A DNA stretch of 54,083 bases, taken from assembly GCA_009886115.1 (NCBI GenBank), contig VFJJ01000176.1, forward strand, positions 1-54,083, read 5' to 3'. A program made the position numbers and the translations under genes. Source of the DNA: Actinomycetota bacterium (GTDB lineage: Bacteria > Actinomycetota > Acidimicrobiia > IMCC26256 > VFJJ01). Of this stretch, positions 1 to 54,083 are shown one piece after another (within the stretch, counting starts at the first letter, position 1; each line of letters begins with the position of its first letter). The notes under the pieces are model-generated. The model did not search any database, had not been told where the DNA came from, and saw nothing but the letters and a program-made list of their open reading frames with translations.

Positions 1-1013
1 AGGATGCGCAGCTTCTCGTCGGCCGGGGCCGTCATGGCCTTGGCCCATCCGGGCAGAGCGTCGAGCAGGAACCCGCTGTCGAACGAGACGTAGATGCGCA
101 TGAGATCGGGCACGGTGAGAGCCAGGACCGTGGCGCCGCGCTCGGCCGCATAGTCGGAGGCGCTGAGCTTGGCATCGGTCGCGGCGCGCATCTGGGCGTT
201 GGTGCCGATCACGTTCCAGTTCAAGGGGCGATTGGCTCGCAGCGACATCTGCGTCATCAGCTCGACGTGCGAGTCTTCGAACGGTCCGATGGTCGGGATG
301 AACTCGAGCCCGGTGCCCGGGTACTCGCTCACCACGTCGCACAGCGCCAGGATCTCCTCGGGCGTGGCATGGCGCGACGGGACGGGTTCACCGTCGGCGT
401 CACTGTGGGTCGTGGCCTGCGACGACGAGAAGCCGAGACCGCCAGCCGCCAGACCTTCTCGGAGGAGCGTCTTCATGCGCTCGAGCTCGTCGGGCGTCGA
501 CGCGTTGCCGACAGCCCGCTCGCCCATCACGACACGCCTGATTGCCGAGTGCCCGACCATGAACCCGAGGTTCACGGCGGTGGTGCCGTCGATGAGATCG
601 AGGTACTCGCCGAAGCTGCGCCAGCTCCACGGCACGCCTTGCTGCAACGACTCGACAGGCATGCCCTCGACCCGTGCGAGCATGTGCAACAGGTAGTCGG
701 CCTCGCTGGCTTCGAGCGGGGCGATGCTGAAACCGCAGTTGCCGGCGACGGCCGTCGTGACGCCGTGCAGGGGGCTCGGGGTGAGCGCAGGGTCCCAGAA
801 CACCTGCGCGTCGTAGTGCGTGTGCACATCGACGAAACCGGGGGCGACGATCAACCCGGTGGCGTCGATGGTCTCGGTGGCACCTTTGGCGTCGAGCGAG
901 CCCGGATCGCCGATCGCAGCGATCCGGCCGTCGCGGATGCCGACGTCGGCTCTCTGGCGCGGGGCGCCCGTCCCGTCGATGACCGTTCCACCGGTGATGA
1001 GGACATCGAACAT
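1..1013 (-). CDS. N-acyl-D-amino-acid deacylase (amidohydrolase), 3' end cut by window
   Basis: Metal-dependent amidohydrolase of the D-aminoacylase family, expected to remove the acyl group from N-acyl-D-amino acids or related amides. About 337 codons are visible and the C-terminus lies outside the window. The N-terminal strand region LITGGTVIDGTG is followed by the metal-binding HTHYDAQ (residues 64-70) and NCGF (92-95), which are hallmarks of this family. The ATG at 1013 has AAGGAG just upstream. It is divergent from the SDR at 1128. A full-length paralog lies at 51164-52855. The family is clear; the substrate is not readable from sequence. Confidence 0.9.
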   Translation of the reverse strand, partial: MFDVLITGGTVIDGTGAPRQRADVGIRDGRIAAIGDPGSLDAKGATETIDATGLIVAPGFVDVHTHYDAQVFWDPALTPSPLHGVTTAVAGNCGFSIAPLEASEADYLLHMLARVEGMPVESLQQGVPWSWRSFGEYLDLIDGTTAVNLGFMVGHSAIRRVVMGERAVGNASTPDELERMKTLLREGLAAGGLGFSSSQATTHSDADGEPVPSRHATPEEILALCDVVSEYPGTGLEFIPTIGPFEDSHVELMTQMSLRANRPLNWNVIGTNAQMRAATDAKLSASDYAAERGATVLALTVPDLMRIYVSFDSGFLLDALPGWAKAMTAPADEKLRI

Positions 1014-1127
1014 GGTGCGCTCCTTCGACTTCGGTGACTGGCGCCGGCGCGTGCGGCCGACGGGCACTGCCCCACGCTACCGGTCTCCTGGTGCGGGCGC
1101 GCCCTCCTGGCGATAGGTTCCGCCCCC

Positions 1128-1832
1128 GTGAAGACCCTCATCGTGGGCGGCGACGACACACTGTCCTCCGGTCTGGCCGACGGGCTGCGTTCGCGTGCCG
1201 TGGGCGGGCTCGTTCATCTCCAGCCCGACGCCACCTCGTTCGGCGGACGGGCTGCCGTTGGCTCCGCCGTCGGTGGAGCCATCGAGCAGCTTGGCGGGCT
1301 CGACCTCCTCGTGCACACGTGGACCCATCCGGCCGCGCTGGAGGAGTGCGTGCTGGCCACGATGAGCGAGCACGTGTGGGAGGCCGCTGCGGAGACCTCG
1401 CTGTACGCCGCGATCCACACGGCCCAGACGTGCTTCGCTCCGTTGCGTGACAGCGGGCGAGGCCGGATCGTGTTCACGATGCCGACCATCGGCACGGCGG
1501 GTGGTGCAGGTTTCGCGCCGTTGGCGTCGGTCGCCGAGGGGGTCCGCCAGCTCGGCAAGGCCCTGGCGAAGCAGTGGGGCAAGTACGCGATCACCGTCAA
1601 CATGATCCAGCTCGCGCCGGGCATGGTCCTGGCGGGCGCGGACGGTGGTGCCGGCGCCGCCGCCGGGGAACGGCTGTCCTCGGCGATCTCGCTGTCGGTG
1701 CCGGCACTGGGCTCGGCCGGCGATCCGGCGCGCGACCTGGCTCCCGTCGTCGCCCTGCTCGCATCCGACGACGCCCACTTCGCCACCGGCGCCACCATCA
1801 CGCTCGACGGCGGGATCTGGATGGCCCAGTGA
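1128..1832 (+). CDS. SDR-fold protein lacking the catalytic triad
   Basis: A 234-residue short-chain dehydrogenase/reductase-fold protein ending in the usual LDGGIWMAQ-type tail. The active site is degenerate. Where active SDRs have Ser, then Tyr-x-x-x-Lys, this protein reads GRIVFTMPT and LASVAEGVRQLGKALA, so Ser, Tyr and Lys are all replaced. The N-terminal glycine motif (VGGDDTLSSG) is also atypical. It is followed 180 bases later by a catalytically intact SDR, so it may be a non-catalytic partner or a decaying copy. Fold assignment is firm; activity is doubtful. Confidence 0.8.
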   Translation: MKTLIVGGDDTLSSGLADGLRSRAVGGLVHLQPDATSFGGRAAVGSAVGGAIEQLGGLDLLVHTWTHPAALEECVLATMSEHVWEAAAETSLYAAIHTAQTCFAPLRDSGRGRIVFTMPTIGTAGGAGFAPLASVAEGVRQLGKALAKQWGKYAITVNMIQLAPGMVLAGADGGAGAAAGERLSSAISLSVPALGSAGDPARDLAPVVALLASDDAHFATGATITLDGGIWMAQ

Positions 1833-2013
1833 TGAGGTGTTCTCGCTGCCGGGCCCCTGGCCTCCGGCCATCCCGGCAGGTACCCGAGAGGCCCCACCCC
1901 CGGGCCGCGCGACGGGTCCGCAGCGACGTCTCGACCCGCCGTCTCGCCTCCCGGCGCCCCGGCAGGTGCCCGGCTGGTCGCGGACCGTGGATCCAGACAG
2001 TGATGGGAGCCTC

Positions 2014-2781
2014 GTGAACGGGAATCTGTTGGTTGGCAAGGTCGCCATCGTCACCGGCGCTGGTGGCGGCGTGGGCCAGGGCATCGCGGTGGCGATGGCT
2101 CGCCAGGGGGCGTCGGTGGTCGTCGCCGCTCGCCGCACCGAGACCGGCGAACCGGCAGCGGCAGCCATACGCGACGAGGGCGGCGAGGCCGTCTGCCTCC
2201 GCTGCGACGTGGTGTCGCGGGCCGACGTCGGCGCCGTCGTGGCGGCCACCGTCGAGCGCTACGGGCGGCTCGACTGCATGGTGCACAACGCGTTGGCGAG
2301 CACGGGCGTGCCGTCGGAGCTGCAGGACCTGGCCGACGACGGCATCGACGCCATGATGTCGACAGCGGTCCGGGCCACGTTCTCGTGCGCGCAAGCGGCC
2401 TACCCGCACCTGCTGGCCAGCGGGGGCTCGTACATCATCATCAGCTCGGCCGCGGGCGTAGAAGGCAGCTCGTACCTGCCGGTGTATTCGGTGGTGAAGG
2501 GCGCGCAGCGGGGCTTCGCCAAGTCGCTGGCGCGTGAGTGGGGGCCGCTGGGCATCAGGGTCAACTGCATCGGCCCCGTGGCCCTGACGCCGGCCATGGA
2601 GGCGATGTACGTGAAGAACCCGGTGTTGGAGGAGCGCCTCGTCGGCCGCACCCCGTTGGGCCGGGTGGGTCGGCCCGACACCGACATCGGCCCGGTCGCG
2701 GTGTTCCTCGCGTCCGACCTCGCGCAGTACGTCACCGGCCAGACCATCATGACCGACGGTGGCGGCTTCCTCGGCCTGTAA
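2014..2781 (+). CDS. SDR family NAD(P)-dependent oxidoreductase
   Basis: A 255-residue classical SDR. It has the dinucleotide motif VTGAGGGVGQG near residue 14, catalytic Ser in IISSAAG and Tyr/Lys in VYSVVKG, and the C-terminal TDGGGFLGL signature. The GTG at 2014 is chosen because GGGAG ends four bases before it and the Rossmann fold begins immediately after. A longer in-frame extension upstream is unlikely to be translated. It probably oxidises or reduces a hydroxy/keto intermediate of the surrounding catabolic genes. A hairpin at 2806-2843 follows. Confidence 0.88.
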   Translation: MNGNLLVGKVAIVTGAGGGVGQGIAVAMARQGASVVVAARRTETGEPAAAAIRDEGGEAVCLRCDVVSRADVGAVVAATVERYGRLDCMVHNALASTGVPSELQDLADDGIDAMMSTAVRATFSCAQAAYPHLLASGGSYIIISSAAGVEGSSYLPVYSVVKGAQRGFAKSLAREWGPLGIRVNCIGPVALTPAMEAMYVKNPVLEERLVGRTPLGRVGRPDTDIGPVAVFLASDLAQYVTGQTIMTDGGGFLGL

Positions 2782-2805
2782 CCCGCCCGCCCCCCAGCCG
2801 ACCAA

Positions 2806-2843
2806 GAGTGAGTAGACCCCCCTCTACGGCGGTGTACTCACTC
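2806..2843. terminator. Hairpin between SDR and hydrolase
   Basis: Inverted repeat GAGTGAGTA (2806-2814) / TACTCACTC (2835-2843), with an inner complementary pair GTAGA/TCTAC. There is no T-run, so it is either a bidirectional terminator or an operator-type palindrome upstream of the hydrolase start at 2878. Confidence 0.5.
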
Positions 2844-2877
2844 CTGCTCGGGTTGACAGCTCCGAAAGAGGCCCGCG

Positions 2878-3504
2878 ATGCCCCTCGACCTCCGACCGCT
2901 GATCGCTGCCGACCACACCGCGGTGCTCACCATGGAGTGCCAGCGCGGCGTCGTGGGCGACCTCTCGACCGTCCCCCACCTGCGAGATGCCGCCAACTCC
3001 CGCAACACCTTCCAGAACCTGGGGCGTTTGTGCGCCGGGGCCCGGGCCGCCGGCGTGCGGGTGGTGCACTGCACGGCCGAGTTCCGCCCCGACCGGGCCG
3101 GATCGAAGGCCAACTGCCGCATGCTCGCCGGAGCCAGACCCGGCTCCGACCACGTGGGCGTCGGCTCCACCGAGGCCGAGCTGATCCCCGAGCTGGGCTA
3201 CGACGCCGTGCGCGACATCGTCGTGTCACGCCTGCATGGCATGACGCCATTCACCTCGACGGCGCTCGACCAGATCATCCGCAACCTCGGCGTGACGACG
3301 GTCATCGCCACCGGCGTCTCGGTGAACATCGGCCTGCTCGGGATGGTGCTCGGTGCCGTCGACCGGGGCTACGAGGTGGTCGTGCCCACCGACGCCGTCG
3401 CCGGGGTGCCGCTCGATTACGCCGACGACATGCTCCAACACACGTTCAAGCCGCTTGCCACCCTCACGACGACCGACGCCATCATCGCCGCCTGGCGTTC
3501 GTGA
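2878..3504 (+). CDS. Isochorismatase-like (cysteine hydrolase superfamily) protein
   Basis: A 208-residue alpha/beta hydrolase of the isochorismatase superfamily, preceded by AGAGG. The usual nucleophile Cys is absent: the loop reads ATGVSVNIGLLG, with Gly at the Cys position, as in true isochorismatases such as EntB and PhzD. The N-terminal catalytic Asp is Glu (LTMECQRG), and the middle segment SRLHGMTPFTST carries Arg where many members have Lys. It probably is not a nicotinamidase or Cys-dependent amidase. The substrate is unknown. It lies between an SDR and a P450 remnant in one direction. Confidence 0.8.
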   Translation: MPLDLRPLIAADHTAVLTMECQRGVVGDLSTVPHLRDAANSRNTFQNLGRLCAGARAAGVRVVHCTAEFRPDRAGSKANCRMLAGARPGSDHVGVGSTEAELIPELGYDAVRDIVVSRLHGMTPFTSTALDQIIRNLGVTTVIATGVSVNIGLLGMVLGAVDRGYEVVVPTDAVAGVPLDYADDMLQHTFKPLATLTTTDAIIAAWRS

Positions 3505-3549
3505 GCTCGTGACGTCTGGGGAGACACGGGACGTGATCGTCGGCCTGCG

Positions 3550-4335
3550 ATGACTGCTCCGGAGGGCGGAACCGGTCCCGTCGTGATCGACCTGCGCGAC
3601 CCGCAGATATGGATCGACCCGCACCCAGTGCTGCGGGCTGCCCGAGCCGCCGGGCGGACGGCCGTCACCCATACCGGCGAGGTCGTGCTGCTCTCGGCCG
3701 ACGACATCGAGACCGTGCTGGCCGACCCCGAGGAAGGCTTCACCGAGCCCATGACGCCCGAGGCTCGCCAGCGAGCCGAGTCGTCGATCGTGGCGCTGTA
3801 CGCCTATGTGAAGGCACTGCTGGCGAAGCGGGAAGCGGACCCCCGCGACGACGTGATCTCGATGCTGGCCGCCGACGGCGGAGGCGCGGCCGAGGCTGGG
3901 GCAGGGGGCGGGGCAGAGGGCGGGGCCGGGTCCGGGTCCGGGGCGATCGATCCGGACGACCGGCTCGCACTGGTGGTGAACCTGATCGGCGGCGCGGTCG
4001 GATCGAGCCGGGCGGTGATCGTGAACTCGGTGCTGGCGCTCGTTCGTCACCCCGTGCAGGCCGACCGGCTGCGGGCCGACCGTACGCTGCTGCGGGGTGC
4101 CATCGAGGAATGTCTGCGCCTGCACCCGCCGTTCCGGGTGGGCCGCCGCAAGACCGTCGAGCCGGTCGAGGCCTTCGGTCTGTCGCTGCCGGCGGGGTCC
4201 ACCGTGTTCTTCGTCCGGGCCAGCGCCAACCGCGACCCGGCCCGCTTCGAGCGCCCCGACGAGCTCGACATCAGCCGCCCGGAGGCCCGCCACCTGAGCT
4301 TCGGGCACGGCCCGCACTTCTGCCTCGCGCCGTAG
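3550..4335 (+). pseudogene. Cytochrome P450 remnant, internally deleted and truncated
   Basis: The 261-codon ORF carries only parts of a bacterial P450, which is normally about 400 residues. The N-terminal segment (DPQIWIDPHPVLRAAR ... ADDIETVLADPEEGF) jumps straight to a region usually found after residue 180 (ALLAKREADPRDDVISML). Roughly 100-120 residues (B to E helices) are therefore missing. The ExxR region (EECLRLHPPFR) is present. The reading frame stops inside the heme-binding loop at FGHGPHFCLAP, right after the Cys ligand, so the C-terminal 40-odd residues are lost. A Gly/Ala/Glu low-complexity stretch lies near residue 115. Functional P450 is very unlikely. Confidence 0.75.
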
Positions 4336-4346
4336 CCCACGACCGC

Positions 4347-4394
4347 CAACTGTCAGCGTGGCGGGCCGGATACGGCCCGCCACGCTGACAGTTG
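4347..4394. terminator. Perfect 22-bp hairpin
   Basis: 4347-4368 and 4373-4394 are exact reverse complements around the four-base loop GATA. It sits where two broken genes meet, just after the P450 remnant on plus and overlapping the stop of a BNR-repeat remnant on minus. It would work as a bidirectional terminator although there is no T-run. Confidence 0.7.
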
Positions 4395-4577
4395 CGAGAA
4401 CGGCCGGGCGAGACGCGGGCCTGAGGCCTGGGGAGCGGGAGCGGTACCGATGGCATAGATACGGTCGCCAGCCACGTCGAGGTCGGCGATCCAGAGCTCG
4501 TCCTCACTCGCTACAGGTTCCCAGTTCACGCCGCCGTCGGTCGAGCGATAAAGCGCCTGGCCGGCGACCGGCCGGGG
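4353..4577 (-). pseudogene. BNR/sialidase-type repeat protein fragment
   Basis: The reverse strand is open for 75 codons with no start codon of its own. It encodes ALYRSTDGGVNWEPV followed by DELWIADLDVAGDRIYAIG. YRSTDGGVNWEP is the Asp-box of BNR-repeat/sialidase-like beta-propellers. Only one blade survives, and the frame ends with TGA inside the perfect hairpin at 4347-4394. It is the 3' tail of a lost gene. Confidence 0.65.
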
Positions 4578-4723
4578 TCACCACCCACCAACAACCCCCG
4601 TCAACACCGGTCGCTCAGCCGTGCATGTGCCGCCGCGGCGACAGGTGCTCGCAGGGATCGGGTCGCTCGGACGAGACTGCCCCGACATCGAGCGTCCGAG
4701 TTCGATGAACAGAGGACGGCCAC

Positions 4724-5695
4724 ATGAGAGTCGGCGTGTACTTCGACATGCGCAACCCGCCGGGGTGGCGCCAGGATCCGACCCGCCTCTACGGCTTCAC
4801 GCTGGAGATGTGCGAGGAGGCCGAGCGCCTCGGCGCCGACTCGATCTGGCTGTCGGAGCACCATCTCTTCGAGGACGGGTACCTCAACCAGCCCTTGGCC
4901 TTCGCCGCCGCCGTCGCCGCTCGCACGAAGCGAGCCCGGATCGGCACTGCCGTGCTCCTGGCGCCGCTGCACGCCGCGGCCGAGATTGCCGAGCAGGCGA
5001 CCCTGGCCGACATCATCAGCGGGGGCCGGATCGACCTCGGGCTCGGAGCGGGCTACCGCGTGCCCGAGTTCGAGCTCTTCGGAGCCGACATCGGCCGCCG
5101 TTACACGACCACCGACCAGCGCGCGCGCGAGCTCCGAGCCCTCTGGGCGAGCGGCCGCCTGACGCCGGCGCCCGTCCAGGGCGAGATCCCGATCTTCATG
5201 GGATACCAAGGCCCCCAGGGAGCTCGGCGGGCCGGCCTGCTCGGCGAAGGCCTGCTCTCGGTGAACCCCGCGCTCACCGAGCCCTACGAGTCGGCGCTGG
5301 CCGAGGCCGGGCACTCACCCGCACGCGCCAGGCGCGGCGGTTCGGTACAGGCCTGGGTGACCGACGATCCCGAACGCGACTGGCCGGTGGTCAAGAAGCA
5401 CCTCGCGTACCAGCTCGACTCGTACCGGCGTTACATGGTGGAGGGGACCGATCAGCCCATCCCCCGCCCGGTCGACCCCGATCGCCTGATCGGCAAGGAC
5501 CCCGGCAAGGTGCTCGGATCGTTCATGTACGGGACGCCCGAGATGGTCGCACGAGGGATCCTCGACTACATCGGCGATCTGGCCGTCGAGGACGTGTTCC
5601 TCTGGGGTTCACTCGCCGGGATGCCCGAGCCCATGGTGGCGCAGGCGATCGAGACCATCTGCACCAAGCTGGCTCCCCTGCTGCGCGCCGGCTGA
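4724..5695 (+). CDS. LLM class flavin-dependent oxidoreductase
   Basis: A 323-residue luciferase-like monooxygenase-fold protein, using FMN or F420. It begins MRVGVYFDMRNPPGW and carries the family segment WLSEHHLFEDGYLNQPL (near 43-59), then GRIDLGLGAGYR and the late FMYGTPEMVARGI. AGAGGA lies eight bases before the ATG. An 8-bp inverted repeat CTCGGACG/CGTCCGAG at 4666-4700 lies in its leader and could be an operator. Substrate unknown; such enzymes act on small heterocycles, alkanes or esters. Confidence 0.88.
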   Translation: MRVGVYFDMRNPPGWRQDPTRLYGFTLEMCEEAERLGADSIWLSEHHLFEDGYLNQPLAFAAAVAARTKRARIGTAVLLAPLHAAAEIAEQATLADIISGGRIDLGLGAGYRVPEFELFGADIGRRYTTTDQRARELRALWASGRLTPAPVQGEIPIFMGYQGPQGARRAGLLGEGLLSVNPALTEPYESALAEAGHSPARARRGGSVQAWVTDDPERDWPVVKKHLAYQLDSYRRYMVEGTDQPIPRPVDPDRLIGKDPGKVLGSFMYGTPEMVARGILDYIGDLAVEDVFLWGSLAGMPEPMVAQAIETICTKLAPLLRAG

Positions 5696-5697
5696 CT

Positions 5698-6768
5698 TCA
5701 GGACGGGGCGCGTTCGGGGATCGACCAGTCGGTGCGCCGCACGAGGACGGCACCGACCGCGACGAGGAGGCCGGCTGCGACCAGGCCGAGCATCAGCCGG
5801 CCGGGCTCGTACGACGCTCCGGGAGGCTCAGAGAAGCGCAGGCTTGTCGGCCTGCCCGACCACACGAACTCGTCCGACACCACCGACAGCGAGCATGGTG
5901 AATCTCGATCGCACGGGCGGTCCTCGAGACCCACGCGCCCCTCGTGCACGACGATCTCGGCCCGGGCGGCACCCGTATCGTCGAACGTGACGGCAACTCC
6001 GGCAGCCGGCGGATCGCAGGTGTGGACGCTCCGGCGGTCGGGTGCGGCGCAGCGCACGATCGCCGCCGACGATCCTGGTGGGAATCCGCTGAGCCGCAGT
6101 GTGATCGCCTCACTGTCGCGCACGCGGCCGCCAGCCGCCCCGTCGTCAGCCACCCCATCGCCAGCCACCCCATCGCCAGCGGGCTCAGCCGAGCCGATCA
6201 CGAGACGGCCGTCGACGGGTCGGGCCGATCCGAACACGAGATCGGCCATCCCGAAGTCACCGAAGTAGCCGACGGTCAGCACGCAGGGAGCCGCCGGCGC
6301 TGTGCAGTCGACGGGGCGACCGTCGAGGCCGGGGATCTCGGCGGTCACCCGGGCCAGGACCGTCGCCGCGCCGTCGTCGTCGAAGTGCACCGGAAGCTCA
6401 TTGGTGCACGGCCAGGCACCTTGAGACGAAAGCACACACTGGACGACCCCACCGTCGCCGGGCGGGAAACCCTTGGCGTGCACGGTGATCACGTCCCGGT
6501 CGGCGACGCCGACGATCACGGGAAAGGAGCGAAACGTCGACCCGCGGCGTTCGATCGCGACCACGAAATCGTCCGGTGGTGGTTCGGCCTCCCGAGTGAC
6601 GACCGTCAGTGACGCGGGTTGCGGGTCTTCCGTCGCATCGACCGCGTTCTCATCAAAGACCTCATCTGAGGCCCCGCGCGCTCCGATCAGGCCGCCGAGC
6701 GCGACGACCAGCAACAGCAGCAGCGCGAACACTGCCCCAGCCGCCAGTAGCACTCGGCGCAGCGACAT
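5698..6768 (-). CDS. Membrane-anchored protein with two neocarzinostatin-like domains
   Basis: 356 residues. An N-terminal hydrophobic segment (about 5-30) and a C-terminal one (about 325-345, then RRTDWS) flank an extracytoplasmic part. That part holds two copies of the pattern 'hydrophobic strand - GFPPG - VxC - C - G - (V)DC - C' (about 75-185 and 220-320). GFPPG, then Q/R-C, then a disulfide-like Cys pair matches the neocarzinostatin/macromomycin Ig-like fold. A flexible GDGVADDG linker separates the copies. The gene starts one base after the ABC permease stop, so it is the last gene of the sigma/ABC operon. The chromophore-binding role of antibiotic members need not apply. Ligand unknown. 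Confidence 0.65.
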   Translation of the reverse strand: MSLRRVLLAAGAVFALLLLLVVALGGLIGARGASDEVFDENAVDATEDPQPASLTVVTREAEPPPDDFVVAIERRGSTFRSFPVIVGVADRDVITVHAKGFPPGDGGVVQCVLSSQGAWPCTNELPVHFDDDGAATVLARVTAEIPGLDGRPVDCTAPAAPCVLTVGYFGDFGMADLVFGSARPVDGRLVIGSAEPAGDGVAGDGVADDGAAGGRVRDSEAITLRLSGFPPGSSAAIVRCAAPDRRSVHTCDPPAAGVAVTFDDTGAARAEIVVHEGRVGLEDRPCDRDSPCSLSVVSDEFVWSGRPTSLRFSEPPGASYEPGRLMLGLVAAGLLVAVGAVLVRRTDWSIPERAPS

Positions 6769-6769
6769 G

Positions 6770-7687
6770 TCACGACACCGCGGCGATGTCGCGCCGGCGG
6801 AACATCTGCACGGCGATGATCACGAGGACGGCGACGTACGCCAGCAGGATCAGGGTGCCGTCGGTGACCGTGCGGACACCGTCCTCGAGCCCGGTCGGCT
6901 GGCCGGAGATGAACGCTCCCGCGTTCTCGGCCACCAGCCATCCCGACCAGCGGGGCCGCAACCCACGGATCAGGTTCTCGATCACCGCCAGGTACAAGAA
7001 CGCCGATCCGATGGCCGCGGTGGTCGACCGTCCGATGAAAGCCACCGCGGCGCCGGCGACCGCCGCCAGGGCAACCGCGGCGATCCCCCGGCTGGCCCCG
7101 CCGATCAGGTCGACCACCCAAGCTCCGTCGGCCCCCTCGGTCGAGCCCCTCGTGAACGCGCTCGGGAGCGCGGCAACAACCACCAATGCCTGCAACACCA
7201 CGGCGATCATCGCCGCGCACAGTCCGACGGCGGTGAAGCGCGCCGCCACCGCCCGCAGCCGGCGGGGCTCCCAGGTGAGCAGCGTGGTCATGGTCCCGAA
7301 CTTCCACTCGCCGCCGGCGACCGAGGCCGCCCCCAGCACCGCGCCGAAGACGAGGTAGATGCCGGTCACGAGCAGGACGCCTTCGGTCGTGTCGCCGCCC
7401 GGCCACAGGCCGGTGAGGTAATAGGGATCGTCCCGTCCGATGAACTGGGGGTTGTCGACGTCGCCGGCGTGCACGAACAACACGACGCCGACCAGCACCA
7501 CACCGCCCAGCGCGAGCAGCACGAGCATGCGGGTGACCCGTCGAGACAGCGCCCGGCGGATCTCCGAGCCCAACAGCACGCCGAATCCCGCCCGGGGACG
7601 GGCCTCCGGAGAAATCCGTCCGTGGCCAGCCTGAGCCGCCTGGCCAGCCTGAGCTGTCGATGCCTCTCCGCCGTATGCCGCGCTCAT
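6770..7687 (-). CDS. ABC transporter permease (ABC-2 type)
   Basis: About 305 residues with six or so hydrophobic segments: LLALGGVVLVGVVLF, VTGIYLVFGAVLGAASVAGG, and GTMTTLLTWEPRR before a long membrane region. The layout is that of ABC-2 permeases. I chose the ATG at 7687, which overlaps the ATPase stop (ATGA), rather than the start eight codons upstream. It partners the ATPase encoded just before it. The direction is likely export or membrane maintenance rather than uptake, since no binding protein is present. Confidence 0.85.
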   Translation of the reverse strand: MSAAYGGEASTAQAGQAAQAGHGRISPEARPRAGFGVLLGSEIRRALSRRVTRMLVLLALGGVVLVGVVLFVHAGDVDNPQFIGRDDPYYLTGLWPGGDTTEGVLLVTGIYLVFGAVLGAASVAGGEWKFGTMTTLLTWEPRRLRAVAARFTAVGLCAAMIAVVLQALVVVAALPSAFTRGSTEGADGAWVVDLIGGASRGIAAVALAAVAGAAVAFIGRSTTAAIGSAFLYLAVIENLIRGLRPRWSGWLVAENAGAFISGQPTGLEDGVRTVTDGTLILLAYVAVLVIIAVQMFRRRDIAAVS

Positions 7688-8697
7688 CGCGCCACCCCCT
7701 GGTTCACCCATGCAGCTCCGCCATCAGCACCGGCGCCCACACCGGCGTTCCCCGCAGCACCAGCCACGGCGGGATCGTCGCTCGTGAGCTCGAGGAAGAG
7801 GTCCTCGAAGCTCACCTCGTCGGGTTTGAGCTCGCTCACCCACTGGCCGGCCGCAGCGAGGGTGGACGTGATCCAGGCCCCGTGCTCGGGAGCCACCTCG
7901 ACCCGGAGGCATCCGTCGAGCCGGGCGACGGGCGCTCCGGCCGCGCGGAGCGCGTCGGCGCCGGCATCGAGGTGCTCGACACGCACGAGCATGGCCCCGG
8001 CCCGCTTCGATGCGAGCACGTCCTTGACCGAGCCCGCTGTGACGAGTCGCCCCCGGCGCAGGATCGCCACCGTGTCGCAGGTCTGTTCGATCTCGTGCAA
8101 CAAGTGGCTGGAGACGAACACCGTCCGCCCCTCCGAACCCAGTTGGCGCACGAGCTCGCGGATCTCGCGGATGCCTGCGGGGTCGAGCCCGTTGGCCGGC
8201 TCGTCGAGGATCAACAGCTCGGGATCGCGCACCAGGGCCCCGGCGATGCCGAGCCGCTGCTTCATGCCGAGCGAGTATCCCTTGACGGGATCGTCGGCCC
8301 GATCGGCCAGGCCCACCCGTTCGATCGACGCCGCCACAGCCGTCCGCCCGATCCCCTGGATGCGGGCGAGCAGCTCGAGGTTGCGCCGGCCCGAGAAGTT
8401 CGGAAAGAACGTGGGCGTCTCGACGATCGAGCCGATGCGGGTGATAACCCGAGCCAACTGCTGGCTGTCGGTGGCGTCGACCCCGAGGATCCGACACGTT
8501 CCGGCCGATGGCCGCACGAGACCGAGGAGACAGCGGATGGTCGTGGTCTTGCCCGAGCCGTTGGGTCCGAGGAACCCGTACACGCCTCCCCGGGGTACGA
8601 CGAGATCGAGCCCGTCGACGGCGATCGCCCGCCCCTTGCGGAATCTCCGGTACTCCTTGCGCAGCCCGGCGACCTCGATGACAGGTTCAGTGCTCAC
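7684..8697 (-). CDS. ABC transporter ATP-binding protein
   Basis: 337 residues. Walker A GPNGSGKTT (43-51), signature YSLGMKQRL, Walker B LLILDEPANGLDP, and the H-loop region VFVSSHLLHEIEQ are all present. About 100 residues beyond the ATPase core resemble the C-terminal extension of drug/lantibiotic-type exporters of the CcmA/DrrA group. The start is GTG at 8697 with GAGAGG upstream. It overlaps the permease start by four bases. Confidence 0.92.
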   Translation of the reverse strand: MSTEPVIEVAGLRKEYRRFRKGRAIAVDGLDLVVPRGGVYGFLGPNGSGKTTTIRCLLGLVRPSAGTCRILGVDATDSQQLARVITRIGSIVETPTFFPNFSGRRNLELLARIQGIGRTAVAASIERVGLADRADDPVKGYSLGMKQRLGIAGALVRDPELLILDEPANGLDPAGIREIRELVRQLGSEGRTVFVSSHLLHEIEQTCDTVAILRRGRLVTAGSVKDVLASKRAGAMLVRVEHLDAGADALRAAGAPVARLDGCLRVEVAPEHGAWITSTLAAAGQWVSELKPDEVSFEDLFLELTSDDPAVAGAAGNAGVGAGADGGAAWVNQGVAR

Positions 8698-8727
8698 AGT
8701 CGACCTCTCGCGGTTGTGTGGACCCGA

Positions 8728-9363
8728 TCATGATGACGCGTCCGACTCTGACGGTGGTGGCGGTGGCGTCGCCTGGTCGAGCCGTCGGTTGAGGGTGAGC
8801 AGGCGGCCGATCACCGGGAGCAGGATCAGGTTGGCCGAGTGCAGGATCCCGATGATGAGCACGATGCCGCCGACGCGCTGGATCGAGTGCTGGACCTGAT
8901 CGGGCGAGACCCCCACATCCCAGCCCAGCGGCCGCTCGATCTTGACCGTGAACATGATGTACGCGAGGAAGATCAGGTAGTACGCGAAGTCGGTGAGGAC
9001 GATGAAGCTCTTGCCGGTGTTGGGATTGGCCCTGAACACGTCGGCTGCGTAGCCCTTGCCGAAGCGTTTGATGAATGGACCCAGCCAGGCCGCCAGCCCG
9101 ACCAGGCCCAGCGAGACGAGCAGCTCGAGAATCCACCAGTCCATGATCAGCTCCCCGTTGCGTAGTTCGGATACGGCGATGACGACGGCGGCGATGGCGC
9201 CGAACAGGCATCCGGCGATGCCCGCTCCCCGACGACGCTGGCGGCGACGGGTGCGGTCGCCCTCGATGCTGAGCTCGACCCGGTCGAACAGGTCGCGCGA
9301 CTCGTAGACGTGCTCGGCAGGTTCCTGCAACGCATCGCGCAGCCGCTGCTCGAGGAGGGTCAT
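8728..9363 (-). CDS. Membrane protein, possible anti-sigma factor
   Basis: 211 residues. A charged cytoplasmic N-terminus (about 1-45) ends in RRRQRRR. Four hydrophobic segments follow (AGIAGCLFGAIAAVVIAV, WWILELLVSLGLVGLAAWLG, FAYYLIFLAYIMF, VGGIVLIIGILHSANLILL), then a Pro-rich tail. Its ATG overlaps the stop of the ECF sigma gene (ATGA). In actinobacteria the gene coupled to an ECF sigma factor usually encodes its membrane anti-sigma. No zinc-binding HxxxCxxC anti-sigma motif is visible, so this role is inferred from position only. Confidence 0.6.
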   Translation of the reverse strand: MTLLEQRLRDALQEPAEHVYESRDLFDRVELSIEGDRTRRRQRRRGAGIAGCLFGAIAAVVIAVSELRNGELIMDWWILELLVSLGLVGLAAWLGPFIKRFGKGYAADVFRANPNTGKSFIVLTDFAYYLIFLAYIMFTVKIERPLGWDVGVSPDQVQHSIQRVGGIVLIIGILHSANLILLPVIGRLLTLNRRLDQATPPPPPSESDASS

Positions 9364-9989
9364 GGCGCCCCCTCCCCGCCCACAGCGCCTTCGGTCCGGC
9401 CGGCCGCCAGCGCCTTCTCCAACGCCGCCAGCCCGCGCTTGAGATGGGTCTTGACGGAGTTGGCCGAGATGCCGAGCGTGTCGGCGATCTCGGGAATGCC
9501 GAGGTCGAGGTAGTACCGCAGCACCACGCAGTCGCGCTGGCGGACGGGCAGGGCCCGTACGGCGTCGAGCACCTCGCGCTGGTCTTCGCGTACGACGAGC
9601 TCGTCCTCGGCCGAGTCGAGGTCGGCCACGGCACTCGGTCGGTGTCGCAGCGACACGAGCCCCCGCCGGTTGTGATCACGGGCCAGGTTCAACACGATCG
9701 AGCGAAGGTACGGTGCCGCCTTGGACCGGTCGTCGATGCGATGCGCCGAGCGGGCCAGGCGGATGAACGCCTCTTGCACCAAGTCTTCCGCCGCGTTCTT
9801 GTCGTCGACGAAGAGACGGGCCATGCGTACGAGAGAGCGGGCGTGCTGGGTGAACAGATCGGTGACGAGCCGGTTGACCCGGGCATCGTCGAAGACGGTG
9901 CCCGGGTCAACCGCGGTCTCGGGGCGAGCGCCCACGGAACCAGAGAGGGGGAATTCGGCCGTGAACACCCACGGCCCGATCGTGGTCAT
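9360..9989 (-). CDS. ECF (group 4) RNA polymerase sigma factor
   Basis: 209 residues. Region 2 (ARLFVDDKNAAEDLVQEAFIRLAR, about 57-80) binds core and the -10. Region 4 has the helix-turn-helix LPVRQRDCVVLRYYLDL then GIPEIADTLGISANSVKTHLKRGL (about 146-190). The SigE-like linker lacks large extra domains. No clear Shine-Dalgarno precedes the ATG at 9989, so the message may be leaderless or the start may lie inside the first 40 poorly conserved residues. It heads a five-gene operon (9989 down to 5698) and probably autoregulates it. Confidence 0.88.
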   Translation of the reverse strand: MTTIGPWVFTAEFPLSGSVGARPETAVDPGTVFDDARVNRLVTDLFTQHARSLVRMARLFVDDKNAAEDLVQEAFIRLARSAHRIDDRSKAAPYLRSIVLNLARDHNRRGLVSLRHRPSAVADLDSAEDELVVREDQREVLDAVRALPVRQRDCVVLRYYLDLGIPEIADTLGISANSVKTHLKRGLAALEKALAAGRTEGAVGGEGAP

Positions 9990-10014
9990 CGTGCAGACAG
10001 ACGCACCCGGCGAG

Positions 10015-10042
10015 GTCCGCGGGTGACACGAGTCCCGCGGAC
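10015..10042. terminator. Hairpin between LLM gene and sigma operon
   Basis: GTCCGCGGG (10015-10023) and CCCGCGGAC (10034-10042) form a 9-bp stem with a 10-base loop. It lies downstream of the minus-strand LLM gene and upstream of the sigma gene, so it fits a terminator for the former. Confidence 0.55.
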
Positions 10043-10121
10043 GCCGCCGATCGCGCTGGCGGCGTTGCCGGGCACACCGAGCCCGAGCAACCGCCCGATC
10101 ATCATCGGAGCACGACCGCCC

Positions 10122-11267
10122 TCATGTCTGCCGTCTCTGACGAGTCAGCCAGGCCTCACGCTGACGGACGGTCGATACCACGGGATCGGTGTCGTACTTG
10201 GGGATCACGTGCTTGCCGTAGGTCTCGACGGCCTCGATGGCGATCTCGACGGGCATGGTGGTCGAGAGCATCCCGAACACGAGCTGGTCGGCGCCGGCAT
10301 CGGCGTAGCCCTGGGTGGCCTTGTCGCACTCCTCGGGGGTCCCCACGATCACGTGACCGGCGGCGATACGCGCTTCCATCTCGGCCGGCGTCGGCTCGGG
10401 AATGAGGTCGGGCCACACTGGGGCGCCTGCGGGCTTGGGAAACGTGTCGAGATAGCGGAACACGAGGCTGTTCTGGTAGCCCGATGTCATATTGCACGCG
10501 ATGTCACGCGCTTTCTGTCCGTCTTCCAAGCACAGCATCTGGCTCGTGACCATGATGTTGTTGTTGATGTAAGCCCCGGCCGGGTTATCGCACTTCTCGA
10601 TCTCGGTCTTATATGTCTCAATCAGCGGCTTGAGCGACTCGGGCGTACCCATGGTGAAGCAGAGGATCCCGATGCCCATCTGAGCGGCCTTCTTGAACGT
10701 TCCCGGCGAACCCGCGGCAACCCACAGCGGTGGGTGCGGCTTGGTGTAGGGCTTGGGCAGCACATTACGGGGCGGCATGGAGAAATACTTACCGTTATAG
10801 CTGTAGTCGGTGGAGCCCCACATGTCCTTGAACTGATAGACGACCTCGTCGAACATATTACGAGTTTCCTCGGGATCCTCGATGCCGAAACCGCGCTGCT
10901 CGAGGGTCGACGATCCCCGGCCCATACCGAGCTCGAAGCGGCCCTTGGAGAGGTGATCGAGCATGGCGACCCTCTCGGCGATCCGGGCGGGATGGTTGAC
11001 GGGCGGGGTGATGTTGAAGATGCCCGTCCCCAGGTGCATGCGCTCGGTCTTGGCCGCCAGGTAGCCGAGGAACGACTCGTTGGCCGACAGGTGCGAGTAC
11101 TCGTCGAGGAAGTGGTGCTCGGTGGCCCATGTGTACTTGAACCCGTTGCGGTCGGCGGCAATCGTGTACTCGAGCTCGTCCATCAGACGGAGGTGCTCGG
11201 CCTGTTCGCCGTTGCGCTCGCGCAGGTGCTTGGGCAGGTACAAGCTGTTGAAGACTCCGAACTCCAT
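10122..11267 (-). CDS. LLM class flavin-dependent oxidoreductase
   Basis: 381 residues from the ATG at 11267 (MEFGVFNSLYLP), which has GAGGAG upstream. A longer in-frame start at 11399 would add a Pro/Asp-rich leader with no homology. Key segments are TWATEHHFLDEYSHLS (about 47-62), GMGRGSSTLEQRGFG and PPLWVAAGSPGTF. The gene holds more AT-rich codons than its neighbours (stretches around 10590-10620 and 10780-10860), a possible sign of separate origin. It is divergent from the EamA gene; a 15-base palindrome lies between them. Confidence 0.88.
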   Translation of the reverse strand: MEFGVFNSLYLPKHLRERNGEQAEHLRLMDELEYTIAADRNGFKYTWATEHHFLDEYSHLSANESFLGYLAAKTERMHLGTGIFNITPPVNHPARIAERVAMLDHLSKGRFELGMGRGSSTLEQRGFGIEDPEETRNMFDEVVYQFKDMWGSTDYSYNGKYFSMPPRNVLPKPYTKPHPPLWVAAGSPGTFKKAAQMGIGILCFTMGTPESLKPLIETYKTEIEKCDNPAGAYINNNIMVTSQMLCLEDGQKARDIACNMTSGYQNSLVFRYLDTFPKPAGAPVWPDLIPEPTPAEMEARIAAGHVIVGTPEECDKATQGYADAGADQLVFGMLSTTMPVEIAIEAVETYGKHVIPKYDTDPVVSTVRQREAWLTRQRRQT

Positions 11268-11329
11268 GGGTGCGTGCTCCTCGGGGTGGGACGGGGGACG
11301 GGCGGGCGTACCAGGGTCGCGGCGGCCGT

Positions 11330-11344
11330 CTGACACTGTGTCAG
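11330..11344. promoter_or_regulatory. Palindromic operator candidate
   Basis: CTGACAC-T-GTGTCAG is a perfect 7+1+7 palindrome in the 117-base gap between divergent LLM and EamA genes, about 40 bases from the latter's start. Its size fits a TetR- or GntR-family dimer site. No such regulator gene is in the gap or adjacent. Confidence 0.55.
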
Positions 11345-11384
11345 AGTCCCCGTCCCCACACCAAGAAGGCGGACCGTCAACCTG

Positions 11385-12371
11385 ATGACCGTCCTGCATC
11401 GCCCCCGCCCAATCGACATGGTGCTGCTCGTGATCGCCGTGACCGGCGTGTCGACATCGGCGCCGGTGATCCGGGAGGCCGCAGCGCCGGCGCTGGCCCT
11501 GGCCATGTGGCGCAACCTGCTGGGCGCGGCCGTCGTGGTGCCGGTGGCGCTGAGCACCCGGCGACGGCGAGACGCGCTGCGGGCCATGTCATCGCGCGAC
11601 AGGCGCCTTGCCGTCGCCGCCGGAGCCTTGCTGGGACTGCATTTCGCGCTGTGGATACCGTCGCTCTCGTATACCTCGGTGGCGTCGTCGGTGGCGCTCG
11701 TCGCCACGCAGCCCGTCTGGTCGGCGCTCATCGCCCACCTGCGCGGCGAGAACGTGAGCCGAGGGGCGTGGACGGGCATCCTCGTCGCCGTGGCCGGAGC
11801 CTTCGTCCTGTCGGGCTTCGATCTGTCGCTCTCGCGCCGGGCCCTCGGCGGCGACGCCCTGGCGTTACTGGGCGCGATCTGTGCCGCGGCCTACGTGGCC
11901 GTCGGAGCGCAGGCCCGCCAGACGCTCAGCACCACGAGCTACACGGCCGTCTGCTACAGCGTCGCGGCTGCGGGCCTGTTCGTCGCATGCCTCGTCGGCG
12001 ACGTGCAGCTCAGCGGTTTCTCGGCCCGCACGTGGTGGTGCATCGTGGCGCTCACCGTGGGCGCGCAGCTCCTCGGGCATTCGATCTTCAACCGGGTGCT
12101 GGCGACCACCTCGGCCACGGTTGTGTCGGTGTCGATCCTGGGTGAGGCCATCGGCGGGACGGTGCTGGCCTGGATCTGGTTCTCCGAGGCCCCGTCACGC
12201 GGGTTCTGGCCCGCCGCTGCGCTCATCTTCACGGGCGTCGTCCTCGTCGTCCGAGCCGGCCGGACGGCCGAGGGGGCCGGTGCCGGTGCGCTGGCACCCA
12301 GAAGTCTTCCGCCATCACCAACCCCGATACGAGCCCCTGCCGACGATCGCCCGGCCAAGGAGGAACAGTGA
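11385..12371 (+). CDS. EamA-family (DMT superfamily) transporter
   Basis: 328 residues with about ten hydrophobic segments arranged as two EamA repeats. Repeat one is around 10-140 (MVLLVIAVTGVSTSAPVI ... VASSVALVATQPVW). Repeat two is around 150-290 (GALCAAAYVAVGAQA-like segment ... LGEAIGGTVLAWIWF). The C-terminus is hydrophilic. DMT proteins export metabolites or amino acids, and the substrate is not predictable here. It is the first gene of the plus-strand run that continues into the oxygenase and importer genes; its stop overlaps the next GTG. Confidence 0.88.
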   Translation: MTVLHRPRPIDMVLLVIAVTGVSTSAPVIREAAAPALALAMWRNLLGAAVVVPVALSTRRRRDALRAMSSRDRRLAVAAGALLGLHFALWIPSLSYTSVASSVALVATQPVWSALIAHLRGENVSRGAWTGILVAVAGAFVLSGFDLSLSRRALGGDALALLGAICAAAYVAVGAQARQTLSTTSYTAVCYSVAAAGLFVACLVGDVQLSGFSARTWWCIVALTVGAQLLGHSIFNRVLATTSATVVSVSILGEAIGGTVLAWIWFSEAPSRGFWPAAALIFTGVVLVVRAGRTAEGAGAGALAPRSLPPSPTPIRAPADDRPAKEEQ

Positions 12372-12563
12372 CATCACAGATAGCGGTCAACGTGGCGGCG
12401 GCCAGTCCCGCCGAGCCTGATCCCCGAGTTGCGAAGCGAACGGGGCTGGGCCGAGGCGCGAGGCCCGGCAATCACCACGATCGTCGATCTGGTCGGGGAC
12501 CGGTTCACGCTCGACGAGACCCAGCGCGCCAAGCAGCCCGACTGGACCTACGCCACTGACTGA
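12368..12563 (+). pseudogene. Short frameshifted gene remnant, family not recognised
   Basis: A strong Shine-Dalgarno (AAGGAGGAACA) precedes GTG 12368, overlapping the EamA stop. The frame starts VTSQIAVNVAAASPAE. Plausible protein then continues in another frame from about 12408 to TGA 12561-12563, including RGWAEARGPAITTIV, DLVGDRFTLDETQ and AKQPDWTYATD. The simplest reading is a gene reduced by internal deletion or frameshift to its first and last parts. I do not recognise the family. Confidence 0.45.
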
Positions 12564-12641
12564 GGGGACCGTGGGTCGTCACTTGTAACGTGGACGGGAC
12601 GCGTGCGCCTGAGCGCACGGAGCGCAGGAGGGCACGGGCGA

Positions 12642-13610
12642 GTGGCGGTGAGCGACACGGCGACGATGGGCACGCCATCGTGCACCGACCCGGTGGCGCT
12701 GCACGAGTGGTATCCGATCAGCGCGCTCGTCGAGATCACACCGGGCCTCGTACATCGCACACAACTCCTCGGCGGCGCCATCAGCTACACCCGCACGCCA
12801 GGCGGCAGCCGCCCTGTGGTGTGGCCGTCGGGAGGCGAGGCCAGCGGAGCCGAAGTCGACGGTTTGGCCGTCGATCATCAGCTACCCGTGCGGGTGAAGT
12901 TCGGATACGTCTGGACGACGCTGGGCCGGCCCGAGCACGAGCTGTTCGACATCGCCGAGTGCGATGAGGCCGATCGCCGGATCCAGAACGGCGGCAGCAT
13001 CATGGTGGCCACGTCGGCGCCCCGGGCCATCGAGAACTTCCTCGACATGGGCCACTTCCCGTATGTGCACACGGGAATCCTCGGTGCCGAGCCCCGCACC
13101 GAGGTGCTCGAGTACGACGTCGAGGTCACCGACGAGGAGATCCTCGCCACACGCTGCCTGTTCTTCCAGCCCCAAGCGGCGCTCAGCGCCAGCGACGGGC
13201 AGATGACCGAGTACGTGTACCGGGTGCCGCACCCGTACTGCGTGATGCTCTACAAGTCGGTCCCGACCGACGCCAGCCGCATGGACGTGATCGCCCTGTT
13301 CTGCCAGCCGATGACCGAGGAGCGGGTGCGGGCCCACAACTTCTTGTGCATGGTCGACGCCGTCAACTCCGACACCGCGCTGAAACGCTTCCAGCAGCTC
13401 ATCTTCGGCCAGGACAAGCCCATCCTCGAGAACCAGTCGCCCAGGCGGCTCCCCCTCGACCCCCGGGCCGAGACGCCGATCAGGGCCGACAAGAGCTCGA
13501 TCAGCTATCGCCGTTGGCTGAGCGCCAAGGGCCTGACCTACGCCGTCATCCCAGCGACCGCCCCGTCCCCCACGCCCGCTCCCACGCCCGCTCCGACGCG
13601 GTCGAGCTGA
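12642..13610 (+). CDS. Rieske-less ring-hydroxylating oxygenase alpha-type subunit (NdmC-like)
   Basis: 322 residues from GTG 12642 (GGAGGG nine bases upstream). The C-terminal mononuclear-iron domain is intact: ENFLDMGHFPYVHTG (131-145) gives the His138/His143 ligands and bridging Asp135, and a later FGQDKPILENQSP supplies the Asp ligand. The N-terminus keeps the outline of a Rieske domain (EWYPISALVEITPG ... VKFGYVWTTLG), but both cluster loops, C-x-H and C-x2-H, are gone. A short Pro/Gly-rich stretch replaces them. It therefore needs electrons from a Rieske centre elsewhere; the next gene encodes one fused to a reductase. The same split occurs in NdmC, the caffeine-pathway N7-demethylase oxygenase of Pseudomonas. 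Confidence 0.8.
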   Translation: MAVSDTATMGTPSCTDPVALHEWYPISALVEITPGLVHRTQLLGGAISYTRTPGGSRPVVWPSGGEASGAEVDGLAVDHQLPVRVKFGYVWTTLGRPEHELFDIAECDEADRRIQNGGSIMVATSAPRAIENFLDMGHFPYVHTGILGAEPRTEVLEYDVEVTDEEILATRCLFFQPQAALSASDGQMTEYVYRVPHPYCVMLYKSVPTDASRMDVIALFCQPMTEERVRAHNFLCMVDAVNSDTALKRFQQLIFGQDKPILENQSPRRLPLDPRAETPIRADKSSISYRRWLSAKGLTYAVIPATAPSPTPAPTPAPTRSS

Positions 13611-13621
13611 GCCGGACCGGA

Positions 13622-15505
13622 GTGGAACCCGACCCGAGCACCTCCTGGTATCCGGTCGCCCGAAGCGACGATCTCCCGCTGCGCCATGTGTTCCAAGGGG
13701 AACTGCTGGGCCGCGAGCTGGCGATCTGGCGGGCCGACGACGGGTTCGTGAACGTCTGGGAGAACCGGTGCCTGCACCGTGGGGTCCGACTGTCGATCGG
13801 GTTGAACGAGGGCCGTGAGCTCCGGTGCCAGTACCACGGATGGCGATATGCCAACCGCACGGCTGGCTGCACGTACATCCCCGCGCATCCGGCCGACGCG
13901 CCAGCACGCGTCATCTGCAACGTGACCTTTCCCGCAGTCGAGCGCTACGGCCTGGTTTGGACCTGCGACTCGCCGGGCGGCGTGGCTCCGGGCGACGGGC
14001 CGCCGGTGCTGGCCGCGCTCGAAGCGGCGGCTCCCCTCGGTTTGCGCAACCTGCCCGTCAACGCCGAGCCGTCCACCGTGCTCGACGAGCTCGCGGCGTA
14101 CGCCTTTGTTCCCACCGGGCTGCTGGCCCAACGCACCGCCCACGACCGCCCGGTCGCCGGCTCCGCGACTCTGGGTACGGAGGAACTCGGCGCGGAGGTG
14201 AGCGTCACCGATCGAGGTCACTCGTGGATCGAGCTCACCGCCCGGATGGGTGAAGCCGCGAGCAGGGTGGTGCTGTTCGTACAGCCCGTCGACTCGGCCC
14301 GTTCGGTCGTCCGGGGCGTCCTGGCCGGCGGTGCCGACGGTGCCGACGGTGCCGACGGTGCCGGCGTGCACTCTCCTGAACGCGACCAGATGGCCGTGCT
14401 GCGCCATCATCACCGCGAGCTCTCACGGCTACGAGACGCGATCGAGGATCGAGCGGCGAGACGGCCCTCCCCCGTCCCGATGACACCCCGCCTCCAACAG
14501 GTGCGGCTGCGCCCCGCAGAATCCGCTCTTGAGCACGATCGGCGTGACGGCGGGCGCCGGACGGGGCTGCGGGTCAGCGTGGCTCGGCGCTGGGACACCG
14601 CCGACGCAATCGTGGCCTTCGAGCTCCGTCAGCTCGACGGGCTGCTCCCGACACCCCGGCCCGGTGCTCACATCGACGTGGAGCTCCCCAACGGGTTGGT
14701 CCGGCAATATTCGCTCGTCAACGGTCCGGGAGAAACGGACCGTTACCTCATCGGTGTGAAGCGCGAGCCCGCCTCGCGCGGCGGATCGGCTTGCCTGCAC
14801 GACACGGTGATCGTCGGTGACGTGCTCGCCATCTCAGAGCCCCGCAACAACTTCCCGCTCCGGCGCGACTCCTTCCGCACGATCCTTATCGCCGGCGGGA
14901 TCGGCATCACGCCATTGCTCTCGATGGCCCAGGCGCTGCACTGGAGCGGCCACACCTACGAGCTCCACTACTTCGCGCAATCGGCCGGGCACGTGGCGTT
15001 CACGGAGATCCTCGATTCACTCGGGCCGGACGTCACGACCCATCTCGGCCTCGACCCGTCGGGGACGGGGTCCGTGCTCACGCGATTACTGTCCGACCCC
15101 GAGGACGGCGGCCACGTGTACGTCTGCGGCCCCGGGCCGATGCTCGACGCCACCAGGAACACGGCCACGACTGCGGGTTGGCCCGACCATGCCGTGCACT
15201 TCGAGTACTTCACCAACGCCACGGAGATCGACTCCAGCTCCAGCTTCGAGGTCGAGTTGGCCCGCAGCGCGCTGACGCTGCCCGTTCCCGCGGGATCGTC
15301 GATCATGGACGTGTTGCGCGCCAACGGCGTAGCCGTGGCGTCGTCGTGCGAGCAGGGCGCCTGCGGAACCTGCCTGACGGCGGTGATCGCGGGCGAGCCC
15401 GACCACCAGGACGTGTATCTCAACGCATCCGAGCGTCGAGCCGGCGACCGGATGGCCATCTGCGTCTCCCGATCACGCTCGCCTCGGCTCGTGCTCGACA
15501 TCTGA
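13622..15505 (+). CDS. Rieske-FNR-ferredoxin fusion reductase (NdmD-like)
   Basis: About 627 residues from GTG 13622, 11 bases after the oxygenase stop. The Rieske domain comes first, with ligands C50-x-H52 and C69-x2-H72 (NRCLHRG, CQYHGW). A variable region of about 190 residues with a GAD repeat follows. Then comes an FMN/NAD reductase (RQYSLVNGPGE, GGIGITPLLSMA, VYVCGPGPML). A plant-type ferredoxin ends the protein, with C576/C581/C584/C614 (SCEQGACGTC). The usual Rieske-oxygenase reductase has only the last two modules. The additional N-terminal Rieske domain is the feature that defines NdmD. It should pass electrons from NADH to the Rieske-less oxygenase and possibly to the complete ones nearby. 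Confidence 0.85.
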   Translation: MEPDPSTSWYPVARSDDLPLRHVFQGELLGRELAIWRADDGFVNVWENRCLHRGVRLSIGLNEGRELRCQYHGWRYANRTAGCTYIPAHPADAPARVICNVTFPAVERYGLVWTCDSPGGVAPGDGPPVLAALEAAAPLGLRNLPVNAEPSTVLDELAAYAFVPTGLLAQRTAHDRPVAGSATLGTEELGAEVSVTDRGHSWIELTARMGEAASRVVLFVQPVDSARSVVRGVLAGGADGADGADGAGVHSPERDQMAVLRHHHRELSRLRDAIEDRAARRPSPVPMTPRLQQVRLRPAESALEHDRRDGGRRTGLRVSVARRWDTADAIVAFELRQLDGLLPTPRPGAHIDVELPNGLVRQYSLVNGPGETDRYLIGVKREPASRGGSACLHDTVIVGDVLAISEPRNNFPLRRDSFRTILIAGGIGITPLLSMAQALHWSGHTYELHYFAQSAGHVAFTEILDSLGPDVTTHLGLDPSGTGSVLTRLLSDPEDGGHVYVCGPGPMLDATRNTATTAGWPDHAVHFEYFTNATEIDSSSSFEVELARSALTLPVPAGSSIMDVLRANGVAVASSCEQGACGTCLTAVIAGEPDHQDVYLNASERRAGDRMAICVSRSRSPRLVLDI

Positions 15506-15524
15506 TCTCGCGGGAGCCCCGACC

Positions 15525-16214
15525 ATGATGAAGATCTACGACTACGAGCTGTCGGTGAACTGCTACAAGCAGCGACTGTTGCTGGGGATCCTCGGGGTGC
15601 CCTACGAGTCGATTCCCGTCGATTTCTTTCCCGGCTGGGAGCACAAGGGCGAGGCGTTCGCCGAGATCAACCCGCTCGGCCACATTCCCGTCATCGACGA
15701 CGACGGCTACATCCTGCGCGATGCGCAGGCCATCCTCGTGTATCTGGCGCTGCGTTACGACCCGAGTGGCCTGTGGTATCCCGTGACCGATCCCCGGGTT
15801 GCCGGTGAGGTGGCCTCGTGGATGGCCTTCGCCGAGGGCACCACCAACACCGCGTCGGCCGCCCGTCTGCACGACACGCTGGGCTACCCGTTCGACATCG
15901 ACACCGTGAGAGCCGGAGCGCAGAAGCTGTTCCGGGTGCTCGACGACCACGTGTGGTTCCACGAGCAGCAGGAGCGTCCGTGGGTGGCGTCAGCGCCCCA
16001 TCCCACCATCGCCGACCTGGCCCTGTTCCCCGACGTGATGCTCTCCGAGCAGGGCGGCATCAGCCTGCTCGACTACCCGGCCCTGCGTCGCTGGACCGAT
16101 CGGGTCAAGCACATCCCGGGCTTCACGGTGATGTCGGGGATCTTCCCGGCCCCCGCCGGCGCAGCCCCCGCCGGCGCAGCCCCCGGCGGCGCGACCGTTG
16201 GGCGCCCGCGATGA
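15525..16214 (+). CDS. Glutathione S-transferase-like protein (NdmE-like)
   Basis: 229 residues with a thioredoxin-fold N-domain (MKIYDYELSVNCYKQRLLLGILG, then NPLGHIPVIDDDG) and an all-helical C-domain (LHDTLGYPFDID ... HPTIADLALFPDVM). A Pro/Gly/Ala-rich tail follows. Actinobacteria generally lack glutathione, so a structural role is plausible. In Pseudomonas, NdmE, a GST-like protein, is needed to assemble the NdmC/NdmD complex, and it is encoded beside them as here. Two adjacent ATGs (15525, 15528) are possible. The stop overlaps the next start by ATGA. Confidence 0.85.
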   Translation: MMKIYDYELSVNCYKQRLLLGILGVPYESIPVDFFPGWEHKGEAFAEINPLGHIPVIDDDGYILRDAQAILVYLALRYDPSGLWYPVTDPRVAGEVASWMAFAEGTTNTASAARLHDTLGYPFDIDTVRAGAQKLFRVLDDHVWFHEQQERPWVASAPHPTIADLALFPDVMLSEQGGISLLDYPALRRWTDRVKHIPGFTVMSGIFPAPAGAAPAGAAPGGATVGRPR

Positions 16215-17317
16215 CCGTCGACGAGTGGTTCCCCGTGGCGGCTGACGATCCGGCGACCACCGACGACGCAGCCCCGGATCCGATCGCCGACGAGTGGTTC
16301 CCCGTGGCGACAGCCACGGAGGTGACGCCGGGGACGGTCCATCCGTTCCAGCTGCTCGACGAACGGTACGTGCTCCTCGCCGCCAACGACGCCAACGACG
16401 CCAGCGTGACCGTGGTGCGCGACACCTGTCCCCACCGGGGCGCCCAGCTCAGCCTGGGGCGCTTCGACGGCGATCGCCTCGAGTGCGCGTATCACGGATG
16501 GCAGTTCGACACCTCGGGACGCTGCCGGCACCAACCGGCCCATCCCGATGCCACGCCGTCCGAGGCTTCCAACCTCAGGCCGGTGCGGGTGAGCCGGGCC
16601 TACGACCTGTACTGGGTCTGCCTGGGCGACGAGCCCCGCAACCTGCCGTACTACCCGGCCTTTCACCTCCACCCCGGCCGCACCACGATCTGCGCGCCCA
16701 AGCGGGTGCGAACGTCGGGCCCGCGCATCGTCGAGAACTTCCTCGACATGGCCCACTTCCCGTTCGTGCACGGGGGTTACCTGGGGACGGCGCCCCACAC
16801 CGAGGTCCGCGACCACGAGATCGCCAGCGTCGACGGGGAGCTGAGGGCCATCAATTGCACCTTTTGGCAGCCCCAGCCCGGTCCCGGCGCCGGCCAGGGT
16901 GGCGACGTGGAGTACACCTACGGCGTCTCGCACCCGTACGCCGCCAGGCTGGTGAAGATCCCGAGCGAGGCCGACGGGGGCGCCGCCGAGGCTTTCGAGA
17001 TCCTTCTGGCCGTGAGCCCGGAGTCGGAGCTGTCGTGCCGGGCCTGGATGCTCACGACTGCGCACAGCCCGTCGGCCGATCTCGATTCCTTCAACGAGTT
17101 CGGCGCGCTGATCTTCGGCCAGGACGTCGCAGTCGTCGAGTCCCAACGCCCGGCGCGACTCCCCCTCGACCCCCGGGCCGAGCAGCACCAACGAGCCGAC
17201 CGGACGAGCCTGGCCTACCGCCGCTGGCTCGTCGCCCGAGGCATCCGCTACGGCACGTCCCGCAACGAGCCGGAGCGCGGCGGGACGGGCCCGACGGGTT
17301 CGGCTCGCAAGCCGTGA
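16211..17317 (+). CDS. Rieske (2Fe-2S) ring-hydroxylating oxygenase alpha subunit, NdmA/B-like
   Basis: 368 residues. The Rieske domain is complete (C73/H75 in DTCPHRG, C92/H95 in CAYHGW). The mononuclear iron domain has NFLDMAHFPFVHGG (176-189: D179, H182, H187) and a late FGQDVAVVESQRP. Its C-terminal half is close in sequence to the Rieske-less protein at 12642, so the two are paralogs. The first 31 residues contain DEWFPVA twice (residues 4-10 and 27-33), encoded by a direct DNA repeat. ATG 16211 overlaps the GST-like gene's stop. Single-subunit oxygenases of this group carry out N- or O-demethylation. Confidence 0.88.
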   Translation: MTVDEWFPVAADDPATTDDAAPDPIADEWFPVATATEVTPGTVHPFQLLDERYVLLAANDANDASVTVVRDTCPHRGAQLSLGRFDGDRLECAYHGWQFDTSGRCRHQPAHPDATPSEASNLRPVRVSRAYDLYWVCLGDEPRNLPYYPAFHLHPGRTTICAPKRVRTSGPRIVENFLDMAHFPFVHGGYLGTAPHTEVRDHEIASVDGELRAINCTFWQPQPGPGAGQGGDVEYTYGVSHPYAARLVKIPSEADGGAAEAFEILLAVSPESELSCRAWMLTTAHSPSADLDSFNEFGALIFGQDVAVVESQRPARLPLDPRAEQHQRADRTSLAYRRWLVARGIRYGTSRNEPERGGTGPTGSARKP

Positions 17318-17405
17318 GCGGTCAGGTGCCCGTCAGGCAGCGGCAACGGCCGGTTCATCGCCTGCGTGCGGGACGTGCCCGACGACCCACGTAGATTTCC
17401 CGGTT

Positions 17406-18542
17406 ATGACCCATGTGAACCTTCCCAAGCGGCGCCGCGTGCTGAGTGCGCTGGCGCTGGTCCTGTCGATCTCGCTGCTGGCCGCGGCCTGCGGCGACGA
17501 CGACGACGACGACGCCACCTCGACCGAAGCTCCCACCGACACCACCGCAGCGGCCGCCACCGACACGACCGCAGCCGCGGATCCGGCGACGGCCACCACC
17601 GAGGCTGCAGCGGCGGCTCCCGCCAACTCCGACGCCCCCAAGCTGGCGATCGTCTACTCGGCCGACTGGCTCGATGGGTCGTGGGGCCAGGCGGCGTTCG
17701 ACGGGGCCAACGGCCTCCTCGAGTCTGGCGTGATCTCCGACCTGCTGCTGCAGGAAAACGTGCCGCCGGGCGCCGAGGCGCAGCGTGCACTGCGGGCTGC
17801 TGCCGAGGACGGCTTCAACCCGATCATCGCCCACTCGTTCGACTACGGCGACGACGTGAAGGCAGTGGCCGCCGACTTCCCCGAGACGATCTTCGTGTAC
17901 GCCGGGGGCTTCGGCGACGTGGCCGCCAACGTGGGCGACTACGACCAGCCCTTCTACCAGGCGTCGTACCTGTCGGGCATCCTGGCGGCCGGCGTGCAGG
18001 GCGAAGGCAACGTCGCCGGAGCCGGCGGCTTCGAGATCCCCGCCTGCTACTCGATGTACGAGGCCTACCTGGCTGGTGCCCAGGCGGTGCTGCCCGACAC
18101 GACCGGCAGCTTCGTGGCCGTGGGCGACTGGTACGACGTGCAGCTGGCCAAGGAAGCCGCGCTCGGTCAGCAGGCCGACGGCGCCACGATGTTCGTGGGC
18201 TGCGGTCAGGGCCCGACGTTCGGCCAGATCGAGGCCGCCAACGACACCGACGGAGTCTCGACGGGCTACGTCGGCGACATGGCCGAAGTGGGCCCGTCGG
18301 TCGTGTCGTCGTTCATCTGGCGCCTCGACAAGGTCTTCGAGCTGATCGTGGCCGACGTGGCCGCGGGCAAGACCGAGGCGCAGTACTACTCAGTGCCACT
18401 CGCCGCCGGCGGTATGGATCTGGTCATCTCCGATGCCTGGGCCGACCAGATCCCGGCCGACACCTTGGCCCTGTTCGAAGAGCGCCTGGCGGCCATCCAG
18501 GACGGAAGCTTCGAGGTTCCCTTCGTTCCCGAGGCTGGGTGA
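17406..18542 (+). CDS. BMP-family ABC transporter substrate-binding lipoprotein
   Basis: 378 residues. A lipoprotein signal with lipobox LAAAC (Cys29) is followed by an acidic then Thr/Ala-rich linker (30-78). The Med/BMP ligand-binding domain runs from LAIVYSADWLDGSWGQAAFDG to the end (IQDGSFEVPFVPEAG). BMP proteins such as PnrA bind purine nucleosides; others bind related heterocycles. No good Shine-Dalgarno is visible before ATG 17406. It lies 88 bases after the oxygenase, on the same strand. Confidence 0.9.
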   Translation: MTHVNLPKRRRVLSALALVLSISLLAAACGDDDDDDATSTEAPTDTTAAAATDTTAAADPATATTEAAAAAPANSDAPKLAIVYSADWLDGSWGQAAFDGANGLLESGVISDLLLQENVPPGAEAQRALRAAAEDGFNPIIAHSFDYGDDVKAVAADFPETIFVYAGGFGDVAANVGDYDQPFYQASYLSGILAAGVQGEGNVAGAGGFEIPACYSMYEAYLAGAQAVLPDTTGSFVAVGDWYDVQLAKEAALGQQADGATMFVGCGQGPTFGQIEAANDTDGVSTGYVGDMAEVGPSVVSSFIWRLDKVFELIVADVAAGKTEAQYYSVPLAAGGMDLVISDAWADQIPADTLALFEERLAAIQDGSFEVPFVPEAG

Positions 18543-18565
18543 TCTCAACCTCACACCATCCCGAT

Positions 18566-18605
18566 CCTTCGGGCAGGGCGGGCCCGTGCTCGCCCTGCCC
18601 GAAGG
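18566..18605. terminator. 15-bp hairpin between binding protein and ATPase
   Basis: CCTTCGGGCAGGGCG (18566-18580) pairs perfectly with 18591-18605 around a 10-base loop. There is no T-run. It lies in the gap between the binding-protein gene and its ABC genes, where a partial terminator or RNA-protecting stem would give more binding protein than transporter. Confidence 0.65.
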
Positions 18606-18670
18606 TTGCCGGTCGGTCGTGAGGTGGCAGAGACTTCCGAGATGCCATGTGTATGGGGGGCCCGAGCCTG

Positions 18671-20194
18671 ATGAGGAGCGAGGCCCTCGTCGAGATGCGG
18701 GGCATCCACCGGCGCTTCGGTGAGACCCACGCGCTGGCGGGGGTCGATCTTTGCCTGCGCGCCGGGGAGATCCATGCGCTGCTCGGCTCCAACGGGGCGG
18801 GCAAGACCACGCTGGTGCGGATCCTCGCCGGGCTCGACCGTCCCGACGAGGGCACCGTCACCGTGCTCGGAGAACCCGTCACCAAGTTCGAGCCCAAGGT
18901 GCTCCGGGCGGCCGGCGTCGCCCTCGTGCAGCAGCACTTCACGCTGGTCCCCACGCTGTGCGCATCGGAGAACCTGGTGCTGGCTCGACCCGACGGCTGG
19001 CGCGTGCCCCGTCAACGCTCCGCACGCGCCCGTCTGGGGGCACTCGTCGAACGGACCGGGCTGACGGTACGCGACGACGTTCCGGCCGGCGCGCTCTCGG
19101 TCGGAGAGCAGCAACGCCTGGAGCTGCTGCGGGCCCTCGACGCCGACGCCCGGGTGCTCCTGCTCGACGAGCCGACCGCGGTCCTCACCGATCAGGAAGC
19201 CGAGGCGCTGCTCGCGGTGTGCCGCACGCTGGCGGCCGAGGGACGGGCGCTGGCGTTCATCACGCACCGGCTGGGCGAGGTCTTCGCCGGCGCCGACCGC
19301 GTGACCGTGCTGGCCGAGGGCAGGGAAGTACTGAGCGACGAGCTCGTGACGCAGCACGACCGAGCCGGACTGGCCAGTGCGATGATCGGCCACCAGAGCT
19401 CGGGCGCGTTCACCCATCGGGGCGGACGGGCCGGCGATCGCGCCGCCGGACGCCTCGTGGTCTCGGGCCTGCGCCTCGGACGCTTGCACGGCCTCGACAT
19501 CTCCGTCGCCAGCGGCGAGATCGTCGGCGTCGCCGGCGTCGACGGCAACGGCCAGGCCGACCTCGAGGCTGCGCTCTCGGCCCGGGTGGCGCCGGAGTCC
19601 GGGACCGTCGCCGTCGACGGTGCGGTGCTCGAGCCCGGCGACCCGCGCGGTCGGCGCACCCGGGGCTTGGCGTACATCCCGTCCGACCGCTACCAGTGGG
19701 GACTCATCCGGGCCATGGACCTGGCCGACAACCTGGAGCTGGGCCGGGTTCCCCGGTGGCGGGCTCGACGCTCGCAGCGGCGGGCGGCGAGCGCACCGAG
19801 CCTCGGTCACTGGGACGTTCGCACGAGCGGACCGGCGGCCCGCGCCGCCACGCTGTCGGGGGGCAACGCCCAGAAGCTGGTGCTGGCCCGGGAGCTCGAC
19901 GGGCGTCCCCGGGCCGTGCTGGCGTGCTACCCCACTCGGGGTCTCGACCCGACGGCGGCCGACACGGTCGCGGCCCGGCTCGTGGCCTGCGCCGACGACG
20001 GCGCCGGCGTGTTGTGGATCGGCGCCGAGCTCGACGAGCTGCTGGCCGTGGCCGACCGCATCGTCGTGCTCGCAGGCGGACGTCTGCTGGGACCGTTCTT
20101 CGCCCCGTACGACCGTGCCGCCATCGGCCTGGCCATGGCCGGCGTGCACGACGGCGAGGCCCTCCAACCTGTCGAGGCGGTAGGCGACCGATGA
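18671..20194 (+). CDS. BMP-type ABC transporter ATPase, two ABC domains
   Basis: 507 residues from ATG 18671; an in-frame ATG at 18647 would add eight. Domain 1 has Walker A GSNGAGKTT, signature LSVGEQQRL and Walker B LLLDEPTAVLT. Domain 2 has the degenerate Walker A GVDGNGQ and signature LSGGNAQKL, with CYPTRGLDP in place of a canonical Walker B DEP. This asymmetry is normal in sugar- and nucleoside-type tandem ATPases. It overlaps the permease start by ATGA. Confidence 0.92.
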   Translation: MRSEALVEMRGIHRRFGETHALAGVDLCLRAGEIHALLGSNGAGKTTLVRILAGLDRPDEGTVTVLGEPVTKFEPKVLRAAGVALVQQHFTLVPTLCASENLVLARPDGWRVPRQRSARARLGALVERTGLTVRDDVPAGALSVGEQQRLELLRALDADARVLLLDEPTAVLTDQEAEALLAVCRTLAAEGRALAFITHRLGEVFAGADRVTVLAEGREVLSDELVTQHDRAGLASAMIGHQSSGAFTHRGGRAGDRAAGRLVVSGLRLGRLHGLDISVASGEIVGVAGVDGNGQADLEAALSARVAPESGTVAVDGAVLEPGDPRGRRTRGLAYIPSDRYQWGLIRAMDLADNLELGRVPRWRARRSQRRAASAPSLGHWDVRTSGPAARAATLSGGNAQKLVLARELDGRPRAVLACYPTRGLDPTAADTVAARLVACADDGAGVLWIGAELDELLAVADRIVVLAGGRLLGPFFAPYDRAAIGLAMAGVHDGEALQPVEAVGDR

Positions 20195-21324
20195 CCGTCG
20201 AGACGGCCGCGACCCGATCAACCACGCCCGGCGCGAGCTCGGGCTCGGGCCCCGGCTCGGGCCCCGGCTTCGCGGCCCGTGTCGCCGAGCGGGCCGGTGC
20301 CGGCGGCCCCGTCGTCTCGATCCTGATCCCCGTGCTCGCGGTCGTCGCGGCGCTGGCGGTGGGTGGGGTGCTCATCGCCTTCGACGGCTCGAACCCGCTG
20401 TCGGTGTACCGCGAGATCGTCAGCGCTGTGCTCACGGGGAACCGTGGGTTCTCCGATACGGCGACCGCAGCCACGCCGCTCATCCTCATCGGCCTCGGTT
20501 ACGCAATCGCCTACCGGGCCCGGGTCTTCACCATCGGCGGCGAGGGCCAGTACCTCATCGGTGCGCTGGCCGGCACCGCCTGGGTCACCGGAGCGGGACT
20601 TCGCGACCTGCCCCGCTGGCCGCTCATCCTCAGCGGCGTCGTGGTCGCCACGCTCGCCGGTGCTGCCTGGAGCGGTCTGGCCGGATGGCTGGGCGTGCGC
20701 TTCGGTGCCAACGTCGTGATCTCCAGCCTGATGCTCGTCTACATCGCCGACTCGGCGCTGGCCTGGGGAGTGCGAGACGGCATTCGCGACCCCGAGTCGT
20801 TCGTGAACCAGAGCCGCCAGATCGGCCGGGCCAGCCTGCCCGAGCTGCCGGGCACGACCACCCACATCGGCTTCGCCATCGCCATCGCCATCGTGCCCTT
20901 GGCGGCAGTGCTGATGGCCCGGCACCGCGGCGGGTTCCGCATCACGGCGTACGGCCACAACCCGAGCGCTCTCGACGCCAACGAGGTCTCCAACCGCACG
21001 GTGATCATCCTCGTGATGGTGATCGCCGGGGCGCTGGCCGGCCTGGCGGGCATCGTCGAGACGACCGGCGTGAACGGACGGCTGGGCGCCCAGGCGTCGG
21101 TCGGCTTCGGGTTCCAGGCCATCATCGTGGCCCTGCTCGGACGGCTCAACCCGGTGGGGGTGGGCATCGCCGGACTGGGTATGGCCGGCTTGACGATCGG
21201 GTTCGAGTCGGCCCAGCGCGAGTTCGACCTGCCGTCGTCGTTGGTGGGCGTGATCACCGCGCTGATCGTGGTGTTCGTGGTGGTCGGCGACGCGCTGGCC
21301 GGTCGAGCCCGGGGAGATCGGTAG
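20191..21324 (+). CDS. BMP-type ABC transporter permease 1
   Basis: 377 residues. A disordered Ser/Gly N-terminus precedes about nine hydrophobic segments. Motifs typical of nucleoside/sugar permeases are present: YRARVFTIGGEGQYLIGAL near 110, GANVVISSLMLVYIA, and the EAA-like GHNPSALDANEVSNR near 260. It pairs with the permease encoded next to form the channel of the importer. The stop is two bases from the next GTG. Confidence 0.9.
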   Translation: MTVETAATRSTTPGASSGSGPGSGPGFAARVAERAGAGGPVVSILIPVLAVVAALAVGGVLIAFDGSNPLSVYREIVSAVLTGNRGFSDTATAATPLILIGLGYAIAYRARVFTIGGEGQYLIGALAGTAWVTGAGLRDLPRWPLILSGVVVATLAGAAWSGLAGWLGVRFGANVVISSLMLVYIADSALAWGVRDGIRDPESFVNQSRQIGRASLPELPGTTTHIGFAIAIAIVPLAAVLMARHRGGFRITAYGHNPSALDANEVSNRTVIILVMVIAGALAGLAGIVETTGVNGRLGAQASVGFGFQAIIVALLGRLNPVGVGIAGLGMAGLTIGFESAQREFDLPSSLVGVITALIVVFVVVGDALAGRARGDR

Positions 21325-21326
21325 CC

Positions 21327-22196
21327 GTGGACGTCATCTTCAAGCTGGCGACCCTGGAGGCGGCGATCCGCCTGGGCGTCCCCGTGGCCCTGGCCGCGCT
21401 CGGCGCACTGGTGTCGGAGCGGACGGGTGTGCTCAACCTCGGCCTCGAGGGGATGATGCTCTCGGGCGCCCTCGGCGGCTACGCAGCCAACGAAGCGACG
21501 GGCTCGGCCTGGCTCGGCGTGCTCGCGGGCACGCTCATCGGTGCTGGGTGCGGAGCCATCCTGGCCCTGCTGGTGGTCACCGCCCGCGCCAACCAGGTCG
21601 TCACCGGGATCGCGTTCACGCTGCTCGCCCTGTCGGCCACCACCTACCTGTTCCAGCTCCGGTACTCGATCGGCGGCATCCCGCCCCGGGTCAACCGGCT
21701 CGACATGACGCCGCTGGTGCTGTTGACCCTCGCCTGTGTTGCCGCACTGTGGTTCCTGTTCAACCGCACCACCCTCGGGTTGGCGATGGGTGCGGTCGGT
21801 GAGGCTCCCGAAGCCGCCGATGCCTTGGGGTACAAGGTCGAGCGGCTGCGCTGGATCGCCACCATGATCGGCGGCGGTCTGGCCGGCCTCGGCGGCGCTG
21901 CACTCGTGTGCGGCCCGCTCGGACTGTTCATCGAGAACGTCACCGCCGGGCGTGGATGGGTGGCCCTGGCGCTGGTGGTGTTCGCCGGCTGGAAGCCCGG
22001 CGCAGCCGTGGCCGGAGCGATCCTGTTCGGCCTGTGCGACGCCGTGCAGCTGCGCCTGCAGGGCACCGCCACCGATGTGCCCTATGAGGCATTCCTCGCG
22101 CTGCCCTATGTCGTGACGCTGGTGGCGCTGGTACTCCGGGCCCGAGCCAGCCGCACCCCGGCCGCCCTCGGCGTGCCCTACGTGCGCGGCATGTGA
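21327..22196 (+). CDS. BMP-type ABC transporter permease 2
   Basis: 289 residues starting at GTG 21327. It has the paired-permease motifs ALVSERTGVLNLGLEGMML and GEAPEAADALGYKVERLR plus about eight hydrophobic segments. VLNLGLEG is the second-permease counterpart of TIGGEGQ in the first. It is the last gene of the plus-strand run that began at 11385. Confidence 0.9.
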   Translation: MDVIFKLATLEAAIRLGVPVALAALGALVSERTGVLNLGLEGMMLSGALGGYAANEATGSAWLGVLAGTLIGAGCGAILALLVVTARANQVVTGIAFTLLALSATTYLFQLRYSIGGIPPRVNRLDMTPLVLLTLACVAALWFLFNRTTLGLAMGAVGEAPEAADALGYKVERLRWIATMIGGGLAGLGGAALVCGPLGLFIENVTAGRGWVALALVVFAGWKPGAAVAGAILFGLCDAVQLRLQGTATDVPYEAFLALPYVVTLVALVLRARASRTPAALGVPYVRGM

Positions 22197-22248
22197 GCGA
22201 AGTTCCACGCCCGGCCGGCAGCGCCCCTCAGCGCTCGAGACTCAGGGT

Positions 22249-22296
22249 GATCGCCCGAAGCGGAGCGAGACACGTCACCGATCGCTTCGGGCGGTC
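22249..22296. terminator. Hairpin between convergent permease and Rieske genes
   Basis: CGCCCGAAGCG (22252-22262) pairs with CGCTTCGGGCG (22283-22293); flanking bases extend the arms to 14 with one mismatch. It overlaps the last codons of the minus-strand Rieske gene and can serve both converging transcripts. Confidence 0.65.
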
Positions 22297-23381
22297 CCGG
22301 TAGCGCCTGCAGCCACGGCCACGGCAGCGGCAACGGCAGCGGCGAGGTCGGCGAGGACGCGGCGCATCTCCAGGGTGATGCGGTCGGCCTTGGTGTGGAT
22401 CTCGGCCGTGGGATCGAGCGGTACGCCCTTGCGGTGCATGCGTTCGAGCAACGCCTGGTCCTCGACGGCTACGGCGAGCTGGAAATCGACGGCGCCCTGA
22501 CGAGCCTCGACGGTGTCGGCGATGTCGTTGCGGTAGTCGGTGCAGTACAGGCGCGTCGTGGTGGCGTTCACGGGCTGGTGGCAGAAGCTGATCGTGAGCA
22601 CGGCGTTCTCGGCCCGGTACTCGATGCGCAGGTACACGTGATGGGGCGGGGTGAACACGAACAGGTCGTGCCGGTCGACGAGCGCGAACTCCTCACCTGC
22701 GCCGTGCGAATCGGCCAACGCCTTGGTGGTGTGGGTGTGGCGCACCTCGAATCGCCAACCGTCCCGGTCGATCCGGTAGTCGGGCACGATCCGGTCGTCC
22801 AACGCGCCGAAGGTGGCGAGGTGCAGGTACGGGAAGTGGCCCTGGTCGAGAAAGTTGTCGGCCATCTGCGCCGCGCTGGCGTTCCAGTCGAGCACCGGTA
22901 AGGGGCAGTTGACGAACGTCGGATCGTCGTGCTCGGGCACGTGCGGAAGCCCGACGAGCGGCTCATCGAGCGCCAGCCACACGAGCCCCAGATGGTCGAT
23001 CGCACCGTGGGCCGGTCGGCACGAGGCCCGAGACGGGATGGGCGCCGTGGGCCCGATGGCCGGGATCTCGACGCAACGGCCGGTGGCGTCGAAGCGGTAA
23101 CCGTGGTAGCCGCATTCGAGGGTGCCATCGACGATACGGCCGGCCGACAACGGCGTGAACCGGTGCGGGCAACGGTCGGGGAACGCCGCCAGCACCCCGT
23201 CGAGCCGCACCACGCACCATCGTTCGCCGAGGAGCTCGACACCGACAGGCCCGTCCGCCACGTCCTCGCTGCGGGCCACCGGATGCCAACAGCGCCGCAA
23301 CGCCGGATGCTCGTTGGTGAACCAACGCTCGTCTCCGGAACGCGCGGTGAGACGATCGGCGGGGACGTTCTTCGGGGCCAT
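22275..23381 (-). CDS. Rieske (2Fe-2S) ring-hydroxylating oxygenase alpha subunit
   Basis: 368 residues from ATG 23381 (MAPKNVPADR). The Rieske ligands are C71/H73 (DRCPHRF) and C90/H93 (CGYHGY). The iron domain has NFLDQGHFPYLHLATFG (D179, H182, H187). A segment near the end (LERMHRKGVPLDPTAEIHTKADR) resembles the tails of the two oxygenases upstream. It is a further member of the same oxygenase group, transcribed toward the importer operon. It could share the fusion reductase at 13622, since no reductase of its own is adjacent. Confidence 0.88.
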   Translation of the reverse strand: MAPKNVPADRLTARSGDERWFTNEHPALRRCWHPVARSEDVADGPVGVELLGERWCVVRLDGVLAAFPDRCPHRFTPLSAGRIVDGTLECGYHGYRFDATGRCVEIPAIGPTAPIPSRASCRPAHGAIDHLGLVWLALDEPLVGLPHVPEHDDPTFVNCPLPVLDWNASAAQMADNFLDQGHFPYLHLATFGALDDRIVPDYRIDRDGWRFEVRHTHTTKALADSHGAGEEFALVDRHDLFVFTPPHHVYLRIEYRAENAVLTISFCHQPVNATTTRLYCTDYRNDIADTVEARQGAVDFQLAVAVEDQALLERMHRKGVPLDPTAEIHTKADRITLEMRRVLADLAAAVAAAVAVAAGATGTARSDR

Positions 23382-23466
23382 GGCACCATTCTGCTGCCGA
23401 CGGCGCCGATCGTGTGCGCTCGTCCACGCTGGGCGTCGACGGGCGCGCGTGTGGTCGAATGGCGTC

Positions 23467-24315
23467 ATGTTCATCTCGATGGTGGTTCCCCCCGACGATG
23501 CCGACCACGACGATGCGATCTGGTTCGTGGTGCGCAACAACGAGCTCCTCGTGGTCGTCGAGGAAGGGCGGCGCGAGGTCGATGTTCCCGGCACTGTCGG
23601 CGTCAAAGGCAGCGTCGAGCACGACGAGCCGCACTTCCTCGGGATGCTGGCGGGCCGGCCGGTCTGGGCGGCCGGCGTGCCGCACGACCACGCGGCGCCG
23701 GCAACTCCTGCACCCGGAGGCGGGCACTCGTACGAGAACCTCCGGGGCCTGTGGGGACGGGTGCCCGAGCCGTTGTACGGCTTGGCCGGGCGGGCCGTGC
23801 AGATCGTGGAGTGGGACCGAACCCACCGCTTCTGCGGCCGCTGCGGCGAGCCGACGGTGTTGGCCACCCCCGAGCGGGCCCGCAAGTGCCCCCGCTGTTC
23901 GCTGCTGTGCTTCCCCCGCTTGGCCCCGGCCACGATCATGCTCGTCGAACGGGGCGAGCGGGGCGAGGAGTGCCTGCTGGCATGGGGCCGGCAGTTCCCG
24001 ATGCGCATGTTCTCGTGCCTGGCCGGGTTCGTGGAGCCCGGAGAGTCGCTCGAGGAGTGCGTGCGCCGGGAGGTCAAGGAGGAAGTGGGTATCGAGCTCG
24101 ACGAGGTCACCTACTTCGGATCACAGCCCTGGCCCTTCCCCCACCAGCTCATGATCGGCTTCACGGCGACCTGGGCCGGCGGCGAGCTTGAGCTCGACCC
24201 GGTCGAGATCGTCGAGGCCGGGTGGTTCCGGGCCGACGACCTTCCTCCCCATCCGCCGGCCGGGATGAGCATCGCCGGCTCGCTCGTCGAATCCTGGAAG
24301 GCCCGACAGTCGTAG
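23467..24315 (+). CDS. nudC: NAD(+) diphosphatase (NudC-type Nudix hydrolase)
   Basis: 282 residues from ATG 23467. The zinc ribbon has two Cys pairs, FCGRCGE and KCPRCS (about 124-146). The Nudix box is GFVEPGESLEECVRREVKEEVGI-like, with REVKEEVG intact. The NudC-specific motif SQPWPFPHQLM follows it. These enzymes split NADH/NAD+ to NMN and AMP and can decap NAD-capped RNA. The gene is divergent from the Rieske gene and stands alone. Confidence 0.92.
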   Translation: MFISMVVPPDDADHDDAIWFVVRNNELLVVVEEGRREVDVPGTVGVKGSVEHDEPHFLGMLAGRPVWAAGVPHDHAAPATPAPGGGHSYENLRGLWGRVPEPLYGLAGRAVQIVEWDRTHRFCGRCGEPTVLATPERARKCPRCSLLCFPRLAPATIMLVERGERGEECLLAWGRQFPMRMFSCLAGFVEPGESLEECVRREVKEEVGIELDEVTYFGSQPWPFPHQLMIGFTATWAGGELELDPVEIVEAGWFRADDLPPHPPAGMSIAGSLVESWKARQS

Positions 24316-24348
24316 CGGCCGGGTCGCGCGTCAGAACTCGGACGGAGC

Positions 24349-25026
24349 TCAGACGATACGGCGTTCGGTGGCCCAGATCGTGAGCTCGTGGCGTGACGAG
24401 AGCTGGAGCTTGCGCAGCACCGCCGACACGTGGGTCTCGATGGTCTTCACCGACACGTGCAGCCGGGCTGCCACCTCTTTGTAGGTGTAGCCCCGGGCGA
24501 TGTGGCGCAACACGTCCTTCTCCCGAGGCGTGAGCTGGTCGAGCTCGGGATCGGGGACGATCGGCAACACCGTCGAGAAGGCGTCGAGCACGAAGCCCGC
24601 CAGCCGGGGCGAGAACACGGCGTCGCCGCTGCTGACCCGACGGATGGCATCGACGAGCTCGTCGGGTGCGATCGTCTTGGTCACGTAACCGCGGGCGCCG
24701 GCCCGGATGACGGCGATGACGTCCTCGGCGGCATCGGAAACCGAGAGCGCGAGGAACTTCACGTCGGGATGGGAGTCGCGGAGCGCGTCGATGACTGCGA
24801 TCCCGCCGCCGCCCGGCAGGTGCACGTCGAGCAGCACCACCTCCGGCGCCGTGGCCCGGATGCCGTCGACGGCGCCGGCCACGTCCTCGGCTTCGCCGAC
24901 CACGGTGACCTGAGCGCCGATCTCGGCTCGCACACCCGACCGGAACAGCCGATGGTCGTCGACGATGAACACCCGCACGACCCGGCCGCTCGTTCCACCC
25001 GTCCCACCCGTCCCGCTCCCGGTCAT
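24349..25026 (-). CDS. LuxR/NarL-family response regulator (LiaR-like)
   Basis: 225 residues. The receiver domain has acidic pocket VDDH (about 22), phospho-acceptor Asp in VLLDVHLPGG (about 70) and Lys in GYVTKTI. The C-terminal LuxR HTH reads LTPREKDVLRHIARGYTYKEVA then VSVKTIETHVSAVLRK. ATG 25026 overlaps the kinase stop by ATGA, so it is coupled to the kinase as its partner. Confidence 0.92.
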   Translation of the reverse strand: MTGSGTGGTGGTSGRVVRVFIVDDHRLFRSGVRAEIGAQVTVVGEAEDVAGAVDGIRATAPEVVLLDVHLPGGGGIAVIDALRDSHPDVKFLALSVSDAAEDVIAVIRAGARGYVTKTIAPDELVDAIRRVSSGDAVFSPRLAGFVLDAFSTVLPIVPDPELDQLTPREKDVLRHIARGYTYKEVAARLHVSVKTIETHVSAVLRKLQLSSRHELTIWATERRIV

Positions 25027-26279
25027 GAGCTGGCCTCCATGACCTTCAGAGGCACTTCGAGGCGTACCTCGGTGCCCGTACCCGGAGCAGACCACACCTC
25101 GGCCGAGCCACCGACCCGCTGGATGCGACCCTTGATCGAGTCGGCGATCCCCCGGCGTTCGGCGGCAACCGCCATGGGATCGAAGCCGCGGCCCCGGTCG
25201 CGCACGTAGGCCGTTGCCGCGGTCGGGTCGATCTCGACGTACAGGTCGACACTCTCGACCCCGGCGTGCCTCGCCCCGTTGACGAGCGCCTCGCGGGTGG
25301 CCCCGAGCAATGCTCGCAGGGAGTCGTCGAGGTCGTGATCGCCGACCACCACGGTCTCGACCCTGATGTCGTGATCGGCCTCGACCTCCTGCGCGAGCGC
25401 TTCGACGGCCGAGGCCATGGTGACCGGCGGCGCCGAGGCGTCGGCCAGGGCAGCTCGGCCGTAGAGCCACGAGCGCAGCTCGCGTTCCTGGCGGCGGGCC
25501 AGGCTGACCATCCGGCGGGGATCGTCGGCGTTGCGCTGGATGAGCGCCAGCGTCTGGAGCACCGAGTCGTGGAGGTGAGCGGCCATCTCGCCCCGTTCCT
25601 CGGTACGGATGCGTTCGCGACGCTCGTCACCCAGTTGGCGCATGAGGCCGCCGATCCAGGGCCCGAACACCACGAGGGCACCGGCCAGCCCGAGCGAGGC
25701 CGCCACCGCCGCTCGGCGGAGATCGTCGAACGATCCGCCCCGACCCGCCAGCGAGATGGTGCCACCGAGCACCAGCCCGACACCGACGAGCATCCGTACG
25801 ACAGAAGGCCGCCCCGAGAACATCGCCCCGAACGAGGAGCTGCGCACCCCCATCACGCCGGCTCCGATGGCCAGCACCAGCACCGGGAACATGAACCCGT
25901 CGCCCAACCAGAGCCCGAGGCCGCGCAGGATCAGCACGACCCCACCGACGATGCAGCCAGCGGCCAAGGCCCGGCGAGGTTCGGGCGCCTTGGCGGTTGA
26001 CGATCGGGCGCCCCGCACCGGTGGTTCCTGGGTCTCGCCGGGACCGACGGGAGTGACGGGCGGGATCGACACGAACCAGAAGATCCCGTAGACGACGATG
26101 CCGATCCCCCCGGTGAGGGTGAGCACGACCAGGAAGGCCCGCACGAGGAACGGATCGAGACCGAGGCGGGCGCCCAGCCCACCGGCCACGCCCGCGAAGA
26201 CCCGGTCATCGGTGCTGCGTGCGGTCCGCAGCTTGGCGGCGAGCCGATCGATGTGGGCGTGACGCGTTGGACGGGGCAT
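25023..26279 (-). CDS. PspC-domain sensor histidine kinase (LiaS-like)
   Basis: 418 residues. An N-terminal PspC domain (RTARSTDDRVFAGVAGGLGARLG, then GIVVYGIFWFVSIPP) is followed by four or five more hydrophobic segments. A HisKA_3-type core with EERGEMAAHLHDSVLQTLAL (His in HLHDSVLQ, about 225-245) and a GHKL ATPase (VRDRGRGFDP) complete it. Kinases of this class pair with NarL-type regulators, as here. The PspC part suggests sensing of membrane stress. It is divergent from another PspC gene, with a palindrome between. Confidence 0.9.
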   Translation of the reverse strand: MPRPTRHAHIDRLAAKLRTARSTDDRVFAGVAGGLGARLGLDPFLVRAFLVVLTLTGGIGIVVYGIFWFVSIPPVTPVGPGETQEPPVRGARSSTAKAPEPRRALAAGCIVGGVVLILRGLGLWLGDGFMFPVLVLAIGAGVMGVRSSSFGAMFSGRPSVVRMLVGVGLVLGGTISLAGRGGSFDDLRRAAVAASLGLAGALVVFGPWIGGLMRQLGDERRERIRTEERGEMAAHLHDSVLQTLALIQRNADDPRRMVSLARRQERELRSWLYGRAALADASAPPVTMASAVEALAQEVEADHDIRVETVVVGDHDLDDSLRALLGATREALVNGARHAGVESVDLYVEIDPTAATAYVRDRGRGFDPMAVAAERRGIADSIKGRIQRVGGSAEVWSAPGTGTEVRLEVPLKVMEASS

Positions 26280-26321
26280 CGGTCACAAGCGTCGCGCGTC
26301 GCGGGTCGAATGACCATCAGG

Positions 26322-26358
26322 GATGACCCTGAGACGCGGCCGGAGTCTCAGGGTCATC
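26322..26358. promoter_or_regulatory. Inverted repeat between divergent PspC genes
   Basis: GATGACCCTGAGAC (26322-26335) and GTCTCAGGGTCATC (26345-26358) are exact inverted copies with a 9-base spacer. The element lies in the 130-base gap between the kinase start (26279) and the PspC-LiaF start (26410). A binding site for the encoded NarL-type regulator is the natural candidate role; a hairpin in the leader is the alternative. Confidence 0.6.
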
Positions 26359-26409
26359 GCCGGGATGCCCCCGATGGTTCGGGGCGTGGAGAAGGCGCAT
26401 GCTGGAGCC

Positions 26410-27846
26410 ATGAACGACACCGCCGAGCACGACACCGCAGGGAGCGCCACCGCAGGGAACGGCGCCGCAGGGGACGACGCCGCCGGGGACGACCCGCTCG
26501 CAGCCGGCGCCGCACCCGACGACAGCACCGGGAGTGCGACGGCCGGGGATGAGACCGGACAGAAACCGTGGGACGGCCTCTTCCGCCACCGGGAGGGCCG
26601 GGTCGTCGGCGGCGTCGCGGCGGGCATCGCCGACCGGTTCGGGCTCGATCCCACCGTGGTGCGCATCGCGTTCGTGGTCGTCGGGGTCATGGGTGGCCTC
26701 GGGGTGCTGATCTACCTGGCGCTCTGGCTGCTGATCCCCGAGATCGGCGACGAGAGGCCTCGGACCTTTGCGGCCCGCCGCCGCACCACCCGCTTCTGGC
26801 TGGGCGTGATCGTGCTCGCTGGCGTGGCGGCCGACCTCGTCGATGGCTCCGACCTTCCCAGCTCGGGCTGGCTGTTCGCCCTCTTGCTCATCGGGATCGG
26901 TGTGGCCCTCTGGAAGCCGGTGCTCCCGGGTCCAGGCGGCGGTCGTCGGACGCGCGCCGATCGCACGGGCCGTCCACAACGTGACACTCAAGCGCCTCGC
27001 CAGATCGCCGCTGAAGTCAGAGCCACGATGAAGGCCGAGGCCACCGAACAGGCCCTCGCCCGCTGGCGGGAGCGGCCGCCGCGGCCGCGCTCGTACCTGG
27101 GGCGACTGACGATCGCCGCGGCGCTGATCGCCGGGGGTGTGGCAGCCGGTCTGGAGCGCGCCGACATCGGGAGCGTGAGCCTGGCGCAGACGCTCGGGCT
27201 GACCTTGGCCGTGCTGGGCGCCGGCCTGGTCGTGGGCACGATCTTCGGACGGGCCCGGTGGCTGATCATCCCTGCGCTGGCGCTCACGCCGTTGGTGGCC
27301 GGCTTCGGCACGCTCGAGCACCTCGGCCTCGACGTCGGCGCCGGCACAGGTGAGCGCCGGTACGCGCCCGTCTCGGTCGGTGACCTTTCACCGATGTACG
27401 AGCACGGTATCGGGAAGCTCTCCATCGACCTGACCGGTCTCGAGCTCGACGGCGCGACCGTGCCCGTGAACGCCGAACTGGCGATCGGCACGTTGGTGGT
27501 GCACGTTCCACCCCGTGTCGAGGTCTCCGTGACGGCGCGAGTCGGCGCGGGCGAGATCGAGCTCCACGGCGAGCGCAACATCGTCACGGACGGGCTCGAC
27601 AAGGAGGCGACCGCCACCATCCAGACGGGGGCACCGGGGGCTGGCCGTCTCGAGCTCGTCTTGGAGACCGGTATGGGCGAAGTCCAGGTCCACGTCGACT
27701 CTCCGACACCGGCCGACAACGCCCCGACGCCCCTTCCCTCGACTCCGTTGACTCTGACTCCCTCGACTCTGGGGGCGATTCCCACCTCACCGACGGCACC
27801 CGTCGTACCCACGGCGCCCGTCGCACCGACCACAGGAGGCCGCTGA
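26410..27846 (+). CDS. PspC and LiaF-like domain membrane protein
   Basis: 478 residues from ATG 26410 (GGAG three bases upstream). A disordered Asp/Ala/Gly-rich start (1-50) precedes a PspC domain (FRHREGRVVGGVAAGIADRFG, then GLGVLIYLALWLLIPE, about 56-110). More hydrophobic segments follow, then a beta-rich LiaF/DUF2154-like domain (LSIDLTGLELDGATVPVNAEL ... IELHGERNI, about 335-440) and a Pro/Thr tail. In Firmicutes LiaF restrains the LiaS kinase; divergent placement next to a PspC kinase suggests the same here. Confidence 0.82.
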   Translation: MNDTAEHDTAGSATAGNGAAGDDAAGDDPLAAGAAPDDSTGSATAGDETGQKPWDGLFRHREGRVVGGVAAGIADRFGLDPTVVRIAFVVVGVMGGLGVLIYLALWLLIPEIGDERPRTFAARRRTTRFWLGVIVLAGVAADLVDGSDLPSSGWLFALLLIGIGVALWKPVLPGPGGGRRTRADRTGRPQRDTQAPRQIAAEVRATMKAEATEQALARWRERPPRPRSYLGRLTIAAALIAGGVAAGLERADIGSVSLAQTLGLTLAVLGAGLVVGTIFGRARWLIIPALALTPLVAGFGTLEHLGLDVGAGTGERRYAPVSVGDLSPMYEHGIGKLSIDLTGLELDGATVPVNAELAIGTLVVHVPPRVEVSVTARVGAGEIELHGERNIVTDGLDKEATATIQTGAPGAGRLELVLETGMGEVQVHVDSPTPADNAPTPLPSTPLTLTPSTLGAIPTSPTAPVVPTAPVAPTTGGR

Positions 27847-28154
27847 TGTCACCTCACCCGTTCGACCCGATCTCGTTCGTGTTCGGAGCGTTGTTCATGG
27901 TCACCGGCATCGCGGCACTGGGAACCTGGCTCGACATCCGTCACCTCGACGCCGACACCAGCTGGTTCCTGCCTGTGGCCTTGGTGGTGCTGGGGCTCGG
28001 GCTGCTCTCGTCGGCCGTCAACCGTCGCGCCCTCGGCGATGACGGCAGTGGGGCCGGGTCGCGGTCGACGGCATCCGACACCGTCGACCGGGACCCCGAT
28101 CACCAGACAGACCAAGCAGACAGCCCCAGCAATCCCTCAGCGTGGCCGGTGTAG
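27846..28154 (+). CDS. Small two-TM membrane protein
   Basis: 102 residues. There are two hydrophobic segments (ISFVFGALFMVTGIAALGTWL, FLPVALVVLGLGLLSSAVN) and a hydrophilic Asp/Gln/Ser-rich tail. Its ATG shares one base with the stop of the PspC-LiaF gene, so it belongs to that envelope-stress operon. Its stop abuts the stop of the convergent binding-protein gene with no gap. Confidence 0.7.
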   Translation: MSPHPFDPISFVFGALFMVTGIAALGTWLDIRHLDADTSWFLPVALVVLGLGLLSSAVNRRALGDDGSGAGSRSTASDTVDRDPDHQTDQADSPSNPSAWPV

Positions 28155-29783
28155 TTACCCCCGCTCGGCGGCCCGGAAGTCGTCGGTCGGCGTGATGCAC
28201 ATGCCCTCGGCGTACGGGAAGTCCCGCGGGCACGGGTACTCGAACACCAAGGTGTGCACGGCATCGGGCGCCGAGGTCTTACCCGGGACGAGCGTCGCCG
28301 GAAGCATGCCGTTCACGTCGATCGGGCCCAGGTTGGCGAGCGCGGCATAGATCTCGTCACGGGTGGGGTTGTCGCCGGCGTCGTAGATCGCCCGGGCTAC
28401 GAGGCGCACCTCGGCGCACACCGTGAGCGTCATGCCCCATGCGCCGGTCTCAGCCTGCGATTCCGGCGTGTGGCTGTTGCCTCCCGCGCTGTACTGGTCG
28501 TAGGTGTCGTGGCACATCGCCTCGAACGGCAACTCGTCGAAGCCGTCGATGCGGTAGCCCCCCGTGTCGGCGTCGTCGACGATGACGGCACCGTTGTAGA
28601 GCTCGCCGGCGGCCTCGCCCCCGAAGGTGAGGATCTTGCTCGACACCAGCTCGCCGGCCTGCGAGTTGACGTCGGAGGCATAGAACTGGATCGATCCCGG
28701 TGTCGCACCCTGAGCCAGAAGCTCGTTGAGGTACTGCGGCCAGCTGATCACGTTCAGGGTGTTGAACACCGCGGTGACACCGGCGTCGAGCATGTTCGAC
28801 ACCGAGTCCTGCAATCCTTCGGTGCACGTGGACGACCCGGCGCAGCCGAGCGTGTCGTACACCGCCACCTCGAGGCCGGCATCCTCGAGCACGTCCACGA
28901 GACCTCCCTGGACGGCCTCCGGGATCCCCGGCGTGTCGGGCTGAACCACGCCGATGACCTGATCCTCGAGGGCGCCCGACTCGATGAGGTCCTGCGCCAC
29001 GAAGCGCAGGCTCTCCTCCTGGGTCGGCGACAACGAGACCAGACGGTCCTCACCACGGGCCATGTACTCCTCGGACTGGCCCTGCGTGGAGATGAACGCG
29101 ACCCCAGCTTCTTCGACCAGGCACAGGTTGGCCGAGCCCTGGAAACCCGTGGAGTTCATGACGATCACACCCGGGCTGTCTTCGGTCGCCTCGATGCACG
29201 CAGCGTTGCGCAGGGCGTCGATGTCGGCCCCGCCGCCGCCCAGAGCGTCGACCTCGACGAGCTTCAGGTCGATCTGACGGCCCCGGATGCCACCACAGTC
29301 GTTGATGGCTTCTACGAACGCCTGGAACATGTCGACCGTGTCACCCACGGGCACGGCGAAGCCGATGCCCTCGAGCTGCTCGAGCCGGGAACGCAGGTGG
29401 ACCAACGTGATCGCCTCGGCCGTGATCCCGTCGTCGGTGTCGGTCAACTCGGCTGCCGGATCGTGAGCGACACAGAACGACTCGAGCGACTGGAACGGGT
29501 GGGTGCGGTCGAAGGTCGTCTGGAACTCGGCCAGGATCCCTCCGCGCGGATCGTCGAAGACCCCCTCACCGAGGGGAGCGACCGTCGTGTCAGTGACGGT
29601 CGCCGCTGTCGTCGTGGCCGGAGCGTCGGAGCCGGCCGTGGTCTCGGGGGTTGTCGGCGCGGTAGACGCCTGGCTCGTTTCAGTCGGCTCCTGAGCGTCG
29701 TCGTCGTCGTCGTCGGCGCACGCAGTCGCCATGAGAGACATCGTGATGAGGACAACAGCAGCACGGCGTGACCAGCGACCCAT
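28155..29783 (-). CDS. Branched-chain-amino-acid-type ABC substrate-binding lipoprotein
   Basis: 542 residues. Lipobox MATAC (Cys22), an Asp run and a long Thr/Ala linker are followed by a type-1 periplasmic-binding fold. Segments include FVEAINDCGGIRGRQIDLKLVE near 160 and IGVVQPDTPGIPEAVQGGL near 275. It is longer than typical LivJ (about 390). It is divergent from the Liv-type permease/ATPase genes starting at 30238 and likely delivers substrate to them. Ligand unknown; amides, urea and aromatic acids are known ligands of this family as well as amino acids. Confidence 0.85.
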   Translation of the reverse strand: MGRWSRRAAVVLITMSLMATACADDDDDDAQEPTETSQASTAPTTPETTAGSDAPATTTAATVTDTTVAPLGEGVFDDPRGGILAEFQTTFDRTHPFQSLESFCVAHDPAAELTDTDDGITAEAITLVHLRSRLEQLEGIGFAVPVGDTVDMFQAFVEAINDCGGIRGRQIDLKLVEVDALGGGGADIDALRNAACIEATEDSPGVIVMNSTGFQGSANLCLVEEAGVAFISTQGQSEEYMARGEDRLVSLSPTQEESLRFVAQDLIESGALEDQVIGVVQPDTPGIPEAVQGGLVDVLEDAGLEVAVYDTLGCAGSSTCTEGLQDSVSNMLDAGVTAVFNTLNVISWPQYLNELLAQGATPGSIQFYASDVNSQAGELVSSKILTFGGEAAGELYNGAVIVDDADTGGYRIDGFDELPFEAMCHDTYDQYSAGGNSHTPESQAETGAWGMTLTVCAEVRLVARAIYDAGDNPTRDEIYAALANLGPIDVNGMLPATLVPGKTSAPDAVHTLVFEYPCPRDFPYAEGMCITPTDDFRAAERG

Positions 29784-29911
29784 GTCGATCTCTCCCCCTG
29801 ATGGACCGGCAATCGGCCCCTCGGCGGGACACTAGCCGCCTCCTCGGTGATGCGTCTCTGACCCGGCGCACTTCCCGCACGCCACGATCGACCGCTCGGC
29901 CCGACGACCTC

Positions 29912-30064
29912 GTGAGCACCGCGATCCTGTTGACCGCGCTCGCGGCCGCGGCGCTGATCTGGCTCCTCCACGGTCGTACCTCCGTCGAGCGGGCCTACAC
30001 GCTCGGCGTCACGCTCGGAGTGGCTGCGGTCGGCAGCCTCGCCTACGTGGTGCTCACCGGCTGA
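29912..30064 (+). CDS. Small hydrophobic protein
   Basis: 50 residues from GTG 29912. Two hydrophobic stretches (ILLTALAAAALIWLL, LGVTLGVAAVGSLAYVVL) are separated by HGRTSVERAYT. A longer frame from 29768 would overlap the binding-protein start and add an Arg-rich non-membrane leader, so I prefer the internal start. No recognised family. Confidence 0.45.
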   Translation: MSTAILLTALAAAALIWLLHGRTSVERAYTLGVTLGVAAVGSLAYVVLTG

Positions 30065-30237
30065 GCCGCACAGAGACCCGTTCCTCGAGCTCCCCGACCC
30101 CAGCCCGCTCCCGCATCTCCACGACGTCGCCCACCAACGGCACGCCACGCGGCCGCGGACCCTCAGGATCACGCCGGTTCCCCACTCGGTCCGAGTCTCT
30201 CGGGCTATGGTCACGCTCCCACGACGAGGGGGGCGAA

Positions 30238-32433
30238 GTGGCGCTCGATCACGACGATCCCGGGGCGCTGGCTGCAGCGGTCCTGGACGAAGAGGCGCGA
30301 CGCCAGGCCGAGGAGGACGCGCGTTCGGCGGCCGTGGTGCTCCCCGACGATCTGCTTCCCGGCGTGGGCGCCGCTCCCATGTCGCTGCGGGCCGCCTTGC
30401 GCACCGGCGGTCCAGGCATGGTCATCGTCATGCTCCTCCTCCACTTCGTCGACGAGCTCCCGCGCACGATCCGCGTCCTTGCTCCCGACATCCAGGACAC
30501 GCTCGGCGTGAGCGACACCACGCTGCTCGGCGTCCTGGGATTCGGTGGCGTCACCCTGGTGCTCGGCGCCGTGCCCATGGCTGCGTTGGCCGATCGGGTC
30601 AAGCGGGTGGCCATCATCCCGGTCGCGGCGCTGTTCTGGGCCGTGTTCATGTTCCTGTGCGGGACGGTGGCCAACGCCTTCCAGCTCTTCGTGGCCAACG
30701 CCTTCGTGGGTCTCGGTCTGGCCCATCGGATCCCCGTGTCGAGCTCACTGCTCGCCGACACGTACCCGATCGAGGCCCGCAGCCGGGTGTTCGCCCTCGA
30801 GAACATGGGCCGACCACTTGCGCATCTCACCGGGCCGCTGATCGTCGCCGGCATCGCAACCGCCGCCGGCGGCGACGAAGGCTGGCGATGGGCCTTCTAC
30901 GCGCTGGCGATCCCTCCGGTCATCATGGCCTTCGTCGCGTTGATCCTGCGCGAGCCACCGCGTGGTCGCTTCGAGCAGGAGGCGGTGTTCGGGCACACGC
31001 TCGACCGGGCCGAGGAGCTTCCGGTCTCGATCGGGACGGCCTTCGCCCGTCTCAAGAAGGTGCGGACCTTTTATTACCTCTGTGTCGGCGTCGGCGTCCT
31101 CGGCTTCGCCCTGATCGCCATTCCCGTCCAGTTCAACCTGCTCCTCGAGGACCACTACGGATACGAGGCGATCGATCGCGGCATCATCGAGTCGCTCCTC
31201 TGGCTGATGTCGTTGCTCGTGCTCCCTGTCGCCGGGAGGGTGTTCGACGCCCGCTTCCGGCGCGATCCGTCGGCCGTCATGCGACTCGCCGGCATCCTCG
31301 TCATCAGCGCGGGCGTGCTCTACCTGATCGGGCTACGGCTCGAGCCGATCGCTCCGCTCGTTGTGTTCCTCGGCCTGGCCCAAGCGTGCATCTCGGCGTC
31401 GTTCATCGCCGCGCCTGCGATCATCTCTGCCGTCGCCCCGTATCGAATCCGAGCCCAGGCCTTCGCGCTCCTCCCCGTGTTCGTGTTCCTGATGGGCGGA
31501 TTCCTCGGGGGCCTCCTCGTCGGCCAGGTGTCCGACGCGTACGGCGAGCGAACGGCGATGACCGTCGTCGGACCGGCTGCGGCCCTCATCGCCGGGCTGC
31601 TCATCGTGTACGGGGCCCGCTTCATCAGGGCCGACATATCGCTCGCGGTCGCCGAGCTCCTGGAGGAGCAGGAAGAGATGCAGCGCATCCGCGAACAGCC
31701 CGACGACGTTCCCGTGCTGCAGGTGCGCAACCTCGACTACAGCTACGGGCCGGTGCAGGTGCTCTTCGACGTGGCGATCGACGTTCGCGAGGGCGAGGTG
31801 CTGGCCCTGCTCGGCACGAACGGCGCCGGCAAGTCGACCCTCCTGCGCGCCGTGTCGGGCCTGGGGATCCCCGATCGCGGCGTTGTGCGACTCCGCGGGC
31901 GGACGATCACCTACGTCGAGGCCGAGCTGCGCTTCGCGGCGGGGATCGTCCAACTCCGTGGCGGCAACGGCATCTTCGCCGAGCTCACGATCGCCGAGAA
32001 CCTGCGAGCCTCGTTGCTGGCGGCCGATCTCAGCCGGGCCGAGGTCGACGAGCGGATCGCCGAAGCGCTCGGGACGTTCCCCGTGCTCGCCGATCGGCTC
32101 GGTGAGCGGGCCGGCGACCTCTCGGGTGGCCAGCAACAGATGCTGGCGTTGGCGATGGCCCTGATGCACCGTCCCGAGATCCTGCTCATCGACGAGTTGA
32201 GCCTGGGCCTGGCCCCGCTCGTGGTGCAGGAGCTCCTGAGGGTCATCGAGCGGTTGAAGGCCAAGGGCCAGACCATGATCATCGTCGAGCAGTCGCTGAA
32301 CGTCGCGCTCTCGATCGCCGATCGAGCGGTGTTCATGGAGAAGGGCCGAGTCCGGTTCGAGGGTCCGGCCCGCGAGCTCCTCGAGCGTGACGATCTCGCC
32401 CGGGCGGTGTTCCTCGGGGGCGAAGGCGGATGA
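30238..32433 (+). CDS. MFS-LivF fusion (membrane transporter fused to ABC ATPase)
   Basis: 731 residues from GTG 30238 with a G-rich Shine-Dalgarno (GAGGGGGG). Residues about 55-460 form a 12-helix major-facilitator region, with the inter-helix motif AALADRVKRVAI near 117 and GFLGGLLVGQVSDAYGERTAM near 425. Residues about 495-730 are a LivF-type ABC ATPase: Walker A LGTNGAGKST, signature DLSGGQQQML, Walker B LLIDELSLGLAP. The D-to-L change after DE and the QSLNVALSIADRAVFME tail are LivF-like. It overlaps the next gene by ATGA. Fusing an MFS module to an ABC ATPase is unusual. Confidence 0.88.
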   Translation: MALDHDDPGALAAAVLDEEARRQAEEDARSAAVVLPDDLLPGVGAAPMSLRAALRTGGPGMVIVMLLLHFVDELPRTIRVLAPDIQDTLGVSDTTLLGVLGFGGVTLVLGAVPMAALADRVKRVAIIPVAALFWAVFMFLCGTVANAFQLFVANAFVGLGLAHRIPVSSSLLADTYPIEARSRVFALENMGRPLAHLTGPLIVAGIATAAGGDEGWRWAFYALAIPPVIMAFVALILREPPRGRFEQEAVFGHTLDRAEELPVSIGTAFARLKKVRTFYYLCVGVGVLGFALIAIPVQFNLLLEDHYGYEAIDRGIIESLLWLMSLLVLPVAGRVFDARFRRDPSAVMRLAGILVISAGVLYLIGLRLEPIAPLVVFLGLAQACISASFIAAPAIISAVAPYRIRAQAFALLPVFVFLMGGFLGGLLVGQVSDAYGERTAMTVVGPAAALIAGLLIVYGARFIRADISLAVAELLEEQEEMQRIREQPDDVPVLQVRNLDYSYGPVQVLFDVAIDVREGEVLALLGTNGAGKSTLLRAVSGLGIPDRGVVRLRGRTITYVEAELRFAAGIVQLRGGNGIFAELTIAENLRASLLAADLSRAEVDERIAEALGTFPVLADRLGERAGDLSGGQQQMLALAMALMHRPEILLIDELSLGLAPLVVQELLRVIERLKAKGQTMIIVEQSLNVALSIADRAVFMEKGRVRFEGPARELLERDDLARAVFLGGEGG

Positions 32434-35297
32434 TCGAGCTGTTCGGCGCGGCGATCAGCCAGCAGGACGTCGTCATCGGCCTCGTCACCGGGTTGACCTA
32501 TGCCGCGTTCGCAGCCGGGTTCATCCTCGTGTACCGCTCGACCGGGGTGTTGAACTTCGCCCACGGCGAGACCGGCGCGTTCTGCGTGGCCCTCTTCGTG
32601 ATGCTCGTCGTCAACTACGACGTGAACTGGTGGTTCGCGTTCGGGCTCTCGGTGCTGGCCGGGGCGGCCATCGGGATGGTCACCGAGTTGGTGGTGATCA
32701 GGCGCCTCTTCGACGCTCCCCGCCTCGTGTTGCTGATCGCGACGATCGGCATGAGCCAGGTGCTGGTGTTCTCCAAGATCAGCCTGCCCAAGGTCGTGAC
32801 GGGCGGTTCGATCCCGTTGCCCTTCGACGTGATCTGGGAACCCACCGACGATCTGCGCATCCTGTCGCGTGAGCTGGTCGTGGTCCTGGTGGTACCGACG
32901 CTCATCGCGGCGTTGGCCCTGTTCATGACCCGCACCCGCTTCGGCCTGGCGGTGCGTGCCTCGGCCAGCAACCCCGACACGGCCCGGGTGTTCGGTACCA
33001 GCCCTCGACGGACCTCGACGATCGTGTGGACGATCTCCGGTGCGCTGGCGGCCACGACGGCGATCCTCATCGCCCCGCTCCAGGGGATCAACGCGGCGCA
33101 AGCCGGGACGGCAGCGATCGCGGAACCGTTGCTCCTGCGGGTGCTTGCCGTGTCGTTGTTGGCCCGGATGCGGTCGTTGCCGCGGGCGCTGGCCGCCGGG
33201 CTCGCTGTCGGCGCGATCGAACAGGTCGTACGGTCGAACGTCGAGTCGTCCAATCGCTCGATCATCGACCTGTATCTCTTCGGGGCCGTGCTCGTCGTGG
33301 TCTTGTACTCGGGCCGGTCCCGCATCGACGACTCGTGGTCGTTGTCGCCGCGCACCCGACCGGTGCCCGAGCGACTCCGCAGCGTGTGGTGGGTCGCGCA
33401 CCTCTCGACCATCGGGTTCGTCGTGTTGTTCGGGTTCTTCGCCCTGCTGCCCCTCCTGGTCACGTCGCCGAGCGGGACGTTCATCTGGACGAACATCCTC
33501 GTCTGGTCGATGGTCACGTTGTCGGTCACGGTGCTCACCGGGTGGGCCGGCCAGCTCTCGCTCGGCCAGTTCGCGCTCGTGGGCGTGGGCGGTCTCACCA
33601 CGCTGGCGCTCACCGCCGGTCACGACATCCCGATGCCGTTCAACCTCTTCGACGCCGACGTCGAGCTCCCATGGCTGCTTGCCCTCCTGGGAGGCACCGC
33701 GGTCGGGATCGTGATGGCCGTCCTGGTGGGACTGCCGGCCCTGCGGGTCAAGGGCCTGTTCCTGGCGGTCACCACGCTGGCGTTCGCCGTGGCCGCGGCG
33801 AGCTGGCTGTTCATCCAGGATTTCTTCACCGGCGGGACGTCTTCACCACGCCCCCCGGCCAAGCCCGTCGTCGACTGGGGACCGATCGAGATCGACTTCA
33901 ACGAGTCACGCCGGGCCTACTACTACCTGTGTCTCGTCGCCCTGGGTGTCGCAGCCGTCATGGTCGGTCGCCTCCGCCGCACCGGATCGGGTCGGTCGAT
34001 GATCGCCGTCCGCGAGAACGAGGACATGGCCGCAGCGTCCACCGTGTCGCCGACCCGGATGAAGTTGACGGCGTTCGCGCTCTCCGGAGGAATCGCGGCG
34101 TTCGCTGGCGGTCTCTTCGTGACGCTGCAACCGTCGCTGCAACCGACGAGCCTGTTCCAAGCCCGCGAGTCGCTCGACGTTGTGGCCACCGCGATCATCG
34201 GCGGGCTCGGCACCGTCGCCGGTCCGATGCTGGGCACCCTCTGGGTACGGGGCCTGCCCGAGATCATCCCGCAAGAGCTCGACGATCTGGTGCGTCTGCT
34301 CACCAGCGACATCGGCTTGCTGCTCCTGCTCATGTACTTCCCGGGCGGGCTGTTGCAGGTCGTCTACAAGCTCCGGGACCTGGCGTTCGACCACGCCCAG
34401 CGACGCCTCCCCGAGGTGTCGACCACGGGTGTCGCCGCCGTCGCCCGGCCCGTTCCCACGCGGCCGGCGCGACCGATCGCGGCTGCGGGCGTCTCCACCT
34501 CGGGACCCGCGCTCGACGTTCGGGACGTGACGGTGCGTTTCGGCGGCAACGTCGCGGTGTCCTCGGTGTCGTTGCAGGTTCAGCGGGGAGAGCTCGTGGG
34601 GCTCATCGGCACGAACGGTGCCGGCAAGTCGACCCTGTTGAACGCCATCAGCGGGTTCGTGCGCTCGACCGGGCACATCGAGGTGCTGGGAACCGACGTG
34701 TCGTCGATGTCGGCTGCTCGTCGCCACGCCGAGGGTCTCGGGCGTGGCTTCCAATCCGCCCGCCTCTATCCCGACCTCACCGTGCGGGAATCGATCATGG
34801 TGGCACTCGAAGCGCGGGAGCGATCACTGCTCGTGCCCTCCATGACCGGGCTGCCACCATCGCCACGTGCGGAACGCCGCAAGCGGGCCGAGGCCGACGA
34901 GCTCGTGAACTATCTCGGGCTCGGACGCTACGCCGACCACTACATCGCCAACCTCTCGACGGGGACGCGGCGCATCGTGGAGCTCGGCAGCCTCCTCGCC
35001 GTCGACGCCCGGGTGCTGTTGCTCGACGAGCCCACCGGCGGGATCGCGCAACGCGAGACCGAGGCGTTCGGGCCGCTCATCAAGCGCATCCAACGCGAGC
35101 TCGACGCGGCCGTGCTCGTGATCGAGCACGACATGCCGCTGATCATGGCGATCAGCGACCGTGTCTACTGCCTCGAAGCCGGGACGGTGATCGCCGAGGG
35201 CACCCCCGACGTCATCCGCCACGACCCCGCCGTCGTGGCGTCGTACCTGGGAACCGACGACCGGGCGATCGACCGGAGTGACGCGACGCGAGCGTGA
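32430..35297 (+). CDS. LivH-LivM-LivG fusion (two permeases and ATPase in one chain)
   Basis: 955 residues. About 1-295 is LivH-like (TYAAFAAGFILVYRSTGVLNFAHGE). About 340-650 is LivM-like (LSVTVLTGWAGQLSLGQFA, then GRSMIAVRENEDMAA, and IIGGLGTVAGPMLG). About 690-945 is a LivG-type ATPase with Walker A IGTNGAGKST and Walker B LLLDEPTGGIA. Its signature reads LSTGTRRIVEL instead of LSGGQ or LSYGQ. With the previous gene, all cytoplasmic and membrane parts of a Liv importer sit on two polypeptides. Separate genes are the rule in this family. Confidence 0.9.
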   Translation: MIELFGAAISQQDVVIGLVTGLTYAAFAAGFILVYRSTGVLNFAHGETGAFCVALFVMLVVNYDVNWWFAFGLSVLAGAAIGMVTELVVIRRLFDAPRLVLLIATIGMSQVLVFSKISLPKVVTGGSIPLPFDVIWEPTDDLRILSRELVVVLVVPTLIAALALFMTRTRFGLAVRASASNPDTARVFGTSPRRTSTIVWTISGALAATTAILIAPLQGINAAQAGTAAIAEPLLLRVLAVSLLARMRSLPRALAAGLAVGAIEQVVRSNVESSNRSIIDLYLFGAVLVVVLYSGRSRIDDSWSLSPRTRPVPERLRSVWWVAHLSTIGFVVLFGFFALLPLLVTSPSGTFIWTNILVWSMVTLSVTVLTGWAGQLSLGQFALVGVGGLTTLALTAGHDIPMPFNLFDADVELPWLLALLGGTAVGIVMAVLVGLPALRVKGLFLAVTTLAFAVAAASWLFIQDFFTGGTSSPRPPAKPVVDWGPIEIDFNESRRAYYYLCLVALGVAAVMVGRLRRTGSGRSMIAVRENEDMAAASTVSPTRMKLTAFALSGGIAAFAGGLFVTLQPSLQPTSLFQARESLDVVATAIIGGLGTVAGPMLGTLWVRGLPEIIPQELDDLVRLLTSDIGLLLLLMYFPGGLLQVVYKLRDLAFDHAQRRLPEVSTTGVAAVARPVPTRPARPIAAAGVSTSGPALDVRDVTVRFGGNVAVSSVSLQVQRGELVGLIGTNGAGKSTLLNAISGFVRSTGHIEVLGTDVSSMSAARRHAEGLGRGFQSARLYPDLTVRESIMVALEARERSLLVPSMTGLPPSPRAERRKRAEADELVNYLGLGRYADHYIANLSTGTRRIVELGSLLAVDARVLLLDEPTGGIAQRETEAFGPLIKRIQRELDAAVLVIEHDMPLIMAISDRVYCLEAGTVIAEGTPDVIRHDPAVVASYLGTDDRAIDRSDATRA

Positions 35298-35340
35298 GCT
35301 CCTCTTCGTGTCGGCGCCGACGGCGGCGCCGATGCCCCGA

Positions 35341-35400
35341 CCCCGTTCTTTGTGTCCAGCACCGCCACTGCGATGACCGGGGACGCAAAGAACGACGGGG
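35341..35400. repeat. Hairpin repeat, copy 1
   Basis: GTTCTTTGTGTCC (35345-35357) pairs with 35381-35393 with one G-U, flanked by CCCC/GGGG. The left arm and following bases (CAG-C-ACCGC) recur at 40167. It follows the LivHMG gene and precedes the Hsp70-like gene, a fitting terminator position. Confidence 0.65.
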
Positions 35401-35436
35401 GTCCGGAGGAGGGATCGCCACCCTGATCCACTCATC

Positions 35437-35442
35437 TAGCAT
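35437..35442 (+). promoter_or_regulatory. Possible -10 box of the Hsp70-like gene
   Basis: TAGCAT ends six bases before the GTG start at 35449 and no Shine-Dalgarno is seen. This spacing fits a leaderless transcript. The -35 is not clear. Confidence 0.3.
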
Positions 35443-35448
35443 CGGGTC

Positions 35449-37125
35449 GTGCCTACCGTCTTCGGGATCGACCTCGGAACCACCTACTCGTGCATCGCCC
35501 GGGTCGGGGCCGATGGCCGGCCCGAGGTGCTGGCCAACCTCGACGGCGAGACCACCGTCCCGTCGGTGGTGCGCTTCACCGGCCCCGACGACTACGTGAC
35601 CGGCACCTCGGCCGCCCGGGAGCAGCGCTCCGATCCCCACAACGTGTGCTCGCTCGTCAAGCGGCGCATGGGCGAGCCGGAATGGCGCTACGTGGCCCAC
35701 GGTCGTGGCTGGACCGCCCCGCAGGTCTCGTCGCTCATCCTGCGTTCGCTGGCGACCGACGCCTCGTTCATCGCCGGGGAGACCGTGCAGGAGGTCATCA
35801 TCACCGTCCCGGCCTACTTCGGCGACGAGGAACGGCGAGCCACCAAGCGCGCGGGCGAGTTCGCCGGGCTCACCGTCGTCGACATCATCAACGAGCCCAC
35901 GGCCGCGGCCATCGCCCACGGGCTGCTCGAGTCCGATGCGGTCGTGCGCGGCGGCACCCGCCAGACCGTGCTCGTGTACGACCTGGGCGGCGGGACGTTC
36001 GACATCACGATCATCGAGCTGGCCGGCGGGGTCATCAACGTGTTGGCCACCGACGGCGATCACGAGCTCGGCGGCGCCGACTGGGACGAGAAGTTGGCCG
36101 TCGAGCTGGCTCGGCGCTTCGTGGCCGAGCATGCCGGGATCGAAGACCCGTTCGACGACTCGTCGGCGACCCAGGCCTTCTTTCTCGCCGCCGAGGCCGC
36201 CAAGCGGGAGCTGTCGAACGCCGACACGGTGACGGTCGACCTCGAGCACGCCGGACGACGCACGACAACGACCGTCACCCGCGCCGACTTCGATCGTCTC
36301 ACCGACACCCTCATGGCCCGCACGATCGACCTCACGCACTCGGCACTGCACCACGCGCGAGCCCGAGGCGTGTACACGATCGACCGTGTGCTGCTCGTGG
36401 GCGGTTCGTCACGCATGCCGCAGGTCGCCAGTCGTTTACGGTCCGAATTCCAGTTCGCACCCGTCCTCACCGATCCCGACCTCGTGGTCGCCAAGGGTGC
36501 CGCCCTCTACGGCCAGAAGAAGGGACTCGAACGCGAGGTCCGCCAGGAGCTGCTGGCGCAACGGCGTATCGACGAGTTCGATCAGGTCGCCGACGCGGCA
36601 CCTCGTGACTTCGACGCCGCCGTCGCCGTCGTGGCTCCCCGCCACGCCATGACGACCGACGAGGTGGCGCGGCTGGTCTCGGTGCAGGTCAACAACGTGC
36701 TGTCACGGGCCTTCGGCGTGGTTGCGCTCGACGAGACCGGCGAGCGGTATGCCCATTTCCTCACGCACCGCAACGAACGGTTGCCCGTGAAGATCAGCGA
36801 GAGCTTCGGGACGGTCGTCGACGACCAGCCCCAGATCCGCTTGGCGGTCGTCGAACAGGCTGGCGGTCTGGAGTCGAGGATCCTCGACGACAACAACGTG
36901 CTCGCCGAGGGTTACATCGACGGCATCCCTCCCGGATACCCCGCGGGCACGAGCGTTTCGGTGACCCTGTTCATGGACTACGACGGCATCCTCCAGGTCA
37001 CCGCCAGTCACGTCGGCGTCGACGAACCCCTGCGGCTGCAGGTGGAGACCGCCACCGCCCGGGACGATCGCATCGCCGCGATCGAGCGGGCCGAGATCGG
37101 CCGCATGCGGCGACAGCCATCCTGA
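35449..37125 (+). CDS. Hsp70 (DnaK)-family protein
   Basis: 558 residues. The ATPase domain is well conserved: GIDLGTTYSCIA (6-17), EVIITVPAYFGDEER (about 115), NEPTAAAIAHG, VYDLGGGTFDITI (about 177) and LLVGGSSRMPQV (about 315). A substrate-binding beta domain (GIPPGYPAGTSVSVTLFMDYDGILQVTA, about 485-515) follows an unusual 75-residue insertion (about 355-430). The helical lid is almost absent, since the protein ends about 35 residues after the beta domain. DnaK itself is around 620 residues, so this is a specialised paralog. No grpE or dnaJ is adjacent; the next gene may be its partner. Confidence 0.88.
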   Translation: MPTVFGIDLGTTYSCIARVGADGRPEVLANLDGETTVPSVVRFTGPDDYVTGTSAAREQRSDPHNVCSLVKRRMGEPEWRYVAHGRGWTAPQVSSLILRSLATDASFIAGETVQEVIITVPAYFGDEERRATKRAGEFAGLTVVDIINEPTAAAIAHGLLESDAVVRGGTRQTVLVYDLGGGTFDITIIELAGGVINVLATDGDHELGGADWDEKLAVELARRFVAEHAGIEDPFDDSSATQAFFLAAEAAKRELSNADTVTVDLEHAGRRTTTTVTRADFDRLTDTLMARTIDLTHSALHHARARGVYTIDRVLLVGGSSRMPQVASRLRSEFQFAPVLTDPDLVVAKGAALYGQKKGLEREVRQELLAQRRIDEFDQVADAAPRDFDAAVAVVAPRHAMTTDEVARLVSVQVNNVLSRAFGVVALDETGERYAHFLTHRNERLPVKISESFGTVVDDQPQIRLAVVEQAGGLESRILDDNNVLAEGYIDGIPPGYPAGTSVSVTLFMDYDGILQVTASHVGVDEPLRLQVETATARDDRIAAIERAEIGRMRRQPS

Positions 37126-37146
37126 GAACGGCCTGAGAACGCAACC

Positions 37147-38874
37147 ATGGCACACACCCCGACGCCGTTCACCCCCCTGCCGGCCATCGATCTCGACCGG
37201 TACCGACGCGAGGTTCTGGCTGCCGTCTTGGCCCGAGGGGGCATCGACGCCACCGATCCCTGGGAGGCGTTCGTGCTTCCCGCCGAGGTCGAATCGGAGC
37301 CGGTGATCGCCGCCCGCATCGACGAGATCTCGGGTCTCTGGCAAAAGGATCGTGACAACCCCAAGTACCGGGCACTCGTCACCGCGCTCCTCAAGCAACG
37401 CGACGACTGGCGCCAACAGCTCCTCGATCCCGGTGCCCGGGGCCGTCTGCGGGCCGAGGTTGCGGCGCAACGCAAGCGACGTCGTGAGCGGCGTTTCGAG
37501 ATCCTCGACCCGGTCATCAGCGGTCTGCTGGAACGCCACGGCCGGGCCATCCCGCCCGACAAGCTGACCAAGCTCCGCGAGGTGGCCGCGCAGTACGACC
37601 TGAGTGACGCCGACCTCGACGGGCGCATCACCGAGCTGGCGCGGGCCGGGGCCGGGGCTGGACGCGGCACGGGCACTCCCGCCGACCCGGCTGGCAGCCC
37701 GGCTCCCGACCCGCCGTCGGGGCCGACGGTCGAGCCCCCGGCTGTGGCCATCGACCCCGTCGCCGGGGCCCGCCAGGTGCGCTCACTGCTCGAGGAGCTC
37801 CACCAGCTCCTGCCCAACGAGGACGAGTTCTCCACGCTGTTCGAGCTGCTGGGCCTCCGGGTCGACGCGCCCCGCGCCGCGGTCGAGGAGGCGGTCGCTG
37901 CGCTGAAGGGCCGCAACCGCGAGCGCCGGGCCGATCGCTCGCGGGCCACGATCGACGATCTGCTGGCGCTGGTCGACGCGCTGGTGCTGCGCGGCGACCG
38001 CGACCTGTACATGGATGCCGTGGCCGACGAGGTGCGCGACCGCCTGCGGCCCGAGGTCGCGGCGGCGATCCTCCTCGACGACCGTTTGACCCCCGAGGCC
38101 CGTCGTCGGCTCCTCGCCCGGGCCGTCGACCATTTCGGCCTCGACGAGCGACGAGCCACCCGGTTGATCGACGAGCTCTCTGCCGGGCCCCCGCCCGAGC
38201 CGCCCAGCCGCGTTGTGGCCCAGCCCGGCGCCGACGGCGCCGTCGTCACGTGGACCGCATCGCCGACGCCCGGCGTCGAATACCGGATCGTCGCCGAGTC
38301 GACCGTCGGGACGACCCGCATCCTGGGTCGGACCACGAGCTGCCAGATAGTCGACGGTCTCCCGGCGCCCGGGACGGTCTACCTGGTCGTGGCCCGCCGC
38401 GACGGGGCATCGTCGACCCCCGCCCGCTCCGCCGAGCCCACGCCCACGCCCACAAGTGCGCCGCCGGCCGAGCCCGCACCCACGGCGGCGCCCACGCCGC
38501 CGCCGACGGCGCCGAACGAGCCGGACGAGCCGAACGTGGGGCCCACGGCGCCCGGGCCGCAGCTCGCGGCGCCCGTCACCGGCGTGCAGGCGGGCGCCGA
38601 CGGGCGGCTGCGCTGGCGCTGGCCGGTCGGGGTGACCGAGGCCCTGGTGTGCTGGCGGTCCGATGCCGCACCCGACGGACCCGACGATCCGGCTGCACAG
38701 CGCAAGAAGGTCACCAACGGGCTCTACGAGACCGGCGACGGCTGGGTCCTACCCGTGGGGACGGGTCCCGTCCACGTCGCCGTGTTCTCGGGCCTGCGGG
38801 ACGGCTCGACGCTGCACTGGAACCCCGCCTGTCCTGATGACGCCCGAGCGCTCGTCGACCCCTCGCTGACGTAG
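37147..38874 (+). CDS. Possible Hsp70 partner with J-like and fibronectin-like segments
   Basis: 575 residues, 21 bases after the Hsp70-like gene. An N-terminal helical part (about 1-165) has the pattern LWQKDRDNPKYRALV. After a Pro/Gly linker, FSTLFELLGLRVDAPRAAVEEAVAALKGRN (about 225-255) resembles the first helices of a J domain but lacks the HPD motif. A further helical region is followed by a beta segment like a fibronectin type III repeat (about 355-420) and a long Pro/Ala/Thr linker. A last beta domain (about 480-560) ends the protein. Role as a chaperone partner is inferred from adjacency and the J-like segment. No known enzyme motif is visible. Confidence 0.6.
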   Translation: MAHTPTPFTPLPAIDLDRYRREVLAAVLARGGIDATDPWEAFVLPAEVESEPVIAARIDEISGLWQKDRDNPKYRALVTALLKQRDDWRQQLLDPGARGRLRAEVAAQRKRRRERRFEILDPVISGLLERHGRAIPPDKLTKLREVAAQYDLSDADLDGRITELARAGAGAGRGTGTPADPAGSPAPDPPSGPTVEPPAVAIDPVAGARQVRSLLEELHQLLPNEDEFSTLFELLGLRVDAPRAAVEEAVAALKGRNRERRADRSRATIDDLLALVDALVLRGDRDLYMDAVADEVRDRLRPEVAAAILLDDRLTPEARRRLLARAVDHFGLDERRATRLIDELSAGPPPEPPSRVVAQPGADGAVVTWTASPTPGVEYRIVAESTVGTTRILGRTTSCQIVDGLPAPGTVYLVVARRDGASSTPARSAEPTPTPTSAPPAEPAPTAAPTPPPTAPNEPDEPNVGPTAPGPQLAAPVTGVQAGADGRLRWRWPVGVTEALVCWRSDAAPDGPDDPAAQRKKVTNGLYETGDGWVLPVGTGPVHVAVFSGLRDGSTLHWNPACPDDARALVDPSLT

Positions 38875-38927
38875 CTCGCCCCCCGAACCCCCGGTGCGCG
38901 TCTGCCTGCCGCGGAGCCGTTCCTACG

Positions 38928-39371
38928 TCAGCCGGCCAAGGGTTGCACGTGCAGGTTGGCCAGTCCAGACGCGAGGACTCCAAGGTCATCTAGATGTCCC
39001 GTCACGATAACCGCCGGATGGTGCTGGGCTGCGGTCGCGACGACGAAGGCATCGACGGCTGCTTGCGATCCGAGGCGAGCTCGGCCGAGCAGCAGGCCGG
39101 CTCGTTGGGCGATGGCCCGGTCGGTCGCGATCACGGCCAGCTTGGCGATGGCGACGTCCACGGCCCGGCGGCGGTCACGGCTGCGTCCGACCTCGGCCAG
39201 GATCGGGGCCGGAACGATGACACGGGACCCTGCGGCCAAGGCCATGGTCAAGATCGCGGAGGCGCGACGGCGACTGATCCCTCGCTCGCCCTGATGGATG
39301 ATCGAGGACAGGGCCTCGGAGTCGAGCACCACCGTCGTCGCTGGCGGTGCCGGGGCTTTACGCTGCGCCAC
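38928..39371 (-). CDS. vapC: PIN-domain toxin (VapC-type)
   Basis: 147 residues from GTG 39371, overlapping the antitoxin stop by 14 bases. The PIN active-site acids are in place: first Asp in VVLDSEALS, Glu in PILAEVGR, third Asp in AAVDAFVVATA, with VIVTGHLDDLGVLA toward the end. PIN toxins are Mg2+-dependent RNases. An upstream in-frame start at 39482 would run deep into the antitoxin gene and is not preferred. Confidence 0.8.
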   Translation of the reverse strand: MAQRKAPAPPATTVVLDSEALSSIIHQGERGISRRRASAILTMALAAGSRVIVPAPILAEVGRSRDRRRAVDVAIAKLAVIATDRAIAQRAGLLLGRARLGSQAAVDAFVVATAAQHHPAVIVTGHLDDLGVLASGLANLHVQPLAG

Positions 39372-39603
39372 GGCGGCGACGAGCGGGTTGCGCCAGCACC
39401 GCGCTGGCCCAGGTGAGCTCGTCTTGGGTGGGCGGTCCGAGCTCGTCGTGGAGCGCTGCGACGAGCTCGGCGAGCTGGGCACGTTCGAGCTCGTGCCTCA
39501 ATGCCCTATTGACGAAGTCGCTGAGCCCACGAGGACCGACGCGGGCCCTGACGGAGGCGAGCACCTCGGCCTCGACGGTGGCGGAAAGCCTCTGGCGATT
39601 CAC
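39358..39603 (-). CDS. Ribbon-helix-helix antitoxin of the PIN toxin
   Basis: 81 residues from GTG 39603: VNRQRLSATVEAEVLASVRARV, GPRGLSDFVNRALRHEL, then an acidic helix and LGPPTQDELTWASAVL. This is the common actinobacterial VapB-like form with an N-terminal DNA-binding ribbon and a C-terminal toxin wrap. A TATACT box lies nine bases upstream, so the transcript may be leaderless. The frame remains open upstream into a WD40 remnant, which is not part of this gene. Confidence 0.75.
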   Translation of the reverse strand: MNRQRLSATVEAEVLASVRARVGPRGLSDFVNRALRHELERAQLAELVAALHDELGPPTQDELTWASAVLAQPARRRRGAA

Positions 39604-39612
39604 AGTATGATG

Positions 39613-39618
39613 AGTATA
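39613..39618 (-). promoter_or_regulatory. -10 box of the toxin-antitoxin operon
   Basis: TATACT on the minus strand lies in an AT-rich island (39601-39620) unlike the surroundings, nine bases upstream of the antitoxin GTG. No clear -35 was identified. Confidence 0.5.
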
Positions 39619-39689
39619 CCACTCGACCGGCAAGGCCGGGACGGTCGCCAAGCCCCGCCGGCGCGATGGCCGTCGCTCCTTCGATGGCC

Positions 39690-39970
39690 GAAGCGTCGGA
39701 CACGTGGGTTGGTACTCGGCGAGATCGCCGATGTTGGTCTCCCACTCGTCGATCGTGAGATTGCGCCCGGCCATCCTGCAGGCTCCATCGATCCAGTGTT
39801 GCGGGTCGAGGTCCCAGATCTTGATGCCCGTCGCAGAGCCCTCCTCCGACCGCCAGACGGCTGCCGTCGAGCGCCAGCGATATCAAGCCGCGCTCGTCGT
39901 CGGGGATGGTGATGGTGGAACCCAGCCGTATCCCGGTGGCGACGTCGTTACGGCCGGTACGCGGCCACAT
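39690..39970 (-). pseudogene. WD40-repeat protein C-terminal fragment, frameshifted
   Basis: On the minus strand, GIRLGSTITIPDDERGLISLA and LDGSRLAVGG read in one frame. After about position 39840 the match continues in another frame with GIKIWDLDPQHWIDGACRMA, then GRNLTIDEWETN and YQPTCP. The last part is the characteristic end of actinobacterial WD40-repeat signalling or regulatory proteins. The usual stop after TCP is missing and the frame runs on toward the antitoxin. Only the last propeller blade and tail remain. Confidence 0.65.
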
Positions 39971-40160
39971 GCGATGCCGGTGCATCGACGAGGGGACAAT
40001 TTCCGCCACAGACGGCGAGTAAACCGGCGTCGCCGGTCGAGCGGCACATCTGCACCATTGGAGGCGAGATACACCAATTGTCGCGTTGACCCCGCCCGAC
40101 GCCCGCGCCCGCGTCATCGTCGCCGGATGACGGCCGCCTACGGGAGCGCGCCGCCCGCCC

Positions 40161-40221
40161 CCCACCGTTCTTTGTGTCCAGAACCGCTCCATGCGCGGCG
40201 CTGGACACAAAGAAGCTGGGT
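40161..40221. repeat. Hairpin repeat, copy 2
   Basis: TTCTTTGTGTCCAG (40168-40181) pairs exactly with CTGGACACAAAGAA (40201-40214), flanked by CCCACC/GGGTGG. The left arm matches the element at 35345-35360. It lies just past the Ca2+ ATPase gene end and can act as its terminator. Confidence 0.7.
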
Positions 40222-40254
40222 GGGGTTGGCCAAGCCGAGCGGGCTAGGCGTGGG

Positions 40255-42930
40255 CTAGGCGGCGTGGTTGTCGGCGTTCTGCGAGCGGCCCCAGGCCCTC
40301 ACGGCCCAGGAGACGGGCAGCACCGTGGCGCCGACCAGGATGCACTTGAAGAAGTCGCCGGCGGTCAGCCCGTCGGTCGAGAAGACGTCGCCGCCGAACT
40401 CCACGATGAGGATCTGCAGCACGATCACGATGCCGACCATGCTCAGGAACGTCGTGCTCTTGAACACGCCCTTGAACGGGTTGCGATGGAATCGTACCGA
40501 CCGGCAGTTGAACCAGTTGAAGATCTGCAGCCACACGAACGTGTTGAACACGACCGTGTTCCGGTACAGATCGTTGGCGTCGTCGACCTCGAACACGTTC
40601 TTGTCGACGACGAGCCCGGTCGTGAGCACGATCGCCAGCACGGCGATCTGGTAGATGCCCATGCTGAGGATGCTCGTCCACATCGACTTGGAGATGAGCG
40701 GCTCGGCCCGACCATGCGGGGGCTGGTCGAAGAGCTCGTCGGTGGGGGGTTCCAATGCCAGTGCCAGGGCAGCCAGCGAGTCCATGATGAGGTTGACCCA
40801 CAGGAGCTGCACCGCCGTCAGCGGGGTGCCGTAGCCGAGTACCGCGGCCATGAACGCCGTCGTGAGGGCGACCACGTTGATCGTGAGCTGGAACTGCAGG
40901 AACTTCCGGATGTTCTCGAAGACGCTGCGTCCCCACCGGATCGCCCGGACCATCGTCACGAAGTTGTCGTCGACGATCACGATGTCGCTGGCCTCACGGG
41001 CGACCTTCGATCCGGAGCCCATCGAGAACCCGACATCGGCGGTGACGAGCGCAGGAGCGTCGTTCACCCCGTCACCAGTGACGGCGACAACCTCGCCCTG
41101 GCTCTGGAGCAGCTCGACCATCCGCTTCTTGTCGTCGGGCAGGGCCCGGGCCAGCGCGGTGATCCGTGGCAGCTGCGCGAGCACTTCGATGTCAGGCATG
41201 TCCCGGAACTCGGCCCCCTCGAGGACGATGTCGCCCTCGGAGACGATCATCGAGCGCCGACCGATCTCGGTGGCGGTCTCACGGATGTCGCCAGTGATCA
41301 TCATCACTCGTACGCCGGCTTTGCGGCAGCGGGCGACAGCGTCGGGAACCTCCGCCCGGAGAGGGTCGGCGATGATCAGCAGCGCGTCGAAGCGCATCTC
41401 GGCGTCGATGTCATCGGGGGCGGTGGACCCCGGCCGGACTGCCGAGGCCAGACCCAGGGTCCGGTATCCCCGCCGGGCGGCGTCGCGCACCGTCTCCAGG
41501 ATGCGTTCCTCGGTCTCGTCGGTCATGAGGTGGTCCTGACCGTGGGCAGCCAGGCTGGACGTGCAGTGACCGAGCACGATCTCAGGGGCACCCTTCATGT
41601 ACACGGTGAGCTCACCGTCACTTCCGGGGGCCCGGACGGCTGTCAGCATGTGCTTGCGGGTGCTGTTGAACTCACGCCGGATGGTGACATCGGCGCTGTC
41701 GCGGATCTCGCGGTAGTCGACGCCCTGGCTCACGATCCAGCGCAGCAGAGCACCCTCGGTGCTGTTACCGGCAACGACAGTCTGGCCTTCGCGTTCGAGG
41801 AGATCGGCCGAGCTGTTGATCGAGATGGCGCGTGCCAGCGCGGCGAAGGGAGCTCCGGCGTCGGCGTGATCGGCGACGGTCTCGAGCTCGTCGATGGTCC
41901 AGCCGATACCGGCGAACTCCGCCGAATGCAAGGTCATGTGCCCTGCGGTGAGTGTGCCGGTCTTGTCGGTGCAGACGATCGTCGCTGCCCCCATCGTCTC
42001 GCAGGCCGAGAGCTCGCGTACGAGCGCCTGTTCAGCGGCCATCTTGCGGGTCGTGAGCGCCAGCGAGAGCGTGACGGCCAGCGGAAGACCTTCGGGCACA
42101 GCAACGACGACGATCGTGATGGCGATGGTGATGGCGTCGATGATGAACGTGACGAAGTCCTTCGACCATTCGAGGTCGACTTCGTTGCGGGCAAAACCCG
42201 AGATGATGAGAGCAACGAAGGTGACGATCGCCGCCCACTTGCCGCCCATACCGATCTTCACGGCCAGCTTGGCCAACCGTTCCTGCAATGGTGTCGTCTT
42301 GTCCTTCTGGGCGATCTCCTGACGGATCTTGCCGAAGGTGGTGCCATCGCCGACGGTGAGGACCACACCGCGGCCCGAACCGTCCAGGATGCGCGACGAG
42401 CCATACAGATGCTCGCCTAGCTCCTTGGTGGTATCTGGCTCGCCGGTGATGTGGGCCTCGTTGACCAGGAGGTCGTTGCCCCGGGCGAAGCGCATGTCGG
42501 CCGGAACGATGTCGCCCGTGTTGAGCTCGACGACGTCGCCGACGACGAGCTCCTCGCTGTCGACCTCCTCGACCTGCCCGTTGCGGATGACACGCACCTT
42601 CTCGCGCTGGGCGATGGCGTCGAGCGCGGTGTATTCGTTCCGGGCCCGCACCTGGTTCAGCGTGCCGACGAGCGTCACGATGATCACCGCTGCGGTGATC
42701 GCCACACCCTCGATGTAGTGGCCGGTGTACGCGCCCAAAGCCACCGAGACCACAGCACACAGGATCAGGATCCGCAGCACCGGGTCTCCGGCGGCTTCCT
42801 TCACGAAGTCCCAGATCGTCTTCTGGGGCAGCTCGCTGAAGGTGTTCGCACCATGGATGCGGCGGCTTTCGTCGACCTCGGCGTGCGACAGGCCGTGGAC
42901 GACGTCGGTCGTGGACGTCTCGATGGTCAA
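40255..42930 (-). CDS. P-type calcium-transporting ATPase (PMCA-like)
   Basis: 891 residues from TTG 42930 (GGAG upstream); an ATG at 43053 would add a non-homologous leader overlapping a TerD fragment. P-type landmarks are VPEGLPLAVTLSLAL in helix M4, CTDKTGTLTAG (phosphorylated Asp near 320), NSTRKHMLT, KGAPEIVLG and TGDGVNDAPAL. The actuator-loop TGES reads TGEP (HITGEPDTTKE, near 161), keeping the catalytic Glu. Cation transporter N- and C-terminal domains are present (LSHAEVDESRRIHGANTF; WLQIFNWFNCR). It should expel Ca2+ from the cytoplasm. TerD, a Ca2+-binding family, lies directly upstream. Confidence 0.92.
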   Translation of the reverse strand: MTIETSTTDVVHGLSHAEVDESRRIHGANTFSELPQKTIWDFVKEAAGDPVLRILILCAVVSVALGAYTGHYIEGVAITAAVIIVTLVGTLNQVRARNEYTALDAIAQREKVRVIRNGQVEEVDSEELVVGDVVELNTGDIVPADMRFARGNDLLVNEAHITGEPDTTKELGEHLYGSSRILDGSGRGVVLTVGDGTTFGKIRQEIAQKDKTTPLQERLAKLAVKIGMGGKWAAIVTFVALIISGFARNEVDLEWSKDFVTFIIDAITIAITIVVVAVPEGLPLAVTLSLALTTRKMAAEQALVRELSACETMGAATIVCTDKTGTLTAGHMTLHSAEFAGIGWTIDELETVADHADAGAPFAALARAISINSSADLLEREGQTVVAGNSTEGALLRWIVSQGVDYREIRDSADVTIRREFNSTRKHMLTAVRAPGSDGELTVYMKGAPEIVLGHCTSSLAAHGQDHLMTDETEERILETVRDAARRGYRTLGLASAVRPGSTAPDDIDAEMRFDALLIIADPLRAEVPDAVARCRKAGVRVMMITGDIRETATEIGRRSMIVSEGDIVLEGAEFRDMPDIEVLAQLPRITALARALPDDKKRMVELLQSQGEVVAVTGDGVNDAPALVTADVGFSMGSGSKVAREASDIVIVDDNFVTMVRAIRWGRSVFENIRKFLQFQLTINVVALTTAFMAAVLGYGTPLTAVQLLWVNLIMDSLAALALALEPPTDELFDQPPHGRAEPLISKSMWTSILSMGIYQIAVLAIVLTTGLVVDKNVFEVDDANDLYRNTVVFNTFVWLQIFNWFNCRSVRFHRNPFKGVFKSTTFLSMVGIVIVLQILIVEFGGDVFSTDGLTAGDFFKCILVGATVLPVSWAVRAWGRSQNADNHAA

Positions 42931-42974
42931 TGCTGTCTCCGGTGCTCGGGCTGCCCACCGCGCAGCGCTCGGTC

Positions 42975-43088
42975 CTACAGGTCGACGCTGAAGATCTGCG
43001 CCAATTCTTCGATGCCACCCTGAATGCCATCGCCCAGGTCCGGAAACCTCCACGCTCCACGAGAGCGGTACAGGTCTCCGGACATCAT
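42975..43088 (-). pseudogene. TerD C-terminal fragment (37 codons)
   Basis: ATG 43088 or 43085 starts MMSGDLYRSRGAWRFPDLGD and ends in GGIEELAQIFSVDL. This matches the last 35 residues of TerD-fold proteins; compare [19 protein letters not shown] in the complete gene just upstream. The rest of the domain is missing. It is either a remnant of a tandem terD duplication or a very short expressed tail. Confidence 0.6.
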
Positions 43089-43130
43089 CGACACCTCACG
43101 ACAATGCAGCGCGGGCGATCTGGACTCCCG

Positions 43131-43706
43131 TCAGACGCCAACCCCCAGGCTCTGCGCTAGCGGACCGAGTCCCCCAACGAAACCCTGGCCCACTGCTCGG
43201 AACTTCCACTCGGCACCGCTGCGGTAGATCTCGCCAAAGACCATCGCTGTCTCGGTACTGGCGTCCTCCGACAGGTCGTATCGCGCGATCTCGCCGTCGT
43301 TGTCGTCGTTCACGATACGGATGAAAGCGTTGCCGACTTGACCGAAGTTCTGGCTCCGCGTTTCGGCTTGATCGACGGTCACCGCAACCACAATCTTGTC
43401 GATGTCAGCAGCCAGCGTGCCGAGATTCACCTTGATAGCCTCGTCGTCGCCGTCGCCTTCACCCGTGCGGCTATCGCCGGTGTGCTCCACTGCGCCGTCT
43501 GTAGACCGCAAGTTGTTGTAGAAGATGAAGTCGGCATCGCTGCGCACTTTTCCTTGCCCAGTGACAAGAAATACACTCCCGTCCAGATCGAACTGCGCTC
43601 CGTCTGTTGCCCGTACATCCCAGCCTAGGCCCACTCGGATCTTGGAAAGGCCTGGAACTTCTTTTGACAGAGAAACATTTCCGCCCTTGCTGAGTGACAC
43701 TGACAT
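43131..43706 (-). CDS. terD: TerD-family calcium-binding stress protein
   Basis: 191 residues from ATG 43706 ([16 protein letters not shown]), with AAGGAGA upstream. The family features are [58 protein letters not shown] and the end [19 protein letters not shown]. The acidic DxD/GDGDD clusters form the known Ca2+ sites of TerD. These proteins act in tellurite, phage and envelope-stress responses. Only a single complete ter gene is present here, next to the Ca2+ ATPase. A longer frame to 43910 has no homology. Confidence 0.92.
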
Positions 43707-44070
43707 GTTGATGTCTCCTTTTCTTCCGGCTACCCATGTAGCCATCGTCATGCTGGATTGAGGGGTGACAACTCGCTCAGGTCGCTCAGCCTCCCGGCGA
43801 GCGAGGCTTCCGGGAGCGCAGGGCCCGAGGCTGAAGGCCAGGTTCGCTGCGTCGTGCAGCCCGGGGGTCGAGTCGTAGGTCAGTCGTTCATGCGGTCCAT
43901 GATCCCGCATCCCCTACTCGGAAGGTAATGGGGAAGATCCGAAGAGTTTCGACATCTTACTCTTCCGAGATCGAGAGGATGGCGTCCCTTCTGCCTCGAA
44001 CTGCCTCGCTGTGCCGGAGATCCGCAGCTCCCGGTGGCGCTCGCTTCCAGAATCCGGCAGACTGCTTGAA
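43707..44070. other. Divergent intergenic region, TerD / PucR
   Basis: 364 bases with no gene seen. It contains an 8-bp inverted repeat CTCGGAAG (43917-43924) / CTTCCGAG (43962-43969) around an AT-richer core, and ATGCGG/CCGCAT around 43890-43910. Either could be an operator for the two divergent genes. Confidence 0.4.
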
Positions 44071-45327
44071 ATGACAGCACGATCCATCAGCCGCTCGGGG
44101 GCGGCGGCCCGCTCCGAGATCGAGGCCCTCGTCGGTCCGTCGGCGCCCAGGGCCGCGCGAGTCGCAGCTCGAGCCGCTCGCGACGCCGGTCTCGAGACCG
44201 GGCTGGTCGGCGAGTACCTCCTCGCCGTGATCGACGCGGCCCAGACGGGTCGGCGGCTGTCGCGGGCCGAGCTCGACACCTGCCGCAGCCAGGGTGAGGA
44301 CTCCGCCGAAAAGGGCATCGCCCTGTCGGCAGTGCTCGACCTCTACCTGAGCGCGACGTGGCGGCTGTGGGCCGACATTGAAGCCCGCACGCCCGAGTCA
44401 CGTCCGAAAGCGGTGGCCACGGTGGCGGCCACGCTGTTCCGAGCCGCTGACGACGCCGCCGCGGCGATCGCCGAGGGCAACGAACGGTCCCAACGCCGCA
44501 TGGTGCGCTTCGAGGAGTCGCAGCGTCGCGAGTTCGTCGATGATTTGCTGTCGGGAACCGCCGAGCCGGGTCTCCTCCAGGACCGGGCCGCCCGCTTCGG
44601 GTTCAACCTCGCCGGAAGATATATCGTCGCCGTGGCCAGAACGCATAGGCGGCTGGTGGACACCGGCCCGGTCCATGGACAGCTCGAAGCTCAGGTGCTC
44701 GCCACCTTCGGGGGACGCGACGTGGTGGTCGCCACCAAAGAAGGCCAGCTGGTCTGCGTGTTCCCCGAAGGCGGCCGAGATTTCACCGTCGTCCTGGCTC
44801 GAGCGTTGGAAGACACTGGCGAGGGCCCGTGGCGGCTCGGGGTTGGTCGGCCAGCTGGAGGGCCGGGTGGGCTGGTCCGCTCCTACGGCGAAGCCCGCCA
44901 GTCCCTCCAGCTGGCCGACCGGCTGGCAGTCGCCGGCCCGGTCGCGCACTTCGAGGACCTCCTGCCCTACCGGATGCTCGTTGCCGACCCCGGGCTCGGC
45001 ACCGAGCTGGTCAGCGCCGTCCTTGGGCCTCTCCATCGGGCCCGCGGCGGGGCGGAGCGCCTCATCGAGACCATCGAAGCCCACATCGCCGCATCCGGGA
45101 ATGTGTCGGCCACCGCCCGTGCCCTTTACCTCAGCCCCCGCGCCGTGGTGTACCGGCTCGAACGCATCGCCCAGCTCACCGGGCACTCACTCCTGGACCC
45201 CGAAGGCCGCTTCATCCTCGAGCTCGCCGTCCGGACCCGCCGCCTCACAGGACCAACCGAACCGGCTGCTCACAGCGCAGCCGCTCCTCCGAAATCTGGC
45301 AACAAGCCACGCCCGAAACCCTCGTAG
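44071..45327 (+). CDS. PucR/CdaR-type transcriptional regulator
   Basis: 418 residues from ATG 44071; a GTG at 44011 is also in frame and neither has a clear Shine-Dalgarno. A helical N-terminal part (EIEALVGPSAPRAARVAARAA ... LDLYLSATWRLWADI) leads into a GGDEF-like fold in the middle. The C-terminal PucR helix-turn-helix follows: IEAHIAASGNVSATARALYLS then VVYRLERIAQLTGHSLLDPEGRF. PucR members respond to purine, sugar-acid or other small effectors. The genes it controls are not evident; terD is divergent. Confidence 0.85.
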   Translation: MTARSISRSGAAARSEIEALVGPSAPRAARVAARAARDAGLETGLVGEYLLAVIDAAQTGRRLSRAELDTCRSQGEDSAEKGIALSAVLDLYLSATWRLWADIEARTPESRPKAVATVAATLFRAADDAAAAIAEGNERSQRRMVRFEESQRREFVDDLLSGTAEPGLLQDRAARFGFNLAGRYIVAVARTHRRLVDTGPVHGQLEAQVLATFGGRDVVVATKEGQLVCVFPEGGRDFTVVLARALEDTGEGPWRLGVGRPAGGPGGLVRSYGEARQSLQLADRLAVAGPVAHFEDLLPYRMLVADPGLGTELVSAVLGPLHRARGGAERLIETIEAHIAASGNVSATARALYLSPRAVVYRLERIAQLTGHSLLDPEGRFILELAVRTRRLTGPTEPAAHSAAAPPKSGNKPRPKPS

Positions 45328-45593
45328 CTACCAGGCCGACCGTGACCCGGGATCCTCGCCATCGGACACACCCACAGAGTGAGCGCGCGCGGTCAGAGAT
45401 GCAGTCGTCAAGGTCATTGCTCCAAGGAATCCAGTCTCGCCCTGTAGGGATGGATCGCTACACGAACTGTCTCACCTGAGCCTGACACACAGGGGTCTGC
45501 GGGTACACCGTTACGGCTGCGCTGGTCGGTCATGCGCTGTGGCCCCGATCAACGCTGTGACTCCTCCCGGGGGCCCGAAGGGGATCTGGCGGT

Positions 45594-46679
45594 TCAGTCG
45601 GTGGACGCACCTTGGCCGTCGGGCCGACGATGGTGGCGTTGGCGGTAGACGGCAGTTGCAAGGGTGATCACCGTGAGAGGAAGGACGAAGGCGATCATGA
45701 CGAGCGCGAACGGGTCGGCGGCTCGGTGGCCTGTGCTGTCGAGCACGAGGAACGTCACGTATGCGCCGTAGTAGGCGACGAACATCGCGCCTTCCCAGCG
45801 GCTGAGTTTATGATCCCACGAGACGACTGGAAGGCACGCAATAGCCACAGCGACCAGGATAGGAAGATCCAGCCGTAGGACCTCATCGGACACGGTGATA
45901 CCGGATGGGGCGACCAGACCGGTTGCGCCGAGCACGAACAGGATGTTGAAGATGTTCGAGCCCACGGCGTTGCCGACGGCGAAGTCGTAGCGGCCTTGGC
46001 GGGCGGCGACGAGCGTGGTGACGATCTCAGGTGCAGAGGTTCCCAGCGCGACGATGGTGAGCCCGATGATGAGCTCGGGGACACCGAGGGATACGGCGAT
46101 GTCCTCGGCGCCGCCGACGACCATGCGGGCTGCGAGGGCCGACAAGGCGAGGCCTGCGACGAGTTCGGCTCCGGCACGTGGGATCGACATCGCCGGTTTC
46201 AGCGGTCGGGCGTCGTCGATTTTGGTGGGTCGGTTCCGTTGCGTGGTGCGAAGCGTCCAGGTCACGAACCCGATCAGTCCAGCGAAGAGCACAAGGCTGT
46301 CGAGCCGGCCGAGCACGCCGTCGATGGCCAGGATGAGGAGGAGCGTCGAGGCGGCGATCATGACGGGGATGTCAGTGCGAACGACTCGTGATGCGACGTG
46401 GATGGTGCCGAGGGTTGCGGCGATGCCGAGCACCAGCAAGATGTTGGCGATATTGGATCCAACGATGCTGCCGACCGCCAGCTCGGTGTCTTCAGCGGCG
46501 ATTGCCTGGCCCACGACAGCGAGCTCGGGGACCGACGTGCCGGCGGCGACGATGGTGAGGCCGATCACCATCGGCGTGAGCCCGAGCCGTTTGCCGAGGT
46601 CCGAGGCCGCGCGCACCACGAGAAAGGCCGAAGCGAGGAGCGTGAGGAGTCCGCCAGCGAAGACGACCAACGCGGTCAT
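45594..46679 (-). CDS. Calcium/sodium antiporter (YrbG-type CaCA family)
   Basis: 361 residues from ATG 46679. Both alpha-repeats are intact. Repeat one has VAAGTSVPELAVV and VGSNIANILLVLG (about 45-85). Repeat two has ALGTSAPEIVTTLVAA and VGSNIFNILFVLG (about 205-250). These GTSxPE/GSNxxN motifs bind Ca2+ and Na+. About ten hydrophobic segments are present. Preceding in-frame codons up to 46781 lack homology. Confidence 0.92.
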   Translation of the reverse strand: MTALVVFAGGLLTLLASAFLVVRAASDLGKRLGLTPMVIGLTIVAAGTSVPELAVVGQAIAAEDTELAVGSIVGSNIANILLVLGIAATLGTIHVASRVVRTDIPVMIAASTLLLILAIDGVLGRLDSLVLFAGLIGFVTWTLRTTQRNRPTKIDDARPLKPAMSIPRAGAELVAGLALSALAARMVVGGAEDIAVSLGVPELIIGLTIVALGTSAPEIVTTLVAARQGRYDFAVGNAVGSNIFNILFVLGATGLVAPSGITVSDEVLRLDLPILVAVAIACLPVVSWDHKLSRWEGAMFVAYYGAYVTFLVLDSTGHRAADPFALVMIAFVLPLTVITLATAVYRQRHHRRPDGQGASTD

Positions 46680-47327
46680 CGCGTGGTGAGTCGCACCGGT
46701 GTCTCGGCGTTGGTCCAGTCGGACCGTTTCATGGCCATGCCCGGGTCGATCCGAGCGAAGCCAATCGCGATGTCGGTGCACTTCGGGTGTGGGACGTCGA
46801 GGTCGTCAGGGCCGCCGGCGAGGTGATCCAGCAGGTCGTCTGGGCTGGCGCCCGTCCCCGTCATCCTTCGATCGCGGCTGGCGGTGATTGCTCCATTGGG
46901 AAACGTGCCCGCGTCGATGACGCGTTCGGGGCGACGGTGATGTCTTGGGCGTCGATCTTGCACAGGTTGGTCTCTCCGCGGGGCTCGACGATCGGATGAT
47001 CGAGAGGAGTGCCTTGATGGTCCGGTCGGGGCCTGCCGGTATGAGCGTTGATCGCGGCGTCGCCAGGCGGGCCGAGCTTGTTCTCGGCAACCACCACGCG
47101 TTCGATGTCGCCCGTGATCGTCTCGATGGTCGGGCCGGGTGTTCGGGTGTTCCGAGGTTGCCGACCCTTCGGGCCCGAGCGGCAGCGAAGGTTTCGTGAG
47201 CGCAGGCGTCCTGTCCGGTTTGTTCCACCACAGGAACTGATGGGATACGGGACTTGCGTGCGCGGGTAGGTCGCGTGGGTGACCCATTTCTCGTCGGGAC
47301 CGGCGGCAGTGAAACGACCGACGTGAC
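46680..47327. other. 648-base region without a convincing gene
   Basis: Minus-strand frames are open in patches (for example TIETITGDIERVVVAENKLG in one frame and DDLLDHLAGGPDDLDVPHP in another), but none carries a complete start-to-stop protein with a recognisable family. It could be a decayed gene. I cannot name it. Confidence 0.35.
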
Positions 47328-48341
47328 TCAATAGCGCAGGACCGCTGCGATCCGGCCGTGCGTTTCGAGCTCACCGTCGGCGACGATGACGGCCTTGCCG
47401 CTGCGGAGGAGGACGGCTTCGATCGTCTCGTCGATGATGTCGTCGATCACGTCGGGGGCTTCGCGGTCGTCGGCTCGTTGAATCTGACCGTCGACGATGC
47501 GGACGGCGACGGCGTAGCCGTCTTCGACGACGAGCGTCTCGACCCGACCTTCGTTGGCCAGAGGCCAGATCTCGTCGATGCCGCCGGCGAACCGGGCGCT
47601 CGACCGGGCCCGGGCGAGCGCCTCGATGGCTCGGCTCCCATCAGCGCGCAGCCAGTCGCACACCAGCGGCCATGCCGCGTCGTGGAGGTCGGCCCAGCTG
47701 GTCCGATCGTGATTGCCGGGAACGAACCCAACGGTGTTGCACAGCTCGGGTACGAGGGTCTTTCGTACGGTCCGCACAACCCCTGCGATCACCGTAGGAA
47801 GCGGGTTTCGATTGTCCTCGTCGCGTAGCGACTGAGTGACGTCTCGCGTCCAGAACGCCTCGCCCTGTTCTTCGGACCGGACCATCGGCCAGGTTTCGGT
47901 GCGTTCTTCGACGAGCTGAGCACGGTCACCAACCAGAAGGCGGACCTTGCGCTCGCTGACGGCGACAACGCGGTAGAGCGCGGTGCGGTTGAGGTCCGCA
48001 ACGAGATCGCGTGTGGCGAAGGTTTCATCGATCACGACCCGCTCTTCGATCGTGCGCCCAAGTCGTACTGCCGCGACATAGTCGGGCGACACACACAATG
48101 CCAACGCGTGTGATGACCGCTCGGTGATCTGGTCGGCAATGAGGTCGCTGAGCTTCCCGGCGAGTGTGGCTCGTAGGTCGTCTGAGAGGCCGCCGAGTCG
48201 GCGTGCAGCATGCTCAGCCAGGCGACGAGCAGTCACCATCTCGGCCTGGCTGAGCATGGCTCCCGGCGATGTGTTCATCAACAGGGTGATGCTCGGGTAC
48301 ACACGCCGACGTTGTAGCTCGGCTAGGAGCGCGCGGTTCAT
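47328..48341 (-). CDS. baeRF-family (archaeo-eukaryotic release factor-like) protein
   Basis: 337 residues from ATG 48341 (GAGAGG upstream). The sequence runs MNRALLAELQRRRVYPSITL, then LALCVSPDYVAAVRLGRTIEER, LYRVVAVSERKVRLLVGD and, at the end, EAVLLRSGKAVIVADGELE then GRIAAVLRY. The 'LxVSERxVRLLxG' and C-terminal segments match the bacterial family related to eRF1/Pelota. Members are proposed to act on stalled ribosomes, but the bacterial function is not settled. No ribosomal gene is adjacent. Confidence 0.75.
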   Translation of the reverse strand: MNRALLAELQRRRVYPSITLLMNTSPGAMLSQAEMVTARRLAEHAARRLGGLSDDLRATLAGKLSDLIADQITERSSHALALCVSPDYVAAVRLGRTIEERVVIDETFATRDLVADLNRTALYRVVAVSERKVRLLVGDRAQLVEERTETWPMVRSEEQGEAFWTRDVTQSLRDEDNRNPLPTVIAGVVRTVRKTLVPELCNTVGFVPGNHDRTSWADLHDAAWPLVCDWLRADGSRAIEALARARSSARFAGGIDEIWPLANEGRVETLVVEDGYAVAVRIVDGQIQRADDREAPDVIDDIIDETIEAVLLRSGKAVIVADGELETHGRIAAVLRY

Positions 48342-48725
48342 GTGGTAGAGCCTCTCATTCAGATTGGACGGGTCCCGGCGGCCAGGGCGGCGGCAAGAGA
48401 GCCGTCGTCTTTGCTGCACCGTTCGGGTGCCAACAACATTCGTTCCGGTGTGACCGCTACGAATTCGCCGGTTCGATCATGAGGCCATCATCGAGTGCCG
48501 CTACCTGGAAAGCAATGGCGAAAACCAGACGAATATCCCACCGCAGACTGCCGAGATCAGGAGCGCGTGGAGGTCTGGGAGGAGGAGGCTGTGGCCGGCG
48601 TCGATCGCGCCGCCTCGAACGTCTCGCTGGTGGCGGCGAGACCACGGCGGGCGTGACGGCGACCGAGCGCTCGATCCTGTCGTTGCGGTCGTACCAACCG
48701 ATCGCCCGTTCGATGGTTCCGGAGC
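48342..48725. other. Non-coding or decayed stretch upstream of integrase tail
   Basis: 384 bases. An AT-richer section (48430-48545) holds the likely promoter area of the baeRF gene; the rest precedes the integrase fragment. No complete gene is seen. Confidence 0.35.
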
Positions 48726-48860
48726 GCCCTGCTCCCGATCGAGGCCGGCGCCCGGCTCGAGGCGATCAGCGACATCCTCGGCCACGCGTCGCGCAGCTTC
48801 ACGAAGGACCGGTACGTCGGCCACGTGAATGAGCTCCAGCGCCAGGCCGTCACCGCGATG
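48726..48860 (+). pseudogene. Tyrosine recombinase (phage integrase) C-terminal fragment
   Basis: The frame reads ALLPIEAGARLEAISDILGH, then ASRSFTKDRYVGHVNELQRQ. This is the end of a tyrosine integrase: the LGH box and the catalytic Tyr in DRY. The remainder of the enzyme is missing, and a 12-base repeat GGGGTCACCGTG follows at 48876-48905. The tRNA gene starting 100 bases away is a standard attachment site, so this is the scar of an integrated element. Confidence 0.65.
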
Positions 48861-48963
48861 GACGGTGTGCTCCGTGGGGTCACCGTGGGGGTCACCGTGG
48901 GGGTCAAACGGACAGAAGCTCGAGAATCTCGGACCGGGAAAGTGGCTCTGAACTGCTTTAATG

Positions 48964-49039
48964 TGGTGGGCCCGGCAGGGATCGAACCTGCGACCGAGGG
49001 ATTATGAGTCCCCTGCTCTGACCGCTGAGCTACGGGCCC
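48964..49039 (-). tRNA. tRNA with CAU anticodon (Ile2 or elongator Met)
   Basis: 76 bases including encoded CCA. On the minus strand the acceptor arm is GGGCCCG / CGGGCCC-ACCA, the D-arm is TAGCTCAGCGGTCAGAGCA, the anticodon loop is ACTCATAA (CAU), and the T-arm is GCAGGTTCGATCCCTGC. The short D-loop, A73 and 76-base length resemble tRNA-Ile2, whose CAU is modified to lysidine, more than elongator Met. This is not conclusive. Confidence 0.92.
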
Positions 49040-49226
49040 TGATCTGATGGGATCTGAATCGACCAACGCCCCCAGTGTCTCCCAGCCGGCGCTGCGCGGC
49101 CAGCATCCGACGAGCGCGTGGTCGTTGGGAGGCTACGTCCGGGCATCGGCCCCGAGCCCTCCCCCGAAGAACTCGCACCCAACGACAGCAACAGCAGATA
49201 GCACCTATTGCTGGCATCGCCGAGAT

Positions 49227-49520
49227 ATGACGACGATTCGGACGACGTTCACGCTTGACGAGTCGCTGGCCGATCAAGCTCGGCGGCTCGGCGTCAACGT
49301 CTCGGCTGCAGCTCGGGAAGGAGTCGCAACGAGCATCCGCCGCATCGGCGCGGAGGTCGCTCTCGATCACCGGGCGATCGGTCTCGAGCGAGAGTCGGCC
49401 GTGAACTGCGACGGGCTGCACACCGTGACGCAGACGTCACTCACCCGTCGGATCGGACAACTCGATGACACGACGATGAACCAGGTCTGCTCAGCCGTGA
49501 GCTACGCGCTCGGCTGCTGA
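49227..49520 (+). pseudogene. Collapsed toxin-antitoxin: CcdA-like start joined to MazF-like end
   Basis: 97 residues from ATG 49227. Residues 1-45 (MTTIRTTFTLDESLADQARR, LGVNVSAAAREGVATSIRR) are a CcdA-type antitoxin. From about 50 the sequence switches to the C-terminal half of a MazF/PemK-type toxin: IGLERESAVNCDGLHTVTQT, then RRIGQLDDTTMNQVCSAVSY and ALGC. Normally these are two genes. An in-frame deletion of the antitoxin end and toxin start best explains the hybrid. It is probably non-toxic because the MazF N-terminal half is missing. Confidence 0.65.
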
Positions 49521-49914
49521 ATCGACCACGATGCCTTCTGCCTGGACCCCGGTGCCGCTGTCGTGGGGGTGCACGAGGTGTGCCCCTGCTGCGTGTCGAA
49601 GCGACCACCATCGATTGGCTGGCGGAGCTGGCGGAGCTGCCACGAAGTGGCATGAGTGGCGCCGGCGTCATCTCAAGGGCACTTTCTGGGAGGCCGACGA
49701 TGGTGAGCGATGAGCGCTCGTGTTGCGCTCGACGGGATGCTCCTGCCGCCGAGGTCGAGCACGCTGGCGAGATGAGCGATGGTCACGAAGTGTGGAAGTT
49801 CTCGGCTCTGACTGATCGAGGCCACGGTCGAAGACGCAGACGGACGGGCCGGGGGGCTGGACGGGGGCGTGGGCGCCCGGGGCGAAGGTGCTCGGTTGGG
49901 TTCGTTGTCGAGGC
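49521..49914. other. 394-base stretch with no convincing gene
   Basis: Several short frames are open on both strands (for example 49531-49713 and 49580-49978 on plus), but none resembles a known protein. It lies between the collapsed toxin-antitoxin ORF and the end of the P450 gene. Confidence 0.35.
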
Positions 49915-51162
49915 TCAGGCGGGGTTCCAGATGCAGGGGAGGTGTACGGCGGTGCGGGCCATGAGGCCGTCGATGTGAACGTCGGACGCCTCGGGGTCGA
50001 GACGAACACCGGGCAGGAGGTCGAGGATCTCCTCGAGCGCCACGCGCAGCTCCATCCGAGCGAAGTGGATGCCGAGGCAGATGTGATTGCCCTGACCGAA
50101 CGCCGTGTGAGCCTGGACCGGGCGGGAGATGTCGAAGGCGTCGGGATTCTCCCAGCGCGCGGGGTCGTGGTTGGCGGCCTGCACGCTCAGGTTCACCTTG
50201 GTCCCCGCCTTGACCGGACATCCCTGGATCTCCGTGTCGCGTATGCACGTGCGCCCGAACGACATCAGCGGCGCCTCCCAGCGCAGCCCTTCCTCGATGG
50301 CCCGCGGGATGAGCGACCGATCGCGGCGCACGGCGTCGAGCTGTTCGGGATGGCTGAAGAGGCCGTAGAGCACGTTGGTGAGGGTTCGGTACGTCGTCTG
50401 CGCGCCGGCAGGCACCAGGAGGCGCAGGAACGCCACGATCTCGTCATCGGCGAGGCGGTTACGGGCCCCGGTATCGGGGTCGGTCAGCTCGGCACGACAC
50501 AGGATGCCGATGAGGTCGTGGCGATGCTCCCGCCGACGCTCGTCGATGATCTCCTGGACCATCTCGCCGAGCTCGGTGGCCGCCTGCAGCCGGTCGGTTT
50601 CGGGGACCGCCACGTTGGTGAGCAGCGCAGCCTGCTTGTAGAAGATGGGTACGTCCTCGACCGGGAGCCCCGCAGCCACCGCCGTCACGGTGATCGGGTA
50701 GTGGAACGCGAACTCGGTCGCGAGATCGGCGCGTCCGAGCGGGACGAGCGGGAGCAGGTACGAACGCACGATGTCGCGCACGAACTCTCGCTCCCAGCGC
50801 TCCATCTCTTTCTTGGTGAACGCTCCCTGGATGAGCAGACGGAAGCGGCCGTGGTCGGGCGGGTCCATCTCGAGGATGGTCCGTCCGATGACCTTGTTGA
50901 GCGCGGGTTTCACGTAGGTGCTCGACAACGCCGGGTCGCGGAAACCCTGTTCCACACCGGCGAAGGTGACGACGGTCACCTGCTCGGCGTCGGGATACAG
51001 GAGATTGTCGGGGCCGGTGAGGCCGTACTGCCCGCTGAAGGAACCAGGGTGCACCGGGCTCGTCGCCCGAAGCGTGTGCAGGAGCGGGTAGGGGTCGCGC
51101 ATGAGGCCGATCCCGTACATGCGGTCCTTGGCGGCAAAGACATCCTCGTCTGACGCGCTCAT
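49915..51162 (-). CDS. Cytochrome P450
   Basis: 415 residues, full length. I-helix oxygen-binding motif is AGAQTTYR. ExxR lies in EEGLRWEAP. The heme loop is FGQGNHICLGIHFARME, with the Cys ligand. The N-terminal DPYPLLHTLRATSPV and the HGRFR of the C-helix are also present. This is the class I soluble bacterial form that needs ferredoxin and reductase, neither of which is adjacent. It starts one base after the deacylase stop, so the two are co-transcribed. Confidence 0.93.
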   Translation of the reverse strand: MSASDEDVFAAKDRMYGIGLMRDPYPLLHTLRATSPVHPGSFSGQYGLTGPDNLLYPDAEQVTVVTFAGVEQGFRDPALSSTYVKPALNKVIGRTILEMDPPDHGRFRLLIQGAFTKKEMERWEREFVRDIVRSYLLPLVPLGRADLATEFAFHYPITVTAVAAGLPVEDVPIFYKQAALLTNVAVPETDRLQAATELGEMVQEIIDERRREHRHDLIGILCRAELTDPDTGARNRLADDEIVAFLRLLVPAGAQTTYRTLTNVLYGLFSHPEQLDAVRRDRSLIPRAIEEGLRWEAPLMSFGRTCIRDTEIQGCPVKAGTKVNLSVQAANHDPARWENPDAFDISRPVQAHTAFGQGNHICLGIHFARMELRVALEEILDLLPGVRLDPEASDVHIDGLMARTAVHLPCIWNPA

Positions 51163-51163
51163 G

Positions 51164-52855
51164 TCACGGCCTCACGGGACTGCGGATGACGGTGCCCGGG
51201 AGCGCCCCGGTGTGCTCTCCTTCGTCGTAGAGGGGTTCGCCGTTGACGATCGTCATCCGGTATCCGCTCGAGCCGAACACGAGACGGGCGGCACCGGTCG
51301 GGAAGTCGCGAACGAACCGGGCCGGGCTCACCGCCAGCGCGTCGGGATCGAACACGGTGATGTCGCCGGCGGCGCCGGGGCGGATCATCCCCCGGTCCCA
51401 GAGGCCGTGCAGCATGGCGGGCTGGAGGGTCAAACGCGCGACGGCCTGCTCGAGCGACAACACGTCGGGGACGGGCTCGGTGAGCACGCGGGTGGTGTAG
51501 TCTGCGCCGCAGAACGTGAGGAGGTGCGCGCCGCCATCGGAGCTGCCGGCCATGGTGAGGGGATGGCGGATCAGCGCCGTGACGGTCTCGGCCAACGCGG
51601 GATTGGGTCGGCGCTCCCACACGAACACGGTCTCGAGGTTCTCGGACCGGGCCGCGTCGATCATCCAATCGAGACCGTCGACGCCCGAGGGTCCGGCCAG
51701 GTCGGCGATCAAGCGGCCCACCCAACCGCTGTGGGCCTCGTCGGCCACCGACACCACCTTGACCTCGTCCCAGCCGAACACCAACGCCCGTCCGGCCGTG
51801 TCGGCGAACGCCGCGCGCAACCCATCGCGGACCGCTGGGTCGCCGAGGGCCCGCATCCGCTCGGGAAACGGGAGCGTCAGCGTGTGGCGGAAGATCGGCA
51901 TCTCGTCGAAGACGAACGTGGAGCCGAGGTCGAAATGGATCCCCTTGAAGTTGATGCTGAACATCGGGTGGATGCGATGCCCGGCGGCGTTGGCCTCGGT
52001 GAGGAACTCGAGCGCCATTCGGCAGCCCTCCGGGCACGCCGGGAAGTGCGTGAGCGGGTTGACGTTCATGGGCTTGCCCGCTGCGGCACTCATGGCGAGC
52101 AGCAGCTCACGATCGGCGCCCGAGTACCCCTCCGATCCGGTCCGGGGCAGGAACTCGATGACGCCATGGTCGAACTCGCCGAGCACGCCAGCCAGGGCCA
52201 CGAGCTCGTCGGGCGCCGCGAGGTTGCACGGCACCGGTCGACCTTCGTGATCGGCGTGGATGTCGAGCTGCGAGCTCGACCAGCCGATCGCCCCATCCAC
52301 CATGGCCTGGCGCAGGATCGCCGTCATCGCCGCGATCTCGTCGGAGGTGGCGACGCGCTCGGACGCGGCGTCGCCCATCACCGCACGACGGATCGGCGCA
52401 TGGCCAGCGAGCATCGCCATGTTGACGCCCACCCGCCCGTCGAGACCACCGAAGAAGTCGGCCACCGAGCCACCCCGGAACGAGACCCCTTCGATCAACG
52501 CGTCGTACGACATCCCCTCGACCCGCGACAGCATCGACACGAGCCACTCGATGTCGGCCGGTCGAGACGGCGCCAACGTGAAGCCGCAGTTCCCCGTGAT
52601 GACCGTCGTCACCCCATGCCACGACGACGGTGATGCCGTGGGCTCGAAGTGGAGCTGCGCGTCGTAGTGGGTGTGGATGTCGATGAAACCGGGCGCCACC
52701 ACCAAGCCGTCGACATCGACCGTTCGCTTCGCCCGATCGGTGATGCGCCCGACCCGGGTGATGCGCCCATCGGTGATCTCGACATCGGCCGTGTACGACG
52801 ACTGCCCCGTCCCGTCGACGACGCGCCCGCCCCGCACGATGAGATCTGCCGGCAC
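51164..52855 (-). CDS. N-acyl-D-amino-acid deacylase (amidohydrolase)
   Basis: 563 residues from GTG 52855 with AGGGGG upstream (an ATG at 52987 is in frame but adds an Arg/Pro leader). Features are VVDGTGQSSYTADVEITDG, metal ligands in IDIHTHYDAQ (His61, His63), GNCGFTLAPS, and the later SSDGGAHLLTFCGADYTTR and GDITVFDPDAL. The length matches the D-aminoacylase family. It is a paralog of the truncated gene at 1-1013. It is coupled to the P450, suggesting a shared pathway on an amide-containing compound. Confidence 0.9.
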   Translation of the reverse strand: MPADLIVRGGRVVDGTGQSSYTADVEITDGRITRVGRITDRAKRTVDVDGLVVAPGFIDIHTHYDAQLHFEPTASPSSWHGVTTVITGNCGFTLAPSRPADIEWLVSMLSRVEGMSYDALIEGVSFRGGSVADFFGGLDGRVGVNMAMLAGHAPIRRAVMGDAASERVATSDEIAAMTAILRQAMVDGAIGWSSSQLDIHADHEGRPVPCNLAAPDELVALAGVLGEFDHGVIEFLPRTGSEGYSGADRELLLAMSAAAGKPMNVNPLTHFPACPEGCRMALEFLTEANAAGHRIHPMFSINFKGIHFDLGSTFVFDEMPIFRHTLTLPFPERMRALGDPAVRDGLRAAFADTAGRALVFGWDEVKVVSVADEAHSGWVGRLIADLAGPSGVDGLDWMIDAARSENLETVFVWERRPNPALAETVTALIRHPLTMAGSSDGGAHLLTFCGADYTTRVLTEPVPDVLSLEQAVARLTLQPAMLHGLWDRGMIRPGAAGDITVFDPDALAVSPARFVRDFPTGAARLVFGSSGYRMTIVNGEPLYDEGEHTGALPGTVIRSPVRP

Positions 52856-53008
52856 GAGTGCCCCCTGACGTCGGTCGACGAACTCTTCCGAGCGACCATA
52901 TCCCCGACCCGCGGCGGCGGCCACCGGGCTTCCCAGACCGTTCGGTGGCGGGTGCGCCCGCCGAGGGTGGCGCAGTGGGCGCAGCACGTGGCGCGCGCCG
53001 CACCGGCG

Positions 53009-54083
53009 TCACGACGCAGCGACGGCAACGAAGACCGCGAACGGTCGGTCGCCGCGTTCTGCGTTGAGTGACGGGGGTTCGGCGATACCGCCCCTCGCGA
53101 ACACCTCGCCGTCCTCGACCACCGTCAGAAGGCCGTCACCGAACGGGGTGAGATCTCGAACGAGATATCGGGGTCGCGCAGGGGCACGCTCGTCGGGGTC
53201 GGGAGCGTCGAGGGCCCTCACCGAGCCGTCGCCGCCAGCGATCCAGTACCCGGCGCCGTCGGGGTCGGGAACGAGCGACACGCTCGAGTCGGCACGTCGC
53301 GCCAACGGCATGGGGCCCGGATGGGGACTGTCTCCGAACGCAGCCACGCCTCCGTCGGCCGTCAAGAGGGAGTATCCCGATCCACGTGGCGAGCCAGCGA
53401 TCGCCGTGACGTCCGAGCGCAGCGTCAACGCGCTGAGATTCCCCAGAAATGGAGCATCGCCCAGCGGAACCACACGACCCCTGGACGTGACGATCCAGCA
53501 ACCGGTGCGCGCCGGGCGACAGGTCAGGCCGACAGCCACTTCGTCCGAACGCCAGTCGGTGCGGGGTCGGCGAGGTTCGAGCTGAGGAGCGGCACCGAAG
53601 GCCCACACCACTCCCGTGCGATCGAGCACCCAATAACCGTCAGCGCCGGGCGTGGCCTGGAGGTCGACAGCACGGACGTCGTTCCCGCTCGGCTCCCCGA
53701 GGTGTTGAGCCGAGCCGGCCGTCCAGATCGTGCCGTCGAGACCGAGGAGCCAGTATCCGGATCCGGCGGCGTCGACGGCGGGGCGGCGAGCAACGATCGG
53801 GAACTCGTCGCGCACCTCCAGCGGGGTGATGTGGAGCCGACGTTGGCCCCGTTCGCACGTGTTCTCGCGCTCACACCGCGGGTACGACGGATAGTTGGCG
53901 TCGGGCCAGCGCCAAGCGTGGTAGGCGAGCAGCGGGTTGCCCGACGAGTCGGTGAACGCCGTGGCCCCGCCCGGACCCAACTCCAGCTCAGCTCGGGCGA
54001 GGACCGGATTCGGACTCTTTGTGCAGGGTCCGAGAACGGTCAGGCATCGGGCCACCCCGGTGGCGTAGTTGGCCGAGCGCCAG
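53009..54083 (-). CDS. GH43-type domain followed by GYW-repeat propeller, 5' end cut
   Basis: The frame is open to the window edge (WRSANYATGVARC ...), so the start is outside. The first part has features of a glycoside hydrolase family 43 C-terminal segment (ANYATGVARCLTVLGPCTKSP, LAYHAWRWPDANYPS). About five repeats of roughly 40 residues follow, each like GYWLLGLDGTIWTAGSAQHLG, GYWVLDRTGVVWAFGAAP and GYSLLTADGGVAAFGDSP. Such G-Y-W...DG...FG repeats are frequent in secreted actinobacterial proteins and probably form a beta-propeller. Likely a secreted carbohydrate-active or surface protein; the GH43 call rests on a partial domain. Confidence 0.65.
   Translation of the reverse strand, partial: WRSANYATGVARCLTVLGPCTKSPNPVLARAELELGPGGATAFTDSSGNPLLAYHAWRWPDANYPSYPRCERENTCERGQRRLHITPLEVRDEFPIVARRPAVDAAGSGYWLLGLDGTIWTAGSAQHLGEPSGNDVRAVDLQATPGADGYWVLDRTGVVWAFGAAPQLEPRRPRTDWRSDEVAVGLTCRPARTGCWIVTSRGRVVPLGDAPFLGNLSALTLRSDVTAIAGSPRGSGYSLLTADGGVAAFGDSPHPGPMPLARRADSSVSLVPDPDGAGYWIAGGDGSVRALDAPDPDERAPARPRYLVRDLTPFGDGLLTVVEDGEVFARGGIAEPPSLNAERGDRPFAVFVAVAAS

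Follow-up and report, generated by a model that had tools for sequence, protein, structure and literature searches.

An actinobacterial member of the NdmCDE family encoded beside a BMP-type importer, with a probable role in methylated purine use

An Actinomycetota bacterium of the class Acidimicrobiia encodes, on contig VFJJ01000176.1, an oxygenase without a Rieske domain, a reductase that carries such a domain as an N-terminal addition, and a GST-like protein; a complete Rieske oxygenase follows. This arrangement raises the questions of whether this is an NdmCDE-type enzyme and what it would act on. The same three components make up NdmCDE of Pseudomonas putida CBB5, an enzyme known from caffeine-degrading Pseudomonas that demethylates 7-methylxanthine (PMC4408171), and the Pseudomonas ndm genes are flanked by frmA/frmB (PMC4408171). 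A 2015 review lists Klebsiella pneumoniae and Pseudomonas sp. TJI-51 among the carriers of the closest ndmCDE homologues, and the other homologues, mainly in Sinorhizobium and Mesorhizobium, were of unknown function (PMC4408171).

The window, i.e. the whole analysed stretch of 54,083 nucleotides, contains the following genes, and Pfam domains and motifs confirmed the four (C, D, E and A) that a preliminary description had placed at 12642-17317.

12642..13610, + strand: C, Rieske-less mononuclear iron oxygenase of the NdmC type (322 aa; Pfam VanA_C)
13622..15505, + strand, start approximate: D, NdmD-type protein with an N-terminal Rieske domain, an oxygenase remnant lacking the iron site and a flavin/NADH/[2Fe-2S] reductase (by Pfam)
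15525..16214, + strand: E, GST-like protein of the NdmE type (GST_N_3, E=2.5e-11)
16211..17317, + strand: A, complete Rieske oxygenase (Rieske, E=5e-21, plus VanA_C)
17406..18542, + strand: BMP-family substrate-binding lipoprotein (PF02608, E=2e-22)
18647..20194, + strand: ABC transporter ATPase, double domain (PF00005, two stretches)
20191..21324, + strand: ABC permease 1 (PF02653, E=1e-29)
about 21327..22196, + strand: ABC permease 2 (homologue of permease 2 in the BMP importers of related loci, 34-45% identity)
22275-23389, - strand, start not fixed: a fifth complete Rieske/VanA_C oxygenase, convergent and just past the importer

The ATG of A overlaps the stop codon of E by 4 nt and the permease 1 gene overlaps the ATPase gene by 4 nt, and such short gaps or overlaps between the genes suggest one transcript. 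The BMP binding protein, double ATPase and two permeases together are predicted to form a nucleoside importer of the BMP/PnrA type. The convergent oxygenase lies on a long branch of the tree and is not close to A.

The oxygenase C, which starts at a GTG with an AGGAGG upstream, matched only VanA_C in Pfam (E=2e-20), with no Rieske match, and conserves the iron motif D135-x2-H138-x4-H143 together with D258. A family-wide motif scan gave the same picture, with the Rieske motif missing from all 32 C proteins and the mononuclear-iron motif present in all 32, using a pattern that accepts R at the first histidine; one C (L060:5089-6000) carries an Arg in place of this first iron-ligand His (ENFLDMGRFPFVH), either a real change or an assembly error. 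The AlphaFold model of C (pLDDT 84.9, pTM 0.83) matched Rieske oxygenases along their whole length, best the saxitoxin-pathway oxygenases SxtT/GxtA (E=3e-18) and then NdmA. By sequence too, the closest relatives of C and A with solved structures are SxtT/GxtA, although these form a separate lineage in the tree, have a complete Rieske domain and serve a biosynthetic role. An hhalign comparison of C with A covered 299 columns at a probability of 100, and revealed that C retains the strands framing the Rieske domain while the segment bearing both Cys-His pairs is absent. C is thus an oxygenase subunit with a mononuclear iron site and without a Rieske cluster.

The reductase D has no ATG near its start, and GTG 13622 is the likeliest start codon, with CTG 13607 or GTG 13346 possible. 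Within its 632-residue reading, Pfam detected a Rieske domain at residues 13-95 (E=4e-18), NAD_binding_1 and Fer2, i.e. a reductase of the phthalate dioxygenase type with the extra N-terminal Rieske domain that marks the NdmCDE type. The motif scan of 38 D proteins yielded the reverse of the C pattern, namely the Rieske motif in 38/38 and the mononuclear-iron motif missing from 38/38. Residues 14 to about 270 of D aligned with a complete-oxygenase profile at a probability of 99.9. Taken alone, the part of D that follows the Rieske domain scored 33.5 and 36.8 in hhalign against the oxygenase catalytic domain, whereas 60 column shuffles reached at most 18.8 and 23.5. As the structural model of D (pTM 0.58) is weak around the Rieske loops, with pLDDT below 50 at 56-65 and 86-103, the assignment of a decayed oxygenase rests on this profile comparison. 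On sequence grounds, C and D resemble two oxygenase subunits that degenerated reciprocally, C having lost the cluster-binding loops and D the iron site.

Two variants show the Rieske half and the reductase to be separable. In Rhizobium johnstonii (L131:8375-10523), the Rieske-plus-remnant part is a free-standing 216-residue protein, and neighbouring genes encode a Rieske-less C, a GST-like protein, an amidohydrolase and a BMP importer. The annotation of Cupriavidus sp. EM10 assigns the Rieske part and the reductase to different genes and places a formaldehyde dehydrogenase gene in the vicinity.

Kinship with NdmCDE was determined through proxies, i.e. plasmid-borne sets from K. pneumoniae SKGH01 and P. 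putida 15420352, which have C-D-E in the same order and belong to strains other than those named closest in PMC4408171 (K. pneumoniae WGLW2 and Pseudomonas sp. TJI-51), whereas the CBB5 proteins compared were NdmA, NdmB and the ferredoxin domain of NdmD from solved structures. The window C, D and E are full-length homologues of both proxy sets, with 42%, 34% (residues 14-632) and 48% identity to the Klebsiella proteins, respectively. In a 54-sequence tree, all Rieske-less proteins, including the window C and those of Klebsiella and P. putida, formed one clade (100/100), pointing to common descent of C with the NdmC-type proteins, and the D proteins formed one group by their Rieske domain (96/89). 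With the GST-like partner encoded adjacent, the full-length homology and the clade of C support the assignment of the cluster as an actinobacterial member of the NdmCDE family, so the NdmCDE-like character first proposed from domain content now extends to whole proteins. The D ferredoxin domain alone was rejected as an NdmD marker, because it matched 6laa (E=3.5e-21) about as well as NdmD 6icm (2.3e-20). The set differs from that of CBB5 in being actinobacterial, in its link to a BMP ABC importer, in the lack of an NdmA/NdmB partner in the window, and in the only 34-48% identity of its proteins to the Klebsiella proxy.

The fourth gene had been likened to NdmA/NdmB, a placement that the phylogeny did not bear out. 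Like the N1/N3-demethylases NdmA and NdmB, A is a complete oxygenase that has both a Rieske and an iron site and a VanA_C catalytic domain, but those two sit in another clade; A and three Acidimicrobiia relatives are instead the sister of the Rieske-less clade (98/95). The Klebsiella set adjoins an NdmB-like oxygenase, which groups with NdmB 6ICL at 100/99. In a urinary isolate of K. pneumoniae, an IncHI1B/IncFIB plasmid (L130:6779-12308) has an NdmB-like gene and C-D-E lying among insertion sequences.

A scan of GTDB confirmed 290 relatives of D, and the best 80 of the 290 belong mainly to Rhizobiales, Roseobacters, Devosia and Acidimicrobiia, with one from Dehalococcoidia. Adding to these 80 the window, two loci from S. 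meliloti and two from relatives of the class gave 85 loci, which collapsed into 49 groups when clustered at 85% D identity. E lies next to D in 48 of the 49 groups, and a Rieske-less C accompanies D in 44 by ORF calling and in four of the remaining five by tblastn, the exception being a Candidatus Microthrix bin (L104:9914-12412) with D and E and no C found in 10 kb upstream; the association of C, D and E is thus not a matter of chance. Antisense clusters arising from naive ORF calling in GC-rich DNA were spurious and were excluded from use. Two or more Rieske-less C genes occur in 17/49 groups, Alphaproteobacteria often having two, and A-type genes are rare. At the pSymA loci of S. meliloti, identity to the window proteins is 58-60% for the closest C, 55-57% for D and 63-67% for E, and a BMP importer is nearby. 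S. meliloti 1021 carries two such sets on pSymA (L041 and L042), both accompanied by a BMP importer. Rieske-less C genes stand in tandem there, two or three per locus, whereas the window has one C and a complete oxygenase, and at one of the two loci a formaldehyde dehydrogenase gene follows E. One S. meliloti 1021 set is near SHMT, PurU, BhcA-like and 2-hydroxyacid dehydrogenase genes.

For the possible substrate, neighbours within 4 kb (near) and at 5-10 kb (far) of the 85 loci were counted over nearly equal DNA lengths; the counts are approximate, since the loci include close relatives and the deaminases were assigned from clusters and motifs, with NCBIfam checks on representatives. S-(hydroxymethyl)glutathione dehydrogenase, whose representative exceeded the curated cut-off, was present near the set in 21/85 loci versus 0 far, in most of these 21 directly after E, and S-formylglutathione hydrolase in 10 near versus 0 far. 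Adenosine, adenine or guanine deaminases numbered 20 near versus 4 far, i.e. about five times denser near the set, and guanine deaminase and 8-oxoguanine deaminase at related loci scored above curated cut-offs. At one locus (L088:6143-16070), four adenosine-deaminase-like genes surround a single C-D-E set. The P. putida set is accompanied by HpxO and a nucleobase symporter, and the Klebsiella set by a symporter. BMP importer parts or permeases were found in about 31/49 groups, with a density near the sets not above the 5-10 kb level, as the importer itself spans that distance. A molybdenum enzyme near locus L109 was rejected as a xanthine dehydrogenase, because it scored above the cut-off for CO dehydrogenase.

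Genes for a purine deaminase, a xanthine dehydrogenase or formaldehyde disposal are absent from the window itself, and this evidence comes from relatives or from other contigs of the host. On such contigs, the host encodes a xanthine dehydrogenase (G000:C169:11732-13966; 827 bits, pucD cut-off 784) and an S-(hydroxymethyl)mycothiol dehydrogenase (640, cut-off 513). The latter, along with the Acidimicrobiia as nearest relatives of C and E, agrees indirectly but consistently with the earlier impression of an actinobacterial genome. A uricase was not found in the host genome, and inspection by eye of the listed ORFs of contig C169 at 6-20 kb yielded no obvious ureide-pathway genes.

With the importer adjoining the set, and with relatives beside purine deaminases and formaldehyde-clearing genes in numerous bacteria from soils and the sea, the enzyme probably demethylates imported methylated purines, and we assign a probability of roughly 0.65 to the cluster being an operon for uptake and N-demethylation of a methylated purine; an N-methyl purine substrate fits both the window importer and the purine-deaminase and formaldehyde genes of the relatives. 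The BMP-type ABC importer would bring in the base or nucleoside, and NADH would reduce the flavin of D, from which electrons would pass through its plant-type [2Fe-2S] cluster to its N-terminal Rieske cluster and on to the mononuclear iron of C. C would then hydroxylate an N-methyl group, the product giving the demethylated purine and formaldehyde, and E may hold C and D together. A, as a self-contained oxygenase, would probably use the same reductase to act on another methyl position, or else on a related substrate. Counting against a purine operon, the window lacks purine deaminase, xanthine dehydrogenase and formaldehyde genes of its own, no uricase turned up in the host genome, and some S. 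meliloti neighbours (PurU, SHMT, BhcA-like and a member of the trimethylamine methyltransferase family) point to general C1/methylamine metabolism. A search of the literature for similar systems that act on methylated purines or occur in rhizobia brought no additions.

The cluster could also be a true methylxanthine pathway for caffeine, theobromine or 7-methylxanthine as in Pseudomonas, in which A would demethylate at N1/N3 and C-D-E at N7, as the shared three-gene architecture and the full-length homology to NdmCDE-type proteins would allow; we consider this unlikely, given that A lies outside the NdmA/NdmB clade, that relatives adjoin adenosine, adenine and guanine deaminases, and that many carrier bacteria have, in our judgement, no evident methylxanthine supply. 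Somewhat less probable still is hydroxylation or dealkylation of another N-heterocycle, e.g. an N-alkyl triazine, a hydantoin or an N-methyl pyridine. Among solved structures, the one closest to the BMP binding protein is the periplasmic binding protein 6pi5 (E=2e-26), named for atrazine, which makes N-alkyl triazines or other heterocycles possible; the nearest NCBIfam importer models, below cut-off, are for a putative B6 transporter, and a caprolactamase-like hydrolase adjoins one related set (G272). The density of purine deaminases near the sets, and the guanine and 8-oxoguanine deaminases that exceed curated cut-offs, favour purines over such compounds. That C is inactive or structural and A the sole working oxygenase, fed by D, is very improbable, for although A has both metal sites and NdmD also feeds NdmA and NdmB (PMC4408171), the iron-site motif is kept in every one of the 32 C proteins examined, and C occurs with D in nearly all locus groups while A-type genes are rare.

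The preferred reading, uptake and N-demethylation of a methylated purine, gives a testable role to NdmCDE homologues that had none assigned outside the caffeine degraders, Sinorhizobium and Mesorhizobium included, by placing the set in Acidimicrobiia, Dehalococcoidia, Roseobacters and Rhizobiales and tying it to importers, purine deaminases and formaldehyde disposal, a context that suggests a common route for methylated purine use. The sister position of A to the Rieske-less clade, together with the decayed oxygenase fold in D, offers a concrete model for a two-site oxygenase split over two chains. Tentatively, and with odds somewhat against the two proposals holding jointly, NdmCDE-type enzymes may be mainly a widespread recycling route for methylated nucleobases from nucleic-acid turnover, such as methyl-adenines and methyl-guanines, from which caffeine use would be a late specialisation, and the split enzyme may stem from two oxygenase subunits that decayed reciprocally, one retaining the iron and the other the Rieske cluster, rather than from the transfer of a bare Rieske domain to a reductase.
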